Assembly: GCF_015775515.1 (NCBI RefSeq)
Contig: NZ_CP065383.1
Location: forward strand, 434,001-498,000
Length of the DNA stretch: 64,000 bases
Direction: 5' to 3'
Source: Atribacter laminatus
Lineage (GTDB): Bacteria > Atribacterota > Atribacteria > Atribacterales > Atribacteraceae
The notes under the pieces were generated by a model. The model ran no database searches. It had not been told where the DNA came from and worked only from the letters and a program-made list of their open reading frames with translations. Shown here in pieces: positions 1 to 64,000 of this stretch. The stretch's first letter is position 1, and each line of letters starts with the position of its first letter. The position numbers were made by a program, and so were the translations under genes.

Positions 1-25
1 GCTCTACCATCTGAGCTATCTCGGC
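1..25 (-). tRNA. tRNA gene, 5' part only (cut by window edge)
   Basis: The minus strand carries an acceptor 5' arm followed by the D-arm consensus (TAGCTCAG, GGTAGAGC) that opens a tRNA. The anticodon lies outside the window, so the isotype cannot be given. It follows tRNA-Asp on the same strand after 7 bases, so the two are probably one tRNA transcript. Confidence 0.8.
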
Positions 26-32
26 ACTCATT

Positions 33-111
33 TGGCGGGGTCGACGGGATTTGAACCCGCGGTCTTCAACGTGACAGGCTGACGTGTTTGGCCAGGCTAC
101 ACCACGACCCC
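33..111 (-). tRNA. tRNA-Asp (GTC)
   Basis: A full cloverleaf can be folded on the minus strand. The acceptor GGGGTCG pairs with CGACCCC, the anticodon stem TCAGC pairs with GTTGA around loop CTGTCAC (anticodon GTC), and the T stem is GCGGG/CCCGT. The discriminator is G73, as expected for tRNA-Asp, and CCA is encoded. The D-loop is long (GTAGCCTGGCC type). Confidence 0.93.
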
Positions 112-221
112 GCTCATTTGTACTTCGGATTCAGGATACCTCCCTCGCCCGAAAGCAATTAACATTTTAATAGGTCAAAAGGCTTTTGGCAAGTCTTTCT
201 TGAAAATATTCAGGGAAAGCT

Positions 222-608
222 TTATTTATTTTCCTGAATAACCTTATTATAATCATCGGAACTTAACAATTGCCCAACTTCTTCCGGTTGAGTCGATTGA
301 ATAACACAAATCCATCCTTTTTCATAAGGACTTTGATTAATAACCTCTGGTTTATTTTCAAGGAGAGAATTCACTTCAGTTATGACACCAGAAATTGGTG
401 AATAAAGGTTGGATACCGTTTTAATCGATTCAACATCACCGATTTTATCTCCCTTTTTAACCGTTAGGTTCGGTTTTGGCAACTCAACATACACTAGGTC
501 CCCCAATTCTTCCTGAGCAAAATCAGTGATGCCACAGCGATAAGCGCCATTTTCCTCTTTTACCCACAAATGCTCGGGAGTATACAATAAATCTTTGGGA
601 ATATTCAT
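222..608 (-). CDS. gcvH: Glycine cleavage system H protein (lipoyl carrier)
   Basis: This 128-residue protein has the length and fold pattern of GcvH. The lipoylation site is Lys63 in ESIKTVS, followed by SPISG and a proline- and glutamate-rich tail (NQSPYEKGW). GcvH carries the aminomethyl group between the P, T and L proteins on its lipoyl arm. It lies 45 bases downstream of lpdA (the L protein), and a GAGGAGG ribosome site precedes the ATG. No gcvT or gcvP is visible in the window. H and L may serve a glycine system encoded elsewhere, or the H protein may act only as a lipoyl relay. The family call is firm; the pathway is inferred. Confidence 0.93.
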   Translation of the reverse strand: MNIPKDLLYTPEHLWVKEENGAYRCGITDFAQEELGDLVYVELPKPNLTVKKGDKIGDVESIKTVSNLYSPISGVITEVNSLLENKPEVINQSPYEKGWICVIQSTQPEEVGQLLSSDDYNKVIQENK

Positions 609-653
609 ATGAAACCTCCTCGTTTTGGCCAGATGTTCAATCCAAATAACTAT

Positions 654-2042
654 TTAAAAAAGATGCAATGAAGATCCAAAGACAGAATCAGCTGCTTCCA
701 TAACGGTTTCAGTGAGAGTGGGATGAGGATGAATGGTGTGGGCGATCTCTTCGGGAGTCGATTCCAATGCCATTGCCAAGGTTAGTTCACCGATGAGATC
801 AGATGCGTGAGGTCCAATTATATGAGCGCCTAAGATCTCACCAGTTTTTTGGTCGGCAATAATTTTAGTAAATCCTTCGGTTTCTCCTTCAATTAAGGCT
901 TTCCCAACTGCTCGGAAAGGAAACTTTCCAACTTTCACATCGAATCCTGAGGCAATCGCTTCATCCTCGGTTAAGCCTACTGAGCTGATTTCTGGTGAAC
1001 AAAAAATACAATTCGGTATGACTCGGTAATTCATGGTTGCTTCTTTTCCCATTATACTATTAATAGCTACTTCTGCTTCTTTAAAAGCAACATGGGCTAA
1101 AAGATATTTCCCATTGACATCACCAGCAGCAAAAATTGATGGCACCGAAGTTTTCATTTGTAAATCGGTAGTGATCGCTTTTTGATCCATCTTTATTCCG
1201 GCTTTCTCTGGATAAAGACGGTCAGTCATTGGCACTCTTCCGGTAGCGATTAAAACATAATCACCTTCAGCCACCTTGGTCTCAGAATTTTGTTCATAGG
1301 ATACTTGGAGTTTTTTATCTTTAGAAATTCCAACCACTTTCGCATTGGTATGAATCTTCATTCCTTTCTTTTCTAATATTTCAACTAAAAGCTTGACGAC
1401 CTCACTATCGGCAATGGGAAGGATATTGGGAAGCATTTCAATCACTTCAACTTGAGTTCCAAAGGTGTTGAGAATGCAGGCCATTTCCATTCCGATATAA
1501 CCGCCGCCGATCACGACTAATTTTTCCGGAATAGATGGTAAATCCAATACTTCATCACTATCAATGACTCCATCCAAATCCACCCCTGGAACCGGTAAAT
1601 GGGCAGATTTCGAACCGGTCGCAATCAGGATGTGTTTGGCTTGAATGGTTTCTTTCTTTTTCTCTTTCCCTATGACTTCAATTGTCTGTTTATCCAAGAA
1701 GGAACCAATCCCGTCAATAACTTCTACTCCGGCTTTTTTTAATAAAAATCGAACTCCTCCGGTTAATTGTTTAACCACTTTATTCTTCCGAGCCACGACT
1801 CGAGTCCAGTCTACTCCATCTACTTTTAGCTGAACTCCAAATTCTGCAGCTCGTTCACTGAGGTGAAAAATTTCCTGTGATCGAAATAAAGCTTTGGTTG
1901 GAATACAGCCTCGGTTTAAGCAAGTTCCTCCAATATCACGACTTTCAATCAAAAGAGTATTTATTCCTTTTTGTCTTGCACGAATAGCAGCCGCATAACC
2001 TGCCGGCCCACCTCCAATAACAACCAGATCGGTTTGTTTCAT
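654..2042 (-). CDS. lpdA: Dihydrolipoyl dehydrogenase (E3 / L protein)
   Basis: The protein is 462 residues. It has an N-terminal FAD motif (GGGPAG, residues 10-15), the redox disulfide GGTCLNRGC (Cys41, Cys46), a central NAD-binding GGGYIG motif, a second FAD contact (AAGDV) and the C-terminal catalytic HPHPTLTE. It reoxidises dihydrolipoyl groups with NAD. The frame stays open 42 codons upstream, but the ATG at 2042 follows GGAGG at good spacing and the protein family begins there, so I place the start at 2042. It is cotranscribed with gcvH and lies downstream of the Nfn genes. Confidence 0.95.
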   Translation of the reverse strand: MKQTDLVVIGGGPAGYAAAIRARQKGINTLLIESRDIGGTCLNRGCIPTKALFRSQEIFHLSERAAEFGVQLKVDGVDWTRVVARKNKVVKQLTGGVRFLLKKAGVEVIDGIGSFLDKQTIEVIGKEKKKETIQAKHILIATGSKSAHLPVPGVDLDGVIDSDEVLDLPSIPEKLVVIGGGYIGMEMACILNTFGTQVEVIEMLPNILPIADSEVVKLLVEILEKKGMKIHTNAKVVGISKDKKLQVSYEQNSETKVAEGDYVLIATGRVPMTDRLYPEKAGIKMDQKAITTDLQMKTSVPSIFAAGDVNGKYLLAHVAFKEAEVAINSIMGKEATMNYRVIPNCIFCSPEISSVGLTEDEAIASGFDVKVGKFPFRAVGKALIEGETEGFTKIIADQKTGEILGAHIIGPHASDLIGELTLAMALESTPEEIAHTIHPHPTLTETVMEAADSVFGSSLHLF

Positions 2043-2258
2043 TCTTAACCTCCAATTATAATCTTCATCAATTCTGGCAAATCCGTAACGATTAAGAAAT
2101 TTAAAGATAACATCGAATAACCCAGAAATTATCGTTGCCCAAAAAGTATGGTCATTCACAACCCACACTTTTTGAAGTCATGAAATAGCTCATCTGATGA
2201 AGATATTGCCATTCTGAAGCTTCGTATTTTATACCATCAGGGCTTCAATTTTTTTTCA

Positions 2259-4497
<2,239 letters not shown>

Positions 4498-4676
4498 AAT
4501 TATTTCCTCCCCTTCTGTATATACCTCGTTCAAAGTAAGGGTATTTATTTTCTACCGACTCTGGTAATCACAGCAAGAATTATACTATATTCCTGAACCA
4601 TACCAAAATTACATTCTAATGAGAATTAGGGTTCTCATATAGAGGGAGATTAAATTAAGAAGATGGATAAAATTGC

Positions 4677-5216
4677 TTAGGTATGTCGATGAGCTACCCT
4701 TGAAGCCCCGAATGAATGAGGTTTTACTTTTGCAGTAAATCCCAAATTTTCTATCATTCCCGTTACTTCTTGTATAATGTTTCGTGTTGGTCCATTTGCT
4801 CCAATATCAACATGAATTTCAACTCGATAATTGGACAAATGGTTATCTGGAAAGGTATTAATTTTTTCCATAAAAGCCCAACAGGTTTCTAAAGAAAGCA
4901 TGGCTTCTTGATAAATTTTGTCCCGTATCCCTCTGAGGTTTTTTTGATAAGTTTTTCTCCAAAAATAACGAGCTCCATATCCAACTTTATGAACGATTAT
5001 TGCTGTTACGAAACTCTGATAATTGGGACTATCTTTCGATCCTTTTGAGTCAGTTCCAATGATAACTCGATAAGTCCCTTTTGGATCTTGTCGAATAAAA
5101 TCAAATAAGGCAACAACCACTTCATCGAAGGAAATGCGACCTTGAGTATAATTATGAAAATAAAGATTTCCAAATCGCTCTGATAATTTTTGATTCGGGA
5201 CAAAGTTCTCTCTCAT
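4677..5216 (-). CDS. YkuK/DUF458 family RNase H-like protein
   Basis: The 179-residue protein has the YkuK signature: an RNase H-like first strand with an acidic residue (VIIGTDSKGS), a central (K/R)-rich YFWRKTYQKNLRG segment and a second acidic strand, EIHVDIGANGPT. The fold suggests a metal-dependent nuclease, but the family's activity is not established. The gene is transcribed away from dut across a 150-base divergent spacer. The start ATG follows GCAGG. Confidence 0.75.
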   Translation of the reverse strand: MRENFVPNQKLSERFGNLYFHNYTQGRISFDEVVVALFDFIRQDPKGTYRVIIGTDSKGSKDSPNYQSFVTAIIVHKVGYGARYFWRKTYQKNLRGIRDKIYQEAMLSLETCWAFMEKINTFPDNHLSNYRVEIHVDIGANGPTRNIIQEVTGMIENLGFTAKVKPHSFGASRVAHRHT

Positions 5217-5322
5217 CTAACCTGCTCTTTTCATCACATTTTCAAATAAATATTTTAACACTTTCCTAACAATAGGAAACACTGCATAATTAAATTGGAA
5301 CTATGAGTCTCATCTTTTTTTG

Positions 5323-5351
5323 TTGCCATCATCCAGTTGATTCCGTATACT
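5323..5351 (+). promoter_or_regulatory. Sigma-70-type promoter for dut-glgP
   Basis: TTGCCA (5323-5328) and TATACT (5346-5351) are separated by exactly 17 bases. Transcription would start near 5358, leaving an untranslated leader of only about ten bases that is essentially the GGAGGA ribosome site before the ATG at 5369. Transcription is not measured. Confidence 0.6.
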
Positions 5352-5368
5352 CTTCATTGGAGGAAAAT

Positions 5369-5803
5369 ATGAAGAAAAAAGTTGTTATTCAGTTTAAGAA
5401 ATTAACCGAACGAGCCAATATCCCACGGTTTGCCTATCAAGATGATGCTTGTTTTGATCTTTTTAGCCCGGTTGAAATGATTGTTTTCCCTCAAAAAAGC
5501 GTAATCATTGACCTCGAAATTGCTTCCGAATTCCCTGTTGGTTTTGAAGTTGTATTAAGACCTCGAAGCGGCTTGGGAATCAAAAAAGGGATAATGATCC
5601 ATATTGGAACAATTGACTCAGGTTATCGAGGGAGCTGGATCGTTAGATTATTTAATTTCGGCGATCACCCTTATACCATTCATGCTGGAGATCGAATTGC
5701 TCAAGGAGCATTGCGAGAAATACCTCAAGTTGAAATTATTGAAAGCGATGAAATATCTTCGTCTTCTCGCGGAACCAATGGTTTGGGATCGACCGGGAAA
5801 TGA
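5369..5803 (+). CDS. dut: dUTP diphosphatase (trimeric dUTPase)
   Basis: All five dUTPase motifs are present in 144 residues: DACFDL (1), RPRSGLG (2), GTIDSGYRG (3, with the catalytic Asp and the Tyr stacking on uracil), GDRIAQ (4) and the glycine-rich RGTNGLGSTGK (5). The enzyme hydrolyses dUTP to dUMP and PPi, keeping uracil out of DNA and feeding thymidylate synthesis. The frame opens at 5303, but the ATG at 5369 has GGAGG eight bases upstream and the family start. glgP follows after 34 bases. Confidence 0.95.
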   Translation: MKKKVVIQFKKLTERANIPRFAYQDDACFDLFSPVEMIVFPQKSVIIDLEIASEFPVGFEVVLRPRSGLGIKKGIMIHIGTIDSGYRGSWIVRLFNFGDHPYTIHAGDRIAQGALREIPQVEIIESDEISSSSRGTNGLGSTGK

Positions 5804-5837
5804 AAATATCGAAGAATTCGAATTGGGAGTGTTTAAA

Positions 5838-7595
5838 ATGGATAGCATTAAAAATTTGCAAAAAGAAGAAACAATAGCATATTTTTCTATGGAAATTGCT
5901 TTAACTCATGAAATTCCTACTTATAGTGGAGGACTTGGTGTTCTTGCCGGTGATACAGTGCGAGCGGTCGCAGATTTTTCTATACCTTTTATTGCCGTCA
6001 CCTTATTGAGTCGAAAGGGGTATTTTCATCAGGAAATAACTCCCGATGGATGGCAGAAAGAATCTCCAATCGTTTGGGATATTGAGAAGCACCTTAAACC
6101 GTTTGAGCACCAAGTACAAGTAACCATATCAGGACGAACTGTTCATATCGGAGCATGGCTGTATAATTGGAAAAGTGTTTCAGGCGGAGTCGTACCGGTG
6201 ATTTTCCTCGACACCAATTTGGACAAAAATGCTGAAGAAGACCGCAATATAACCGATTTCTTATATGGTGGAGACCGGGAATATCGTTTAAAACAAGAAA
6301 TTGTTTTGGGCATCGGCGGGACAAGAATGCTGGACGCCTTGGGTTTAAATGTAAGAAAATACCATATTAATGAAGGCCATGCCGCCTTTCTGACTTTAGA
6401 GCTTCTAAACAAGAACAAGAGAAGTCTCGAAGAAGTTTGGGAAGAGGATAAAATTTGGGACATCGATCAGGTAAAAAACTTGTGCGTCTTTACTACTCAC
6501 ACCCCAGTCGAAGCTGGTCATGATAAATTTTCTTATGATTTGGTAAAAAAAGTATTCGGTGATTACGTCCCCTTGTCAATTTTAAAAAAATTGGCTGGAA
6601 ATGATGTCTTAAACATGACGCTTCTAGCTCTAAATTTAAGCGGGTATGTTAACGGGGTAGCCAAACGCCATTCTGAAGTTTCCCGCGATATGTTTCCTGG
6701 ATATATTATTCACGATATTACCAACGGTGTTCACAGTTTTACTTGGACTTCTAATTCTTTTCGTGAACTTTTTGACCGATATATTCCTGGCTGGGCTCGT
6801 GAAACCGAACTCCTTACTCGAGTTGATATCATTCCTGATGAAGAAATCTGGGAAGCCGGTCAAACTGAAAAGCGAGTTCTCTTAGATTTTGTTAAAGAAA
6901 AAACTGGTATCGCTTTAAATGAAAATGTATTAACCATCGGATTTGCTCGCCGAATGACTGCTTATAAAAGACCACATTTCATCTTCACTGATCTAGAAAG
7001 ACTCAAAAGAGTGAAAAGAAAAGGTGATTTCCAGATTATCTTTGCTGGAAAAGCTCACCCTCATGATGAAGAGGGAAAAAGATTAATACAATCAATTATC
7101 CAAATCGCCAAAACACTTCAAAATGAGATCAAAATCATTTTTCTTGAAGACTACAATATTGAGATAGCCAAAAAATTGGTTTGCGGAGTTGACGTCTGGC
7201 TCAATACTCCCCAAAGACCTTTGGAAGCGTCGGGAACCAGTGGTATGAAAGCGGCTCATAATGGTGCGCTCAACTTCAGTGTTCTAGATGGGTGGTGGGT
7301 GGAAGGCTGTCTAGAAGGAATAACTGGATGGGCAATTGGACCGGCACCAAACGAAAAAAGCGATCCGGCCGAGCAAAGCCGGGAAGAAATTGACGATTTA
7401 TACAATAAGCTCGAATATTTAATTCTCCCCACCTATTACCAACGTATTGACTGGTGGATAAAAATGATGAAAAATTCAATTGGTAAGATTGCTTCCTATT
7501 TTAACACCCATCGTATGATGGAGCACTATATTACCGAAGCCTATTTTCATCATATTGTCACTCAACATCCCAACGGAAACCGTTTGATTGTATAA
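5838..7595 (+). CDS. glgP: Alpha-glucan (glycogen/maltodextrin) phosphorylase, short form
   Basis: The 585-residue protein is a GT35 phosphorylase of the short type lacking the DUF3417 N-terminal domain. Landmarks are the N-terminal YFSMEIAL and YSGGLGVLAGD, HINEGHAAF, the arginine/lysine phosphate pocket region GFARRMTAYKRP, and the pyridoxal-phosphate site GTSGMKAAHNG (Lys about residue 471). It releases glucose-1-phosphate from alpha-1,4-glucans. The frame continues upstream into dut, but that part matches only dut's reverse-frame reading. ATG 5838 is preceded by TTGGGAG. It forms a transcription unit with dut, an unusual partner with no clear metabolic link. Confidence 0.92.
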   Translation: MDSIKNLQKEETIAYFSMEIALTHEIPTYSGGLGVLAGDTVRAVADFSIPFIAVTLLSRKGYFHQEITPDGWQKESPIVWDIEKHLKPFEHQVQVTISGRTVHIGAWLYNWKSVSGGVVPVIFLDTNLDKNAEEDRNITDFLYGGDREYRLKQEIVLGIGGTRMLDALGLNVRKYHINEGHAAFLTLELLNKNKRSLEEVWEEDKIWDIDQVKNLCVFTTHTPVEAGHDKFSYDLVKKVFGDYVPLSILKKLAGNDVLNMTLLALNLSGYVNGVAKRHSEVSRDMFPGYIIHDITNGVHSFTWTSNSFRELFDRYIPGWARETELLTRVDIIPDEEIWEAGQTEKRVLLDFVKEKTGIALNENVLTIGFARRMTAYKRPHFIFTDLERLKRVKRKGDFQIIFAGKAHPHDEEGKRLIQSIIQIAKTLQNEIKIIFLEDYNIEIAKKLVCGVDVWLNTPQRPLEASGTSGMKAAHNGALNFSVLDGWWVEGCLEGITGWAIGPAPNEKSDPAEQSREEIDDLYNKLEYLILPTYYQRIDWWIKMMKNSIGKIASYFNTHRMMEHYITEAYFHHIVTQHPNGNRLIV

Positions 7596-7646
7596 TGAGA
7601 AACACCAAAAAAGATCTGTTGGAAACCTCCAAAAAAACACACCATC

Positions 7647-7692
7647 TCCTCACACCTATTAAAACCAGGGTGTGAGGATTTAATTTTTTTTA
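7647..7692 (+). terminator. Rho-independent terminator after glgP
   Basis: TCCTCACACC and GGTGTGAGGA form a ten-pair stem with an 11-base loop. It is followed within a few bases by a run of eight Ts. It closes the dut-glgP unit. Confidence 0.8.
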
Positions 7693-7748
7693 GTTTTCCT
7701 AATTTTATTTATCAATCCTTGAAATTTTATATCCGAAAGAAAAAAAAG

Positions 7749-7757
7749 TGCTATAAT
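7749..7757 (+). promoter_or_regulatory. Extended -10 promoter for the lipoprotein gene at 7791
   Basis: TGCTATAAT is a perfect extended -10 element (TG, one base, TATAAT). No good -35 sits 17 bases upstream, as is usual for extended -10 promoters. It lies about 34 bases before the start codon. Confidence 0.5.
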
Positions 7758-7790
7758 GAAGTATATTTTAATTTGCAAGGAGGGAACAAG

Positions 7791-8561
7791 ATGAAAAAGT
7801 TGTCGTTTCTTGCTGTGGTTGTTTTATTGGCTTTCTTGATAACCAGTTGTACTCCAACTCCATCACCAACACCTACCCCAACTGCTCCACCAACCGGTAC
7901 CACTGCACCAAGTGTAACCATTGTTCGTGATGGAGGATGGACTGGTAAGATCATTCAGAATGGAGATCCAGTTCGTTTCAATCGAGATATCTATTTTCAA
8001 GGTACTGCTCCAAGTAGCTCGGTAATTAAGGTCTATCGTGATAATACCCTAGTAGACCAAACCTCAAGTAGCCCAGCTGGCGAATTTATGTTTGTATGGA
8101 ATTCAATGGCAACCGAAGCTACCTATAACCTGTTTTTCACCGCTACTCAAGGGAGCTTAGGAGAAAGCACTAAAACTCCATTTACTATCATAGTTGATGG
8201 GACTAAACCATATATACAATCTCTATCTGCTAAGGCCGATACAATTCTCGGCGCTGCTCCTACCATCACTGTCAACTTCAACGAGGAAATCGTAGTTACC
8301 GACATGAATGCTTTTACCTTCCCAACCGTATGGGGATTCTCCTCAATTGGAGCCAGCGTTTTTAACACTACTCAAGTAGTTATGAATGCAGGAAATCAAA
8401 GCGTTACTTTGACTGGGAATTGGATATCAGACTCCTTGATCACCGGTGATACCATTGTGGTAACTTTCCTTTATGTCCCAGCCATGGGTGTCACTGATAA
8501 AGCTGGAAATGCTTTCAACGCCACCTTAAATTTCGCCACCGGAGTTGTCGCAGCACCGTAA
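7791..8561 (+). CDS. Lipoprotein with Ig-like domains
   Basis: The 256-residue protein begins with a lysine-rich, hydrophobic signal peptide ending in lipobox LITSC (Cys20). A proline/threonine linker (TPTPSPTPTPTAPP) follows, the usual tether of surface lipoproteins. The rest resembles two Ig-like beta modules: roughly residues 45-140, then an SbsA/Big-type module opening with GTKPYIQSLSA and containing the VNFNEEI strand. No catalytic motif is visible. The start is ATG 7791, preceded by AAGGAGGG; the frame opens earlier without support. It is probably a cell-surface or periplasmic adhesion or structural module. It is isolated by its own promoter and terminator. Confidence 0.75.
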   Translation: MKKLSFLAVVVLLAFLITSCTPTPSPTPTPTAPPTGTTAPSVTIVRDGGWTGKIIQNGDPVRFNRDIYFQGTAPSSSVIKVYRDNTLVDQTSSSPAGEFMFVWNSMATEATYNLFFTATQGSLGESTKTPFTIIVDGTKPYIQSLSAKADTILGAAPTITVNFNEEIVVTDMNAFTFPTVWGFSSIGASVFNTTQVVMNAGNQSVTLTGNWISDSLITGDTIVVTFLYVPAMGVTDKAGNAFNATLNFATGVVAAP

Positions 8562-8565
8562 GCTT

Positions 8566-8603
8566 ATAATAAGCCCTGTAAATCAAGTTACAGGGCTTAT
8601 TAT
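8566..8603 (+). terminator. Hairpin terminator after the Ig-like lipoprotein
   Basis: ATAATAAGCCCTGTAA pairs with TTACAGGGCTTATTAT across a six-base loop. It begins a few bases after the stop codon. The symmetrical AT flanks would let it act in both directions; the T-run is short. Confidence 0.7.
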
Positions 8604-8653
8604 CATTCCTCTTTGAGTTCACACAAAAATATTTCAAGATATTACATTCTTAT

Positions 8654-8684
8654 TTGGTGATAAGAGTGCTTGTTTTTCTATAAT
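8654..8684 (+). promoter_or_regulatory. Possible promoter for the twin IPT/TIG lipoproteins
   Basis: TTGGTG (8654) and a perfect TATAAT (8679-8684) are 19 bases apart, which is longer than optimal. The site lies about 70 bases before the first lipoprotein start and downstream of a terminator, so a promoter is expected here. Confidence 0.4.
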
Positions 8685-8752
8685 GCCGCGTTTGTGAATT
8701 CTTTTTTGGTTTTAAAAAATTCAATGGTTACCAATAGGAGGGGGGAATCCCT

Positions 8753-9106
8753 ATTAAAAAACTACTCTTAATTGGTCTAATAGTTCTTATGTTTCTGATT
8801 GGTTGCACCAAAACTCCAGCTCCTACTTCAGTACCTTTGTCAATTACCAATATAAATCCCAATTGCGGAGCACCCGGAGCAACGATCATTATTACTGGAA
8901 CCAGTTTTGGAGATACTCAAGGATCAAGTGTAGTTACTTTTAACGGAGTTCCGGCTGTGGTGACTTCCTGGTCGAATACTCAGATCTCAGCCCTGGTTCC
9001 GAATGGAGCTATTACTGGGAATGTATTGGTAACAGTGAATGGAGTAAACAGCAACGGGATTTGGTTTACCATTCCTTGTTATACCCACGTTGCTCATATA
9101 ATATAA
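8753..9106 (+). CDS. Small IPT/TIG-domain lipoprotein, probable ATT start
   Basis: Counting from ATT at 8753, the protein is 117 residues with an ideal lipoprotein signal: two lysines, a hydrophobic core and lipobox FLIGC (Cys18). The first ATG (8789) would cut the signal in half and remove its lysines. The ATT is preceded by AGGAGGGGGG and no other in-frame initiator fits, so a rare ATT start is inferred. After Cys18 comes a short proline linker and one IPT/TIG module (NPNCGAPGATIIITGTSFG, then VVTFNGVPA). It has a close paralogue immediately downstream. Function is unknown; a surface-exposed role is likely. Confidence 0.65.
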   Translation: MKKLLLIGLIVLMFLIGCTKTPAPTSVPLSITNINPNCGAPGATIIITGTSFGDTQGSSVVTFNGVPAVVTSWSNTQISALVPNGAITGNVLVTVNGVNSNGIWFTIPCYTHVAHII

Positions 9107-9137
9107 CTCACTAGTTTCAGCGAAAGGGGAATTTCTT

Positions 9138-9506
9138 ATGAAAATATATATTCCGATTGGAATACTGGTTCTTCTTTTATTGGTTGGTTGCACCAACACA
9201 CCAGCTCCCACACCAGTACCTCTAACTATTACCGATCTTAGTTCTCAATGTGGAGTAGTGGGAGAAACGATCATTATTACTGGAACCAGTTTTGGAGATA
9301 CTCAAGGATCAAGTGTAGTTACTTTTAACGGAGTTCCGGCAACGGTAAATTCTTGGACAAATACCCAAATTGAAGTACTGGTTCCGAGCGGAGCCATTAC
9401 CGGGGATGTGGTGGTAAGGGTAAATGGGATTAACAGCAATGGGATTCGGTTTACCATTCCTTGTTATGGACCAATGCAAGGGATGATTGTTGATCAGATT
9501 AAATGA
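9138..9506 (+). CDS. Small IPT/TIG-domain lipoprotein (tandem paralogue)
   Basis: The 122-residue protein has signal peptide and lipobox LLVGC (Cys18), linker TNTPAPTPVP and one IPT/TIG module almost identical to the one in the gene just upstream. A 75-base stretch (9266-9340) is identical to 8881-8955. Both proteins keep two cysteines bracketing the domain (near QCGVVG and TIPCY), possibly a disulfide. It is separated from the first copy by 31 bases with no terminator, so the two are cotranscribed. The ATG start is preceded by AAAGGGGAA. Confidence 0.75.
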   Translation: MKIYIPIGILVLLLLVGCTNTPAPTPVPLTITDLSSQCGVVGETIIITGTSFGDTQGSSVVTFNGVPATVNSWTNTQIEVLVPSGAITGDVVVRVNGINSNGIRFTIPCYGPMQGMIVDQIK

Positions 9507-9572
9507 AGAGAATCTAAATCACCAATTGAATCATTTGTTACTTAATATTACATAATTCAACTAGCTATATTT

Positions 9573-9622
9573 GATAATAAAAAACCCCCTGGTTATTTGT
9601 TCCCAGGGGGTTTTTTATTATC
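9573..9622. terminator. Bidirectional terminator between the lipoproteins and asnS
   Basis: A long, GC-cored inverted repeat (CCCCCTGG/CCAGGGGG flanked by A6 and T6 tracts) lies between convergent genes. It touches the asnS stop codon. It has a T-run on either strand and so would terminate both. Confidence 0.85.
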
Positions 9623-10927
9623 TTAGGGATAAATCCGATAAATCTGACGAGGGAAGGGGATGGCTTCCCGGATGTGCTTGACACCAGCTATCCAGGCTAC
9701 TGTCCGCTCAATACCCAGACCAAAACCGGAATGAGGGACGGTTCCATAGCGACGGATATCCAAATACCATTCAAAAGCCTCTCTGGGGAGATGATGTTCT
9801 TCTAATCTTTTCTCCAGTAAGGCGAGGTCATGAATGCGTTCGCTTCCCCCAATAATCTCCCCATAACCTTCCGGAGCGATGAGATCATCATTTAAAACCA
9901 TAGTCGGATTTTCCGGATCGGGTTGCATATAGAAAGCTTTGATGTGAGCTGGATAATGATGAATAAAAACCGGTCGATCGAAACCTTCGGATATCATGGT
10001 TTCTTCATCTCCTCCGAAATCATCACCCCATTGAGCTGGAGCTCCCTTCTTTTTAAGAATATCGATGGCTTCGGTATAAGAAATCCGGGGGAAAGGAGGT
10101 TGAATTTTCTGAAGAGGAGCGGTATCTCGTTCAAGAATTTCAAATTCATTTTGGCATTTTTTTAAAGCCTGATTGACGATAAAACTCACTAAATTTTCCT
10201 GAAGGACCATGTTGTCCTGCCAATCATAATAAGCAACTTCCGGTTCCAACATCCAGAATTCGGTTAGATGCCGTCGGGTCTTTGATTTTTCAGCTCGAAA
10301 AGTTGGAGCCAAACAGTACACTTTCCCAAAAGCAGTTGCTCCGGCCTCCATGTACAACTGACCACTTTGAGATAAATAGGCTTTCCCGATATCAAAATAC
10401 TGGAGTTCAAATAAAGTCGAAGTGCCTTCACAGGCTGCTGGAGTTAAAATAGGAGAATCAAGTAAAATGAACCCTTCGCTTTGTAAAAATTCATGGATGC
10501 TCATCATAACCACATTGCGAATCCGTAGTAGAGCATTTTGTTTTTTGGAGCGGAGCCAGAGATGTCGACGTTCCATTAGATAATCTACCGAGTGTTCCAT
10601 TTTTTGAATGGGATATTCTTCCGAAGGAAAAACCAGTTGAAGAGAATTGATTTCTAATTCGTATCCCCCAGGAGCACGTTCTTCTCGACGAACTTTTCCT
10701 TGTATTACGAGGGATGATTCAATCGGTATCCTTTTAATCTCATCTAATTGATCCTTGGTGAAAAAATCTCCAACAAATGCCGTTCCCTGAATAAAACCCG
10801 ACCCATCGCGGATAATAAGAAAGGCAACCTTCCCGCTTGATCGTTTATTCGCTAACCATCCACGCAGTTCAACAACTTTTCCTTCGAAATCGGCAATCCG
10901 TCCTATTGACACCCAGGGTATATCCAT
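9623..10927 (-). CDS. asnS: Asparagine-tRNA ligase
   Basis: The 434-residue class IIb synthetase has an N-terminal OB anticodon-binding domain (about residues 10-100, VVELRGWLANKR) and a catalytic core. The core has motif 2 (PTFRAEKSKTRRHLTEFWMLEPE) and motif 3 (GFGLGIERTVAWIAG). The EFWMLEPE form and the IPFPRQIYRIYP ending are typical of AsnRS rather than AspRS. It charges tRNA-Asn with asparagine. The start ATG has GGAGG nine bases upstream. No T-box leader was recognised. Confidence 0.93.
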   Translation of the reverse strand: MDIPWVSIGRIADFEGKVVELRGWLANKRSSGKVAFLIIRDGSGFIQGTAFVGDFFTKDQLDEIKRIPIESSLVIQGKVRREERAPGGYELEINSLQLVFPSEEYPIQKMEHSVDYLMERRHLWLRSKKQNALLRIRNVVMMSIHEFLQSEGFILLDSPILTPAACEGTSTLFELQYFDIGKAYLSQSGQLYMEAGATAFGKVYCLAPTFRAEKSKTRRHLTEFWMLEPEVAYYDWQDNMVLQENLVSFIVNQALKKCQNEFEILERDTAPLQKIQPPFPRISYTEAIDILKKKGAPAQWGDDFGGDEETMISEGFDRPVFIHHYPAHIKAFYMQPDPENPTMVLNDDLIAPEGYGEIIGGSERIHDLALLEKRLEEHHLPREAFEWYLDIRRYGTVPHSGFGLGIERTVAWIAGVKHIREAIPFPRQIYRIYP

Positions 10928-11009
10928 CTTTTTCCTCCAGAATGTAATTCAGTTTACAAAGTGATTCTTAAGCAAATCTTTTTATAAAAAGGTTTGATAG
11001 GGCATGGCT

Positions 11010-11777
11010 TTACATCTTCAACATTACGCCATATTTCCATTGATTTTTTTCTAAATCTTGAATCGATTTGACTATGTAATCCACCAGAACATTAAACATC
11101 TTTTTGCCTTTTTCCGCAGTTCCTTTGGTCGGGTCACCAGTCGCTCCATAGGGTGTTATTTCATTAAATTTCCATTTAATGTCCAATCCCTCCGGGAGAT
11201 CGGGGACTACTCCCTGTGCTTCTTCCGGCTGGCATAATTCTGGAAATAGATATAAGGAAATCGATGTTTCTCCTTCCCCAGCATGACCCAATCCATTCCA
11301 GACTTCAAAAGTATCTTGAGGCAAAAGCTCTCCGGCTTTGACCCACCAGGCATCTAAAGAAGCGATAAAAACATCTGGGTGAGCAACTTTCACCGAACGA
11401 GCAGCAATTTCAATCGGTGCGATGTTTCCATCATGACCATTGATGATAATAATTCGATTGATTCCCTGGCGAATAGTAGAATTGAGTATGTCTTTCAAAA
11501 CCTCAATTAAAACTTCGGGTCTGAGGGTTAAAGTAAAGGGGAAATCATCATAATGATAACTGACTCCGACGTTCACTGGGGGAAGAACTAACATTCCATC
11601 AACTTTTTGGGCGACTGCCATAGCAATCCCATGAGATACCAAAGTATCATTACCAAAAGGAAGGTGGAATCCGTGATTCTCTGCCGATCCCACTCCAAAA
11701 ATTGCTTTGTTAAACTTACCTTCTTTAAATTGAGTATAAGTCATCTCTGGATGATATACTTTTTTTGACATACTCAT
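11010..11777 (-). CDS. Creatininase-family amidohydrolase
   Basis: The 255-residue protein carries the family's metal-binding set: GSAENHGFHLPFGND (Glu, His, Asp), IINGHDGN and GHAGEGETS. Members hydrolyse creatinine or N-formyl groups (for example the riboflavin-pathway FAPy hydrolase ArfB and mycofactocin MftE), so the substrate is not determined by family. It is the last gene of the Liv-type transporter operon, 10 bases after livM. That suggests it cleaves an amide or cyclic amide brought in by that transporter. The ATG has a GGGATGAGT-type site. Confidence 0.8.
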   Translation of the reverse strand: MSMSKKVYHPEMTYTQFKEGKFNKAIFGVGSAENHGFHLPFGNDTLVSHGIAMAVAQKVDGMLVLPPVNVGVSYHYDDFPFTLTLRPEVLIEVLKDILNSTIRQGINRIIIINGHDGNIAPIEIAARSVKVAHPDVFIASLDAWWVKAGELLPQDTFEVWNGLGHAGEGETSISLYLFPELCQPEEAQGVVPDLPEGLDIKWKFNEITPYGATGDPTKGTAEKGKKMFNVLVDYIVKSIQDLEKNQWKYGVMLKM

Positions 11778-11787
11778 CCCTTCTTTC

Positions 11788-12774
11788 TTATCTTTTCAGT
11801 TGTCTTTTTCCCATAATACCTTCGGGTTTCCAGAGCATAATGATAATGAGGAGAGCAGCATAAACCAATTCGATAAAACCATAGACTTTCAGGTGTTCTT
11901 CGACTGGTTTAAGTGCATAACGAAATGCCATTAAAGAGAATGTCCCAACTAAAGGTCCGCTCATGGTGCCCATTCCCCCCACAATAAGCATGATCACTAT
12001 TTGGAAGGTCATGGTAAAGGAAAACTCAAAAGGCCGTATCGCTTTGGTAAAATGAGCAAATAAACCACCAGCCACTCCGGCAAAAAAAGCCCCAACGACA
12101 AAAGACATCAGTTTATATTTCATCGGAAAAATACCCAGAACCTGAGAGGCGGTTTCATCATCTCGAATTGCCATCATGGCACGTCCAAAACGGGAATGAA
12201 CTATTCTCCAAACCACATAAATTGCGATGAGAAGCCATAAATAGGTCCAATAAATATTGGTATAAGAAGGTATGGCATTGATCCCCATTGATCCCCGGGT
12301 GATCCCTTTGAGAGTTTTGGCAAAGGTAGTCACTATGACCATAAATCCCAACGAAGCGACAGAAAGATAATGCCCTCTTAACCGGAGAACTGGGGCTCCA
12401 ATTATCACTGCTGATAGGGCAGCAAAAAGCCCTCCGACGATTAAAGCAATGATAAAGGGCATAGCTCCATCGGCGCCTGCCAAAAAAGAGGGTAAAAGCG
12501 GAAGTTCGTATGACTCCCTCAGATGGAGCGGAAAAGCCAGCAAGGTAGAAGTATAAGCCCCAATTGCCATAAATGCAGCATGGCCAAGAGAAAAAAGACC
12601 AGTATATCCATTGGTCAAGTTGAGACTGACGGTGGCGATTGAATAGATACCCATCAGGACAATAATATGAATGAGGTATCGATTAAGAGTCTGGGAAAAA
12701 ATGAAGATGATAAGGAAGAGGAGACAACCTCCAATTATGAACCAAAATTCCGGGATAATTCTCTTCTGGTTCAT
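11788..12774 (-). CDS. livM: Branched-chain amino acid-type ABC transporter permease LivM
   Basis: The 328-residue membrane protein has about eight to ten hydrophobic segments and the LivM hallmark NLTNGYTGLFSLGHAAFMAIGAY near residue 50. The cytoplasmic loop GRAMMAIRDDETASQVLGI is the EAA-like contact with the ATPases. It pairs with LivH. The ATG overlaps the end of livH by four bases (translational coupling). Confidence 0.9.
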   Translation of the reverse strand: MNQKRIIPEFWFIIGGCLLFLIIFIFSQTLNRYLIHIIVLMGIYSIATVSLNLTNGYTGLFSLGHAAFMAIGAYTSTLLAFPLHLRESYELPLLPSFLAGADGAMPFIIALIVGGLFAALSAVIIGAPVLRLRGHYLSVASLGFMVIVTTFAKTLKGITRGSMGINAIPSYTNIYWTYLWLLIAIYVVWRIVHSRFGRAMMAIRDDETASQVLGIFPMKYKLMSFVVGAFFAGVAGGLFAHFTKAIRPFEFSFTMTFQIVIMLIVGGMGTMSGPLVGTFSLMAFRYALKPVEEHLKVYGFIELVYAALLIIIMLWKPEGIMGKRQLKR

Positions 12775-13676
12775 ACTCGAATCTCCTCCTTTACTCCCAT
12801 AATCCCTGAGGGCTTAATGAGTAAAACTAAAATAAGAATAGCAAAAACGATTCCATCCCGATATTCGGCAAATCGAGTAGGAAGTAATGCTACCGAGAGT
12901 ATCTCGGCTACACCTAAAATAAAACCACCTAACATTGCTCCAGGTACGCTTCCCACCCCTCCAACCACGACAGCTACAAACGCTTTTACACCGGTTAAAA
13001 ATCCCATATCATAAGAAATTTGTCCATATTTTGCACCCCAAAAAAAACCGGTAAAGGCAGCAATTGCTGAACCCAAAACAAAGGCAACCGATATAACCTT
13101 ATTGATTTCGATACCCATCATGTTGGCTACTTCCAAATTTTCTGCAGTTGCTCTCATCGCAATCCCCATTTTGCTTTTTTTGATAAAAAGCGAAAAGGCG
13201 ATCATAATTGCTATTGAAGATACAATGATGAATAGATCGATTGACCGAAAAGTTAAAAGTTGCGTTCGATAAAGAATATTTAAATAATCGGGAGTTTTAA
13301 ATGCATAGGGTTGGGGAGAAACTATTAATTTTAAAAAATTCTCAATAAAAGTATAAAAACCAATCGAGGTAATCAATAAAGCAACTTCCGGCCCCCCGCG
13401 CAGCTTTCGATAGGCTACAATATCTAAAACTAAGCCCATTAAACTGCCAAATCCGATTACCAAAAAAATACCTGCAATAAAGGGGAATCCATAACTGATA
13501 CTCACGAAGTACACAAAAAAAGCCCCTAAAGTGATGAGTGCCCCGTGAGCAAAGTTGATTAGTCGTAATATTCCATAGACAACCGTCATTCCCAATGCCA
13601 ACAAGGAATAAATACAACCTAAAATGACACCATTCATCGTTTGTTGTAAAACATAGCCCAGTGAAAACATAATCAA
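12771..13676 (-). CDS. livH: Branched-chain amino acid-type ABC transporter permease LivH
   Basis: The 301-residue permease contains the LivH motif GMTVVYGILRLINFAHGALITLGAF and the coupling loop GIAMRATAENLEVANMMGI. It has about eight transmembrane stretches. It overlaps livF upstream by four bases (its ATG within the livF end) and livM downstream by four bases. Substrate specificity is set by the binding protein and cannot be read from the permease. Confidence 0.9.
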   Translation of the reverse strand: MIMFSLGYVLQQTMNGVILGCIYSLLALGMTVVYGILRLINFAHGALITLGAFFVYFVSISYGFPFIAGIFLVIGFGSLMGLVLDIVAYRKLRGGPEVALLITSIGFYTFIENFLKLIVSPQPYAFKTPDYLNILYRTQLLTFRSIDLFIIVSSIAIMIAFSLFIKKSKMGIAMRATAENLEVANMMGIEINKVISVAFVLGSAIAAFTGFFWGAKYGQISYDMGFLTGVKAFVAVVVGGVGSVPGAMLGGFILGVAEILSVALLPTRFAEYRDGIVFAILILVLLIKPSGIMGVKEEIRV

Positions 13677-14386
13677 CCTCCCAGATAAACCTTTCTCACA
13701 TCTTCAAGAGATTCAATTTCTTTGGGGATTCCCTCCAATTTCACATTGCCAGTTTCAATAAGGTAAACGTAATTGGAAACTCGTATCGCCATCGTGGCAT
13801 TTTGCTCAACCAGAAGTATGGTAACACCTTGCTTTAAAATCTCTTGGATCAATTCATAGAGCTCTCGGACTACCAAAGGAGCCAAACCCAAAGAAGGCTC
13901 ATCTAAAAGCATGAGTTTTGGTCGTGACATTAAACCTCTGCCGATTGCTAACATTTGCTGTTCCCCGCCGCTCAGCGTACCAGCTATTTGGTTCTCCCTT
14001 TCTTTAAGTCGAGGAAATAGGGAGTACGATTTTTCCAAATCTGAATTAATTTCTTGTTCATCACTCCGATGATAAGCTCCTAAAAAAAGATTTTCCCTCA
14101 CAGTTAAACGATTAAAAATACCCCTTCCCTCAGGAACCAAACATATTTCCTTGCGAACCCGTTGTGGAGTCGGCATCCGGGTAATGTCTTCATCACGATA
14201 AACAATGCTTCCATTCACCGGTTTTAGAATCCCCATAATTGTTTTTAAAGTGGTTGTTTTCCCAGCACCGTTTGCCCCGATGAGGGATACTATTTGACCG
14301 GTTTTCACTTCGATTGAAATATCTTGAAGGGCTGGTATGACTCCGTATTTCACACTAAGATTTTTAACTTTAAGCAATGGTATCAC
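13673..14386 (-). CDS. livF: ABC transporter ATP-binding protein LivF
   Basis: The 237-residue ATPase has Walker A GANGAGKTT, the Q-loop region, signature LSGGEQQM, Walker B LMLLDEPSLG and the switch histidine region LLVEQNA, which has Gln-Asn in place of His as in other LivF proteins. It starts 17 bases inside the end of livG. Together with LivG it forms the heterodimeric motor. Confidence 0.92.
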   Translation of the reverse strand: MIPLLKVKNLSVKYGVIPALQDISIEVKTGQIVSLIGANGAGKTTTLKTIMGILKPVNGSIVYRDEDITRMPTPQRVRKEICLVPEGRGIFNRLTVRENLFLGAYHRSDEQEINSDLEKSYSLFPRLKERENQIAGTLSGGEQQMLAIGRGLMSRPKLMLLDEPSLGLAPLVVRELYELIQEILKQGVTILLVEQNATMAIRVSNYVYLIETGNVKLEGIPKEIESLEDVRKVYLGG

Positions 14387-15149
14387 CCGTTCCTAAATAG
14401 GCTTCAATAACCTGAGGATTATTTTGTATTTCTTCAGGAGTACCCTGGGCAATCACTGAACCATAGTCTAATACCTGAACAATACCGGCTAAACCCATTA
14501 CAAAAGGCATTCGATGCTCAACGATAACCAGAGTAAGACGGAATTTCTCCTTAATTTGAAGAATAAGCCGGGCTAAATCTTCTGACTCCCCAGTATTCAT
14601 TCCTGCCGATGGCTCATCCAAAAGAACTACCTTTGGATCGGTCATCAAGGCTCGAGCAATATCTAATTTTCTTTGTAAACCATAGGGTAAATTGGTCGCT
14701 AATTCGTCTTTATATTGAGTTAAGCCAAAAATATCCAACATGGTATCAACTTTCTTTTGCATTTCTCTTTCGGAGTGAAAAAAACCTGGTAAGTTCGAAA
14801 GTGAAGAAACAAAAGAATAATACAGATGGATATGGTTAGCAATTTTTAAATTCATCTCAACACTAAGCGATGGAAAAAGACGGAGATTCTGGAAGGTTCG
14901 AGTCAAACCAACCCGGGTTATCTGATCGGGTCGAAATTGAGTAATATCAATTTGATTAAAAACGATACGACCTCGATTGGGTTTTAAAACTCCACTTAAA
15001 AGATTAAAAATTGTGGTTTTTCCAGCACCATTAGGACCTATAAGTCCGTAAATCATTCCCAGGGGAAGCTCGAGATAATAATCATTTACTGCAGTAAGGC
15101 CCCCAAAACTTTTCCACAAATCAGTTACTTTCAATATTGGTTCAGGCAT
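14370..15149 (-). CDS. livG: ABC transporter ATP-binding protein LivG
   Basis: The 259-residue ATPase has Walker A GPNGAGKTT, the LivG-type signature LPYGLQRKLDIARAL, Walker B VVLLDEPSAGMN and switch IVEHRM. The long helical insertion (residues about 95-140) is normal for LivG. It is preceded by a hairpin that separates it from the much more highly expressed type of gene, livK. Confidence 0.92.
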   Translation of the reverse strand: MPEPILKVTDLWKSFGGLTAVNDYYLELPLGMIYGLIGPNGAGKTTIFNLLSGVLKPNRGRIVFNQIDITQFRPDQITRVGLTRTFQNLRLFPSLSVEMNLKIANHIHLYYSFVSSLSNLPGFFHSEREMQKKVDTMLDIFGLTQYKDELATNLPYGLQRKLDIARALMTDPKVVLLDEPSAGMNTGESEDLARLILQIKEKFRLTLVIVEHRMPFVMGLAGIVQVLDYGSVIAQGTPEEIQNNPQVIEAYLGTGDTIA

Positions 15150-15244
15150 TTCTTTCTCCGTTCATAAGTCTATCATGATAGACTGCCATGGTATGACAAT
15201 CTAAATTTTTTAAAGGAAATGACGAAGGAAAGATAGGATAAAAC

Positions 15245-15276
15245 AAAAGCGGACTCAAATATTTGAGTCCGCTTTT
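15245..15276 (-). terminator. Intercistronic hairpin between livK and livG
   Basis: A perfect 32-base palindrome (AAAAGCGGACTCAAAT and its complement) starts nine bases after the livK stop. On the transcript it is followed by TTTTGTTTT. It probably acts as a partial terminator or 3'-end stabiliser, giving excess binding protein over transporter. Confidence 0.7.
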
Positions 15277-15284
15277 AGAAAAGA

Positions 15285-16454
15285 TTATTTTGCAATAGTT
15301 GGATCGGACAAATACTCTGGAGCAATTTGTTTTACTGTGACAAAATTTCCATCTTTCACTTCGATAACTGAAACTGACTTATTTGGAATCTGGCTACCAC
15401 CTTCATAGCTAATAGTTCCAGATACTCCCGCAAAATCTTTAATTTGGGCTAAACCTTCTGGAATTTTGTCTGGGGCATCACTTCCAACTATTTCAATTGC
15501 TTTTGCCACTAATTTCACTGCATCATATCCTAATGCTGCAAAAGCGTTCTCGGGTGGATTCCCATACATGGCCTGGTAATCAGCCTTGAATTGCTGAATA
15601 ATTGGGCTGGGATCTTCTAATGAAACGTGAGTAGCAAAAATGACGCCTTCAGCAGCTTCTCCACCGGTTTCGACTAAAAGTGGCGTATCAAAACCATCTT
15701 CGCCATACATAGGGATTGTAACTCCATTATCTCGCAATTGCTTGGCAATTAAACCACAGTTATCAGGTATGGCACCGACATATACAAAATCTACTTCGCC
15801 TCTATCTTGATATTCTTTTAATCGAGCAGACATGGCGGAGAAATCTTTCCAGGTTACTTCAAAGTAGTCTTCGTAAACAACTTCGCCACCGTAGTGTTTT
15901 AAAGCATCGGCAAAGAAAGCACATACAGCAACACTAAAATCAACTGCCGTATCTACCCAAATAACGCCTCTTTTCAACCCAAGGTCCCTCACGGCATATT
16001 CGGCTATTGCTGATGCTTGAGCATTATCTCCAAAGCAAGCTAGCCAAGCCCCAAAACGCTCGGGGATACGAGGATGGGTAGCTCCTGGAGTCATAAAAGG
16101 AACTCCGTATTCTTTTGCCATCGAAGCAGCAATATTCACCCAATGGGTATCTCCGTAACCGATTAAAGCTGATACTTTTTCATTTTCAATTAATCGAACA
16201 ACAGCAGCACTGGTTTCTCCCTCGTCAGCCTTGGTATCAACAACTTTCAAGTCTATCTGACGACCCAACACACCCCCAGCTTTATTAATTTGTTCGGCTG
16301 CCAATTTCGCACCATTGGCACTAGGGTTATCAATTGATGCCCAAGGACCGGTAAGATTCATAACTATACCAATTTTCACCGGTTCTTGTGCAAAGGCTAA
16401 TGTTCCTGCCATTACAATGAATAAAGAAATCACTATAATAAGTATTCTTTTCAT
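15285..16454 (-). CDS. livK: Branched-chain amino acid-type ABC transporter substrate-binding protein
   Basis: The 389-residue periplasmic-binding protein of the Peripla_BP_6 type has a cleavable signal peptide (hydrophobic core to AFA-QEP, about residue 22). The first lobe opens with VKIGIVMNLTGPWASID and the second lobe carries AALGYDAVKLVAKAIE. LivK-type proteins also bind amides, urea and aromatic acids, and the tryptophan- and aspartate-rich pocket segments (GDTHWVNIA, WVDTAVDFS) do not identify the ligand. It is first in the operon with a strong promoter. The ATG is preceded by GGAGGAGGACAG. Confidence 0.88.
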   Translation of the reverse strand: MKRILIIVISLFIVMAGTLAFAQEPVKIGIVMNLTGPWASIDNPSANGAKLAAEQINKAGGVLGRQIDLKVVDTKADEGETSAAVVRLIENEKVSALIGYGDTHWVNIAASMAKEYGVPFMTPGATHPRIPERFGAWLACFGDNAQASAIAEYAVRDLGLKRGVIWVDTAVDFSVAVCAFFADALKHYGGEVVYEDYFEVTWKDFSAMSARLKEYQDRGEVDFVYVGAIPDNCGLIAKQLRDNGVTIPMYGEDGFDTPLLVETGGEAAEGVIFATHVSLEDPSPIIQQFKADYQAMYGNPPENAFAALGYDAVKLVAKAIEIVGSDAPDKIPEGLAQIKDFAGVSGTISYEGGSQIPNKSVSVIEVKDGNFVTVKQIAPEYLSDPTIAK

Positions 16455-16491
16455 AAATATACTGTCCTCCTCCTAAATAATATTTTTATTA

Positions 16492-16520
16492 TTTATACCT
16501 TCAAGGACACCATTCGTCAA
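16492..16520 (-). promoter_or_regulatory. Promoter of the liv operon
   Basis: Read on the minus strand, TTGACG (16515-16520) and TATAAA (16492-16497) are 17 bases apart. This near-consensus promoter lies about 35 bases before the livK start. A short AT-rich inverted repeat (AAATAAT/ATTATTT) lies between it and the ribosome site. The rest of the 300-base gap up to the tRNA-Ser gene shows no other structure I can name. Confidence 0.7.
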
Positions 16521-16759
16521 TATTAAAATGGCTTGTAAAGGAATTTGTTTTTTATTTTTGAGCATTTATTCCTCTTTATAAATAAGAGATTTGTTTCTTA
16601 TTTGAGAGATAAAACAACCTTCTTTGCTGATAGTAAATGGTTACGCCTTGAAGTTAAGATTCGATCGTTTTTTTAAAAAATCTGAGTAGGGGTTAGGTGC
16701 TTTTCTTTATAAGGAAAATCCCTTTCATATACTTCGAATTATACTCCTTTTTTCCTCAA

Positions 16760-16853
16760 TGGCGGAGAGGGTGGGATTCGAACCCACGAGACAGTTCAGC
16801 ACTGCCTACTCGATTTCGAGTCGAGCGCCTTCGTCCAACTCGGCCACCTCTCC
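16760..16853 (-). tRNA. tRNA-Ser (CGA)
   Basis: The acceptor GGAGAGG pairs with CCTCTCC, the discriminator is G and CCA is encoded. The anticodon stem CTCGA pairs with TCGAG around loop CTCGAAA, giving anticodon CGA. A long variable arm (AGGCAGTGCTGAACTGTCT) confirms a class II serine tRNA. The 5' half overlaps the end of tadA on the same strand. Confidence 0.95.
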
Positions 16854-17297
16854 AATACCCCTTTTTTTCTTAAAATACAGTCTTAATAATTGGCTGCAAC
16901 GATCTTCATAAATTCCGTTATATACTTCAACAGAATGATTAAACAGTTTTTTGCTGAAAAGGTCAAGAACACTTCCGGCAACACCAGTTTTGGGATCTTT
17001 GGCACCATAGAATAACTTCCGAATGCGAGCCTGGATAATTGCACCAGCACACATCAAACATGGTTCCAATGTGACATATAAGTCACAGCCCTCCAATCTC
17101 CAGCTACCTAGAACCTGTGAAGCTTTCTGAATTGCCTCAATTTCAGCATGAGAAGTTATTTCTTGTTTTTGTTCACGACGATTATGACCAACACTTATTA
17201 ATTGGTCCCCTCGAATAATACAGGCTCCGACTGGAACCTCATCTTCGTCATAGGCTTTCTGGGCTTCTTCAAGAGCAAATTTCATCCCATCAATCAT
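16806..17297 (-). CDS. tadA: tRNA-specific adenosine deaminase TadA
   Basis: The 163-residue zinc deaminase has the catalytic HAE (His50, Glu52) and PCLMC (Cys80, Cys83) set plus the TadA-type start DGMKFALEEAQKAY. It converts A34 to inosine in tRNA-Arg(ACG). The last 15 or so residues and the stop codon are read from the tRNA-Ser gene (16806-16853), so the two genes overlap by 48 bases on one strand. The conserved domain ends before the overlap (near LRLYFKKKR). The overlapped tail is therefore probably dispensable, and expression of tRNA-Ser from the tadA transcript would sever the messenger. Confidence 0.9.
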   Translation of the reverse strand: MIDGMKFALEEAQKAYDEDEVPVGACIIRGDQLISVGHNRREQKQEITSHAEIEAIQKASQVLGSWRLEGCDLYVTLEPCLMCAGAIIQARIRKLFYGAKDPKTGVAGSVLDLFSKKLFNHSVEVYNGIYEDRCSQLLRLYFKKKRGIGEVAELDEGARLEIE

Positions 17298-18240
17298 AAT
17301 CTTTAAGAACCTCGCTCTAAACTAACAACGGTATCTTATCAATTTTTAAAAAGAAAATACAGTACTGCTCTGATTTGCTCATCAAACCTTTTTTATGATA
17401 TAAATAACTACATACTTTTTTTTGGATAGTGATACTGCCTGGCAATATTATATGAAGTTGGAAAATGCCTGTCTAAAGCTATCATCCCAAGAGCCCAACC
17501 GTTTTTGACTTGAATGGTGGGGCAATCTCATCAGCACACTCCGAAATTCTGTGGAGCGTATTGTGCAGCGTGAGAATCTTATTTTTTTCAGTTCCATAGT
17601 CTATAAAGGATCAGGCCCTCACGGCTTCTTAAAAATGAAGCCTCAGGATGACGCCTTTTTTTATAATTCTTTAGTAGGTGCTTGATTTATCATGCCCGTG
17701 GGTTTTTAGGATTGACATTCATGCTGCGAAGAAGCAGCAGTTTAGAATGAAAATATATAACCAAGAGCCAATATCCCCCTTTTGCAAAGGGGGTAAGGGG
17801 GATTTGAGTTTTTTTTACTGCTCCGTCATTGCGAGGAGTCTAACTGTTCTTTGGTTGGACGACGTGGCAATCTCTTTCATTATTTTTTTAAAAATAATAA
17901 AAGAATGGGATCCCCACGCGGAAAAGCACCGCTCAGAATGACCGATTAAAGAATTCATTTTTAGGTATTTTTAGGATAGACCCTTATGCTTTATAGCAAC
18001 ACCAAATGAGGATGAAAATAGGTATTTCCCTCACCTTAATCCTCTCCCGCCAGGGGAGAGGAAAGAAAAAGGAAAAGGAAAAAGGAGAAGGTGAGGATGA
18101 GGGTGAAAGTCCAAGATTCGACATGCCATGGCATGTCGCTACTTTAATCAGGTGCAATAAAACAAGCGAACAGATGGGTCTCCAAGATAAAATGTATATC
18201 CTTTAATATGAATTTAATGGTAGGTCATATACTCTATAAA
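17298..18240. repeat. Intergenic repeat island 1
   Basis: This 950-base gap holds no credible gene. In order I see a degenerate hairpin unit (17520-17580), a unit with inner stem GGCTTC/GAAGCC (about 17610-17650) and relics of the GGGCATGATAAATCAAGC repeat (17680-17700). A CCCCCTTTTGC/GCAAAGGGGG palindrome follows (17776-17800). Next is a full nested hairpin with outer ATTGC/GCAAT at 17828/17867 and inner GTCTAAC/GTTGGAC at 17838/17854. Then come a reverse unit (17895-17940), a GGATAGACC...GATGAAAATA unit (17970-18025), a CCTCTCCC/GGGAGAGG unit and the 20-bp palindrome at 18119. Confidence 0.75.
18119..18138. repeat. 20-bp perfect palindrome, copy 1
   Basis: CGACATGCCATGGCATGTCG, the same in eight places. 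This copy is in opposite orientation to the others as judged by flanks (ATT before, CTAC after). Confidence 0.95.
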
Positions 18241-18250
18241 AAAGGAGGAG

Positions 18251-19252
18251 ATGATTATAAATAAAATCCTCGTTGCATTCAGTAAGAAGATATTTGAAGA
18301 AAGAGAAAAGAATTTTTATTCCAATAGACCCGATTTACAGGGAAAAACGGTTTCTATGGTTATCGAAGCTTTAGAGCAAAAAGGTTGGGATTGTCATCAG
18401 CTCAACGTTGATGTTCCACTTATCGAACTCGTTCCCTCCCTCTCCAATCAAAATGCGAATTTTGTTTTTAATCTTGCGGTTTGCTCAGCAGAAGCTTATG
18501 ATCAAGCTTTCTTGCCATCTTTATTAGACGCTTTAAACATCCCTTATCTTGGCTCTAATTCTACTATTCACTCCTTATGTCTCGATCGAGCTCTTACCAA
18601 ACTCTCCATGAGGGGCATTGGTATTCCCACCACCTCATCGATTCAATGGTCGCCTGGTGATTCCTTACCTGATGGTCTTGATTATCCTTATATAATAAAA
18701 TCTCGCTTTCGTAATCACTGCCAAAAGGTATCATCAGATTCAATAGTCAATGACCAGGAAAGCCTTTTAAAAAAAGCTGAGGAAATTTTTACCCAAACCA
18801 ACGAGAAAGTGTTGATTGAAAAATTCGTTGAAGGTCGAGAAATGGTGATTGGTCTCTGGGGAAATGGGAATAATCCCGAAGTTCTTCCTATTATGGAATT
18901 AAATCTCTCCCGAGAAAAACCTCTTTTTGATGCCGAAATCGAAAGCAAAAAAGGATACGTTGACGATATATCCTGCCCAGTAAAATTAAGTGATGAACAC
19001 AAAACCATGCTGGAAAGCATGGCTATTAAAATTTTCCGTGAACTTAACCTTAAAGATTTTGCGACTTTCCACCTCATTTTTGATCAAAAAGAAAACCTGC
19101 CTCTCTTTTTTGAAATAAACGCTCTGCCACTGCTCCACTACAAACATAGTGCTTTCCCAGAAATGTGCTCTTACCATGGCATAGAATATCCTGTAATGAT
19201 AAAAAAACTCCTACAAATAGCTCTGGAAAGGAAAAAAAATGAGCGTCATTGA
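18251..19252 (+). CDS. D-Ala-D-Ala ligase-like ATP-grasp enzyme, substrate unknown
   Basis: The 333-residue protein follows the Ddl plan: an N-terminal lobe, then ATP-grasp lysines in YPYIIKSRF, the adenine-binding strand VLIEKFVEGREM and the metal-binding FFEINALPLLHYKHSAFP, which mirrors the Ddl FxEINTLPG...HS(L)FP. The Ddl substrate loop HGxxGEDG is replaced by NLAVCSAEAYDQAF, so it is probably not a cell-wall Ddl. ATP-grasp ligases of this type join a carboxylate to an amine. Its stop overlaps the next gene by 14 bases, placing it in one operon with an opine-dehydrogenase-like and a B12 enzyme. The GGAGG site is only two bases from the ATG, unusually close. Confidence 0.75.
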   Translation: MIINKILVAFSKKIFEEREKNFYSNRPDLQGKTVSMVIEALEQKGWDCHQLNVDVPLIELVPSLSNQNANFVFNLAVCSAEAYDQAFLPSLLDALNIPYLGSNSTIHSLCLDRALTKLSMRGIGIPTTSSIQWSPGDSLPDGLDYPYIIKSRFRNHCQKVSSDSIVNDQESLLKKAEEIFTQTNEKVLIEKFVEGREMVIGLWGNGNNPEVLPIMELNLSREKPLFDAEIESKKGYVDDISCPVKLSDEHKTMLESMAIKIFRELNLKDFATFHLIFDQKENLPLFFEINALPLLHYKHSAFPEMCSYHGIEYPVMIKKLLQIALERKKNERH

Positions 19253-20348
19253 TGCAACTCACTTTGCAGTGTTGGGAGCCGGTCATGGTGGGCAAGCTTT
19301 GGCTGGATATCTTTCTTTAAAAGGTTTTAAGGTCAACTTATACAATCGATCTTCTGACCGATTAAATTCCTTAAGGCTGATGGGTGGTGTTCAGGTCGAA
19401 GGAGAAATACAGGGATTTGCTCCATTAAATGTTGTTACCTCTAACATCGAAGAAGCAATCAAAGACGCTGAAATAATTATGGTGGTTGTTCCGGCAACTG
19501 GTCAGCGCTTCATGGCAGAAAATCTCGTTCCCTTTCTCAAAGATGGTCAAATCATTGTTTTAAACCCCGGCCGAACTGGTGGTGCTTTGGAGTTCAGGCA
19601 AATATTTAAAGAGCGAAATGTAACCGTAGAGGTGATCATCTCCGAAGCTCAAACCTTTCTTTTTGCCAGTCGGATCAGCGGTCCAGCCCAAGTAAAAATC
19701 TTCCGAATTAAAAATAGTATTCCTGTGGCAGCTATTCCAGCTTATAAAACTGTTGAGGTAGTAACGGCGCTTCGCAAAGCGCTTCCCCAGTTTGTTCCTG
19801 AGGATAACGTCCTCAAAACCAGTTTTAATAATATTGGAGCGATTTTCCACCCCACTTTAACCATTCTCAACGCTGCTCGCATTGAGAACACCCATGGTGA
19901 ATTTGATTATTATATCGATGGGATCACCCCATCAGTTGCTTTAATTCTTGAAGCAGTTGACAGTGAACGAGTTAAGGTAGCCGAAGCTTTAGGAATCCGA
20001 GCTATCACCGCACGAGAATGGCTCTATTCCGCTTATGATGCCTATGGGAGAAATCTCTACGAGGCAATTCAAAACAATCCTGGTTACCGTGGAATCCGAG
20101 CTCCCTACACCATTTTTACTCGTTATATTACCGAGGATGTCCCAATGAGCCTGGTTCCCATTTCATCTTTTGGGAAAATGTTACAAATCCCAACTCCAAC
20201 CATAGATTGCATGATCCAGTTGGCTAACATTCTTCACAATAAGGATTACTTTGTAGAAGGAAGGACAGTAGAAAAGCTGGGATTAGCAGGGCTTAGCGTA
20301 AAAGAAATTCGAGAAATGGTCGTGGTAGAAGCGAACTCAAGTTCATAA
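19239..20348 (+). CDS. NAD(P)-dependent octopine/nopaline (opine) dehydrogenase family protein
   Basis: The 369-residue enzyme has an N-terminal Rossmann motif (GAGHGGQALAGYLSLKG, residues 13-29). Its C-terminal opine-dehydrogenase domain has FNNIGAIFHPTLTILNAARIE, with the catalytic-type His, and YYIDGITPSVALILEAVDSER. Opine dehydrogenases reductively join the amino group of an amino acid to a 2-oxo acid, or run in reverse. It starts inside the ATP-grasp gene and is followed 14 bases later by the B12-type enzyme. The actual substrates are unknown. Confidence 0.8.
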   Translation: MSVIDATHFAVLGAGHGGQALAGYLSLKGFKVNLYNRSSDRLNSLRLMGGVQVEGEIQGFAPLNVVTSNIEEAIKDAEIIMVVVPATGQRFMAENLVPFLKDGQIIVLNPGRTGGALEFRQIFKERNVTVEVIISEAQTFLFASRISGPAQVKIFRIKNSIPVAAIPAYKTVEVVTALRKALPQFVPEDNVLKTSFNNIGAIFHPTLTILNAARIENTHGEFDYYIDGITPSVALILEAVDSERVKVAEALGIRAITAREWLYSAYDAYGRNLYEAIQNNPGYRGIRAPYTIFTRYITEDVPMSLVPISSFGKMLQIPTPTIDCMIQLANILHNKDYFVEGRTVEKLGLAGLSVKEIREMVVVEANSSS

Positions 20349-20362
20349 TTGGAGGTTTTGAC

Positions 20363-22003
20363 ATGGTTGAGAAAAAAATCATAATTGGTGCAACCCTGGG
20401 AAATTGTGTTCATGTCGCCGGAATTTATCGGTTTCTCAGTTTGGCCGAAGAATACCAATACACATCCTATTTTTTGGGACCAGCAATTCCAGTCAACCAG
20501 TTAATTCAATGTATTAAAGAAAAAAAGCCCCAACGTGTTATCGTTGGTTATCGTTTAAGTGAAGATTCAGCTCAAATTCTCTTCACCGAATTACGCCGTC
20601 AATTAGAAGAAAATCATCTTCTTGACCAGAGTACTTATATTCTTAGCTGTACACCGGCTTTACAACCAATCGCTCAGAGTGTCGGTGTTTTTCAATATAT
20701 TTTCAGCGGAAAAGAGAGTTTTGATGAAATTCTTGAAAGCATTCACCAAGTTACCCAAGATATCCCTCCCGATAAAAAATATGCCTCTACTCTTCCTGAA
20801 AGAATTCTTGCCAAAAAACCTTTCCCTCTCCTTCGACATCATTTTGGAAGACCAAGTCTTGAAGAAACTATCAAAGGCATTGTTCAAATCAGCCAATCAA
20901 AAACCATCGATGTCATTTCTTTGGGACCTGATCAAAATGCTCAAGAGTTCTTTTTTGAACCTGAAAAGATGAAAGTGGATGAAAGTGGAGCTGGTGGAGT
21001 CCCGGTTAGAAGTCGTGAGGACCTGGAAAGAATCTATACTGCTTCTCGGGATGGCAACTACCCTCTGCTGCGTTGCTATAGTGGGACCAACCATCTGGAA
21101 GACTGGGCCCAATTGTTATTTGAGGCGATTCATATCGCTTGGGGTGCAGTCCCTTTAACCTGGTACAGCCGACTGGATGGCCGATCTCAACGTTCAATAA
21201 AAGCTGCTATTACTGAAAATCAAAAAGCCATGCAAAGATATGCAGCCCTTGGCGTTCCTCTGGAAGTCAACGAATCTCATCAATGGAGCCTGCGAGATGC
21301 GCCTGATAGCGTCGCCTGTGCTTCTTTTTACTTAGCAGCTTATAATGCCAAAAAAGCCGGTGCAAAACATTACGTTGCTCAATATATGCTCAATAACCCC
21401 AATGGAATCTCTCCACGAGCTGATTTAGCAAAAATGCTTGCCAAAAAAGAATTAATTGCACCCCTTCGAGATAAAGATTTTATCATTTATACCCAAACCC
21501 GGGGTGGGTTGGCTCATTTTTCCACCAATATGAACATTGCAAAAGGACAATTAGGAGCATCTACGGCATTAGGTTTGGCGCTCAAACCGGACATTATTCA
21601 TGTAGTTGGTTACAGCGAAGCCGATCATCTTATCTATCCCAATGAGCTTATTGAAAGTGCCGAGCTTGTTCAGGGTGTCATCAAGGACTTGCTTTTTGAT
21701 TTTCCCGATTGGGAAAAGGATCAAGTGATTCAAACAGAAAAAGAACGTTTGGTTTATGAAGCGAGAATCCTTCTTGAGGCTATAAAAAATATTCACCAAC
21801 ATGGAGATGGAGATGATCCCTGGGCTTCTCCTGCTACTCTTGCCCGTGCCATCCAAAAAGGTATTTTGGATGCACCCCATCTTTTAGGAAATCCTGAAGC
21901 TTACGGCCAAGTCCGGACTCGAATTATTAAAGGTGTTTTAAGAGTAGTCGATAAAAATGGGGAAATTATCGAAGAAAAAGATCGCTTAAAAAACTTTCTT
22001 TAG
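20363..22003 (+). CDS. B12-binding domain fused to a glutamate-mutase-E-like barrel
   Basis: The 546-residue protein starts like a cobalamin-binding domain (KIIIGATLGNCVHVAG). His17 sits at the axial-ligand position and Gly20 three residues on, but the usual Asp of DxHxxG is Cys15. The next strands (QRVIVGYRLSED) continue the Rossmann-like fold to about residue 140. From about residue 185 the protein resembles the TIM-barrel catalytic subunit of glutamate mutase: RCYSGTNHLEDWAQLLFEA, the WGAVPLTWYS glycine/serine strand and RSIKAAITENQKAMQRYAALG. In glutamate mutase these are two separate subunits. A radical carbon-skeleton or amino mutase is the best guess; a catalytically altered member is possible. 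Start ATG after TTGGAGG. Confidence 0.7.
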   Translation: MVEKKIIIGATLGNCVHVAGIYRFLSLAEEYQYTSYFLGPAIPVNQLIQCIKEKKPQRVIVGYRLSEDSAQILFTELRRQLEENHLLDQSTYILSCTPALQPIAQSVGVFQYIFSGKESFDEILESIHQVTQDIPPDKKYASTLPERILAKKPFPLLRHHFGRPSLEETIKGIVQISQSKTIDVISLGPDQNAQEFFFEPEKMKVDESGAGGVPVRSREDLERIYTASRDGNYPLLRCYSGTNHLEDWAQLLFEAIHIAWGAVPLTWYSRLDGRSQRSIKAAITENQKAMQRYAALGVPLEVNESHQWSLRDAPDSVACASFYLAAYNAKKAGAKHYVAQYMLNNPNGISPRADLAKMLAKKELIAPLRDKDFIIYTQTRGGLAHFSTNMNIAKGQLGASTALGLALKPDIIHVVGYSEADHLIYPNELIESAELVQGVIKDLLFDFPDWEKDQVIQTEKERLVYEARILLEAIKNIHQHGDGDDPWASPATLARAIQKGILDAPHLLGNPEAYGQVRTRIIKGVLRVVDKNGEIIEEKDRLKNFL

Positions 22004-22023
22004 TTAATGCATTATAAAGGAAA

Positions 22024-22055
22024 AGAGGGAAGCCAGTTTTCGTTGGCTTCCCTCT
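22024..22055 (-). terminator. Convergent hairpin terminator
   Basis: AGAGGGAAGCCA pairs with TGGCTTCCCTCT across eight bases. On the minus strand it is followed by TTTTCCTTT, suiting the S1-domain gene that ends at 22082. On the plus strand the T-run is poor. Confidence 0.65.
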
Positions 22056-22081
22056 CATGAACCAATACTATACATTAAAAA

Positions 22082-22447
22082 TCAGTGGAATTTACGTTTA
22101 TTTTCCTGGTGTTTTTTGAGATCAGTAAGCCTGTCCTGGCTTTGTTTAAGAAATTTGTTCAACTTTTGCTCAAACATAGCTTTACTTTTCTCTAATTTCT
22201 CTAAATACTCTTCATCCTCATTCAGTCGTTTTATCGACAGGTCAATTTTACCATCATCAGAAATGTGAATAACCTTGGCTTTTACTTTATCATCCACCTT
22301 AAGAAAATCATTCACATCCTTAACAAATTGGTTTGAAATCTCCGAAATATGGATGAGTCCTTTTTTCCCATCCTCTAATTCAATAAACGCTCCGAATTTA
22401 GTGATGCCAACAACCGAACCTTCAACAATATCATTCACCTCAATCAT
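22082..22447 (-). CDS. yabR: S1 RNA-binding domain protein (YabR/CvfD type)
   Basis: This is a single S1 domain (VNDIVEGSVVGITKFGAFIELEDGKKGLIHISE through DGKIDLSIKRL) with a charged, probably helical tail of about 50 residues. YabR-like proteins bind RNA and associate with ribosomes. It sits downstream of divIC exactly as yabR does in Bacillus, with a repeat island inserted between. An ATG ten codons upstream (22477) is possible, but the family starts at MIEV (22447). AAAGGAGG is 15 bases before it, longer than usual, so the start is uncertain. Confidence 0.8.
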   Translation of the reverse strand: MIEVNDIVEGSVVGITKFGAFIELEDGKKGLIHISEISNQFVKDVNDFLKVDDKVKAKVIHISDDGKIDLSIKRLNEDEEYLEKLEKSKAMFEQKLNKFLKQSQDRLTDLKKHQENKRKFH

Positions 22448-22477
22448 GGGGTGACTCGTTATCCTCCTTTGTATCAT

Positions 22478-23115
22478 TTTTCCTAATTTTTATCATGATA
22501 ATAAAGTATTGAATAAAAATTGACGTCAACCTGAGCCCTTTTTTTCGAGGGCGTGAGGATCTCATCTTTTCAGTTTTTTATATTATCCTTTAATTCTTTT
22601 TTCATTCTCCCCCTCGCCCCCTCGGCCTTTAAGGGCGTGAGTATCTCATCTGACACCGCAGGCGTCATCCTGAGCGGTGCTTTCCCGCGTGAGGATCTCA
22701 TCCTTTAATTTTTTTTTATTTCCAAATTATTTTTAAGGATGAAATCTTTAGGTCTTTAGGAAAAGAAACACCGGATTGTCGTTTTTATCATCAACTGCTG
22801 CTTCTTTTATCCGGCTCACGGTTCACTCCTCACCAATCACTGATTCTAATAAATGAGATTGCCACGTCACTCCGTTCCTCGCAATGACGGAGCAGGTGGA
22901 TTAGATTGCCACGTCGTTTAACCAAAGAACGGTTAGGCTCCTCGCAATGACAGATTTATGTAACTATTTTCATCCTCATCTGGTACTGTTATACAGCATG
23001 AAGGTCTATCCTAAAAACCAGTACCTCAAACTTCTCTCAATACTGTATAAAAGTAAATTTTAAAGAATGTTTAAAATCTTTCAATGGAAAAGCGAAATCA
23101 TTATACAAATGAGTG
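22478..23115. repeat. Intergenic repeat island 2
   Basis: No gene is visible. Units in order: a hairpin with inner GCCCT/AGGGC (22535-22552), a unit with outer ATCCT/AGGAT (22667/22692) and inner GCGG/CCGC, and a longer 135-base repeat (22733-22870) shared with 55085-55225. Two ATTGC/GCAAT units follow (22858/22881 and 22905/22944), the second with inner TTAACC/GGTTAG. Last is a reverse GATAGACC...TGAAAATA unit (22970-23015). It splits yabR from divIC. Confidence 0.75.
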
Positions 23116-23125
23116 AAGGAGAGTG

Positions 23126-23467
23126 TCAAGGATTTTCTGAAGGAACAACTTTAATCAATACCTCACCCGGTTTGGCAAGGTTTAATTTTTCCCTGGCTAA
23201 TTTTTCAATGTACCAATCTTGATTTAAATTTTGCTTTTCATCTTTTAAAAGTTCGATATCATTATAGAGCCTTTTTTCTTCTTGGGAGAGATAGGTTTCC
23301 TCTGCCAGCAAATTATAGTAATTTATCAATTTCCCGGCAAAACCAAAACACCAAGATAAAAGAACTAAAGCAAAAATAATTGAAAAAAGCATCTTCCTCC
23401 AATTAAACGCAAGTTTATGGGAAACATCAGGTTCGGTTTTTCCGTCGTAATAATAGGAAGATACCAT
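23126..23467 (-). CDS. divIC: FtsB/DivIC-type septum formation protein
   Basis: The 113-residue bitopic protein has a short cytoplasmic N-terminus, one transmembrane helix (MLFSIIFALVLLSWCFGFA, residues 26-45) and a leucine-zipper-like coiled coil (EETYLSQEEKRLYNDIELLKDEKQNL). It ends with the conserved WYIEKLAREKLNLAKPGEVL motif. It acts in the FtsL-FtsB-FtsQ/DivIC divisome complex. In Bacillus it lies between yabQ and yabR; here eno lies upstream and yabR downstream. Confidence 0.9.
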   Translation of the reverse strand: MVSSYYYDGKTEPDVSHKLAFNWRKMLFSIIFALVLLSWCFGFAGKLINYYNLLAEETYLSQEEKRLYNDIELLKDEKQNLNQDWYIEKLAREKLNLAKPGEVLIKVVPSENP

Positions 23468-23500
23468 CTTCTCAATCCACCAAAACCTTAATGAATTTCT

Positions 23501-23547
23501 TCCCCAAGGATTTTATCCTAATTATTTTGCGGCAAAATCCTTAGGGA
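23501..23547 (-). terminator. Possible weak terminator between eno and divIC
   Basis: CCCAAGGATTTT can pair with AAAATCCTTAGGG across about 20 bases. The T-run after it on the minus strand is absent. It may be an attenuating or processing hairpin, and read-through to divIC is likely. Confidence 0.35.
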
Positions 23548-23562
23548 AGGTTATTTTTTAAA

Positions 23563-24873
<1,311 letters not shown>

Positions 24874-24964
24874 TCAACTTAAAATCAATGAACTTAACCA
24901 TTGCAATAGTTTCCCTAAAAACTACAGTATGGTTTAAAAAATGCCTCCCACACCGATAGCTGTC

Positions 24965-25222
24965 TTACTCCGCTTCCAGTTTTTTTTGTTCAATTACATC
25001 AAAAAAGTCATCAGAATATTGATTGTTAACCGGTATTTGTAAAACCTTTACCCGAAGCATCATAACCGGAGAAACAATCTTAATCTCATCTCCAACTTTA
25101 ACCATTGATGATGGCTTGGCTATATGACTATTTAAATAAACCCGGTTATTTTTACAAGCAATTTGAGCTTGAGTTCGTCTTTTAATTAACTTGGTAACTT
25201 TTAAATATTTATCCAGTCTCAT
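24965..25222 (-). CDS. rqcP: S4-domain RNA-binding protein (RqcP/YabO type)
   Basis: The 85-residue protein is one S4 domain (MRLDKYLKVTKLIKRRTQAQIACKN, GDEIKIV). In Bacillus the orthologous YabO/RqcP helps RqcH add alanine tails on stalled 50S subunits. The frame opens 20 codons earlier, but ATG 25222 is the family start and lies just inside the end of the upstream gene. It is downstream of mazG, as in Bacillus, with one extra gene between. Confidence 0.85.
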   Translation of the reverse strand: MRLDKYLKVTKLIKRRTQAQIACKNNRVYLNSHIAKPSSMVKVGDEIKIVSPVMMLRVKVLQIPVNNQYSDDFFDVIEQKKLEAE

Positions 25223-25658
25223 CAGTTTCCCAGGGGAGAATCGATTCTTCTGGTAACTCTGGAAAACACGAGTATTCCACACCTTTACCCAAAACCACTA
25301 ATTTAACCAATGATAATACTTGTTTGGTTTTTAAAAAATTTTCCAGTTGGAAAACCACTTGTTCATTGGGAAAATGATCAACAACCACCAATACTCTTTT
25401 GTCTCTTAACTCCCCACAATTGTCCCAATTCACTTTTAAATGGTCATTCTGATATTGGATGGAAAGAGTCCTGATATCTCTTGGAAAAAAACTATTCAAT
25501 ATGCCACACACGATTAAACCGGCTGAATTGACTGCCAAGTAAATATCGGGATTCCATCCTTTTACTAACGGTAATAATACTTTGATTCGATTAAATAAAT
25601 CTCCAAAATCTATTTGTTGTTTTGGATAAGTTTGATTTCTTGTTTCGCCTTGTTCCAT
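25209..25658 (-). CDS. Phosphoribosyltransferase-like protein of unknown function
   Basis: The 149-residue protein has the alternation of strands seen in type I phosphoribosyltransferases: DIYLAVNSAGLIVCGILNSFFP, then RVLVVVDHFPNEQVVFQL, which occupies the place of the PRPP loop (normally VDDxxxTG). The second acidic residue and the TG are missing, so PRPP binding is doubtful. It overlaps mazG by 49 bases upstream and rqcP by 14 downstream, so it is tightly coupled to both. I cannot assign a function. Confidence 0.6.
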   Translation of the reverse strand: MEQGETRNQTYPKQQIDFGDLFNRIKVLLPLVKGWNPDIYLAVNSAGLIVCGILNSFFPRDIRTLSIQYQNDHLKVNWDNCGELRDKRVLVVVDHFPNEQVVFQLENFLKTKQVLSLVKLVVLGKGVEYSCFPELPEESILPWETDETG

Positions 25659-26422
25659 AACTCATCCATCTCCTCTAATGAGAGGTTTTCAATTTTCTTT
25701 CCCTGTTTTTTTATTTCGTTCTCCATATATCGAAAGCGTTGTGTAAAACGTTGGGAAGCTTTTTGAAGAGCATCCTCCGGTTGCAGGTGAAAATGCCGAG
25801 AGAGATTGACTAACGCAAAAACCAAATCCCCCCATTCTTCCTCGATTGATTCTTGATCATGGCTTTTCCAGGCTTCTTCCAGTTCATTCTGTTCCTCAAT
25901 AACTTTTCTCCAAACCTCGTTGGCATTTGGCCAATCGAATCCTACCCGAGCAACCCGGCTTTGAATGACTTGAGCTCGAAGTAAAGCCGGTAAACTTGGA
26001 GGTATAGATGAAAGCATGCTCTCTCTTTCCTTCTCGCCTTCTTTAATGGTTTCCCAATTTAATAAAACTTCATCCACATTTTGAACCTGGATATCTCCAA
26101 ATACATGAGGATGTCTTTTCTTCATTTTAAAGATGAGCTGTTTTAAAACGTCAACAACAGTAAAAGAATTTTGTTCTGCTCCAATTTGCGCTTGAAAAAC
26201 AATATGAAGCAACATGTCCCCTAATTCTTCTCTTATATCGGCTTCGTTCTTTCGATCAATGGCATCAAAAGCTTCATACATTTCTTCAAGCATAAGTGGC
26301 TTTAAACTTTCTCGAGTTTGTTCTCGATCCCAAGGACAACCATTTTTGCTCCGGAGGATCGTTACCAATTCAATTAACTCTCCAAAATATTTTTTGGCTT
26401 CTGAATCAATCATTTTATCCAT
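25610..26422 (-). CDS. mazG: Nucleoside triphosphate pyrophosphohydrolase MazG
   Basis: The 270-residue protein carries two MazG repeats. The first opens LRSKNGCPWDREQTRESLKPLMLEEMYEAFDAID with the EExxE plus downstream ExxD metal-binding pattern (REELGDMLLHIVFQA). The second has NELEEAWKSHDQESIEEEWGDLVFALVNLSRH. It hydrolyses dNTPs and non-canonical NTPs to monophosphates. It lies between mfd and the yabO-like gene, as in Bacillus (yabN, which there has an extra methylase domain that is absent here). Confidence 0.92.
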   Translation of the reverse strand: MDKMIDSEAKKYFGELIELVTILRSKNGCPWDREQTRESLKPLMLEEMYEAFDAIDRKNEADIREELGDMLLHIVFQAQIGAEQNSFTVVDVLKQLIFKMKKRHPHVFGDIQVQNVDEVLLNWETIKEGEKERESMLSSIPPSLPALLRAQVIQSRVARVGFDWPNANEVWRKVIEEQNELEEAWKSHDQESIEEEWGDLVFALVNLSRHFHLQPEDALQKASQRFTQRFRYMENEIKKQGKKIENLSLEEMDELWNKAKQEIKLIQNNK

Positions 26423-26474
26423 TAAAGAAAGATCTCCATTATTCTCAATTAACAGGTTATTTATAAAATCTTTT

Positions 26475-29400
26475 TTACCCTTTTCCTACCAACGGATCAA
26501 ACAGACGTAACAATGTATTTAAATTTTGAAATGGTATCCTTAAAGTTTGCTTACCATGGTAATTTACCAACATACCTTTTACACCATGGTTTCGGAATTT
26601 TTCATTGAAGCTGACCAGCACCTCAATTGGAGCACCGATATAAATTTCCCCATTTTTTTCTTCAATTGTATCAACCAGTGCTATTTTACCATAATAACGC
26701 AGGGTTGTAATTTTTAATAGAGTTTCAACTTCCCTTGGCAAGCGTCCATACCGATCTTCTATCTCAGCCCTCAGATCTTCAACATCATTCATTTTTTGAG
26801 CTTGTAACAAACGTTGATAATAGCTAAAACGCTCGTTTTCTTGCTTCATATACCAGTTTGGGAAAAAAGCATTTTCTTGCAAAATTATGGTGGTTTGGGG
26901 ATTCGTTTCAGTATTTTCTCCCTTCAGTCGGGAAATTTCTTCTTGTAACATTCGAGTATAAAGAGAAAAACCAATCTCCTGGATAAATCCATGCTGAGCT
27001 TGGCCCAAAATATTTCCCGCTCCTCGGATTTCCATATCGCGAAGGGCTAATTTATAACCCGTCCCCAATCCCTCGAATTCCAACAAAGCATCCAAACGCT
27101 CCTGAGCTTCATGGGTTAGTCTTCTTGGATAAAATAAATAGGCATAAGCCTCTCGATCAAACCGTCCTATTCGACCACGCAACTGATAGAGTTGAGATAA
27201 TCCAAAAAGAGTTGCCGGATCTACAATCAAAGTATTGGCATTCGGAACATCTAATCCAATCTCGATAATTGTTGTACAAAGTAAAATATCAATCTCAGCA
27301 TTATAAAACTTCTCCATTACCTTTTCTAGGTCAGGCCCGGAGAGTCGTCCATGAGCAGTTCCAATTTGACAATCAGGAAAGAGCATCGCTAACTCTTCAT
27401 AAATTTTCATTAAGTTTTTAATTCTAGGGCTCACATAAAATACTTGGCCTTTTCTATCGAGCTCATATTGGATCGCTTCCTTTATCATTTTTTGACTACG
27501 AGGTGCAACCACCGTATGAACCGGCTTACGTCCTTCAGGAGGCGTTTCGATAACGCTGATATCCCGGATACCAGTAAGGGATAGATATAAGGTTCGAGGA
27601 ATAGGAGTAGCGGTTAAAGTGAGGACATCCACAGTTGATTTCATTTTTTTAAGCCGTTCTTTATGCATAACCCCAAACCGCTGTTCTTCATCGATGATAA
27701 CTAAACCGAGGTCATGAAATTGAATATCTTTTTGAATGAGCCGATGAGTACCGATTAAGATATCTATTTGATTATTTTTAACTCGTTCAACAATTTGCTT
27801 TTGTTCTTGGGTTGACTTAAAGCGGTTGATGACCGCAATTCGAACCGGAAACCTTTTCAAACGCTCTTTAAAGGTAAGGTAATGCTGCTCGGATAAAATG
27901 GTTGTTGGCGCCAACAAAGCAACTTGTTTCCCATCCATAACTGCTTTAAAAGCTGCTCTTATGGCAATTTCAGTCTTCCCGTAGCCCACATCACCACAGA
28001 TGAGTCGATCCATTGGTCGTGTAGACTCCATGTCACGTTCCACATCAACAATTGCCTGTTTTTGGTCAGGTGTTTCGATATAGGGAAAAGAAAGCTCTAG
28101 CTGTTTATGCCAGGTAGAATTCAGAGAAAAAGCGTGTCCTTGATCCAAGTTGCGACGAGCATATATCTCCAGCAATTCCCGAGCGGTTTCCTGTATTGAT
28201 TGGGCAACTCTCTGTTTTGCCTTTCCCCATTCATCTTTACCCAATCGGGATATCTTCGGTTTTATATCTCCGCTCCCAATATACTTTTGGACCAAGGAAG
28301 CGCTCTCAACTGGAACATAGAGGATATCACCGGCAGCATATTCAATGACTAAATAAACCCGGTGTACTCCTTCCAAAACCATTTCTTGGATTCCCTTAAA
28401 AATTCCGATTCCTTGTTCTTCATGAACAATATAATCACCCGGTTGAAGCGAACTCACCATTTCTTCTTCAATTGGCGATTCTGCTCTTTTTTTACTCGGT
28501 CTGGTAAAATCTTTTCCAAAAATTTCCTGAGTTGTGAAAACGGTAAAACCCAATTCGGGAAGGATAAATCCTTCTGCCGGAAAACCCTTTAAAAGAAAAA
28601 TTTGGCCTGGACTCTTAACATCTCTGCCATAGGGGATCTTTTCCTCATCTAAGATCGCTGCAAATAATTCGATCTTCTCAGACGGGAAAATTAAATAAGT
28701 CTTTCCCCATTGGTTTTCCTTTAATTCATTGACCAATTTTGGTATTTCTCCAAAAAAAGTCGGCGGTCGAGAAGCTGATATAACCATCTCAGGAAGATTT
28801 TCCCTGGATACAATTCCGGTAATCACCTGAGGAATATGCGATAAATGAGTGTTTTCTATAAATACATCGTCCCAAAAAATAAGACTGGCTTGTTCCATTA
28901 TAAGCTTAATTAAGGGTATGGTTTTAAATTCTCCATCACTGGGAATTACTAAGGCGTGTTCCAAATCACGGTCGGTCCTCTGGGTATCGGATTGAAAATT
29001 TTTCATTTTTTCTATGATGTTTTCCCACCAGTAAGTTCTGATTGGTTCAATCCCGTCAGGGGGATAAACGTCAACGACTTCACCACGAATCGCAATATCA
29101 CCCTTCTCTCTGACAAAATCCTTTCTTTCATATCCCATCCGATAGAATTGATCAATCAATTGATCGCGCTGATATTTCTTCCCTTTCTCCAATAATACTG
29201 ACAGGCTCATAAAATTTTCCAACTCAACGACTTCTTGATCGAGTTCATTGACATTTAAGACAATAACTAAATTCTTTTTTTCACGAAGAGTTTTTTGAAG
29301 AACAATTCCTGAATATTTCTCCTCAAAACCAACACCAATTGCTACCATCTCATCCTGATTAAAAAAAGAAAGACCTTCAATTTGCCGAAAGACCTTTCTT

Positions 29401-29561
29401 TTTATTTCTTCGCTAGCAGTCATATAAAAAATTGGAGAATAATTGGTTCCGGATAAAATTTGGGCAATAAAAGGTCGAACCGGTTGAATTGTTGAAAGCG
29501 AACACCGGTTTGCAGATCGGATTTGTTGGATAATTTTTTGAAGAAATTGAGAAATGTTCAT
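26475..29561 (-). CDS. mfd: Transcription-repair coupling factor Mfd
   Basis: The 1028-residue protein is shorter than the usual 1150 or so, mainly in the N-terminal UvrB-homology region. In order: the UvrB-like D1/D2, the RNA-polymerase-interacting domain (PGDYIVHEEQGIGIFKGI, about residue 375), the RecG-like translocase with Walker A GDVGYGKTE and DEEQ box, TATPIPRTLYLSL, the helicase C-terminal QLRGRIGR, and a TRCF C-terminal domain. It removes stalled polymerase and recruits UvrA. The ATG overlaps the upstream membrane gene by four bases. Confidence 0.95.
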   Translation of the reverse strand: MNISQFLQKIIQQIRSANRCSLSTIQPVRPFIAQILSGTNYSPIFYMTASEEIKRKVFRQIEGLSFFNQDEMVAIGVGFEEKYSGIVLQKTLREKKNLVIVLNVNELDQEVVELENFMSLSVLLEKGKKYQRDQLIDQFYRMGYERKDFVREKGDIAIRGEVVDVYPPDGIEPIRTYWWENIIEKMKNFQSDTQRTDRDLEHALVIPSDGEFKTIPLIKLIMEQASLIFWDDVFIENTHLSHIPQVITGIVSRENLPEMVISASRPPTFFGEIPKLVNELKENQWGKTYLIFPSEKIELFAAILDEEKIPYGRDVKSPGQIFLLKGFPAEGFILPELGFTVFTTQEIFGKDFTRPSKKRAESPIEEEMVSSLQPGDYIVHEEQGIGIFKGIQEMVLEGVHRVYLVIEYAAGDILYVPVESASLVQKYIGSGDIKPKISRLGKDEWGKAKQRVAQSIQETARELLEIYARRNLDQGHAFSLNSTWHKQLELSFPYIETPDQKQAIVDVERDMESTRPMDRLICGDVGYGKTEIAIRAAFKAVMDGKQVALLAPTTILSEQHYLTFKERLKRFPVRIAVINRFKSTQEQKQIVERVKNNQIDILIGTHRLIQKDIQFHDLGLVIIDEEQRFGVMHKERLKKMKSTVDVLTLTATPIPRTLYLSLTGIRDISVIETPPEGRKPVHTVVAPRSQKMIKEAIQYELDRKGQVFYVSPRIKNLMKIYEELAMLFPDCQIGTAHGRLSGPDLEKVMEKFYNAEIDILLCTTIIEIGLDVPNANTLIVDPATLFGLSQLYQLRGRIGRFDREAYAYLFYPRRLTHEAQERLDALLEFEGLGTGYKLALRDMEIRGAGNILGQAQHGFIQEIGFSLYTRMLQEEISRLKGENTETNPQTTIILQENAFFPNWYMKQENERFSYYQRLLQAQKMNDVEDLRAEIEDRYGRLPREVETLLKITTLRYYGKIALVDTIEEKNGEIYIGAPIEVLVSFNEKFRNHGVKGMLVNYHGKQTLRIPFQNLNTLLRLFDPLVGKG

Positions 29562-30136
29562 GAAAAAAGCCGAATGATTAAATAGGTTAATAAGATCGAA
29601 AATCCACTCCCTATGACTATTTGAGGAAACGTATGCTTTTTAAGAATATAGCGTGCCCATCCAATTGGTATGAGTAAAAAATAAGCTAACACAAAAATGG
29701 GGTTCACTAAAAAAATCAATGCCGTGACCGGTCCAGCTATTCCAGCCATATGCATACTGATTTTCCAAAAAAGTGATATGAAAGCTCCAAAAAAAGTAAC
29801 AGCGATATAAGAAGCCGTGATTGCCAATATTTGGGAAGGAGCACCAAGGTACCAAAAAACAATAAAACCGATTATATATAACCCTACAATACTTAAGTAA
29901 GGGATAAAGCGCTCGCGCCGGTCGGGTAGATCAGGATCGGATATTTTGTTATAACGAGCAAGGATATAAACCAAAACTATCGGCGCCAGAGCAACGAATA
30001 CGATACCCAGTAAAGCATACCAAAATCCCTTAACCGTGGGAACAGCAGATAGTGAAACGATAAAATAAAGAGCTATTGGTATAAAGGTCGGTTGAAAAAT
30101 AATAGATATTCCTTTGGCTATTTTTCTGGTCTCCAC
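29558..30136 (-). CDS. Divergent PAP2-type membrane phosphatase-like protein
   Basis: The 192-residue protein has about six transmembrane segments. It shows a loose PAP2 pattern: DRRERFIPY (first motif), SMHMAGIAG (in place of PSGH) and RYILKKHTFPQIVIGSG (R-x5-H-x4-V-x2-G). The middle motif has His but not the usual serine-glycine order, so activity as a lipid phosphatase is possible but unproven. It lies between pth and mfd, where Bacillus has fin. Confidence 0.6.
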   Translation of the reverse strand: METRKIAKGISIIFQPTFIPIALYFIVSLSAVPTVKGFWYALLGIVFVALAPIVLVYILARYNKISDPDLPDRRERFIPYLSIVGLYIIGFIVFWYLGAPSQILAITASYIAVTFFGAFISLFWKISMHMAGIAGPVTALIFLVNPIFVLAYFLLIPIGWARYILKKHTFPQIVIGSGFSILLTYLIIRLFS

Positions 30137-30157
30137 AATGATGTATCTCCTCGGCGG

Positions 30158-30727
30158 TTATGACGCAGATATTGAGTTAAACCGGTTCATGGCATATTGA
30201 ACACCATGAGTAACAATACAGATTAATGCTTCGACTGATCGCTTTTCAGAATCAGCGAGTACAGCTGCTTCTTCGGAAGGAGGCTTGAGCAATACGTACT
30301 CAGTGATTTCGTCTTTTTGTATTGGTTTTCCAACACCTACCCGTAAACGGATAAAATTTTCCAGATTAAAGTATTCAGCAATGGAAAGAATGCCCTTATG
30401 ACCTGCCGCTCCACCGCCTCGACTAATCCGGATCCTTCCTGGAGGAAGATCAAGCTCGTCATGGACAATAATCTTGTCCTCAAAAGATTTGGCTATATAG
30501 CTTAAAAAGGATAAAAGCCCCAAACCACTCAGATTCATATAAGTTTGGGGCTTTACCAGATAGAGTTGGTGGCTGTCAATTTTACCATAACACCATTGAA
30601 AACGTTTTGCTTCTTTCCATATCCATTGATGCTGTTCAGATAAATTATCTACGATTCGAAAACCAATATTATGACGGCTGTATTGATATTTTTGACCGGG
30701 GTTTCCAAGACCGACAACCAAAAACAC
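30158..30727 (-). CDS. pth: Peptidyl-tRNA hydrolase
   Basis: The 189-residue enzyme has the opening VGLGNPGQKYQYSRHNIGF (Asn8, catalytic His20 region), KPQTYMNLSG, the HDELDLPPGRIRISRGGGAAGHKG loop and the lid helices. It releases peptides from drop-off peptidyl-tRNA. It starts immediately after the L25 gene stop, so the two are coupled, as ctc-pth are in Bacillus. Confidence 0.95.
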   Translation of the reverse strand: MFLVVGLGNPGQKYQYSRHNIGFRIVDNLSEQHQWIWKEAKRFQWCYGKIDSHQLYLVKPQTYMNLSGLGLLSFLSYIAKSFEDKIIVHDELDLPPGRIRISRGGGAAGHKGILSIAEYFNLENFIRLRVGVGKPIQKDEITEYVLLKPPSEEAAVLADSEKRSVEALICIVTHGVQYAMNRFNSISAS

Positions 30728-31405
30728 TTACTCTTCCTCGGCTTCTTTCTCCTTTTTCTCGCCTTTTTTAACTACTTCTGGTTCTGGTGCTTCACCTTCT
30801 TCTTCCAAAACCTCTTCTTCTTCTTCAACTAAAACCTCTGGAGCTGTAACAACCACTACGACATCATCAAGATTTTCAGTAAGTAAAACCCCTTCCGGAA
30901 CCGTAACATTCTTAAGATGAACTGCGTCACCAATTTCCAGACCGCTGATATCAACTTCGATGAATTCGGGAATGACGTCAGGCAAGCATTCAATCTCAAC
31001 ATCTTGCATAACCTGCTCTAGAGTACCACCCGCCTTAACTCCTGGCGCCTCACCATTGAACATCAGTGGCACTCTTAAAGTAATTTTCTGATCAGCCCGT
31101 ACCCCATAAAAATCAATATGTAAAACCTGTTCTTTAATGGGATTCCTTTGCAGTTCTTTAATAATCCCTCGATGAATATCACCGTCGATAGAAATATTTA
31201 ATAATTGATGGGTTGCTCCTGGTGCTTTTAAAACTCTTTTTAACTCACTTTCTTGAATTTTCAATAAAACTGTATTTCCTTCTTTGCTTTCATAAGCATA
31301 ATAAACCCCAGGTACCCAGCCTGATTTTCTTAGCTTTTTCATACTTTCTTTTCCAATAGATTCTCTCTTTTCGGTATTAACGGTCAAGATTTCTCTTTGG
31401 TTCAT
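30728..31405 (-). CDS. rplY: Ribosomal protein bL25 (Ctc, long form)
   Basis: The 225-residue protein has the 5S-rRNA-binding L25 domain (RESIGKESMKKLRKSGWVPGVYYAYE) followed by the CTC/TL5 beta domain to about residue 190. A low-complexity glutamate-rich tail ends in repeated KKGEKKEKEAEEE-like residues. The C-terminal extension is the general-stress Ctc type. It lies between prs and pth. GAGGGAATACT precedes the ATG. Confidence 0.93.
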   Translation of the reverse strand: MNQREILTVNTEKRESIGKESMKKLRKSGWVPGVYYAYESKEGNTVLLKIQESELKRVLKAPGATHQLLNISIDGDIHRGIIKELQRNPIKEQVLHIDFYGVRADQKITLRVPLMFNGEAPGVKAGGTLEQVMQDVEIECLPDVIPEFIEVDISGLEIGDAVHLKNVTVPEGVLLTENLDDVVVVVTAPEVLVEEEEEVLEEEGEAPEPEVVKKGEKKEKEAEEE

Positions 31406-31486
31406 AGTATTCCCTCCGCTCTCAAGCGTATGATAGTTTTAGATTTGATTATTTAGTGATTTTTATTTTAAACCGATGGAGTTTTC

Positions 31487-32455
31487 TCACAAGAAAAGCT
31501 CACTGACGGATAGTTCACTATATATTCTTTTTATTGCTTCGGCAAAAATTGGTGCCACCGATAGAACTTTTACTTTATCACTGGTTCGGATGCTCAACTC
31601 GTCTGCATTGGAAGGAATAGTATTGGTCACAACCACTTCTTTCAAATATGAATTCTTGATACGATCTAAAGCTGGTTCACTAAACACCGGATGGGTGGCA
31701 CAGGCATACACTTCAACGACGCCCCGTTCTTTTAAAGCTTGTGCGCCTTCAACTAAAGTTCCAGCAGTATCGATAAGGTCATCAACTAATATTGCTCTTT
31801 TGCCCCGAACATTTCCGATAACATCCATAACTTGAACTTCAGCATAGGTCGGTCGGTATTTATCAATGACGGCTAAATCAACACCGAGATGATTGGCAAA
31901 ATTTCGAGCCCGTGCTGTACCTCCAACATCGGGACTTACCACAACAATATCCGATAGGTTTTTCGAAGCAAAGTAGCGAGCCAGGAGTGATTGAGCAACT
32001 AAATTATCGACAGGAATATCAAAAAACCCTTGGATTTGACCAACATGCAAATCCATGGTTAAAACTCGATCAACACCAGCGGTTACCAGTAAATTTGCCA
32101 CCAGTTTCGCTGAAATTGGTTCCCTTCCTTTGGTTTTTCGATCTTGTTTTGCATATCCATAAAACGGAATGACTGCCGTTATTCTTCTGGCTGAGGCACG
32201 ACTCAATGCATCAATCATGATCAGAAGTTCCATAATATGATCATTCACTGACGGACAAGTAGGTTGAACAACAAAAACATCACAGCCTCGAACGCTTTCT
32301 TCAATTTGTATACGAATTTCTCCATTCGGGAAACGACCTACATCAGCCCGACCCAGAGGAAGGTCAAGATACCAACAAATTTCTTGCGCCAGGAATGGAT
32401 TTGCTCTTCCAGTAAAAACTTTCATATGCTGGCTTATATCACCATAGCAAATCAT
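31487..32455 (-). CDS. prs: Ribose-phosphate pyrophosphokinase (PRPP synthetase)
   Basis: The 322-residue enzyme has the flexible loop KQDRKTKGREPIS, metal/phosphate-binding DLHVGQIQGFFDIPVDNL, VVVSPDVGGTARA and the PRPP loop AILVDDLIDTAGT. The frame is open 46 codons upstream into glmU. ATG 32455 has AGGAGC upstream and gives the normal length. It supplies PRPP for nucleotide synthesis. Cotranscribed after glmU with eight bases between the reading frames. Confidence 0.95.
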   Translation of the reverse strand: MICYGDISQHMKVFTGRANPFLAQEICWYLDLPLGRADVGRFPNGEIRIQIEESVRGCDVFVVQPTCPSVNDHIMELLIMIDALSRASARRITAVIPFYGYAKQDRKTKGREPISAKLVANLLVTAGVDRVLTMDLHVGQIQGFFDIPVDNLVAQSLLARYFASKNLSDIVVVSPDVGGTARARNFANHLGVDLAVIDKYRPTYAEVQVMDVIGNVRGKRAILVDDLIDTAGTLVEGAQALKERGVVEVYACATHPVFSEPALDRIKNSYLKEVVVTNTIPSNADELSIRTSDKVKVLSVAPIFAEAIKRIYSELSVSELFL

Positions 32456-32462
32456 TTTCCAA

Positions 32463-33845
32463 TCAGCTCCTGTTTTTTTTCTTTTCAGTCCATTTGTCAA
32501 TGTTAACCTGTCTCGCTCGACCGACACCGAGAGCTTGAGAAGGAACATCACGGGTAATCGTTGAACCGGCAGCAGTATATGCTCCTTTACCAATGGTTAC
32601 CGGAGCAACTAATGAATTATTGCTCCCGATAAAAACCTGGTCATGAATAATGGTTGGGTGTTTTTTATATCCATCGAAATTACAAGTAATTGTTCCCGCT
32701 CCGATATTAACCTTTTTTCCTAATTGAGCATCACCTAAGTAACTATGATGTAATGCCTTGGTTCCCTCACCAATTTCAGATTTTTTTACCTCAACGAAAT
32801 TTCCAATCCGAGCATTTTTCTTTATTAAGGAATTCATTCGAATATGGGAAAATGGGCCAATAACCACCTCATCCTCCACAATAGAATCTTCTATAACACT
32901 ATATTCAATTCGGCAATCCCTGCCAACTTGTGATTGAACTAAATGGGTGTAAGGCCCAATCTTCGTGTTTTCTTTAATTTTACTTTGTCCTTCAATAACC
33001 GTTCCGGGATACAACCAGACATCCTTTTCACATTTGACGTCCCAATCGACATATACCGATTCTGGATCGACAATTTTAACTCCTGATTCAAATAGCTGAT
33101 TAATTTTTGTTCTACGAAACAATCCTATCACTGTTGCTAAATCATCAGAGGAATTCACGTTAATAAACTGCGTATCCCAGGGAACAGTGTAAACCAAGGT
33201 TTTATAATTGAGATTTCTTGCGACTTCAAGAACATCAGTCAGATAATATTCTCCCTGAGCGTTATTCCTTTGAATTGATTGAAGAACTATCCCTATTTCG
33301 TTTCTTTGAAAGGCATATATTCCCAAATTTATTTCAGGAATTTTTTTCTCTTCAACCGAACAATCTTTTTCTTCAACAATTTTCAGGGGAGTTCCCTGAA
33401 AATCCCTTTTAATTCGACCAAAACCATCAGGAAACTCTGATTTGGTGCTTAAAAGCGCCACTGGAGCACGGTTTTTTTCGAAAAAAGTCATAAATTGATG
33501 TAGAGTATCAGCTTTCAAAAGTGGCATATCAGCATATATGACTAATATCTTCTGAATCTCAGAATCGAGATGGGGTAATATAGAATTTACGGCATGGGCG
33601 GTTCCCAAGGGTTCTTCTTGAACAACTAATTGAATCGCTGGATCAACAATCGATTGGATTTGGTCATAAGAGAAAGGAGAAACGACTGCCAATCGTTTCC
33701 CACCAAAATTGGGAATCTCAAGTTTCAAAAGATAATTAATTAATGGCCTCCCCAAAACCGGTAAAACAACTTTTGGTTGTGAAGATTTCATTCTTTTCCC
33801 TTGACCAGCCGCCAAAACACAAATACACCAATCATGATAATCCAT
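32463..33845 (-). CDS. glmU: Bifunctional UDP-GlcNAc pyrophosphorylase / glucosamine-1-phosphate acetyltransferase
   Basis: The 460-residue protein has an N-terminal uridylyltransferase signature LAAGQGKRMKSSQPKVVLP and sugar-binding EEPLGTAHAV. A C-terminal left-handed beta helix of hexapeptide repeats includes GNFVEVKKSEIGEGTKALHHSYLGD and NIGAGTITCNFDGYKKH, the acetyltransferase site. It makes UDP-GlcNAc for peptidoglycan and surface polymers. GGAGG precedes the ATG. First gene of glmU-prs-rplY-pth. Confidence 0.95.
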   Translation of the reverse strand: MDYHDWCICVLAAGQGKRMKSSQPKVVLPVLGRPLINYLLKLEIPNFGGKRLAVVSPFSYDQIQSIVDPAIQLVVQEEPLGTAHAVNSILPHLDSEIQKILVIYADMPLLKADTLHQFMTFFEKNRAPVALLSTKSEFPDGFGRIKRDFQGTPLKIVEEKDCSVEEKKIPEINLGIYAFQRNEIGIVLQSIQRNNAQGEYYLTDVLEVARNLNYKTLVYTVPWDTQFINVNSSDDLATVIGLFRRTKINQLFESGVKIVDPESVYVDWDVKCEKDVWLYPGTVIEGQSKIKENTKIGPYTHLVQSQVGRDCRIEYSVIEDSIVEDEVVIGPFSHIRMNSLIKKNARIGNFVEVKKSEIGEGTKALHHSYLGDAQLGKKVNIGAGTITCNFDGYKKHPTIIHDQVFIGSNNSLVAPVTIGKGAYTAAGSTITRDVPSQALGVGRARQVNIDKWTEKKKNRS

Positions 33846-34034
33846 AAAATCCTCCTGGAAAAACTAACTCATCAATAACCTACTTCATCATCAAATTCTA
33901 AAAAAACAAACCTCGTTTGGGTGGTCTAAAATATATCTGAGCAGATTCTAAGGAACCATTTAAGTGGACTTGATTCCCCAAACCTTAATATTTTACCTCA
34001 TTCTGATATATTATTATAATTCAGTCCTACAAAA

Positions 34035-34067
34035 AATAAAACGCGACTGTTTCAGCCGCGTTTTATT
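34035..34067 (-). terminator. Terminator after tRNA-Gln
   Basis: AATAAAACGCG and CGCGTTTTATT form an 11-pair stem around an 11-base loop. On the minus strand it is followed by TTTTTTG. It lies seven bases past the tRNA CCA end. Confidence 0.85.
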
Positions 34068-34073
34068 CTCAAC

Positions 34074-34149
34074 TGGCTGGGGCGGAAGGATTCGAACCTT
34101 CGGAATCAGGGATCCAAAGTCCCTTGCCTTACCGCTTGGCCACGCCCCA
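34074..34149 (-). tRNA. tRNA-Gln (TTG)
   Basis: The acceptor TGGGGCG pairs with CGCCCCA, followed by discriminator G and an encoded CCA. The anticodon stem AGGGA/TCCCT holds loop CTTTGGA with anticodon TTG. U1-A72 and G73 are the usual GlnRS identity set. Confidence 0.95.
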
Positions 34150-34209
34150 ACTCAAACAAAAAGCGAGTTAATTATATATAATAGTACCTTTGAAGTCAAT
34201 TTTCTTTCT

Positions 34210-35574
34210 CTAATTTCTAAGACTGGTTATTGGAGCTGGAATTCTTCCGCCCCGGCCAATAAAGTTTTTAGGGTTGGTGGGATTCACTCGTATAACCACC
34301 GTTTCTCCCAACAATCCTCCCCAAACAACTTCATCGCCCGGTTTTTTCCCAACCACCGGAATGATTCGAATTCCCACGGTCTTATTGTTAATAACCCCAA
34401 TCGCCACCTCATCACCAATAATCGCAGAAATAATCTCTTCCGGTGTATCGCCGGGAATTGCAATCATATCTAATCCAACCGAACAAACACTGGTCATAGC
34501 CTCAAGTTTTTCAAAATTTAATCTTCCCGTCTTTACTGCTTTAGTCATGGCTGCATCTTCACTTACCGGAATAAAGGCCCCACTTAAACCTCCTACTGAT
34601 GAAGAAGCCATGGCACCTCCTTTTTTACAGGCATCGGTTAGCATAGCCAGAGCAAGAGTTGTCCCCCATCCTCCACAGGTATCTATTCCCATGGCTTCAA
34701 TAATTTCTGCCACACTATCACCTACTCGAGAGGTCGGAGCCAGAGATAGGTCAACAATTCCAAAATCTACACCCAGCTTCCGTGAAACCTCTCTCCCGAT
34801 TAACTCCCCTACCCGGGTTATTTTAAAAGCGGTTCGCTTGATAATTTCGGCAACTTGACCCAAATCAGCTCCTGGATGTCTACGGATCATTTCCTTCACA
34901 ACACCGGGTCCGCTCACACCGACATTAATAACCGCATCTCCTTCCCCCGGCCCATGGAAAGCGCCTGCCATAAAAGGATTATCTTCTGGAGCATTGGCAA
35001 AAACTACCAATTTGGCACAACCAATTCCATTTTTGTCTTGGCTTAAATGAGCAATTTCTTTAATAGTTTTGCCTAATAATAAAATAACATCAACATTGAT
35101 ACCGCTTCGGGTCGATGCCACATTGACTGAAGAACAAATATGGTCAGTTTGGGTCAAAATAGCCGGCAAAGAATGGATGAGATTTCTTGCAGCCGGGGTC
35201 ATCCCTTTTTGAACTAATGCTGTAAAACCGCCGATAAAATCGACTTGAATTTCCCGAGAGAGTTGATCAAGAAGGAGTGCGAGTTCAAATGGACCATTGG
35301 CTTCGTCTTTTCCAAAAAGAAGAGAAACTGGAGAAATAGACAAGCGGCGATTAACAATAGGAATTCCAAATCGGAGTGATACTTCTTCAACCACATCATG
35401 AAGGGATTGAGCATAGGAACGAATTTTATTTACCACATTTCGACAAGTATCCTTTTCATCTTTTCCACGACAATCTAAAATATTGATCCCCAAAGTCACC
35501 GTCCGAACATCAAGGTTTTCAATTTCAAGCATTCGAATCGTTTCTAAAATTTCTGATCGATCATATAACACCAT
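34210..35574 (-). CDS. PFL-family (UPF0210/DUF711) protein
   Basis: The 454-residue protein matches the UPF0210 family throughout: YDRSEILETIRMLEIENLDVRTVTLGI, SPVSLLFG, GMTPAARNLIHSLP, AGAFHGPGEGDAVINVGVSGPGV and the GGRIPAPITSLRN end. The fold is related to pyruvate formate-lyase, but no glycyl-radical motif is visible and the function is unknown. The frame opens at 35694. GGAGG lies before ATG 35574, where the family starts. It follows the ACT-domain gene, the usual partner across anaerobes. Confidence 0.88.
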   Translation of the reverse strand: MVLYDRSEILETIRMLEIENLDVRTVTLGINILDCRGKDEKDTCRNVVNKIRSYAQSLHDVVEEVSLRFGIPIVNRRLSISPVSLLFGKDEANGPFELALLLDQLSREIQVDFIGGFTALVQKGMTPAARNLIHSLPAILTQTDHICSSVNVASTRSGINVDVILLLGKTIKEIAHLSQDKNGIGCAKLVVFANAPEDNPFMAGAFHGPGEGDAVINVGVSGPGVVKEMIRRHPGADLGQVAEIIKRTAFKITRVGELIGREVSRKLGVDFGIVDLSLAPTSRVGDSVAEIIEAMGIDTCGGWGTTLALAMLTDACKKGGAMASSSVGGLSGAFIPVSEDAAMTKAVKTGRLNFEKLEAMTSVCSVGLDMIAIPGDTPEEIISAIIGDEVAIGVINNKTVGIRIIPVVGKKPGDEVVWGGLLGETVVIRVNPTNPKNFIGRGGRIPAPITSLRN

Positions 35575-35638
35575 AATCCCTCCGAATAACCTTAATCCGT
35601 TTAAAAAATCCGTATCATGTTTCGAGGAAACCCTTTCT

Positions 35639-35983
35639 TTAAATGCGATGCATGGCTTGGAATACGCTGGTATGTTGAAGAAAAATTTGGACACCGATTT
35701 CTTCGCCTTTTTGAATAAGGCATTTCTTCAAATCTGCCAAAGGAACAACACTTTGACTTATATCACCTATTAATATCATGGTAAAATATTTATCTAAAAC
35801 TTTCTGAGTAATATCTTCAATATTCACCTGATTTTCAGCCAATAAGGAAGTTACAGCTGCAATAATACCCACACGGTCTTTGCCGACGACAGTAATAACA
35901 ACTTTATCCTGCTGCTCCGCTGGTTGTTCCTCAACAAAACTCGATGGTGATATGTCATTGATGTTCAAGAAATTCCACCTCAT
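35639..35983 (-). CDS. ACT-domain protein (UPF0237 type)
   Basis: The 114-residue protein has a single ACT domain from about residue 26 (VVITVVGKDRVGIIAAVTSLLAENQVNIEDITQKVLD), preceded by a polar extension. ACT domains bind small ligands, mostly amino acids, and this family accompanies UPF0210 proteins as a likely regulator. It overlaps the end of nfi by 29 bases. An AGGTGG site fits a TTG start at 35968 better than the ATG at 35983, so five residues are uncertain. Confidence 0.8.
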   Translation of the reverse strand: MRWNFLNINDISPSSFVEEQPAEQQDKVVITVVGKDRVGIIAAVTSLLAENQVNIEDITQKVLDKYFTMILIGDISQSVVPLADLKKCLIQKGEEIGVQIFLQHTSVFQAMHRI

Positions 35984-36656
35984 TTCTTTTTATTTTATCC
36001 GCATAAAGGTGAGCAATCCGAGTCGGTTCTGGAATTCGATATTTACCCGTAACCCTTAATGTCCATTCAATGGAGTTTTGTAAATCAATACGATGACCCG
36101 GGGATACAAAAATCGGTTTTACTGCTTTCCTGCTCCGAAGAGCAGCACCAATTTTTTGATCATGGTAAAAAATCCAGGAATATTCGCCCTTTTCTAAGAG
36201 CGGCTCGGTATACTGACCTACTAACAGACTTTTTGCGACCCCAATTGACACAATATTATAAAGAATTCCCATATGACTGGCTAATCCCACTCCCCTCGGA
36301 TGGGCAATTCCCTGACCATCGAAAAAGAAAATTTGAGGAATGCTTTTTAATAGTTGAAAAGAAGACGCTACTGCTGGCCCTTCACGAAAAGAGAGAAAGC
36401 CTGGGATATAAGGAAATTGAACTTTTTTTAATGAATGAACAACTTCAATGACTTGGAGTTCAGGATAAGAAAAAGCAACAATGACTGCACAGGCAAGGTT
36501 TTTTTTCAGATAAGAAACATCAACCCCTGCTAAGCAATGTACTTCTTGAGGGTGGAAAGGAAAAGAAAACGAAATATGTTGGGTTAGGTCTTTCTGAATC
36601 CTAACCGCTTCCTGAGTATTGACATCAAATGGAAAAATATGTTTTGGTTGAATCAT
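35955..36656 (-). CDS. nfi: Endonuclease V
   Basis: The 233-residue enzyme has LAGVDVSYLKK with the catalytic Asp, YIPGFLSFREGP with the PYxP wedge and Glu, and FFDGQGIAHPRGVGLASHMG with the second Asp pair. It continues as KPIFVSPGHRIDL. It nicks near deoxyinosine (or inosine in RNA). It is first in an nfi-ACT-PFL unit inserted in the otherwise Bacillus-like gene order. Confidence 0.93.
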   Translation of the reverse strand: MIQPKHIFPFDVNTQEAVRIQKDLTQHISFSFPFHPQEVHCLAGVDVSYLKKNLACAVIVAFSYPELQVIEVVHSLKKVQFPYIPGFLSFREGPAVASSFQLLKSIPQIFFFDGQGIAHPRGVGLASHMGILYNIVSIGVAKSLLVGQYTEPLLEKGEYSWIFYHDQKIGAALRSRKAVKPIFVSPGHRIDLQNSIEWTLRVTGKYRIPEPTRIAHLYADKIKRNEVEFLEHQ

Positions 36657-36844
36657 TTTTTGATATTTTAAATGGATTCCTCAAAAAATTGAATACTTTG
36701 AATTTCCATCACCATTCCATTATATAGAAAAAAGACTAAAACTCCATTGAAATCCATCAAGGGAAGAGTTAAAAAGAAGAAGTTCGAAGGAAGAGAATGT
36801 ATCTCTTTCAATTGTTATAGGGTATTAAAAAAAGCATATATTCT

Positions 36845-37096
36845 TTATATCAATTCAAGTTCAATGGTTTTGGTAAGAATATCAACATAATTAAAAGAAA
36901 TCCGTTGGCAACATCCATCTACATCCATCTTTAGCGTGAAAAAGAATGGATAAGCAGTCTCAATTACTCCTTCTCTTATGACCGTTTTTTTGCGACCTTT
37001 ATTAACTTCGATCCGGACTTCTTTCCCCTTTTTTTCCAAAACCCAAGCTTTAATTTGGTCAACGCTCTGGACTGGCAATATTATCTCATTCTCCAT
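36845..37096 (-). CDS. veg: Veg protein
   Basis: The 83-residue protein matches Veg: KGKEVRIEVNKGRKKTVIREGVIETAYPFFFTLKMD and the FNYVDILTKTIELEL end. Veg lies downstream of ksgA in Bacillus, where it influences biofilm gene expression and germination. Here it is immediately downstream of rsmA (ksgA) in the same orientation. Confidence 0.88.
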   Translation of the reverse strand: MENEIILPVQSVDQIKAWVLEKKGKEVRIEVNKGRKKTVIREGVIETAYPFFFTLKMDVDGCCQRISFNYVDILTKTIELELI

Positions 37097-37163
37097 AATT
37101 TTAGTTAATTATAATACTAATCTAAAAAAAAATCAACGAAAAATGAGTTTTAAAAACCAATGA

Positions 37164-37958
37164 TTATAGCTCTATTTTCTTTAACTGAGTTAAAATTTCC
37201 GCGAGTTTGGTCCATTCCAGTTCAGTCAAATCTTCTGGTCTTTTGGTGATTGGAATTCCAGCATTATTGATAACTTCGGGATCAATAATCCTTCGCAACC
37301 GACTGGAAATTCTCTTTCTTTTCTGTTGGAAAAAATATTGAGTTAAGTTTGCCACTCTATTGATCGTCGCAATGTCTGGTGGATAAGGTCCGGGCAAGCA
37401 TTTCAGAACCAATGAATCTACCCGGGGCATAGGTCGAAAGCTGCCCCGGGATACTTCAAATCGTTGCTGAACTCGATAACGCATTTGAAAAATAACTGAT
37501 AAAGGAACTCGTTTTTTCTCACCAGGTTGAGCCATAATTTTTTGGCCAAATTCTTTTTGGACCAATAAAACCAATCTTGCCCAAAGTATGGGTATTTGTA
37601 GGATTTTATACAAAATTGCTGATGAAATACTATAAGGAATATTCGCAACAACTTTGAAAGAGTATTTAGAAAACGGGGCTAAAATCTGAAGAAGATCAGT
37701 TTTTAAAAAATTCTGATTAAAAAAGTGGATATTTGAATGAGAAGGCAATCTGTGTAGCGTTTTTTGGTAAAGAATAGGGTCAATTTCAAAAGTCAAAACT
37801 TTACCACCGTACTGGGCTAAATGCTCGGTGAGATTCCCCATTCCTGTACCGATCTCAACCACACAATCACTTCGGTTGAGATCGGAGAACTCAATTATTT
37901 TCTCCAACACACCAGTATTCACTAAAAAATTTTGACTCAATTTTAACGCTTCTTGCAT
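37164..37958 (-). CDS. rsmA: 16S rRNA dimethyladenosine transferase RsmA (KsgA)
   Basis: The 264-residue methyltransferase has QNFLVNTGVLEKII, the SAM-binding VEIGTGMGNLTEHLA, the acidic strand FEIDP and the catalytic NIPYSISS. It dimethylates the two adenines of the helix-45 loop. It lies between the small cysteine-rich gene and veg. Confidence 0.95.
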   Translation of the reverse strand: MQEALKLSQNFLVNTGVLEKIIEFSDLNRSDCVVEIGTGMGNLTEHLAQYGGKVLTFEIDPILYQKTLHRLPSHSNIHFFNQNFLKTDLLQILAPFSKYSFKVVANIPYSISSAILYKILQIPILWARLVLLVQKEFGQKIMAQPGEKKRVPLSVIFQMRYRVQQRFEVSRGSFRPMPRVDSLVLKCLPGPYPPDIATINRVANLTQYFFQQKRKRISSRLRRIIDPEVINNAGIPITKRPEDLTELEWTKLAEILTQLKKIEL

Positions 37959-37980
37959 TCTTTTAGGTCTTTGTCAGAAT

Positions 37981-38166
37981 CTACCCTTTCACCGTTGCTG
38001 AGTTCCCTTCAAGAGTCGAGAGGTGATCAGGGAAGAAATAATCACATCTATCAACCGGTACAGTTCTCTCTTTTTGCTCTCCCAATAAGCACCTATAAAT
38101 GCCTACTTTTTTCTTTTCAGGATCACAGTACCGACAAACCTGACAAAGACCCTCGGGATTGTACAA
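37981..38166 (-). CDS. Small cysteine-rich protein, possible zinc finger
   Basis: About 61 residues from a TTG at 38166, which is preceded by AAGGGGGG at normal spacing. The frame also reads from an earlier TTG at 38184 without a ribosome site. Five cysteines remain (CQVCRYC, then RCLLG and RCDYFFP), spaced as in a small zinc-binding knuckle. It is packed between rsmA and an Asp23 gene on the same strand. I do not recognise a family. Confidence 0.5.
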   Translation of the reverse strand: MYNPEGLCQVCRYCDPEKKKVGIYRCLLGEQKERTVPVDRCDYFFPDHLSTLEGNSATVKG

Positions 38167-38233
38167 TGTACATCCCCCCTTCAATTTTTTATTTTTTAAA
38201 AAAATAGCCTCCTTTAAATATTGCCAGTTCAGG

Positions 38234-38590
38234 TCAGCTGAATGACCACTCTACTTTTCCAATTTCAACATTCACCTTTTTTAAAGAAAAACCAAATTGT
38301 TTCTCAACAATTGAATAGGCTTTGTTTTGTACATCGCTGGCAACTTTCCAAAAAATGCAGTTCGGATCAAGAGTTAAGGTAATGTTGGCTTCTATGCTCC
38401 GATGTTGGACATCAATCTTATCATTGGTTTGAAATAATTGTCCGTTTTCTGAAAACTTTATCAAATGGAGAAGGCTTTCAAAAGAATCCATTACACCAGG
38501 TATTTGAACAATTTCTCGGGCAATAACTTCACTGAGAGTGCTGGCGCTTACCCGGATCTGTCCATCAGTATTCTCAACCGCAATGGTCAT
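38234..38590 (-). CDS. Asp23/Gls24 family protein
   Basis: The 118-residue protein shows the family pattern: GQIRVSASTLSEVIAREIVQIPGV at the start, an acidic middle with EANITLTLDPNCIFWKVASDVQNKAYSIVEKQFG, and the VNVEIGKVEW end. Asp23 proteins are linked to envelope stress; relatives (AmaP-Asp23) lie under the membrane. Unusually for the family its N-terminal region between residues 35 and 60 is extended by a hydrophobic FESLLHLIKF segment. Confidence 0.75.
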   Translation of the reverse strand: MTIAVENTDGQIRVSASTLSEVIAREIVQIPGVMDSFESLLHLIKFSENGQLFQTNDKIDVQHRSIEANITLTLDPNCIFWKVASDVQNKAYSIVEKQFGFSLKKVNVEIGKVEWSFS

Positions 38591-38650
38591 TTCCTGCCTC
38601 CTGGTGGAAAATTATAACAACTAAAAAACACTATGATCCCTAAAGACTTT

Positions 38651-39142
38651 TTACTTATCCTGACCCAAGTATTTTTGAAGGTCTTCAGGTTTCAAGGTTT
38701 CTAAAAATTTACGGAAGTCCTCAATTTCTTTATCATCAATATCACCCATAGCTACCGTGGTTGAATTCATAATTTCTTCGGAAATAAAAATTGGCGCACC
38801 AGTCTTTAACGCTAGTGCGATACCATCGCTGGGACGAGAATCCACAGTAACTTCTTGTTCATTCAATTTAAGATATAACAAAGCATAAAAAGTGTTGTCG
38901 ACAATATTGGTGATAACCACCTTATCCAATTTGGTATCAAGTTTTTGAAGAATGGATGAGATGAGATCATGGGTAAGCGGTCGTGGAGTATCTACTTCCT
39001 GAAGACCAAGTAAAATTGCTTGTGCTTCAAACAAACCTATCCAGATAGGAAGGCTTCTTTTTTCTTCCTCATCTATAAGAACCACGACAGCCATGGAATT
39101 TTTTTGATCAAACATGAGCCCTTGAACTTTCATTTTAAGCAT
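38651..39142 (-). CDS. Bifunctional nuclease family protein (DUF151)
   Basis: The protein is 163 residues from ATG 39142, which has AAGGA eight bases ahead. An ATG three codons earlier abuts that site and is unlikely. It carries the BFN motif set: LPIWIGLFEAQAILLGL, PRPLTHDLISSIL and DSRPSDGIALALKTGAPIFI, followed by an acidic tail. Relatives have DNase and RNase activity or act in stress responses. The role here is inferred from family only. Confidence 0.85.
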   Translation of the reverse strand: MLKMKVQGLMFDQKNSMAVVVLIDEEEKRSLPIWIGLFEAQAILLGLQEVDTPRPLTHDLISSILQKLDTKLDKVVITNIVDNTFYALLYLKLNEQEVTVDSRPSDGIALALKTGAPIFISEEIMNSTTVAMGDIDDKEIEDFRKFLETLKPEDLQKYLGQDK

Positions 39143-39151
39143 AAGCAACAT

Positions 39152-39680
39152 CCTTGTTTCAAATATCTCCTATTTCATTATAACTCATTTCAGCTTTTTC
39201 CGTTCCCCTTTCTAAAAAAGTTTGTATTCATCGTTTGGTTTTCATGGTTTTGTTTTTTCTCAACGTTTAACTTATTCTTTATGTTGTATTTATTCCCCCA
39301 TTGAGTGGGGATTTAAGGGGGGGGTGCCTTTATTTTTTGTTTTAATCACTTTTCACGTATTCCGGTATCTTCAGGATAGACCCTCATGTTGCTTTGCAGT
39401 ACCAGATGATGATGAAAATACTTACCCAAGAATCGTTTCCCCCTTTAGCAAAGGGGGTTAGGGGGATTTGAATTTTTTCCTGCTCCGTCATTGCGAGGAG
39501 CGTCCTATGCGACGTGGCAATCTCATTTAGCCATTCTTTGATTCTGAGGAGGGCGGCATTTTTTACCGGACATTATAAGAATCTAACTTATTTCAATTAC
39601 ATAATTCCACAAATAATAAAAGATGACTCATGAGATTGCCACAACCTCAAAAAAAGAGGTCTCGCAATGACGACTAGAAT
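39152..39680. repeat. Intergenic repeat island 3
   Basis: No gene. It contains a CCCCCATTGAGTGGGG palindromic unit (39294-39325), a GGATAGACC...GATGAAAATA unit (39370-39422) and a CCCCCTTTAGCAAAGGGGG palindrome (39439-39460). An ATTGC/GCAAT hairpin lies at 39490/39517. A reverse unit with outer ATTGC/GCAAT at 39635/39664 has inner ACCTC/GAGGT at 39644/39656. Confidence 0.75.
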
Positions 39681-39685
39681 TTCCT

Positions 39686-40465
39686 TCACCCTTGATTCAA
39701 CTTTTCTCCAAAAATGTCCTTTATATTTTGGAAGATCTGATCCTGCAACCTATCCAGTGAAATGCCCAACAATTCGGATAGAAATTTCGCAGTTTCAACT
39801 AAATAAGCGGGCTCATTTCGCTTCCCTCTTTTCTTTTGCGGAGCAAGATAGGGCGAATCAGTTTCCAAAAGAAGCCGATCGAGAGGAATTCTTGGTATGA
39901 ACCCTCTTAAACGACGAGCATTGGGAAAGGTCATAACACCTCCCAGAGAAAAATAAAAGTCCATTGCTAAGGCTTTGAGAAAAGCTTCTTCATCCCCTGA
40001 AAAGCAATGCCAAATGAGTGGAATGCTTCTCGCCGAATTTTGGCAAATTTCAATCAGATCTTTATCTGAAGACCGAGAATGAAGAACCAAAGGGAGCCGA
40101 TTTTGTTCAGCTAATTCGATATGAATTTGAAGCGCTTTTTTTTGGTTGAGAATATATTGAGAATCCCAATAATAATCTAATCCAGTTTCACCAATCGCCA
40201 CAACTTTTGGATGAGAAATTAACTTTTCCAGCTCAGTAAAATCAGGAAGGGATTCTTTGATTTCCTGGGGATGTATGCCTATTGCTACAAAAACTGAAGA
40301 GTAATCACGGGCTATCTGAAGCGATTCATGGCACGAAGAAAAAGAAGAGGAAGCATTGATAATGCATTTTACATCAACCTCTTCTGCTCTTCGTATAACT
40401 TCGCTTCGATCGGGATCAAACTCCCGCCCATCCAAATGGGCATGGGTATCAACCCAAAAACTCAT
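39686..40465 (-). CDS. tatD: TatD-family metal-dependent hydrolase
   Basis: The 259-residue TIM-barrel hydrolase has DTHAHLDGREFDPDR (first metal pair), AIGETGLDYYWD, LVLHSRSSDKD, WHCFSGDEEAF and LLETDSPYLAP. This set covers all the TatD metal ligands. TatD enzymes are 3'-5' DNases; in Bacillus yabD follows metS. It overlaps the methionyl-tRNA-synthetase beta gene by four bases, again as the Bacillus order predicts. Confidence 0.92.
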   Translation of the reverse strand: MSFWVDTHAHLDGREFDPDRSEVIRRAEEVDVKCIINASSSFSSCHESLQIARDYSSVFVAIGIHPQEIKESLPDFTELEKLISHPKVVAIGETGLDYYWDSQYILNQKKALQIHIELAEQNRLPLVLHSRSSDKDLIEICQNSARSIPLIWHCFSGDEEAFLKALAMDFYFSLGGVMTFPNARRLRGFIPRIPLDRLLLETDSPYLAPQKKRGKRNEPAYLVETAKFLSELLGISLDRLQDQIFQNIKDIFGEKLNQG

Positions 40466-40797
40466 CTCACCTTGCTACCTGGTGGCATATCTCGATTAAG
40501 AGTTAAAAAACTCACGGTCCCCTGCCCGTCATCAGCAGCCAATAACATGCCTTGGGATTTGATTCCACGAATGTTAGCCGGTTTTAAATTGGCCAAAACG
40601 ATGATCTTTTTCCCAACCATTTCTTCCGGAGAATAATAGGGAGCAAGGCCCGCCACCAAAGTTCTTTCCTCATCACCTAAATTCACTTGAAGAACCAGGA
40701 GTTTATTAGTACCTTCTAATCGTTCAACTGCTAAAATTTCTCCCACTCGTAGATCAATCTTTTGGAAGTCCTCTAAGTTTATTTCTGGGAGAGGCAT
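40462..40797 (-). CDS. metG2: Methionyl-tRNA synthetase tRNA-binding (beta) domain as a separate protein
   Basis: The 111-residue OB-fold protein is the EMAP-II/Arc1p-like tRNA-binding domain: FQKIDLRVGEILAVERLEGTNKLLVLQVNLG, then VGKKIIVLANLKPANIRGIKSQGMLLAA. In many bacteria it is the C-terminal domain of MetRS. Here it is a free subunit 135 bases downstream of metG. The gap holds no hairpin I can name, so the pair is probably cotranscribed. It should dimerise and help bind tRNA-Met. Confidence 0.85.
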   Translation of the reverse strand: MPLPEINLEDFQKIDLRVGEILAVERLEGTNKLLVLQVNLGDEERTLVAGLAPYYSPEEMVGKKIIVLANLKPANIRGIKSQGMLLAADDGQGTVSFLTLNRDMPPGSKVR

Positions 40798-40932
40798 ATA
40801 GATTCCTCCTTCTTTCTTGGTTTAATTCTCATTTAATAATATCCAATACAAAATTTGTGATGAGTAATGAATGGACGATAATCGATAAAAATATCATCAT
40901 TCAATTTCACTGATATCACGTATTTGAATAGC

Positions 40933-42462
40933 TCATAAGATTCTTGGGAAGAGTGGAACTGGCTTTTCCAGCTCAAAAAGATTTGGACTCTGATTCCAAA
41001 TAACTTTATGGCTTAAAGTCAATGACGGAAGAGGAGTTTTAAACCCTAATTGACTCCATAACTGGATAGCTGTTGAAGGCATAAATGGGTAGGTCATCAG
41101 AGCCAATATCCGACAACTATCCAACAACAAATACATGACCTGATTTAGTTCTTTTCTTCGATCCTGGTCTTTATTCAAAACCCAAGGTGCTTTTTTCTCG
41201 ATATAGCGGTTACAATAATGGACCAATTTCCATATGCTCTCCAAAGCCTGAGCAAAAGCAAATTTGTCCATATAATACGTCAGGTTTTCCAGCACTTCTT
41301 TCATAAGCCTTTCCCATTCTGACTCAGTTGAACCATCGGGTTTAGGAACTTTTCCGTCAAAGTATTTCCAGGCCATATTCAAGGTTCGATGAACAAGATT
41401 CCCAAAATTATCGGATAAATCCGAGTTGGTGCGTTCCACCAAACCTTTTTCGGAAAAATCACCGTCGAGACCAAAGCTCACTTCTCTCATAATAAAATAA
41501 CGGAAGCGGTCAAGACCGTATTTTTCAATCATAAGTTGAGGGTCAACTACATTCCCTCGAGATTTAGACATCTTTTCACCATCCACAGTCCACCAGCCAT
41601 GGGCAAATATTCTTTTTGGCAAAGATAACCCTGCTGCCAATAACATCCCTGGCCAGAGCACCGAATGAAAACGAAGTATATCCTTCCCTACCAAATGATG
41701 AACTGACGGCCAAAAAAGCTCAAATTTTCCGGAATTCTTACCATAGTCAACAACGGTTAAGTAATTAATAAGAGCATCAAACCAAACATATAGGGAATGT
41801 TTTTCATCCCCTGGAACGGGAATTCCCCAATTCAAACCAAGCCGGGAAATGCTCTGGTCTTTCAAACCACTCTTAATAAAACTAACGATCTCATTGTAAC
41901 GGGATTCAGGCATTACAAAGTCAGGATGTGACTCAAAATAATCTAATAATGGTTTCTCGTAACGTGATAGAGCGAAAAAGTAACTCTCTTCGCGAACCTT
42001 TTCAAGAGGACGTCCACAATCGGGACAAACCAGACGGTCATCCAACTGATTTTCTGGCCAAAAGGTTTCACAGGGAACGCAATACCATCCTTCATATTCT
42101 CCCTTGTAAACATCTCCTTTTTTTTGAAGAGCGATAAATAATTCTTTTACCGTCTCTAAATGTCTCGATTCAGTGGTCCGAATAAAATCATCATTGGAAA
42201 TTTCCATTTTTTTCCACAGCTCTTGAAAGCGGAGGATAACTCGATCAACTAAAGCTTGGGGTGTGGTATTTTGCGCGGCCGCAGCTTTTTCGATTTTTTG
42301 CCCGTGTTCATCGGTTCCAGTAACAAAAAAAACTTTTTCACCCAACAACCGATAATACCGAGCTAAAATATCAGCGGCACAGGTTGTATAAGCATGACCA
42401 ATGTGAGGTACATCATTGACGTAATAGATCGGTGTTGTTATATAAAAACTGTTCGAGTTCAT
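40933..42462 (-). CDS. metG: Methionine-tRNA ligase catalytic subunit
   Basis: The 509-residue class I synthetase has the HIGH-type HIGHAYTTCAADI, a zinc knuckle (CVPC and CPDCG), the KMSKS loop DGEKMSKSRGNVVDP and an anticodon-binding helical domain with YIEKKAPWVL. It lacks the C-terminal beta domain, which is encoded separately downstream. ATG 42462 follows CGGAGG, and the upstream frame extension is unsupported. No T-box leader was seen. Confidence 0.95.
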   Translation of the reverse strand: MNSNSFYITTPIYYVNDVPHIGHAYTTCAADILARYYRLLGEKVFFVTGTDEHGQKIEKAAAAQNTTPQALVDRVILRFQELWKKMEISNDDFIRTTESRHLETVKELFIALQKKGDVYKGEYEGWYCVPCETFWPENQLDDRLVCPDCGRPLEKVREESYFFALSRYEKPLLDYFESHPDFVMPESRYNEIVSFIKSGLKDQSISRLGLNWGIPVPGDEKHSLYVWFDALINYLTVVDYGKNSGKFELFWPSVHHLVGKDILRFHSVLWPGMLLAAGLSLPKRIFAHGWWTVDGEKMSKSRGNVVDPQLMIEKYGLDRFRYFIMREVSFGLDGDFSEKGLVERTNSDLSDNFGNLVHRTLNMAWKYFDGKVPKPDGSTESEWERLMKEVLENLTYYMDKFAFAQALESIWKLVHYCNRYIEKKAPWVLNKDQDRRKELNQVMYLLLDSCRILALMTYPFMPSTAIQLWSQLGFKTPLPSLTLSHKVIWNQSPNLFELEKPVPLFPRIL

Positions 42463-42479
42463 TTTTATCCTCCGAATTG

Positions 42480-43110
42480 AACTTATTCTTGCTTGCAAAG
42501 AGAGTAGCTATGCCAACCACTATACCATTTGAACTGAAACGATTGCCCGGTTTTTCAACCAAAAGACAATTTTACTTATCCTTTATTCTAAGAAGTCCGT
42601 TGTTTTTACCGGACAACGTGAGACTCTCATCCACTCCGTTTGTACTCCACCCCTCCAAGGAGGGGAATTATTCAATTCATTCCCCCATTGAGGGGGGATT
42701 CAGGGGGGGGGTGTGCCCTTCTCATTTTTTTTATCACTGTTTACCCATTACTATATTTTCAGGATAGACCACCATGCTGCTTCGCAGCACCAGATGAGGA
42801 TGAAAATACCTATCTAAAACCGTCATTGCGAGGAGCGTCTTGTGCGACGTGGCAATCTCATCAACCCGCTCCGTCATTGCGAGGAGCGCAGCGACGTGGC
42901 AATCTCATCGTTTTTTTCCTTCTCCCTTGATGGGAGAAGGCGAGGATGAGGGTGAAATTTTACTATTCACGCCTCGCTTCTCACGCTATTATCAGGATAA
43001 AGATTTTGAATGCAGTATATCCAAACTTCACTGGTTTTTCAACTTATTCTCGATTAGAATAAATAGGCTCATATTCATCAAGATATATATTTAATTAGGC
43101 TTTTTACGTA
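42480..43110. repeat. Intergenic repeat island 4
   Basis: Divergent spacer between metG and the MATE gene. It contains CTCCAAGGAGGGGA and CCCCCATTGAGGGGGG units (42645-42715), a GGATAGACC...GATGAAAATA unit (42763-42810), and two head-to-tail ATTGC/GCAAT hairpins (42825/42852 and 42876/42899). A CCTTCTCCC/GGGAGAAGG palindrome lies at 42919-42941. No gene is credible; the ORFs here are made of repeat sequence. Confidence 0.75.
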
Positions 43111-43127
43111 ATATAGCGAGGTTGCTC

Positions 43128-44513
43128 ATGAAAGTGGGTCATCAAACTGATTTTACCAGCGGAAATATCCCTAAACAATTAATTTCCTTCTCAATCCCTA
43201 TGCTCTTAGGAAATATCTTGCAAACCTTTTACACCACTGTTGATAGCATATGGGTTGGTCGTTTTCTTGGTCCAGAGGCATTGGGTGCGGTCTCGGTAAG
43301 CCATCCGGTGGCTTTTGTCATGATTGCTTTCGTACTTGGTTTAGGTATGGCAGTCAATATCATGGTTGCCCAATATTTGGGAGCAAAAAAACACCTTGAA
43401 CTGAAAAATACCATTGGAACTTCGTTGACGCTTTTCACTGCCATTGGTGTTATTCTGACCGTTTTTGGCCTCTTATTCCACCAAGGCATATTAGAGGCTA
43501 TCCAAACCCCGGACACTATCTTGCCCCTGGCTTCATCCTATCTCTATGTATATTTTTGGGGATTAATTTTTATATTTCTTTACAATACCATTGGAGGAAT
43601 TTTAAGAGGTTTAGGCGATTCAAAGACCCCTCTCCTTCTTCTGGTCTATTCAACCATCATCAATATCATACTCGATCCATTCTTTATCATTGGAATTCCG
43701 CCTTTTCCTAAAATGGGAGTTGCCGGTGCATCCTTGGCAACTGTTATCGCTCAAGCATTCTCCGGACTTCTCGGTATTTTTTATATTTATCGAATGAACC
43801 TTTTCCATTTTACTCGGGATTTCCTTTCCCCAAAAATTGAGCTCATAAAGGTAATGCTTAAAATCGGCTTGCCTGCTGGAGCTCAACAAACTTTTGTCTC
43901 TCTTGGCTTCTTGGTCTTAACCGCTTTTGTAAATGGCTTTGGAGATAAAGTAGTTGCTGCTTACGGAGCGGCGACCAGAACTGATAATTTCTCCTTTCTT
44001 CCGGCAATGACTTTCAGTTTGGCTATCTCATCAATGGCTGGTCAAAATTTGGGAGCAAGAGATTTTACCCGAGCCAAAGAAGTGGCACGCTGGGGAGCTA
44101 TTATTTCAGTTCTTTTTGCAATACCTGTTTCAATAATTGTATACTTCTTTGCTGATACATTATTAAAAATTTTCACCACTGATTCTGAGGTTATTCGAAT
44201 CGGTGTCTCCTACCTGCGAATAGTCGCTTTTACTTACATCCCCTTTTCAGCAATGTTTGCTTATAATGGTTTTCTCCGGGGAGCCGGGGATACCATGCAA
44301 ACCATGATCAACACCCTTCTCTCACTCTGGGTTATTCGAATCCCTATAGCAAAAATTCTTTCTATGAACCATTTATTAGGAATCAATGGGGTCTGGATTG
44401 GTTTTGCCATTGGTCCTTTAGCTGGATTTTTACTGGCTTATGGATATTTTCGAACTGGAAAATGGAAAAATAAAATTATCGTTAATTCCTTCTATGGAAG
44501 TGAAAAATCTTGA
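43128..44513 (+). CDS. MATE-family multidrug/sodium antiporter (NorM/DinF-like)
   Basis: The 461-residue protein has about twelve transmembrane segments in two pseudo-symmetric halves. The MATE signatures are SIPMLLGNILQTFYTTVDSIWVGRFLGPEALGAVS at the start and GDKVVAAYGAATRTDNFSFLPAMTFSLAISSMAGQNLGARD in the second half. It exports cationic compounds with Na+ or H+. ATG 43128 has GAGG six bases upstream; the TTG two codons earlier is less likely. Confidence 0.9.
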   Translation: MKVGHQTDFTSGNIPKQLISFSIPMLLGNILQTFYTTVDSIWVGRFLGPEALGAVSVSHPVAFVMIAFVLGLGMAVNIMVAQYLGAKKHLELKNTIGTSLTLFTAIGVILTVFGLLFHQGILEAIQTPDTILPLASSYLYVYFWGLIFIFLYNTIGGILRGLGDSKTPLLLLVYSTIINIILDPFFIIGIPPFPKMGVAGASLATVIAQAFSGLLGIFYIYRMNLFHFTRDFLSPKIELIKVMLKIGLPAGAQQTFVSLGFLVLTAFVNGFGDKVVAAYGAATRTDNFSFLPAMTFSLAISSMAGQNLGARDFTRAKEVARWGAIISVLFAIPVSIIVYFFADTLLKIFTTDSEVIRIGVSYLRIVAFTYIPFSAMFAYNGFLRGAGDTMQTMINTLLSLWVIRIPIAKILSMNHLLGINGVWIGFAIGPLAGFLLAYGYFRTGKWKNKIIVNSFYGSEKS

Positions 44514-44517
44514 AGAT

Positions 44518-45756
44518 TTAATCCAATTCAGATTCTTTAAAAACTCGGGGTTCCTTAACCCCCAACAAGAGAACAAAAGCAATGAGGTTAATGATCAACG
44601 AAACCCAAAATACCCTTTGATATCCATAAAAATCAGCTATTTTCCCACCAATGATCGGGGTGAAAAAAGAAGGAAAAGTTGAAATAAAATAACCCAAACC
44701 AATATACATGCTCTTTAGTTCTTTACTGCCAAAATCAATAATAATGGCAATACCTCCCACCCATATAGCACTCCAGTAAATACCAAAAAGAGCAAAAGCT
44801 AAATAGAAACTCGCAGAGCTTTTCACGGTAATCGCCACTAAATTGCTGGCTAGTAAAGAGATACCCCCTAAAAGCAAGACGAATTTATGACCTTTTCGGT
44901 CACCCAGTGGTCCCCAAATAAAATTACTCAAAGCCTGAGAAGCTAAAAAAACTGCGTTATACCTGGCAATTATAGCCCCGGTAGCCTGAAGGTTTTCCAA
45001 GGCATGGACGGTATAAAAGGATCCACCCATGACTCCCATGGCTAAAAAAATCCTCCCCACAGAAAAACCTCTAAAATTTCGATCCTTTTTAAGGATGTTA
45101 AAAAGAGACTTTAAATAGTTCGATGGAGCTTTAAGCAATTTTTCTTTTTCTTCCCGAGTGAGAGCTAAAAATAAATAAGATATCAACATGGCACCAATAG
45201 TAAGTAAAAAACAATACCCAAAATTTTTAGCGAACGGATATTGAACAATAAATTTTTCCGCCAAACGGGAGCCCCAAATTCCCATCAAAGCTCCAACCCC
45301 ATTCCCAACTGCAAAATAGGCTCCTTTTCGTAAAGGATCGATCACCTTGCCGACCATTTCCATCCAAACTGGAGTAATGATGCCCATGGCACAAAAAGAA
45401 ACAGCTAAAAATAGAAAAAAAAGTGTGAGCGAGAAACTGGTATTGATGCCAACTAAAAAAAAGGCAATCAGGGCAATTCCTAAATAGGGAAGTCTTTCCA
45501 GTAGGGTAAATTTTAAAATAAAGGTCAGCTTTCGATCGATTCGAGAAGAATACAAACCATTAAAGAGTGAAGGAATCGAAAGTCCTAAATAATAAAGAGC
45601 AGGTATTAAGCCGATTTCGACATTGGTTGCACCAAGATTCCTGGCAAACAAAGGAAGTAATGTAGTTATGGATGCCACCGCTGTGCCTAAACTAAAGAAT
45701 GCATAATCGAGAGAACCGACGACAAAATTAAAAGAGTAATCCTTCTTTGTAAGCAA
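44518..45756 (-). CDS. Major facilitator superfamily transporter
   Basis: The 412-residue protein has about twelve hydrophobic segments, an MFS-type loop after segment 2 (NGLYSSRIDRKLT) and a second-half copy (WGPLGDRKGHKFVLLLGG). The substrate cannot be told. It converges with the MATE gene, with only four bases between stop codons. It appears to start with TTG and has only a weak AGGCGAA site, so the start is uncertain. Confidence 0.8.
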   Translation of the reverse strand: MLTKKDYSFNFVVGSLDYAFFSLGTAVASITTLLPLFARNLGATNVEIGLIPALYYLGLSIPSLFNGLYSSRIDRKLTFILKFTLLERLPYLGIALIAFFLVGINTSFSLTLFFLFLAVSFCAMGIITPVWMEMVGKVIDPLRKGAYFAVGNGVGALMGIWGSRLAEKFIVQYPFAKNFGYCFLLTIGAMLISYLFLALTREEKEKLLKAPSNYLKSLFNILKKDRNFRGFSVGRIFLAMGVMGGSFYTVHALENLQATGAIIARYNAVFLASQALSNFIWGPLGDRKGHKFVLLLGGISLLASNLVAITVKSSASFYLAFALFGIYWSAIWVGGIAIIIDFGSKELKSMYIGLGYFISTFPSFFTPIIGGKIADFYGYQRVFWVSLIINLIAFVLLLGVKEPRVFKESELD

Positions 45757-45759
45757 TCA

Positions 45760-46610
45760 CGTTCGCCTGCTTCCATTATTTTTTAAATATTTGGTTAAAA
45801 ACAATAAAATACGGGCACAATAAATTTTAATCCCCCCACCTTTAGTCAAGCAGGAGAAGTTCGATTTATTAAGCCCGCTTTTTAGTCATAAAAATATGAA
45901 AAATAAAATTCTTTTGCCTAATTTACACGTCTCTATCCTATAAGCACACGGGCATGATAAATCAAGCCCCTACAAAAGAATATAAAATTTAGTGGCGACA
46001 ATTTATTACACCCGATTAATGTAGCGACATGCCATGGCATGTCGAATCTTAGGCTTTCTACCCCTCATCCTCGCATTTTCCCATTTTCCTTTCTTTCCTC
46101 TCCCCTGGTGGGAGAGGTCTTTTCCTTTTTCTTTCCTCTCCCCTGGTGGGAGAGGATTAAGGTGAGGGGGATGCTTGGAATTTTAATCGAGTTTAATTTT
46201 AATAATAACAATCCTGGTTCTCACACAAGATTTTCACCCTCATCCTGACCTTCTCCCATCAAGGGAGAAGGAATCATAATGATGCGTCATCCTGAGCGGT
46301 GCTTTCCCGCGTGAGGATCTCATCTTTCAATTCTTTTTTTATTATTCCTTCTCCCTTTATCTGAAGGGAGAAGGAATCTAAATCCGTCATTGCGAGGAGC
46401 GCAGCGACGTGGCAATCTCATGATTTATATCTTTATTCTTTTTTCTTTCCCTTTAGCTAAAGTGAGATGGTTCGGGATTCGATTCGTTACCAATAATTCA
46501 AATCCCCCTTCCCCCCTTTTCTAAAGGGGGAAACTGGTTCTTAATATATATTTTCATCCTCATCTGGTGCTGCAAGGCAACATGAGGACCTATCCACCAT
46601 TTACTAATTA
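45760..46610. repeat. Intergenic repeat island 5
   Basis: No gene. A GGGCATGATAAATCAAGCCCCTAC unit is followed by GGCGACAATTTATT (45948-46015), then the 20-bp palindrome (46025). Two CCTCTCCC/GGGAGAGG units follow (46106-46155), then a CCTTCTCCC/GGGAGAAGG unit (46251-46271) and an ATCCT/AGGAT hairpin (46289/46314). An ATTGC/GCAAT hairpin lies at 46389/46412, a CCCCCTTTT palindrome at 46503-46530, and a reverse GATGAAAATA...GGTCTATCC-like unit at 46545-46598. The segment 46230-46530 recurs almost intact at 57420-57765. Confidence 0.8.
46025..46044. repeat. 20-bp perfect palindrome, copy 2
   Basis: Identical to the other copies. It is preceded by TGTAG and followed by AATCTT, with the GGCGACAATTTATT companion repeat just upstream. 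Confidence 0.95.
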
Positions 46611-46615
46611 TTGTT

Positions 46616-46810
46616 TTAATATCTTCGATAATTTCTCTTATTCTGCGTTTTCATACCAAATCTTTTTTTAATCTTTAAATCGACTTCATCTTCAATCTCG
46701 ATATATTGGGTGAACATATTATCTCTTCCCAGTTCATAGCCACCTATCAAATCGTTCAGTTTTAATAATTCACCAATGGTCATTTTTTCTTTTTTTACCC
46801 AAAAAGCCAA
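46616..46810 (-). CDS. Small hypothetical protein
   Basis: About 64 residues from TTG at 46810, which follows GGAGG by seven bases; a GTG five codons earlier overlaps that site. The sequence is polar and basic at the end (KRFGMKTQNKRNYRRY), with a leucine-rich segment MTIGELLKLNDLIGGYELG. It follows the uvrD-like gene's upstream neighbour region on the same strand and ends at a repeat island. I do not recognise it. The ribosome site and non-repeat composition support a real gene. Confidence 0.45.
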   Translation of the reverse strand: MAFWVKKEKMTIGELLKLNDLIGGYELGRDNMFTQYIEIEDEVDLKIKKRFGMKTQNKRNYRRY

Positions 46811-46907
46811 AGAATTTTCCTCCACTCAATAAATAAAACCAAAATAATTATTTATTGTTATTTTCAATCTTTTTGAAAACGGTCATCCTAAGAATCACTA
46901 TAACTGA

Positions 46908-48923
46908 CTACCATTGATTTTCTGAACGATCAAGAAGCCATTTGGTATAAGAACGAGTATCAATTTCTTTGAGAAAGCGTGAAGGCTTCCGTATAAAAGA
47001 GGTTTGAGCCCGATTTCCTTCAGCTACGATTGGATAGCAAAGAAAAAGATAATCCTTGGCACGGGTACAGGCTACATAAAATAACCTTCGTTCTTCTTCG
47101 ATATCCTCTTCTTTTTCAATGCTCCTCCCCGAAGGGAAACCTCCCTCACAAAGCCAAATAACAAACACTACCGGCCACTCCAAACCCTTTGCTTGGTGGA
47201 CTGACGATAGAGTAATCTTTTCGTCAGGAAGTCCACCATCAACAATATTTTCTGCTTCCATATTACCTAACAGTGCCAGTTCACTTAAAAAATCATCCAG
47301 AGACTTATATTGGGATGCAAAATGAGCCAATTCTTCCATATCTTGGAGCCGTTCCCGGTAATCAGGATAATGGGTGGTTAAATATTCACTGTAACTCCCC
47401 TGGATAATTTTTTGGATCATGGTTCCTGGTTGGAAATCTATTTCTTCTAACTGGGAAAGCAATTCTATCAAAGTTAATAACCCTTCCCGGGCTCCGCGAG
47501 AAATATTTTCAGGAAGCTCTCTTTTTTGGACCAAACCTAAGGGATCGACTGACTCTCTAAAAAACTCCCATATTTTTTCGCTGGTCGCTTTTCCGATCCC
47601 GGGATATATTTTTAAAACCCGTTTCCAGGCAATTTCATCTCGGGGATTGGCTATCACTTTTAAATAAGCAACAATATCCTTAATATGTGCCTGCTCAAAA
47701 AACCGTAAACCAGAGCGTACTTCAAAAGGAATTCCTCGCCGAGTGAGTTCCATCTGGAGTTCCATGCTCTGATAATGAGCTCGGTATAAAACCGCTATAT
47801 CACGAAGCGAATAACCATTGTCACGAATGGTTAGAATTTGAGTGGCAACAAATTCACTTTGTTGTGAAGTGTTCCTTGCCGGGACAACAACAGGCTTTTC
47901 GCCAGACTGTCTCACCGCCTTCAAAGTTTTTTGATATTGTCGCGTATTATTTATAATCACTTGATTGGCCAAATCGAGAATGGGTGGGACGCTCCGATAG
48001 TTGGTCTCTAACTTAAAGAGGACACAATCGGGATACTTCTTGGGAAAATCCATGATATTGGCAAAATTAGCTCCTCGAAAGGAGTAAATACTCTGCGAGT
48101 CATCTCCGACTGCCAAGATATTCCGATACTCACTGGCAAAGAAATCGACAATTTCAGCTTGAATAAGGTTGGTATCTTGGTATTCATCTACCAGTACGTG
48201 ATGAAACATTTGAGCATATTTTCGTCGGGTCGCTTCATCTTGTTGAAAAAGCTCCCAAACATAACTCAATAAATCATCAAAATCCATGCAGTTCAATTCT
48301 CTTTTTCGATTCTGGTAAAGAGCAAAAATATGGCTTATATTGCCTGCCCATTCTCTAAATTGGGGATAGTTCTTATCAATGATGTCCTCTATCGATACCA
48401 AGGTATTTCTACAGAGGTTGATGACCTGCATAACGACGTCAGCCTTAGGAAAACGGCGAGCTTTGATATCAACTCCGGATTGAAGAATACAGGTTTCAAT
48501 CAAATCTTTTTGGTCTTCTCGGTCCAAAATGGTGTAATTAAAGTCAAAGCCAACTTTTTTCGCTTCCCGTCTGAGAATCAAATTTCCGATATGATGGAAA
48601 GTCCCTCCCCACATTCGGTTCAATGAAAGACCCAATAAGCACTCTACCCGATGGAGCATTTCTCGAGCAGCTTTATTGGTAAATGTAGCGAGTAAAATAT
48701 TCTCGGGATTGACACCCTGCTCAATAAGACGGGCAACCCGATAGGTAATGGTCCGGGTTTTTCCACTCCCCGCCCCCGCAATAACCAGCAAAGGACCCTC
48801 ACCAGCAAACACGACCTTTTGCTGTTCTTCATTTAACTCTGTCTCGTAGTCAATTTGGAAATATTTTGATTTATGAGTGGAAGATTGATTCACTGATTCG
48901 AGTTGATGCGAAGAAAAATCCAT
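46908..48923 (-). CDS. UvrD/PcrA/Rep-type ATP-dependent DNA helicase
   Basis: The 671-residue SF1A helicase has a Q motif LNEEQQKVVF, Walker A AGAGSGKTRT, Walker B VDEYQDTN, motif III VGDDSQSIYSFRGA, motif IV TNYRS, motif V VHQAKGLEW and motif VI ACTRAKD. It is shorter than PcrA and lacks a clear C-terminal polymerase-binding tail. It unwinds 3'-5' in repair or replication restart. PcrA and Rep cannot be separated by eye. Confidence 0.92.
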   Translation of the reverse strand: MDFSSHQLESVNQSSTHKSKYFQIDYETELNEEQQKVVFAGEGPLLVIAGAGSGKTRTITYRVARLIEQGVNPENILLATFTNKAAREMLHRVECLLGLSLNRMWGGTFHHIGNLILRREAKKVGFDFNYTILDREDQKDLIETCILQSGVDIKARRFPKADVVMQVINLCRNTLVSIEDIIDKNYPQFREWAGNISHIFALYQNRKRELNCMDFDDLLSYVWELFQQDEATRRKYAQMFHHVLVDEYQDTNLIQAEIVDFFASEYRNILAVGDDSQSIYSFRGANFANIMDFPKKYPDCVLFKLETNYRSVPPILDLANQVIINNTRQYQKTLKAVRQSGEKPVVVPARNTSQQSEFVATQILTIRDNGYSLRDIAVLYRAHYQSMELQMELTRRGIPFEVRSGLRFFEQAHIKDIVAYLKVIANPRDEIAWKRVLKIYPGIGKATSEKIWEFFRESVDPLGLVQKRELPENISRGAREGLLTLIELLSQLEEIDFQPGTMIQKIIQGSYSEYLTTHYPDYRERLQDMEELAHFASQYKSLDDFLSELALLGNMEAENIVDGGLPDEKITLSSVHQAKGLEWPVVFVIWLCEGGFPSGRSIEKEEDIEEERRLFYVACTRAKDYLFLCYPIVAEGNRAQTSFIRKPSRFLKEIDTRSYTKWLLDRSENQW

Positions 48924-48939
48924 AGAAAAAACATTCCTC

Positions 48940-49255
48940 AGCTTTCTTATTTATTTCCGTTCGATAAACTCATCAACGGGCTTGATAAATCAAACCCCTA
49001 CTAAAGAATTAAAAAATGTAGGGGCGGCAATTTATTGCGCCCGTTCTTTATTTACTGTAGCGACATGCCATGGCATGTCGAATCTTGGGTTTTCACCCTC
49101 ATCCTGACCTTCTCCCATTTCTCTTGCTTTCCTCTCCACCGGTGGGAGAGGATTAAGGTGAGGGGGGCTCTTGTACTTTCCTCAATCTTTGTCTCAAAGC
49201 ACCAATCTTGGATCTACATCCTAAGTTTTCACCCTCATCCTGACCTTCTCCGGTA
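48940..49255. repeat. Intergenic repeat island 6 (left of the IS481-type element)
   Basis: Contains the GGGC..TGATAAATCAAACCCC / GGGGCGGCAATTTATT companion (48975-49042), the 20-bp palindrome (49061), CCTTCTCCC, and a CCTCTCC/GGAGAGG unit (49131-49150) with its GGATTAAGGTGAGGGGG tail. The CACCCTCATCCTGACCTTCTC unit (49230-49250) is broken here by the insertion sequence. Confidence 0.8.
49061..49080. repeat. 20-bp perfect palindrome, copy 3
   Basis: Identical to the other copies, with TGTAG before and AATCTT after. Confidence 0.95.
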
Positions 49256-50557
49256 TGATCCGGACACATAGGTAACAGAAAGTTCCTGACACATAGGTAA
49301 CACTTTGTATACTACTGGCATAAGGAGGAATGCCTTATGCCATGGACGGAGGTACACAAAGTGGATCTCAGACAAGAATTGATTTATCGTTATCTCAACA
49401 AGGAAAAGGTGACAGATTTGTGTCGAGAATATGGAATCTCTCGAAAAACCGCCTATAAGTTTATTCATCGTTTTCAAGCCTTTGGTTTGGATGGACTTAA
49501 AGATCAATCCCGACGTCCTCATCACCTGGCGGGTCAAACTGATGCCCTGACCGAGCAAATGATTCTGGATACCAAATTCAAGCATCCCAGTTGGGGAGCT
49601 AAAAAGCTCAAGCCCGCCTTGGAAAGACAGTATCCCGATATTGTCTTTCCAGCAATCAGTACCATCAGTGCCATCTTATCTCGCCATGGACTGGTGAGAT
49701 CACACCCTCGTCGATTGAGAAGAAGTGTGCCAACCAGTCAACTTCGAACCAGCCATGAACCCAATGAGATCTGGTGTGTCGACTTTAAAGGACAATTTCG
49801 AACCCAAGATCGGAAATACTGTTATCCTTTAACCATCACCGATCACTATAGCCGGTATCTCCTTGCCTGTGAAGCTCTTTCCTCTCCCAGCATTCAAGAA
49901 TCCCTTCCGGTCTTCAAAGAGTGCTTTTCCACATATGGTCTTCCCCAGGTGATCCGCAGTGATAACGGGAGTCCCTTTGCTTCTCTTCACTCTCCCTTTG
50001 GACTCACTCAACTCTCGGTGTGGTTAGTGAAACTCGGCATCATCTTAGAGCGCATTGATCCGGGACATCCAGAACAAAATAGCCGTCATGAACGGATGCA
50101 CCGCACCTTAAAAGAAGAGGCCTGTCAAAAACCAGCCACCAATCTTTTCACCCAACAAGACCGCTTTGAAACCTTTAAAACCATCTATAACACCGTACGA
50201 CCCCATGAAGCAATCAACCAAGAAACCCCAGCTTCCTGGTACCACAAAAGTGACCGGCCCTATCCAAAAACCTTAAGTGATTGTGAATATCCTCATCATA
50301 CGCTCACTCGTAAAGTCGATTCCTCAGGACGGATTTCTCTTTATGGCAACCGTCTGATCAGAATCAGTAAAGTCTTTGCTGGTGAACTTCTCGGATTCAA
50401 AGACTATACTCATTCCTGGTTAGTTAGTTTCTCTACCTATGATATTGGTATAATTGATAAAAAGACCCTTACTTTTGAATCAACGGAGATTCAAGATGAT
50501 TAAAAAGTGTTACCTATGTCCTTAGACTAAAGTGTAACCTATGTCCCCGTTCGTACA
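49256..50557 (+). mobile_element. IS481-family insertion sequence
   Basis: About 1.3 kb with one transposase gene. Each end carries two copies of an ACATAGGTAACA motif in inverted orientation to the other end. They lie at 49266 and 49291 on the left and at 50508 and 50533 (complement) on the right, both pairs with a 25-base period. The flanks rejoin into an uninterrupted CCTTCTCCCATCAAGGGAG repeat if one CTC is removed, suggesting a CTC target duplication. The exact outer ends are uncertain by about five bases (49251-49256 on the left). The transposase frame is intact, so the element may be active. Confidence 0.85.
49337..50503 (+). CDS. IS481-family DDE transposase
   Basis: The 388-residue protein has an N-terminal helix-turn-helix (KVTDLCREYGISRKTAYKFIHRF) and an integrase core with the three catalytic acids in WCVDFKGQF, IRSDNGSPFAS and the NSRHERMHRTLKEEA helix. 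A C-terminal beta domain follows. It is full length with no frameshift. The ATG is preceded by AAGGAGGAATGCCTT. Confidence 0.92.
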   Translation: MPWTEVHKVDLRQELIYRYLNKEKVTDLCREYGISRKTAYKFIHRFQAFGLDGLKDQSRRPHHLAGQTDALTEQMILDTKFKHPSWGAKKLKPALERQYPDIVFPAISTISAILSRHGLVRSHPRRLRRSVPTSQLRTSHEPNEIWCVDFKGQFRTQDRKYCYPLTITDHYSRYLLACEALSSPSIQESLPVFKECFSTYGLPQVIRSDNGSPFASLHSPFGLTQLSVWLVKLGIILERIDPGHPEQNSRHERMHRTLKEEACQKPATNLFTQQDRFETFKTIYNTVRPHEAINQETPASWYHKSDRPYPKTLSDCEYPHHTLTRKVDSSGRISLYGNRLIRISKVFAGELLGFKDYTHSWLVSFSTYDIGIIDKKTLTFESTEIQDD

Positions 50558-50825
50558 CTCCCATCAAGGGAGAAGGAATTATAATGATGCGTCATCCTGA
50601 GCCCTCGCTTTTTGAGGGCGTGAGAATCTCATCCACTTACTCCGTCATTGCGAGGAGCGTCCTTTGCGACGTGGCAATCTCTTACACCACTCCGTCATTG
50701 CGAGGAGCGTCCTTTGCGACGTGGCAATCTCATTTAGAAGTATTTTTTATGAAATAATTAAAGGATGAGATTCTCACGTCGTCCAACCAAAGAACGGTTG
50801 AATTCCTCGCATAACAGTCTATCAT
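50558..50825. repeat. Intergenic repeat island 6 (right of the IS481-type element)
   Basis: Starts with the second half of the broken CCCATCAAGGGAGAAGG unit. It continues with a hairpin with outer ATCCT/AGAAT (50594/50623) and inner GCCCTC/GAGGGC (50601/50614), then two exact 50-base tandem ATTGC/GCAAT units (50647/50674 and 50697/50724). A reverse unit with CCAACC/GGTTG inner stem ends the block (50766-50812). Confidence 0.8.
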
Positions 50826-50849
50826 CTTTATTTATAGATTGAATTTCCC

Positions 50850-51500
50850 TTAAGTTCTCGATTGAACCGCATCCATCAAAACAGCAGTAACCAAAAAAAC
50901 AAAAAGGACAAAAGGACTTTGCCCAAAGAAAGTATCACTTTCCCCCAATCTTTTCAACACTTCACAAAAAGCAACCACCAGCAGCGAACTTCCCAGCAAA
51001 GAACTCAAGGCTCTGAGAAGGCCTTTCCAGTTTATGCATAGTATTCCTATAATAATGGAAATAACCAAAACCCCTAAAAAGCTAAAATAACGCATAAAAC
51101 GAATTATCTCAACCCACTCCGATAGCCAGATTAATGCATAAAACACATTGATGGCGACAATAAATCCGGAAAAAAATCTTCCGATATAATCACCCTTTCT
51201 CGAGGAGATTGCAAGAAATGAAACAAATAGAGCAAGAACAATGACTATCCAAAAAATGATTGACTTGGGATTAAAAAACCAGTGGTCAACTGCACTCCTG
51301 CTCCATCGAACCGGATTCGTGCTAAAAGCCAACAATTGTCCTCCCATGAGAAAGAACAAAAAAGTGGAAATAACATAAAATAGTTTCTTGAGTTTCTGAA
51401 AAAAGAAACCAATTAATATCCCTAAAAAAAGAAGAGAAAAGAAGAAAATATACCAACCTAATTGATTGTTCAAACTTTTCAACCAGATTTCAAGAAACAC
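50850..51500 (-). CDS. Multi-pass membrane protein of unknown function
   Basis: The 216-residue protein has about seven hydrophobic helices and short polar loops (KLKKLF, SSRKGDYIGRF, LKRLGESDTFFG). A conserved-looking NPVRWSRSAVDHWFFNP loop between helices 2 and 3 is the only region with many polar aromatic residues. No family is recognised. It is flanked on both sides by repeat islands and by the two insertion sequences, with no operon partner. Confidence 0.6.
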   Translation of the reverse strand: MFLEIWLKSLNNQLGWYIFFFSLLFLGILIGFFFQKLKKLFYVISTFLFFLMGGQLLAFSTNPVRWSRSAVDHWFFNPKSIIFWIVIVLALFVSFLAISSRKGDYIGRFFSGFIVAINVFYALIWLSEWVEIIRFMRYFSFLGVLVISIIIGILCINWKGLLRALSSLLGSSLLVVAFCEVLKRLGESDTFFGQSPFVLFVFLVTAVLMDAVQSRT

Positions 51501-51579
51501 TCAACAGCCCCCAGTCTTAAAGATTTATCAACGAGAAGTAAGAAACCATTTTTTGTTTATATCCAAAAATCCATTATAG

Positions 51580-51882
51580 ATCCTCGTACTGATTTACACA
51601 CCAGATAAGGCTGAAAATACCTATCTCACTCCGTCATTGCGAGGAGCGTCCTATGCGACGTGGCAATCTCATCCACCCTCCCCGTCATTCTGAGGAGCGA
51701 ATTTTGCGACGTGAGAATCTCACTCTTTAATTTTTTTTTCTTTATTTTTCTCTCCCCCTCGCCCCATCGCCCTCTCTGCACTGCATTTCTTGGCCCGATC
51801 TTCATATAACGTAGCGACATGCCATGGCATGTCGAATCCTGGTTTTCACCTTCATCCTCACCCTCTCCCATTTCTCTTACTT
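51580..51882. repeat. Intergenic repeat island 7 (left of the IS3-type element)
   Basis: Partial CCAGAT..GGCTGAAAATA unit (51600-51622), ATTGC/GCAAT hairpin (51636/51663), ATTCT/AGAAT hairpin (51687/51714), the 20-bp palindrome (51815), and the start of a CCCTCTCCCATTTCTCTTACTT unit that the IS3-type element interrupts. Confidence 0.8.
51815..51834. repeat. 20-bp perfect palindrome, copy 4
   Basis: Identical to the other copies. It is preceded by CGTAG and followed by AATCCT. Confidence 0.95.
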
Positions 51883-51909
51883 TGGACTTCCCCCGATAAA
51901 GCGGAGGCA

Positions 51910-52782
51910 CTAAGAAGCAACAAGACAAGCTCTCCTTTCAAACTGTTCTGGACTCAAATATCCTAAAGATGAATGGAGACGGACACGATTATAGAAATGT
52001 TCAATGTATTCAAAGAGACTGCTATGGGCTTCCTGTCGAGTCTGGTATCGTTCATGATACACCAATTCCATTTTTAAGGTTTTAAAGAACGATTCAGCAC
52101 AAGCATTATCATAGCAGTTTCCTTTCCGACTCATACTGGGCAGGAAACCATGTTTAGTCAGAATATTTTGAAATTCGAAACTCACATACTGTCTCCCTCG
52201 ATCAGAGTGAAGAATTAGACCAGGACCAGCTTTTCGATTCTGCATGGCTCTCTGTAAAGCCATGCACACTAAATCATGAGAAAGACTGTGGCTGGTTGCC
52301 CACCCAACCACTTTCCGAGAAAACAGATCCAGGATGGTGGCTAAATACAACCACCCTTCCTGGGTGGGGATATAGGTAATATCAGACACCCAAACCTGGT
52401 TTGAACACTCGACGAGAAAGTTTTGATTGAGACGATTATCAGCAACTGGATGCTGATGATTCGAATCAGTGGTGACCCGATAGCGACGATGGGTTGTAGC
52501 TCGTATCTCATGGTGTTTCATGAGGCGAGCAACTCGGTTCTTACTACAGGACCACCCTTTTTCTTTTCTAAGCCACTGGGTAATTCGAGGGCTTCCATAG
52601 CGTTTCCGGTGAGCATGGAAAGTCACTCGGATATCAACCAATAGTTGCTCATTGTCGATCTCTCGTTTAGATCTTTTTCTTTTTCGAAACGCATAGTACC
52701 CGCTCACTGAAACATTCAAAACGTTGCACATCCTCTCCACCGAAAACGGCGAGCGGTGCTGATGGATAAATTGGAAAATCAT
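51910..52782 (-). CDS. IS3-family transposase OrfB (DDE integrase core)
   Basis: The 290-residue protein has the HTH_21-type start (SVERMCNVLNVSVSGYYAFRKRKRSKRE) and an integrase core with catalytic acids in WVSDITYIPTQEGW, LHSDRGRQYVS and NACAESFFKTLKMELV. The usual HSDRGSQY serine is arginine here. It lies in the -1 frame relative to orfA and is probably made as an OrfAB fusion by frameshifting. A free start at 52782 overlaps the orfA stop (ATGA). Confidence 0.92.
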   Translation of the reverse strand: MIFQFIHQHRSPFSVERMCNVLNVSVSGYYAFRKRKRSKREIDNEQLLVDIRVTFHAHRKRYGSPRITQWLRKEKGWSCSKNRVARLMKHHEIRATTHRRYRVTTDSNHQHPVADNRLNQNFLVECSNQVWVSDITYIPTQEGWLYLATILDLFSRKVVGWATSHSLSHDLVCMALQRAMQNRKAGPGLILHSDRGRQYVSFEFQNILTKHGFLPSMSRKGNCYDNACAESFFKTLKMELVYHERYQTRQEAHSSLFEYIEHFYNRVRLHSSLGYLSPEQFERRACLVAS

Positions 52783-53084
52783 CTTGGTGTCTTTGAGAAG
52801 ATGGCAAGTGCTTTTTTTAGGATATCTCGTTCTTCAGTCACTCGTTCTAGGTCACGTTTTAACTGTCGGAATTGTTCATCTTCTGGTTTTAAGTGACCGG
52901 TTCCAGGAAAAGCATTGACCGGATCTTCTTCAAAGGCTTTCTTCCATTTATAGATGGTATTTTTTCCTAATCCAAAATCTCGAGCAACGTGGGCAATAGG
53001 TCTTTTTTGTTCATTGACTAAGCGAAGGATTTCTAATTTAAATTCTTTGTCATACTTTCGCCGTTGTTCTTTTTCTTGATTCAT
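52779..53084 (-). CDS. IS3-family transposase OrfA (helix-turn-helix)
   Basis: The 101-residue protein has a helix-turn-helix (EFKLEILRLVNEQKRPIAHVARDFGLGKNTIYKW) and a leucine-zipper-like coil (EQFRQLKRDLERVTEERDILKKAL) used for multimerisation. An A7G run near its end is a frameshift site. The stop overlaps the orfB start by four bases. Confidence 0.92.
   Translation of the reverse strand: MNQEKEQRRKYDKEFKLEILRLVNEQKRPIAHVARDFGLGKNTIYKWKKAFEEDPVNAFPGTGHLKPEDEQFRQLKRDLERVTEERDILKKALAIFSKTPR
52811..52818 (-). other. Probable -1 ribosomal frameshift site (A7G) in the IS3 element
   Basis: On the coding strand CTA AAA AAA GCA gives an A-AAA-AAG slippery heptamer in the orfA frame. After a one-base backward slip the frame runs AGC ACT TGC CAT CTT CTC AAA GAC ACC AAG ATG straight into orfB without a stop. 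This is the canonical IS3 mechanism for the OrfAB transposase. Confidence 0.75.
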
Positions 53085-53151
53085 GATTCATTGACACCCC
53101 CGATTTATTATATTCTCTTCTCCAAGACTCTACAAAATCGGGGAAAGACCA

Positions 53152-53905
53152 CTTTCCTCTCCCCTCGTGGGAGAGGATTAAGGTGAGGGGGCTCTTGTGC
53201 TTTCCTCAATCTTTATCTCAAAGCACCAAGCTTGAATCTTCATCTTAAGTTATCACCTTCATCCTCACCCTCTCCCATTTCTCTTGCTTTCCTCTCCCCT
53301 CGTGGGAGAGGTTTTTTCCTTTTTCTTTCCTCTCCCCTGGTGGGAGAGGATTAAGGTGAGGGGGCCCTTGTGCTTTCCTCAATCTTTGTCTTAGAGCATC
53401 AAGCTTGGATCTACATCCTAAGTTTTCACCCTCATCCTGACCTTCTCCCATCAAGGGAGAAGGAATATAAATCCGTCATTGCGAGGAGCGTCCTATGCGA
53501 CGTGGCAATCTCTTACATTCTCCCCGTCGCAAAGTGGCACCCCTCTTAAGAGAGGAATTATTCAATTTATTCCCCCATTGAGGGGGGATTCAGGGGGGTG
53601 TGCCTTTTTCTTTTTTTTAATCACTTTTCATTCTTTTCCGTATTCTCAGGATAGACCTACATGCCACTTTCATGGCACCACATGAGGATGAAAATACCTA
53701 TCTAAATCCGTCATTGCGAGGAGCGTCCTTTGCGACGTGGCAATCTCATCCACCCTCCCCGTCATTCTGAGGAGCGAATTTTGCGACGTGAGAATCTCAT
53801 CCTTTTTAATCTTTTCCAAAATTAAAATATAAAAGATGAGATCCTCACGCGGGAAAGCACCAATCCGGATGACGTCATTTTTAATCATTACTATATTTTC
53901 AGGAA
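53152..53905. repeat. Intergenic repeat island 7 (right of the IS3-type element)
   Basis: Three CCTCTCCCC/GGGAGAGG units (53155, 53289, 53330) alternate with the spacer that runs GGATTAAGGTGAGGGGG ... CACCCTCATCC. An ATTGC/GCAAT hairpin lies at 53478/53505, then a CCCCCATTGAGGGGGG unit (53572-53602) and a GGATAGACC...GATGAAAATA unit (53649-53698). ATTGC/GCAAT at 53713/53740, ATTCT/AGAAT at 53764/53791 and a reverse unit at 53836-53876 complete it. No gene. Confidence 0.8.
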
Positions 53906-53914
53906 AGATTCTAA

Positions 53915-54694
53915 TTAATTAGATGTATCTCTTTGAGAAAGGAGTATTTTTGCTGCTTGCACTGCAACCCGAGACATTCTTTCCTCGACTTCCTGAAGTG
54001 TTTTCAGATCAACATCCTCCTTCTGATTCCGATTCACGATTACCCCACAGATAGCACCTGCTTTTAATCCAAATACTCGTACAAGGGTATAAAGAGTGGC
54101 AATTTCCATTTCATAATTTAAAATTCCTAATTTCTTCCATTCCTGAAAACTCCCTTGCAATGAACGAATAACATAATGGGTAAAGGTATCATACCGTTCT
54201 TGACCGGGATAAAAGGTTGCCGAAGTACACGTAATGCCAGAATGATAATTATATCCCAATTGTTTTGCCGCCTGGTTGAGAGCGGTAACAACAGAAAAAT
54301 CTGCACAGGCAGGGAAGGACATTGGAGCATAATGTTCCGAAGTACCATCCATCCTCACTGCTCCCTCACTGATGATTAAGTCCCCTACCCGGATAAAATC
54401 CTGAATTGCTCCAGAAGTTCCCACTCGAATAAAAGTTTGAATTCCCAGCCGCGCTAACTCTTCAATAGCAATAGCCAGTGAAGGACCTCCAATACCAGAA
54501 GATACCACTAATATTCTATCCTTCCCATCATCAGCGATAACACTTCGGTATTCACGATGGAAAGCGATTTCTTGGTAAGAACCAAATTCTTGGGCAATGG
54601 TTACGACCCTCTCTGGTGCTCCAGGGATAAGTGCAATCGTAGCTCCCCGAAGGTCGTCTTCTGCCATTGAGAGATGATAAGCATAATACTTCAT
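53915..54694 (-). CDS. udp: Uridine phosphorylase-type nucleoside phosphorylase
   Basis: The 259-residue NP-I phosphorylase has IALIPGAPERV (phosphate site), VVSSGIGGPSLAIAIEELARLG, FIRVGTSGAIQ, and LNYEMEIATLYTLVRVFGLKAG with the ribose-binding Glu-Met-Glu. The order and the FYPGQERYDT segment fit uridine phosphorylases better than DeoD. It converts uridine and phosphate to uracil and ribose-1-phosphate. The frame opens ten codons upstream; ATG 54694 has GGGGAGG nearby. Divergent from the nucleoside kinase across a repeat island. Confidence 0.85.
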   Translation of the reverse strand: MKYYAYHLSMAEDDLRGATIALIPGAPERVVTIAQEFGSYQEIAFHREYRSVIADDGKDRILVVSSGIGGPSLAIAIEELARLGIQTFIRVGTSGAIQDFIRVGDLIISEGAVRMDGTSEHYAPMSFPACADFSVVTALNQAAKQLGYNYHSGITCTSATFYPGQERYDTFTHYVIRSLQGSFQEWKKLGILNYEMEIATLYTLVRVFGLKAGAICGVIVNRNQKEDVDLKTLQEVEERMSRVAVQAAKILLSQRDTSN

Positions 54695-54779
54695 TCGCTG
54701 CCTCCCCTTACCAAAAAAATTCACCCGATTCCATCATATCCTAACACAAAACGAAAGGAGACAGTAGATATTCAAAATA

Positions 54780-55275
54780 ATCTACTAAAAGAAAACCCAC
54801 GGGCATGATAAATCAAGCCCCTACCAAAGGATATTTTTATGTAGGGGCGACAATTTATTGCACCCGGTCTTTATTTAACGTAGCGACATGCCATGGCATG
54901 TCGAATCATGGGTTTTCATTCCTTTCTAGTACTACTAAGTGGCATGAGGATTTATCCTATCCTAAAAATATCATAAAATAAATTCCCCCATTGAGGGGGG
55001 TTAGGGGGGTGTGCATTTAATCGGTCATCCTGAGCCCTGGCTTTTTGAGGGCGTGAGGATCTCATCCTTTAATTTTTTTTAATTCATAATCTTTAAGGAA
55101 GAAATCTTTAGGTTTATAGAAAAAGAAACACCAGATTGTCGCTCTTATCACCAATTGCTGTTTCTTTTATCCGGCTCACGCCTCACTTCTCACGAATCAC
55201 TGATTCTACTAAATGAGATTGCCACGTCATCTAATCAAAAAACGATTAGATTCCTCGCAATGACAGTATTAGATA
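54780..55275. repeat. Intergenic repeat island 8
   Basis: GGGCATGATAAATCAAGCCCC / GGGGCGACAATTTATT companion (54800-54865), 20-bp palindrome (54884), a CCCCCATTGAGGGGGG unit (54983-54998), and a hairpin with outer ATCCT/AGGAT (55026/55055) and inner GCCCT/AGGGC. The 135-base repeat shared with 22733-22870 spans 55085-55225. A last ATTGC/GCAAT hairpin (55218/55257) has a perfect eight-pair inner stem ATCTAATC/GATTAGAT. No gene. Confidence 0.8.
54884..54903. repeat. 20-bp perfect palindrome, copy 5
   Basis: Identical to the other copies. It is preceded by CGTAG and followed by AATCAT. Confidence 0.95.
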
Positions 55276-55407
55276 GTTATTTTACCTTCTGGCAATAACA
55301 CAAATCCAGCATTTGTGACGTTCCTATTAACCAGATTTTACAGAGCAGTCAAGTCTGAGTACAATAATAATCAATCAGAAGAAATTTTATATTTGGCGGT
55401 GATCGAG

Positions 55408-57051
55408 ATGAAAGCATCCTCGTGTTCGGTTACTATCAACAATCAGCAAAAACTAAATATCACCCCGGGCATGACTATTCTCGAAATCGCCCGCAATTCT
55501 TTTCCTGACACTTACCAAAACTTTATGGCAGCTCGCTTGAATGGAGAAATAGTTGACCTCAACACCAAAGTTGATAAATCCAGTGAAATATGCTTCTTGG
55601 ATTTCTTCCAACCCGAGGGACATCGCACCTATATTCGTAGTTTGCTCTTTATGCTCAGTTATAGTATTCACATCCTCTATCCTAAAGCCCAGCTTCATGT
55701 CCTTCATTCGATGAGTGATGGTTTATTTTGTGAAATATCAGGAGTTGGAAATTTAACGACCGAACACTTAGATAATATCAATCAAAAAATGCAAGAATTA
55801 GCTCAATCCAATATCTCATTTGAAAGAGAAATAGTCGATTGGGATAAAGCTATCAGTATTTTTGATCATCAAAATCGAGAAGACCTTAATCGACTTTTCC
55901 GCTATTGGCGAATAACAGCAATAACTCTTTACCGTCTGGATAAATATTATGATTATTTTTATGGACCTCTTTGCCCTTCAACCGGTTATATAAATAACTT
56001 TGGATTTGTTATGGTTCCACCCGGCTTTTTTCTTCAATATCCTCGGGTAACCGATCCCGAGCGACTTCCCACCTATGTTTTTCATCCCAAATTATTTACC
56101 ACTTTCCAGGAAGCCGGTCAGTGGGCAAAAATCATGGAGATAAAAAATGTGGGAGATTTGAACCAATCTATCGCTCATGGTGAAGGTCGAGAAATTGTCT
56201 CGATGACCGAGGCTTTTCATGAGAAAAAAATCGCCCAAATCGCCGACCTCATCACTCAAAGAAGAGGGAGCTTGAAGATAGTCTTTATCGCTGGTCCCTC
56301 CTCCTCGGGAAAAACTACTTTTGCCCGGCGTTTGTACATCCAATTAAGAGTGAATGGCTGGAAACCGGAGACCATTTCTCTTGATGATTACTTTATCTCC
56401 AGAAAAGATGTAAAAACCTGGGACAATCAATACTATGAGCGCCCGGAAGCTCTTGACCTCGAGCTTTTTGAACAACAAATTGAAGAACTCATCGATGGAA
56501 AGGAAGTTGAAATTCCTCGATACAACTTTATCACCGGAAGCCGGGAACCAATGGGAGCCAAAATGCAGTTGGGTCATGATGGGATTATCATCATTGAAGG
56601 ACTACATGCCCTCAATCCCTTGCTTAGTAAAAACATACCCGAGGAAAGACAATTCAAGATTTACGCCAGTGCCATCACCCAGCTCAATATTGACAATCAC
56701 AACCGAATGTCAACCACCGATTGTCGGCTTATTCGCCGCCTGGTGAGAGACAGCCAATTTCGAGGGAGTACTACTGAAGAAGTCTTTAAAACCTGGCTGC
56801 ACGTCCGTGCCGGAGAAGAAAAATACATCTTTCCTTTTCAAGAAGATGCCGATATTTTTTTCAATTCATCCCTGATTTATGAATTAAGTATTTTACGCCA
56901 ATATGCCGAACCGCTTCTCCGGGCAATCACTCCTGAAAATGAAACTTACTTAGAGGCGTATCGACTTTACGCCTTTTTAAGCCACTTCATCCCGCTTCAA
57001 TCTTCTTTTGTACCATCCAATTCAATCTTGCGAGAATTCATCGGAGCCTAA
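55408..57051 (+). CDS. Nucleoside (uridine) kinase with N-terminal TGS-like domain
   Basis: The 547-residue protein starts with a TGS/ubiquitin-like domain (MTILEIARNSFPDTYQNFMAARLNGEIVDLNT) and a threonyl-tRNA-synthetase-like second domain to about residue 220 (HVLHSMSDGLFCEI). The kinase domain follows: Walker A AGPSSSGKTTFARRL, ISLDDYFISRKDVKTWDNQYYERPEALDL, the IIIEGLHALNP acidic strand and an RRLVRDSQFRGST lid. Such proteins occur in thermophilic and anaerobic bacteria and phosphorylate nucleosides. ATG 55408 has GGTGAT upstream; the frame extends earlier without a site. Paired divergently with uridine phosphorylase. Confidence 0.85.
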   Translation: MKASSCSVTINNQQKLNITPGMTILEIARNSFPDTYQNFMAARLNGEIVDLNTKVDKSSEICFLDFFQPEGHRTYIRSLLFMLSYSIHILYPKAQLHVLHSMSDGLFCEISGVGNLTTEHLDNINQKMQELAQSNISFEREIVDWDKAISIFDHQNREDLNRLFRYWRITAITLYRLDKYYDYFYGPLCPSTGYINNFGFVMVPPGFFLQYPRVTDPERLPTYVFHPKLFTTFQEAGQWAKIMEIKNVGDLNQSIAHGEGREIVSMTEAFHEKKIAQIADLITQRRGSLKIVFIAGPSSSGKTTFARRLYIQLRVNGWKPETISLDDYFISRKDVKTWDNQYYERPEALDLELFEQQIEELIDGKEVEIPRYNFITGSREPMGAKMQLGHDGIIIIEGLHALNPLLSKNIPEERQFKIYASAITQLNIDNHNRMSTTDCRLIRRLVRDSQFRGSTTEEVFKTWLHVRAGEEKYIFPFQEDADIFFNSSLIYELSILRQYAEPLLRAITPENETYLEAYRLYAFLSHFIPLQSSFVPSNSILREFIGA

Positions 57052-57214
57052 GAGTGTCATTACAAGAAGTGCAACTATATGTCAATATCAATGCCAAAAA
57101 ACGTGAAGAGTGAGCCGTGAACCGTGAACCGTAAAAATTTCACCCTCATTCTTACTCTCTCCAATTTTTTGTTTTTTTCGCCTCCTCGGCACTTCTTTCA
57201 TCCGTTTAATGTAG

Positions 57215-57234
57215 CGACATGCCATGGCATGTCG
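57215..57234. repeat. 20-bp perfect palindrome, copy 6
   Basis: Identical to the other copies. It is preceded by TGTAG and followed by AATCAT. Confidence 0.95.
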
Positions 57235-57927
57235 AATCATGGGTTTTCACCCTCATCCTCGCCTTCTCCCATTTTCCTTTCTTTCCTCTCCCCTGGTGGG
57301 AGAGGTCTTTTCCTTTTTCTTTCCTCTCCCCTGGTGGGAGAGGATTAAGGTGAGGGGGCTCTTCTACTTTCCTCAATCTTTGTCTTAGAGCATCAAGCTT
57401 GGATCTACATCCTAAGTTTTCACCCTCATCCTGACCTTCTCCCATCAAGGGAGAAGGAATCATAATGATGTGTCATCCTGAGCGGTGCTTTCCCGCGTGA
57501 GGATCTCATCTTTCAATTCTTTTTTTATTATTCCTTCTCCCTTTATCTGAAGGGAGAAGGAATCTAAATCCGTCATTGCGAGGAACGAAGTGACGTGGCA
57601 ATCTCATCCACCTGCTCCGTCATTGCGAGGAACGAAGTGACGTGGCAATCTCATGATTTATATCTTTATTCTTTTTTCTTTCCCTTTAGCTAAAGTGAGA
57701 TGGTTCGGGATTCGATTCGTTACCAATAATTCAAATCCCCCTTCCCCCCTTTTCTAAAGGGGGTAATTGATTCCAAAACTAGTGTTTTCATTGTTTCCTG
57801 GCATTGTAAAAGTAGCATAAATCCCATTTCATAAATCTATCGACGGGCATGATAAATCAAGCCTTTACAAAAGAATTAAATAATGTAGGGGCGACAATTT
57901 CTTGTGTCCGGTCTTTATTTAATGTAG

Positions 57928-57947
57928 CGACATGCCATGGCATGTCG
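57928..57947. repeat. 20-bp perfect palindrome, copy 7
   Basis: Identical to the other copies, 713 bases from copy 6 in the same island and same orientation. Confidence 0.95.
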
Positions 57948-58197
57948 AATCATGGGCTTTCACCCTCATCCTGACCTTCTCCCATCAAGGGAGAAGGAAT
58001 CATAATGATGTGTCATCCTGAGCGGTGCTTTCCCGCATGAGGATGACCGATTAAAGGCACACCCCCCTTTATCCCCCCTCAATGGGGGAATTTATAAGAT
58101 GGTATTTTCAGGATAGAAAAAGGTCGATTCATTGATTCCGTTTGATTTTTATTTAATGCTGGCTTATTTTCCACATACACAGAATCTATTTAACTCA

Positions 58198-59742
58198 CTA
58201 CTCCTTCATCACCGCTTTCTCCGCTTCTTCAATTAACAGCAAAGCTGAATGAAGTAAATGGTCGCCATCGGTCCCAATATAAACTTTCTTCTCTTGAAGG
58301 GATTTAACCTTTGAGCTGATCTCTTGAATCACCGAACTTTCCACTGCCGGTGCTTCCGAAACACAAACTTTTTTCTCTTTTTTCACCAGCTCAATCGAAT
58401 CACCTAACTGAGGAACCACAACCGCTCTACCCCGTTTTTCAAGAATACGTCCAAAAGTTTCAGCGATTTCTTCTTCACCGTGGGTAACAACGAAGGTGGG
58501 ATTCGATTGGAAATAATCCGACCATTTCAGCAGATCATCCTGGTCAGCATGGGCTGAAAATCCATTAATCGTATTAATTTTAGCCTTTACGCTAATTTCC
58601 TCACCAAATAGCTTGACCTTTTTTATACCATCAACTAACAGTCGGCCTAAAGTTCCTTGTGCCTGATAGCCAACAAAAATTAAATCGGTATTAGGCTTCC
58701 ACAAGCCGTGCTTGAGGTGATGAATTATTCTTCCTCCAGTGCACATTCCACTACCAGCAATTACAATGGCTTTTTCGATCTGGTTGATTGCTCTCGATTC
58801 ATCGGGTGAACTGACATAACTCATTCCAGGAAGAACAAAAGGATCATGGCCTTGAAAAATTTGTTTTTGGATCTCTCCTGCCATTAATCCCAAATATTTT
58901 TGATAAATTTCAGTCGCTTTGCTTCCCATCGGACTATCGAAAAAAATCGGGAAATCGAACTTCATTTTATTTTTTAGCAGAGAAAGCTCATAAATTAACC
59001 TCTGGGCACGGTCAACAACAAAAGAAGGAATGAGAACCTTCCCCCCAGATTTAAGAGCTTCTCGAATGGCATTTTCAAACTCTTCCCGAGTTTCTTCCAG
59101 AGTTTTATGCCGGCGATTTCCGTAGGTTGATTCTAAAATGACATAATCCGCTTCATCTATAATTGGAGGCGATCCCTCCATTACGTTATAGAAGGGTCCT
59201 AAGTCTCCGGAAAATACCAGTTTAACACCATCAACCCAAACCTCAATGGTTGCTGCACCAATAATATGTGCCGCATTTCTGAAAACTGATTCAACAGTGT
59301 CAACCGGTACAATTTCGTCATATCCAACCGGTTCAAAAAGGTTTAAAGCTCCCAAAACATCTTCTTCGGTATATAATGGTTCTATTGAAGGTTTTCCGGC
59401 ACGAAGATTTTTTCGATTGGTCCGGTTGGTTTCTTCCAACATGATTTTATACATATCGAGCCAGAGAACTTCGCACAACTCAATGGTGGGAGCTGTGGCA
59501 AATATCTTTCCTCGGAATCCATCTTTATAGAGAAATGGAATCCGACCCGAGTGATCAAGATGAGCATGGGTTAATAAAACAAAATCAATGTTCCCGGGAT
59601 CAAAGGGAAAAGAAGCAGCATTTCTCTCTTCACCGCTTCCCTGCACCATTCCACAGTCAACTAAAAAACGCTTATTCCGTCCTTCTATGAGATAACAGGA
59701 ACCGGTTACTTCTCGAGCTGCTCCTAAAAATGTAATTCTCAT
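58198..59742 (-). CDS. Beta-CASP metallo-beta-lactamase ribonuclease
   Basis: The 514-residue protein has the MBL zinc motif LTHAHLDHSGRIPFL, the later VFSGDLG aspartate, a beta-CASP insertion (STYGNRRHK, VLIPSFVVDRAQRL) and the CASP A/B/C motifs, ending in INGFSAHADQDDLL and FVVTHGEEE. This is the YciB/RNase J-like KH-less group that processes RNA. A lysine/glutamate tail of about 70 residues follows. It is the last gene of galU - mutarotase-like - RNase, all minus strand. Confidence 0.85.
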   Translation of the reverse strand: MRITFLGAAREVTGSCYLIEGRNKRFLVDCGMVQGSGEERNAASFPFDPGNIDFVLLTHAHLDHSGRIPFLYKDGFRGKIFATAPTIELCEVLWLDMYKIMLEETNRTNRKNLRAGKPSIEPLYTEEDVLGALNLFEPVGYDEIVPVDTVESVFRNAAHIIGAATIEVWVDGVKLVFSGDLGPFYNVMEGSPPIIDEADYVILESTYGNRRHKTLEETREEFENAIREALKSGGKVLIPSFVVDRAQRLIYELSLLKNKMKFDFPIFFDSPMGSKATEIYQKYLGLMAGEIQKQIFQGHDPFVLPGMSYVSSPDESRAINQIEKAIVIAGSGMCTGGRIIHHLKHGLWKPNTDLIFVGYQAQGTLGRLLVDGIKKVKLFGEEISVKAKINTINGFSAHADQDDLLKWSDYFQSNPTFVVTHGEEEIAETFGRILEKRGRAVVVPQLGDSIELVKKEKKVCVSEAPAVESSVIQEISSKVKSLQEKKVYIGTDGDHLLHSALLLIEEAEKAVMKE

Positions 59743-59756
59743 TTTTACCTCCCCGG

Positions 59757-60677
59757 CTATCCTTTTAATATTTCCATTGATCTCTCCACCAGTGGTAATA
59801 TGTTACGATCAATAGATTCATCGTTATTTTCAAACTGGATATCGCTGTATAAAAACCAGTTCTCGATATGTTCATGCATTTCCCCTGGATTTATCAATTT
59901 AAGCGGGCTAAGAGTTTCCACTTCGCAGATGTCCGGGTTGGTATAAAGCTCGGTAGATGAACCGTAATCAGGGTATAGGGCTCCTTCTTGATAGTTGGTA
60001 ATTTTAATAAATAAAAACCCATTGACTCCATAAGCTACCCAACCCTTTTTATTTCCAAATCCGGCTTTGGTCGGTTCCTTCGTATCCGTTCTTTGCTGGA
60101 GTGTTACATAACGCTGACCCCATCGCCAACGGGGATCACTCATATTGGTATATCCCCATAATGCCATCGGTCGAATTGGAGTTAATAAATCGGTATGAGG
60201 AAAAAATTGCTCTTGGGGTACAATTGCCATGCCCCCAACGTTCATAACCGATAATGACCAAACGGCAAATTCAACCGGCCAGAGATTTTGATTAAAAAGC
60301 TGATGAGTCACCTTGACTCGATTTTCATTCTCCGATAACTGTAAAATTAACTTTTTTTGAATTCCAGAGGTATTTTCAGTCTCAGTGGTTAAAACTAAAA
60401 TATTTTTATCCCCGGCAACCGCGACCGGTTGATTATCAGGAAAATAAGTTCGTGGTATGGCTTCTGGTGCGTGCCAAAGACGATGTCCCCCATAAATCCT
60501 CCATTCCTCTCCACCAATCTTGCCTAATTGATCAGAAAATTCTTTAAATAAATTTTGTTTTCCAATGAAACCGGTTCGAATGACACGAGGACCGACTTCT
60601 TGGGTTATAACTAATTCAATTTCACCATTTTGCATTCGGATACACTTTTCCCAACCACCATAACTCATAACTTCCAT
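59757..60677 (-). CDS. Galactose-mutarotase-like (DUF4380-type) protein
   Basis: The 306-residue beta-rich protein resembles the aldose-epimerase/DUF4380 superfamily: NGEIELVITQEVGPRVIRTGF at the start, YGGHRLWHAPEA, KVTHQLFNQNLWPVEFAVWSLSVM in the middle and EVETLSPLKLINPGEMHEHIENWFL near the end. Paired His and Glu residues in the last two blocks could form a sugar site. The assignment is by pattern only. Its place directly downstream of galU suggests a sugar-related role. Confidence 0.55.
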   Translation of the reverse strand: MEVMSYGGWEKCIRMQNGEIELVITQEVGPRVIRTGFIGKQNLFKEFSDQLGKIGGEEWRIYGGHRLWHAPEAIPRTYFPDNQPVAVAGDKNILVLTTETENTSGIQKKLILQLSENENRVKVTHQLFNQNLWPVEFAVWSLSVMNVGGMAIVPQEQFFPHTDLLTPIRPMALWGYTNMSDPRWRWGQRYVTLQQRTDTKEPTKAGFGNKKGWVAYGVNGFLFIKITNYQEGALYPDYGSSTELYTNPDICEVETLSPLKLINPGEMHEHIENWFLYSDIQFENNDESIDRNILPLVERSMEILKG

Positions 60678-60752
60678 TGATCCCTACACCTCTCTCAATA
60701 ATGAAATGACTATAATATAATACACCTATCCCTTCAAAACCGTGAGTTCACC

Positions 60753-61634
60753 CTATTTTTCTTCTTCAATTATCTGCTTTAAGAATCCTTTCAATTCTTC
60801 ACCAATATCTTTCCGCTTCAAGGCAAAAGCCACATTGGCTTTTAAAAATCCAACCTTATCCCCTACTCCATAATACGTCCCTTGAAATTCATATGCATAA
60901 ATTTTCTCTTTATTCAAAAGGCTTCGAATCGAATCAGTGAGCTGGATTTCTCCCCCTTTTCCTGGTGACACCTTATCAATTGCTTCGAATATTGATGGAG
61001 TTAAAATATATCTGCCAACAATCGCCAAATCGGAGGGAGCTTCGTCAGGATCGGGCTTTTCAATCAAATCCTCAACCTCAAATGTTCCTTCTCCCACTTC
61101 CATGCCCTGAATAACACCCCATTGAGAAATTTCCTCACGAGGAATACGAGTCACAGCCAGGATTATTCCTGGTCTTTTCCGGTACAAATCGATCATTTGC
61201 CGTAGTACCGGATCCGTTGTATCAATGATATCATCGGCTAATAAAACTGCAAAAGGTGCATCATTAATAAAACGTTTTGCCTGATAGATAGCATCTCCTA
61301 AGCCTCTTTGCAGCTTTTGACGGACATAAAATATCCGAATCATTTCCCCAATATCACGTACTTCCTGCAAAAGATCAAATTTTCCCTTGTTTTCCAATTC
61401 CAATTCCAATTCAACTGCGTAATCGAAGTAATCTTCTATGGCTCTTTTCCCTCGGCCAGTAACAAATAGAATGCTTTCTACTCCAGAATCGATGGCTTCT
61501 CTCACCACATATTGAACTGCCGGTTTATCGACAATCGGAAGCATCTCTTTCGGCTGAGATTTGGTTACCGGTAATAAACGGGTTCCATACCCAGCCACTG
61601 GGATCACTGCCTTGGATATTAATCTTTCCTTCAT
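60753..61634 (-). CDS. galU: UTP-glucose-1-phosphate uridylyltransferase
   Basis: The 293-residue enzyme has KAVIPVAGYGTRLLPVTKSQPKEMLPIVDKP, GLGDAIYQAKRFI, AVLLADDIID, VEDLIEKPDPDEAPSDLAIVGRYI and the lysine-rich TYYGVGDKVGFLKANVAFAL end. It makes UDP-glucose for glycans and pairs with the CapD-like dehydratase upstream. TAGGAGAGTG precedes the ATG. Confidence 0.95.
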   Translation of the reverse strand: MKERLISKAVIPVAGYGTRLLPVTKSQPKEMLPIVDKPAVQYVVREAIDSGVESILFVTGRGKRAIEDYFDYAVELELELENKGKFDLLQEVRDIGEMIRIFYVRQKLQRGLGDAIYQAKRFINDAPFAVLLADDIIDTTDPVLRQMIDLYRKRPGIILAVTRIPREEISQWGVIQGMEVGEGTFEVEDLIEKPDPDEAPSDLAIVGRYILTPSIFEAIDKVSPGKGGEIQLTDSIRSLLNKEKIYAYEFQGTYYGVGDKVGFLKANVAFALKRKDIGEELKGFLKQIIEEEK

Positions 61635-61669
61635 TGGTCACTCTCCTAACCAGTTTTTCCATTCTGTAA

Positions 61670-62300
61670 ATCTATTTTCTTTCTTTCCTCTCCCCTGGTG
61701 GGAGAGGATTAAGGTGAGGGGGTCCTTGTACTTTCCTCAATTTTTTTATCTCAAAGCACCAAGCTTGGATCTTCATCTTAAGTTTTCACCCTCATCCTGA
61801 CCTTCTCCCATTTTCTTTTCTTTCCTCTCCCCTGGTGGGAGAGGATTAAGGTGAGGGGGTCCTTGTACTTTCCTCAATCTTTATCTCAAAGCACCAAGCT
61901 TGAATCTTCATCTTAAGTTATCACCCTCATCCTGACCTTCTCCCATCAAGGGAGAAGGAATCTAAATCCGTCATTGCGAGGAACGAAGTGACGTAGCAAT
62001 CTCATTTATTAAAATCAGTGAGCCGTGAAAAGTGAACCGTGAACCGGATGCAAAATAGAGCAATGATAAAAAAGCATTGTGAAATTTTTTGAAACTCTGA
62101 GGATCTCACCCACCTGTTCCGTCATCCTGAGGATTCGCTTTTCGAATCCGTGAGGATCTCATCCTTTAATTTTTTCTTTTTTTATTACTCTTCTTTTTCT
62201 CCCACTCGCCCCCTCGCGCCCTCTCCCCCTCTGCATTTCTTGCATTCTTTTAATGTAGCGACATGCCATGGCATGTCGAATCATGGTTTTCACCCATACC
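61670..62300. repeat. Intergenic repeat island 10
   Basis: Two tandem copies of a 143-base block (61683 and 61826). Each opens with CCTCTCCCC/GGGAGAGG, followed by GGATTAAGGTGAGGGGG, a CAAAGCACCAAGCTTG box and CACCCTCATCCTGACC. Then come CCTTCTCCC/GGGAGAAGG (61937), an ATTGC/GCAAT hairpin (61973/61996), a hairpin with outer ATCCT/AGGAT (62124/62153) and inner GGATTCG/CGAATCC (62131/62143), and the 20-bp palindrome (62259). No gene. Confidence 0.8.
62259..62278. repeat. 20-bp perfect palindrome, copy 8
   Basis: Identical to the other copies. It is preceded by TGTAG and followed by AATCAT. Confidence 0.95.
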
Positions 62301-62482
62301 TCATTCCACTAAACTACATAAATATCATTCCACATTTCGGTATTCTGCCTTTAAAAGCACTATTATTATACCAAACCAGCCAAAAAGAGAAGAATAAACA
62401 GCGAGGAGTATAAAACTGTAGATCGTGAAAAGTGAGCCGTGAATCGAAAAAAATCGCAAAATGGAGAAACGTCTTTTATTGT

Positions 62483-64000
62483 CTAAATTTCTGAATTCCT
62501 TTTCAAAAATTCCGTTATTTCATTTTTAACTTCAACCGGTTTTCCTTCCAGGATTCTCATTTCCAAATCTCGGACAAACTGGACCAAATCATCCCATGGT
62601 AAAGAATCAGTGTTGTTAACAATTTTCAAAATTTTCTGATGGGCAGTATCTGAAACCTCTTCATTATCTTCCCATAGTTTTTCAATGATCTTTTCACCGG
62701 AACGGATACCGGTTACCTCGTATTGAACATCTTTTCCTAAATCATATCCCTGTATTTTACAAAATTCTTTCGCCATGTCTAATATGGGCACTAATTCACC
62801 CATCTTTAATACATAGGTTCCACCATTGTCACCCAATAGACTCGCTTCCAAAACTAAAGTGACCGCTTCTTGAGTGGTCATAAAATATCTTTTCATCGCC
62901 GGATCGGTAATAGTAAGGGGTTGATTCTTCTGTAATTGACTTTTCCAAACTTCTAAGACATTTCCACGGCTTCCCAACACATTTCCAAACCGGACGACCA
63001 CCATCTTAGAGTCAAGCTTTAATTTTGCCGACGAAGAAATCAAAATTTCAGCCATTTTCTTGCTCAAACCCATCATATTCTCCGGTTCAACCGCTTTATC
63101 AGTAGAAATAACCACAAATTTCTCGATTTCTTCTCCCATAGCTTCAATGCAATTTAAAGTTCCAACTACATTGGTCAGGAAAGCTTCCTCATGGTTATCC
63201 TCCATAAGAGGAACATGTTTATAAGCCGCAGCATGATATATCAAATTGGGATGATACATTTTTACGATATTTTTTAACCTTCCCAAACACCGAATATCAC
63301 CAACCAAAGGATGAACTTGAGTTAAATTACTAAGTTCATTATTGAGGTCAAAAATACCGGTTTCGTTGTTATCCAACAAAATGAGCTCAACTCCACTGAT
63401 TGCTAATTGCCGGCTGATTTCACTTCCGATCGAACCACAGGCTCCGGTAATCAATATCCGTTTCCCGGAAAAGTAAGCGGCAACTTTCTGCAAATCAAAA
63501 AAAACTGGATCACGGGAAAGCAGATCTTCCATCTTAAATGGTCGCAAGATGTCAAATGAGATCTTTTTCCCAATTAATTCATAAATCCCTGGCATAACTA
63601 AAGTCTCAATGGCAAAAGGAGAAACTAAATCGTAAACCCTTTGAATGATTTTTCTTCCGGCACTGGGAATGGCCACAACAACCGTTTCAATATTTTTCTT
63701 CTTGACAATCTCAGGAAGTTTATCGATTTTTCCCAACACTCGGATCCCATGGAGATGTGAGTTGATCTTTCTGGCATCGTCATCAACAAAACCAACAACT
63801 CGATAACCCAGTTCAATATGTCGATTGATTTCCCGGTAGATTTTCTCTCCGGCATCACCAGCCCCAACTATCAAAGCTTTTTTGGTATCTTTTTTTAATA
63901 AATTAAGAGATCGCTCAGAATAATACCCAATAACAAAACGAGGGATTAACATAAAGCCAAAGCTAATTATTGGCATTAAAAGAAAAACTGAACGGGGAAA
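62483..64000 (-). CDS. Nucleotide-sugar 4,6-dehydratase, CapD/PglF/WbpM type (N-terminus outside window)
   Basis: The frame runs without a stop to the window edge, so the first ATG (63976) is probably internal. The visible part opens inside the last transmembrane helix (IISFGFMLIPRFVIGYYSERS). A first Rossmann domain follows (ALIVGAGDAGEKIYREI), then the SDR dehydratase domain with GACGSIGSEISRQ, DKAVEPENMMGLSKKMAE (Met in place of the catalytic Tyr, with Lys kept, as in WbpM/PglF) and VVRFGNVLGSRGNV. It makes 4-keto-6-deoxy-UDP sugars for surface polysaccharide or glycoprotein. More polysaccharide genes are expected upstream. Confidence 0.9.
   Translation of the reverse strand, partial: FPRSVFLLMPIISFGFMLIPRFVIGYYSERSLNLLKKDTKKALIVGAGDAGEKIYREINRHIELGYRVVGFVDDDARKINSHLHGIRVLGKIDKLPEIVKKKNIETVVVAIPSAGRKIIQRVYDLVSPFAIETLVMPGIYELIGKKISFDILRPFKMEDLLSRDPVFFDLQKVAAYFSGKRILITGACGSIGSEISRQLAISGVELILLDNNETGIFDLNNELSNLTQVHPLVGDIRCLGRLKNIVKMYHPNLIYHAAAYKHVPLMEDNHEEAFLTNVVGTLNCIEAMGEEIEKFVVISTDKAVEPENMMGLSKKMAEILISSSAKLKLDSKMVVVRFGNVLGSRGNVLEVWKSQLQKNQPLTITDPAMKRYFMTTQEAVTLVLEASLLGDNGGTYVLKMGELVPILDMAKEFCKIQGYDLGKDVQYEVTGIRSGEKIIEKLWEDNEEVSDTAHQKILKIVNNTDSLPWDDLVQFVRDLEMRILEGKPVEVKNEITEFLKRNSEI

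Follow-up and report, generated by a model that had tools for sequence, protein, structure and literature searches.

A conserved pair of opine-dehydrogenase-type and B12-mutase-like genes in Atribacter laminatus and other bacteria may belong to an undescribed pathway

Which reaction sequence could bring together an ATP-grasp ligase, an opine-type dehydrogenase and a B12-type mutase, as encoded by three adjacent genes of Atribacter laminatus? The genes lie in a window of 64,000 nucleotides, the whole stretch of DNA that was analysed, and a first, sequence-only reading had proposed that they form an operon that could build or break down an unusual amino-acid-derived metabolite, such as an opine-like or pseudopeptide compound, or could form a fermentation route.

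Organization of the locus

Gene A (18251–19252, plus strand, 333 aa) encodes a Ddl-like ATP-grasp ligase, gene B (19239–20348, plus strand, 369 aa) an opine-dehydrogenase family protein of the CENDH type, and gene C (20363–22003, plus strand, 546 aa) a predicted single-chain B12-type mutase without a curated family. A and B overlap by 14 bases (19239–19252) and a gap of 14 bases separates B from C, exactly as first described. A GGAGG-type ribosome-binding site, read directly in the sequence, precedes C (20351–20355, plus strand), and a second GGAGG is located immediately upstream of A. The upstream repeat island that had been noted is real (17777–18135, no strand assigned). Its two families of dispersed repeats, CCCTCACCTTAATCCTCTCCC and CATGCCATGGCATG, occur 8 times each in the window, versus an expectation of <0.1. 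The downstream boundary had been described as a terminator; a 13-pair hairpin does exist just 3' of C (22023–22056), but the minus strand carries its T-run, which makes it resemble a terminator for the S1-domain gene that converges on C from the other side (22082–22477).

Within-genus dN/dS of A, B and C is about 0.03–0.13, with 0.38 for one very close pair of A sequences, which indicates strong purifying selection on all three genes. Together with conservation across phyla, this places the arrangement beyond chance. No cobalamin riboswitch was found at the operon, a MutL profile search of the Atribacter genome gave nothing over the cut-off, and a plasmid search had no match. The genome encodes an ATP:corrinoid adenosyltransferase (PF02572, 1.2e-58), and AdoCbl can thus be made by the host.

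Distribution and linkage of B and C

Neighbouring B and C genes occur in at least five bacterial phyla, and the trio, too, reaches well past a single genus. Of 115 loci, 111 have B beside C, separated by a median of 4 bases and at most 190, and the pairing holds in 48 of 52 divergence groups from five phyla, while flanking genes reshuffle. The distances of B correlate with those of C (r 0.78), and none of 2000 permutations was as high. The C family occurs in 65 of 103 Thermotogota and 87 of 399 sampled Bacillota; within Atribacterota, most of the order that includes Atribacter has it. Gene order is A-B-C in Atribacterota and B-C-A in most ligase-bearing Thermotogota loci. The trio had been read as a unit, and it is conserved across phyla, but its indivisible part is B plus C, the ligase being swapped or absent in many loci. 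Other than A, B, C, MutL and AsnB, recurring neighbours belong to generic families only, such as ABC ATPases. Some loci of Bacteroidota, Chlorobiota and Thermotogota sit in polysaccharide or nucleotide-sugar contexts. An Orr-like racemase gene adjoins one locus (L256) and an ornithine aminotransferase gene lies 3' of C in another (L169); these neighbours were too rare to use as a link to ornithine.

Gene B is a probable opine-type dehydrogenase

The assignment of the second gene to the octopine/nopaline dehydrogenase family was borne out by Pfam (Octopine_DH, PF02317, 5.9e-50) and by an end-to-end alignment with PDB 1bg6 (CENDH, 1.8e-89). B has the family's build of a Rossmann domain followed by the all-alpha Octopine_DH domain. 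The NAD motif GxG is formed by G13 and G15, and the opine dehydrogenase site (H204, R295, D300) is ≥95% conserved among 101 sequences, so that the catalytic His/Arg/Asp of CENDH are kept. B is thus closely related to N-(1-D-carboxyethyl)-L-norvaline dehydrogenase (CENDH), and its enzyme class is well supported; in contrast to CENDH, it is linked to a B12 mutase.

Gene C combines a predicted cobalamin domain with a GlmE-like barrel

The sequence-only reading had C joining a cobalamin-type domain to a GlmE-like barrel in one chain, and this architecture was recovered. Residues 1–130 (20363–20752, plus strand) form a predicted cobalamin-binding Rossmann domain with the motif CVHVAG, residues 155–480 (20825–21802, plus strand) a GlmE-like barrel by fold and profile comparison, and residues 487–546 (21821–22000, plus strand) a C-terminal tail that aligns with the GlmE C-terminus (GxxDxP motif). 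The structural model (pLDDT 89.5) had its best Foldseek match in the PDB to GlmE (6h9e_B, 8.8e-17; second 1cb7_B, 2.6e-16), followed by lysine 5,6- and ornithine 4,5-aminomutase (about 1e-10) and, lower, methylmalonyl-CoA mutase-type proteins. Profile–profile alignment of the C and GlmE families extended over the entire barrel (E 9e-7, probability 91%); hhalign of C against a single GlmE sequence had no significance. The positions that hhalign gave for GlmE E171/Y177/Y181 were unreliable and left out of the analysis. Atribacter C alone reached no Pfam cut-off (Met_asp_mut_E, PF06368, 0.006, 15.5 versus 26.6 bits) and had no NCBIfam match at E 0.01; neither database places it in a known non-B12 family. 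Among 15 C family members, 14 matched Pfam B12-binding (best 1.6e-11) and seven Met_asp_mut_E (best 3.3e-8).

By alignment, two residues used to generate the radical in AdoCbl enzymes are retained in C. The predicted axial ligand His17 and Gly20 of the DxHxxG-type motif are each invariant in all 110 sequences with residues there, and Glu419, aligned with GlmE Glu330, is invariant in 111 of 111. A conserved Glu lies at the dAdo ribose in GlmE (Glu330) and OraE (Glu338), and Glu330 has been suggested to hold this ribose (PMC3958899). At the Asp position of the motif, 106 sequences have a residue: Asp in 24 and Cys in 82. About 20 sequences, Atribacterota among them, have SC in place of the GG motif. 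The cobalamin motif is thus weakened in Atribacter's lineage, which counts against our preferred explanation.

The barrel invariants are R158, H160, Q191, Q194, R237, Y239, D272, R274, E301, H306, R311, R380, H413 and E419. In GlmE, R66, R100 and R149 together with K326 make up the substrate arginine claw with its lysine; across 111 C sequences, these positions align with the invariant H160, Q194 and Y239 and the near-invariant V415. The resemblance to glutamate mutase therefore stood for fold and profile but not for the active site. C shares with GlmES of Clostridium cochlearium the whole-length barrel, the B12 Rossmann domain with axial His, the Glu330 equivalent and, in one branch, a MutL partner; unlike the two-chain GlmES, it is one chain, has conserved non-arginine residues at the claw, scores below family cut-offs and nearly always lies beside an opine-type dehydrogenase. 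OraE and KamDE share its fold class and base-off/His-on type of B12 domain, but the domain order in C is reversed relative to OraE. The PLP lysine of OraE (Lys629) follows His618 by 11 residues; the same position in C is Ala28 in 97 of 111 sequences and otherwise Leu, Met, Ser or Ile, so that no PLP aldimine of the OraE/KamDE kind is expected, and identification of C as a PLP aminomutase was rejected. C probably represents a new family of AdoCbl mutases, for which we infer an AdoCbl radical reaction.

The ligase is an exchangeable third component

Gene A matched Dala_Dala_lig_C (4.2e-22), and its AlphaFold model (pLDDT 88.6) had DdlA as top fold match (2.3e-22). As had been noticed, the HGxxGEDG substrate loop of Ddl is absent; FNLAVCSAEAYDQAF stands there, with only the next Gln (Q85) kept, and FNL(A/S)...Q replaces the loop in the ligase family in general. 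The ATP-grasp residues K117, K150, E190, E197 and N290 and the Ser281 equivalent of Ddl are present. Atribacterota ligases have additionally lost the ATP-binding EGSxxG glycine loop, which their Thermotogota relatives keep, and two catalytic/metal residues (DdlB R255/D257, T272/H274 in A), of which Asp257 is kept in Thermotogota. With these ATP-grasp residues missing, activity of the Atribacter ligase cannot be taken for granted. Identities as Ddl or PylC were rejected, as the substrate loop is missing and there was no PylC match.

A Ddl-like ATP-grasp gene occupies the third slot in 19 divergence groups, an AsnB-like gene in nine, and both in none; by locus, A occurs in 51 and the AsnB-like gene in 12, never together. 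This mutual exclusion has a P of 5e-4, a figure confounded by phylogeny. Many B/C loci have no ligase gene at all. At least two kinds of amide-forming enzyme can thus stand in for each other beside B and C, the ligase being one of them. The AsnB-like proteins are often predicted to be glutaminase-dead: in five loci (L165, L166, L160, L179, L180) Ala or Ser replaces the glutaminase Cys.

A MutL-fused branch with transport genes

MutL (PF13941) is fused to C in eight loci (8e-87 and similar) and is encoded by a separate gene beside B and C in four Bacillota loci, two of which were scored with Pfam (5e-136, 1e-164). In place of a ligase, the fused branch has other neighbours. In L263 and L264, peptidase C26 (4.6e-61) stands beside Opp/Dpp ABC transporters and GntR regulators, and in L057 and L062 a gene of the D-glutamate cyclase family (1.9e-69) stands beside TAXI-TRAP transporters, the transporter and regulator names being partly assigned by eye. 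These contents suggest a catabolic version of the B/C pathway limited to this branch.

A putative B12-dependent route to opine-type amides

We consider it probable that B and C are successive enzymes of an undescribed B12-dependent pathway that makes, and in one branch degrades, an opine-type amide. The enzyme classes of A, B and C are well supported, and with them an opine-like or pseudopeptide pathway is the likeliest of the functions first proposed; the fermentation route was without support in Atribacter's lineage. The substrates, the order of B and C and the biosynthetic direction in this lineage are inferred. In the proposed mechanism, cobalamin would be bound base-off on the N-terminal Rossmann domain of C with His17 as lower ligand. 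Breakage of the Co–C bond above the barrel would yield a 5'-deoxyadenosyl radical. With Glu419 holding its ribose, this radical would abstract hydrogen from an amino-acid-type substrate and initiate a carbon-skeleton rearrangement. B would then use NAD(P)H to join an amino acid to a 2-oxo acid through a secondary amine, or catalyse the reverse oxidative split, like CENDH, its nearest characterised relative. In lineages with the third gene, an ATP-dependent ligase, Ddl-like or AsnB-like, would form an amide or peptide bond at a carboxylate of this product. Overall, the pathway would yield a skeleton-rearranged opine-type amino-acid conjugate.

The plan resembles, by analogy only, that of PylB-PylC-PylD, with skeleton rearrangement, ATP-grasp ligation and an NAD-dependent dehydrogenase. 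PylB is a radical SAM enzyme and C is not, A is nearest to Ddl and B to CENDH, and neither PylC nor PylD was named among the PDB matches of A and B.

In the reverse order, B would first join an amino acid to pyruvate or a different 2-oxo acid, C would rearrange the resulting opine through migration of an N-substituted glycyl-type radical, by analogy with glutamate mutase, and the ligase would then cap it; in the catabolic branch, an amidase would act first, then C, then B. This order is unlikely, although several observations agree with it. The B-C-A order of most ligase-bearing Thermotogota loci would match it, but gene order is not reaction order and that of Atribacterota is A-B-C. Basic barrel residues R158, R237, R274, R311, R380 and K357 are invariant and R216 is kept in 107 of 111 sequences, versus three Arg and one Lys in GlmE, which fits a larger polycarboxylate; however, the residues counted may be structural. 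In the fused branch, peptidase C26 and an ABC transporter of the peptide/opine type accompany B and C. We know of no AdoCbl mutase with a secondary-amine substrate.

Rather improbable is that the pathway is catabolic everywhere, with imported opine-like compounds rearranged by C and split by B in the style of amino-acid fermentation. The transporters, peptidase C26, GntR and D-glutamate cyclase of the fused branch would suit this, but core-branch loci, including that of Atribacter, lack a transporter of their own and often encode a ligase that consumes ATP, in keeping with synthesis, and the several loci in polysaccharide or nucleotide-sugar contexts also argue against it. An already disfavoured and very unlikely role for C is that of a corrinoid methyltransferase or cobalamin sensor: its B12 domain does match methyltransferase corrinoid proteins best in sequence searches (4jgi 2e-8, MttC 2e-7), and the NCBIfam MtgC model scored 3.4e-7, but the top structural matches of the barrel are mutases and not methyltransferase barrels, MutL is fused or adjacent, and Glu419 is invariant. 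Likewise disfavoured, and highly improbable, is a role for C as ordinary glutamate mutase with its two subunits joined, serving 3-methylaspartate metabolism, which the top fold match to GlmE, the GlmS-GlmE chain order and the MutL partner of the related branch recall, but which was rejected on the lost claw residues, with C below the MutE cut-off and methylaspartate ammonia-lyase not recognised in a tally of recurring neighbours.

Implications

A literature search mostly outside subscription papers found no described pathway with this trio, and within the same scope no pairing of glutamate mutase or an ATP-grasp enzyme with octopine dehydrogenase and none of an opine dehydrogenase with a cobalamin mutase. 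Tentatively, our preferred pathway can be extended to a new AdoCbl mutase family, beyond the B12 enzymes catalogued so far, that acts on or towards opines. Together with a dedicated opine dehydrogenase and exchangeable ligases, it would give a new class of skeleton-rearranged opine amides, made by anaerobes belonging to at least five phyla and consumed by the MutL-fused branch. To our knowledge, few AdoCbl mutase reactions are known, and the C family, unnamed by Pfam and NCBIfam, would add a new B12-dependent reaction. It would also imply a B12 demand that surveys of known enzymes could miss. Because C is so tightly paired with a dehydrogenase of the opine type, its substrate is open to direct testing, and B and C could lead to a new metabolite that is widespread among anaerobes and in the deep subsurface.

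Three-gene unit and dispersed repeats

Judged by sequence, the plus-strand genes at window positions 18251–22003 form a three-gene unit of a Ddl-like ATP-grasp ligase (A, 18251–19252), an opine-dehydrogenase family protein of the CENDH type (B, 19239–20348) and a single-chain B12-type mutase candidate (C, 20363–22003), and the 14-base overlap of A with B and the 14-base spacing between B and C first read from the sequence were confirmed. The host genome, from a member of the Atribacterota, is a single contig of 3.10 Mb. Within the genus, A, B, and C are alike under purifying selection. Their synonymous divergence from the compared locus L004 is unequal (B 0.15, C 0.35, A 0.77), which suggests recombination within the operon.

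The palindrome CATGCCATGGCATG occurs eight times in the window (18122, 46028, 49064, 51818, 54887, 57218, 57931, and 62262) versus 0.09 copies expected; CCCTCACCTTAATCCTCTCCC likewise has eight copies, often close to CATGCCATGGCATG. This dispersed repeat family is dense at 46–62 kb and also builds a tandem repeat at 61674–61946 (two copies of a 135-bp unit, 95% alike).

Fold and active site of C

The window C alone fell below every curated family cut-off and had no match in the NCBIfam search. Among C and 14 relatives, B12-binding was matched by 14 of 15 proteins and Met_asp_mut_E by 7 of 15, and some family members had weak NCBIfam matches to MutS, MutE, OraE, and corrinoid proteins. GlmE was the best structural match of the AlphaFold model (pLDDT 89.5, pTM 0.77), followed by PLP/B12 aminomutases and, further down, methylmalonyl-CoA mutases; residues 1–130 matched corrinoid domains and GlmS. 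The GlmE family (29 sequences from genomes and one of known structure) aligned to 99 C proteins across the full barrel with an E-value of 9e-7. C is thus composed of GlmS-like and GlmE-like parts joined in one chain, in line with the cobalamin-type domain and GlmE-like barrel that the sequence-only reading had proposed. A second C subfamily (L163, L164, L168, L265) has 613–634 aa, with a canonical DxHTLG/DxHSLG motif in the first three.

The axial histidine and Glu419 are unvarying across 111 C sequences, as are many polar residues at strand ends, including R158, H160, Q191, Q194, R237, Y239, T242, D272, R274, E301, H306, R311, R380, and H413. Glu419 is the counterpart of GlmE Glu330, for which a role in binding the dAdo ribose has been proposed (PMC3958899). 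In the family alignment, GlmE R66/R100/R149/K326 correspond to H160/Q194/Y239/V415, and the PLP-lysine position of aminomutases is Ala, Leu, or Met. The central claim, predicted from these residues, is that C keeps radical generation with altered substrate recognition, with the caution that in the window's lineage Cys replaces the Asp of DxHxxG and SC replaces the later GG.

Conserved partners of C

Over its whole length B aligns with CENDH, whose catalytic positions it retains. No more than 190 bases (median 4) separate it from C at 111 of the 115 loci and in 48 of 52 groups cut at 70% C identity, across Atribacterota, Thermotogota, Bacillota, Bacteroidota, and Chlorobiota; the four exceptions include L012, a short contig ending close to C. 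Flanking genes are otherwise reshuffled, and B and C distances are correlated (r 0.78). Full-length C was found in 65 of 103 Thermotogota genomes (one split), 87 of 399 Bacillota (a few matches being fragments), and 5 of 396 Bacteroidota; in the window's order, 21 of 25 genomes have it, one of them with the gene truncated at a contig end. One Thermotogota genome (L160) carries two B–C copies separated by ~10 kb, each accompanied by a divergent AsnB-like gene.

MutL is a partner of B12 mutases. A divergent branch, from other Atribacterota families and two Bacillota, includes eight loci at which C runs on into a MutL domain; complete genes there encode about 1,220 residues. A free-standing MutL gene adjoins B and C in four Bacillota loci. 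This favours a mutase over a methyltransferase. A MutL search of the window's genome gave nothing over the cut-off; the genome encodes an adenosyltransferase (PF02572, 1.2e-58).

Beside the B–C pair, A is present at 51 loci, mostly ordered A-B-C or B-C-A, and an AsnB-like protein at 12, in several immediately 3' of C; the two occur together in none of the loci compared (P 5e-4, a figure that ignores phylogeny). Other ATP-grasp genes adjoin the pair at L010 and L168. The fold of A is plainly that of Ddl and the HGxxGEDG loop is missing from every A, which bears out what had been noticed in the window's copy. Atribacterota A additionally lacks the ATP glycine loop and R255/D257 equivalents, yet is under selection. 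In five loci the glutaminase cysteine of the AsnB-like protein is Ala or Ser, as would be expected if an amine is used and not ammonia from glutamine.

Genomic neighbourhoods

Dedicated transporters were absent from core-branch loci, some of which (L168, L169, L010, L013) are surrounded by nucleotide-sugar, polysaccharide, or sulfation genes; the L168 C sits in a capsular-polysaccharide-like cluster. Around the MutL-fused C lie transporters (peptide-type ABC or TAXI-TRAP), peptidase C26, and a gene of the D-glutamate cyclase family, a setting that suggests catabolism in that branch. Near it, L061 (9233–13873) carries genes resembling by eye AtuA-like, MmgE/PrpD-like, and MttB-like families, the AtuA-like gene having no NCBIfam match at 1e-10. 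An ornithine racemase-like gene is convergent with C at L256 (8927–9988), and an ornithine aminotransferase lies directly 3' of C at L169 (8882–10081), together a faint hint of an ornithine-type substrate.

Proposed pathway

The enzyme-class assignments overall are made with high confidence: C is very probably a mutase, and B is likely an opine-type redox enzyme. C resembles glutamate mutase in radical generation but is not a member, and the pathway resembles the pyrrolysine plan in overall logic without belonging to it. Our open-access literature search found no paper on the B–C–ligase system, and we regard it as a variation on an established kind of enzyme, in a pathway without a description found there. 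The AdoCbl radical mutase and the opine-type dehydrogenase would jointly build or dismantle a skeleton-rearranged opine, which the ligase would amidate; in the window, the biosynthetic direction is somewhat favoured.
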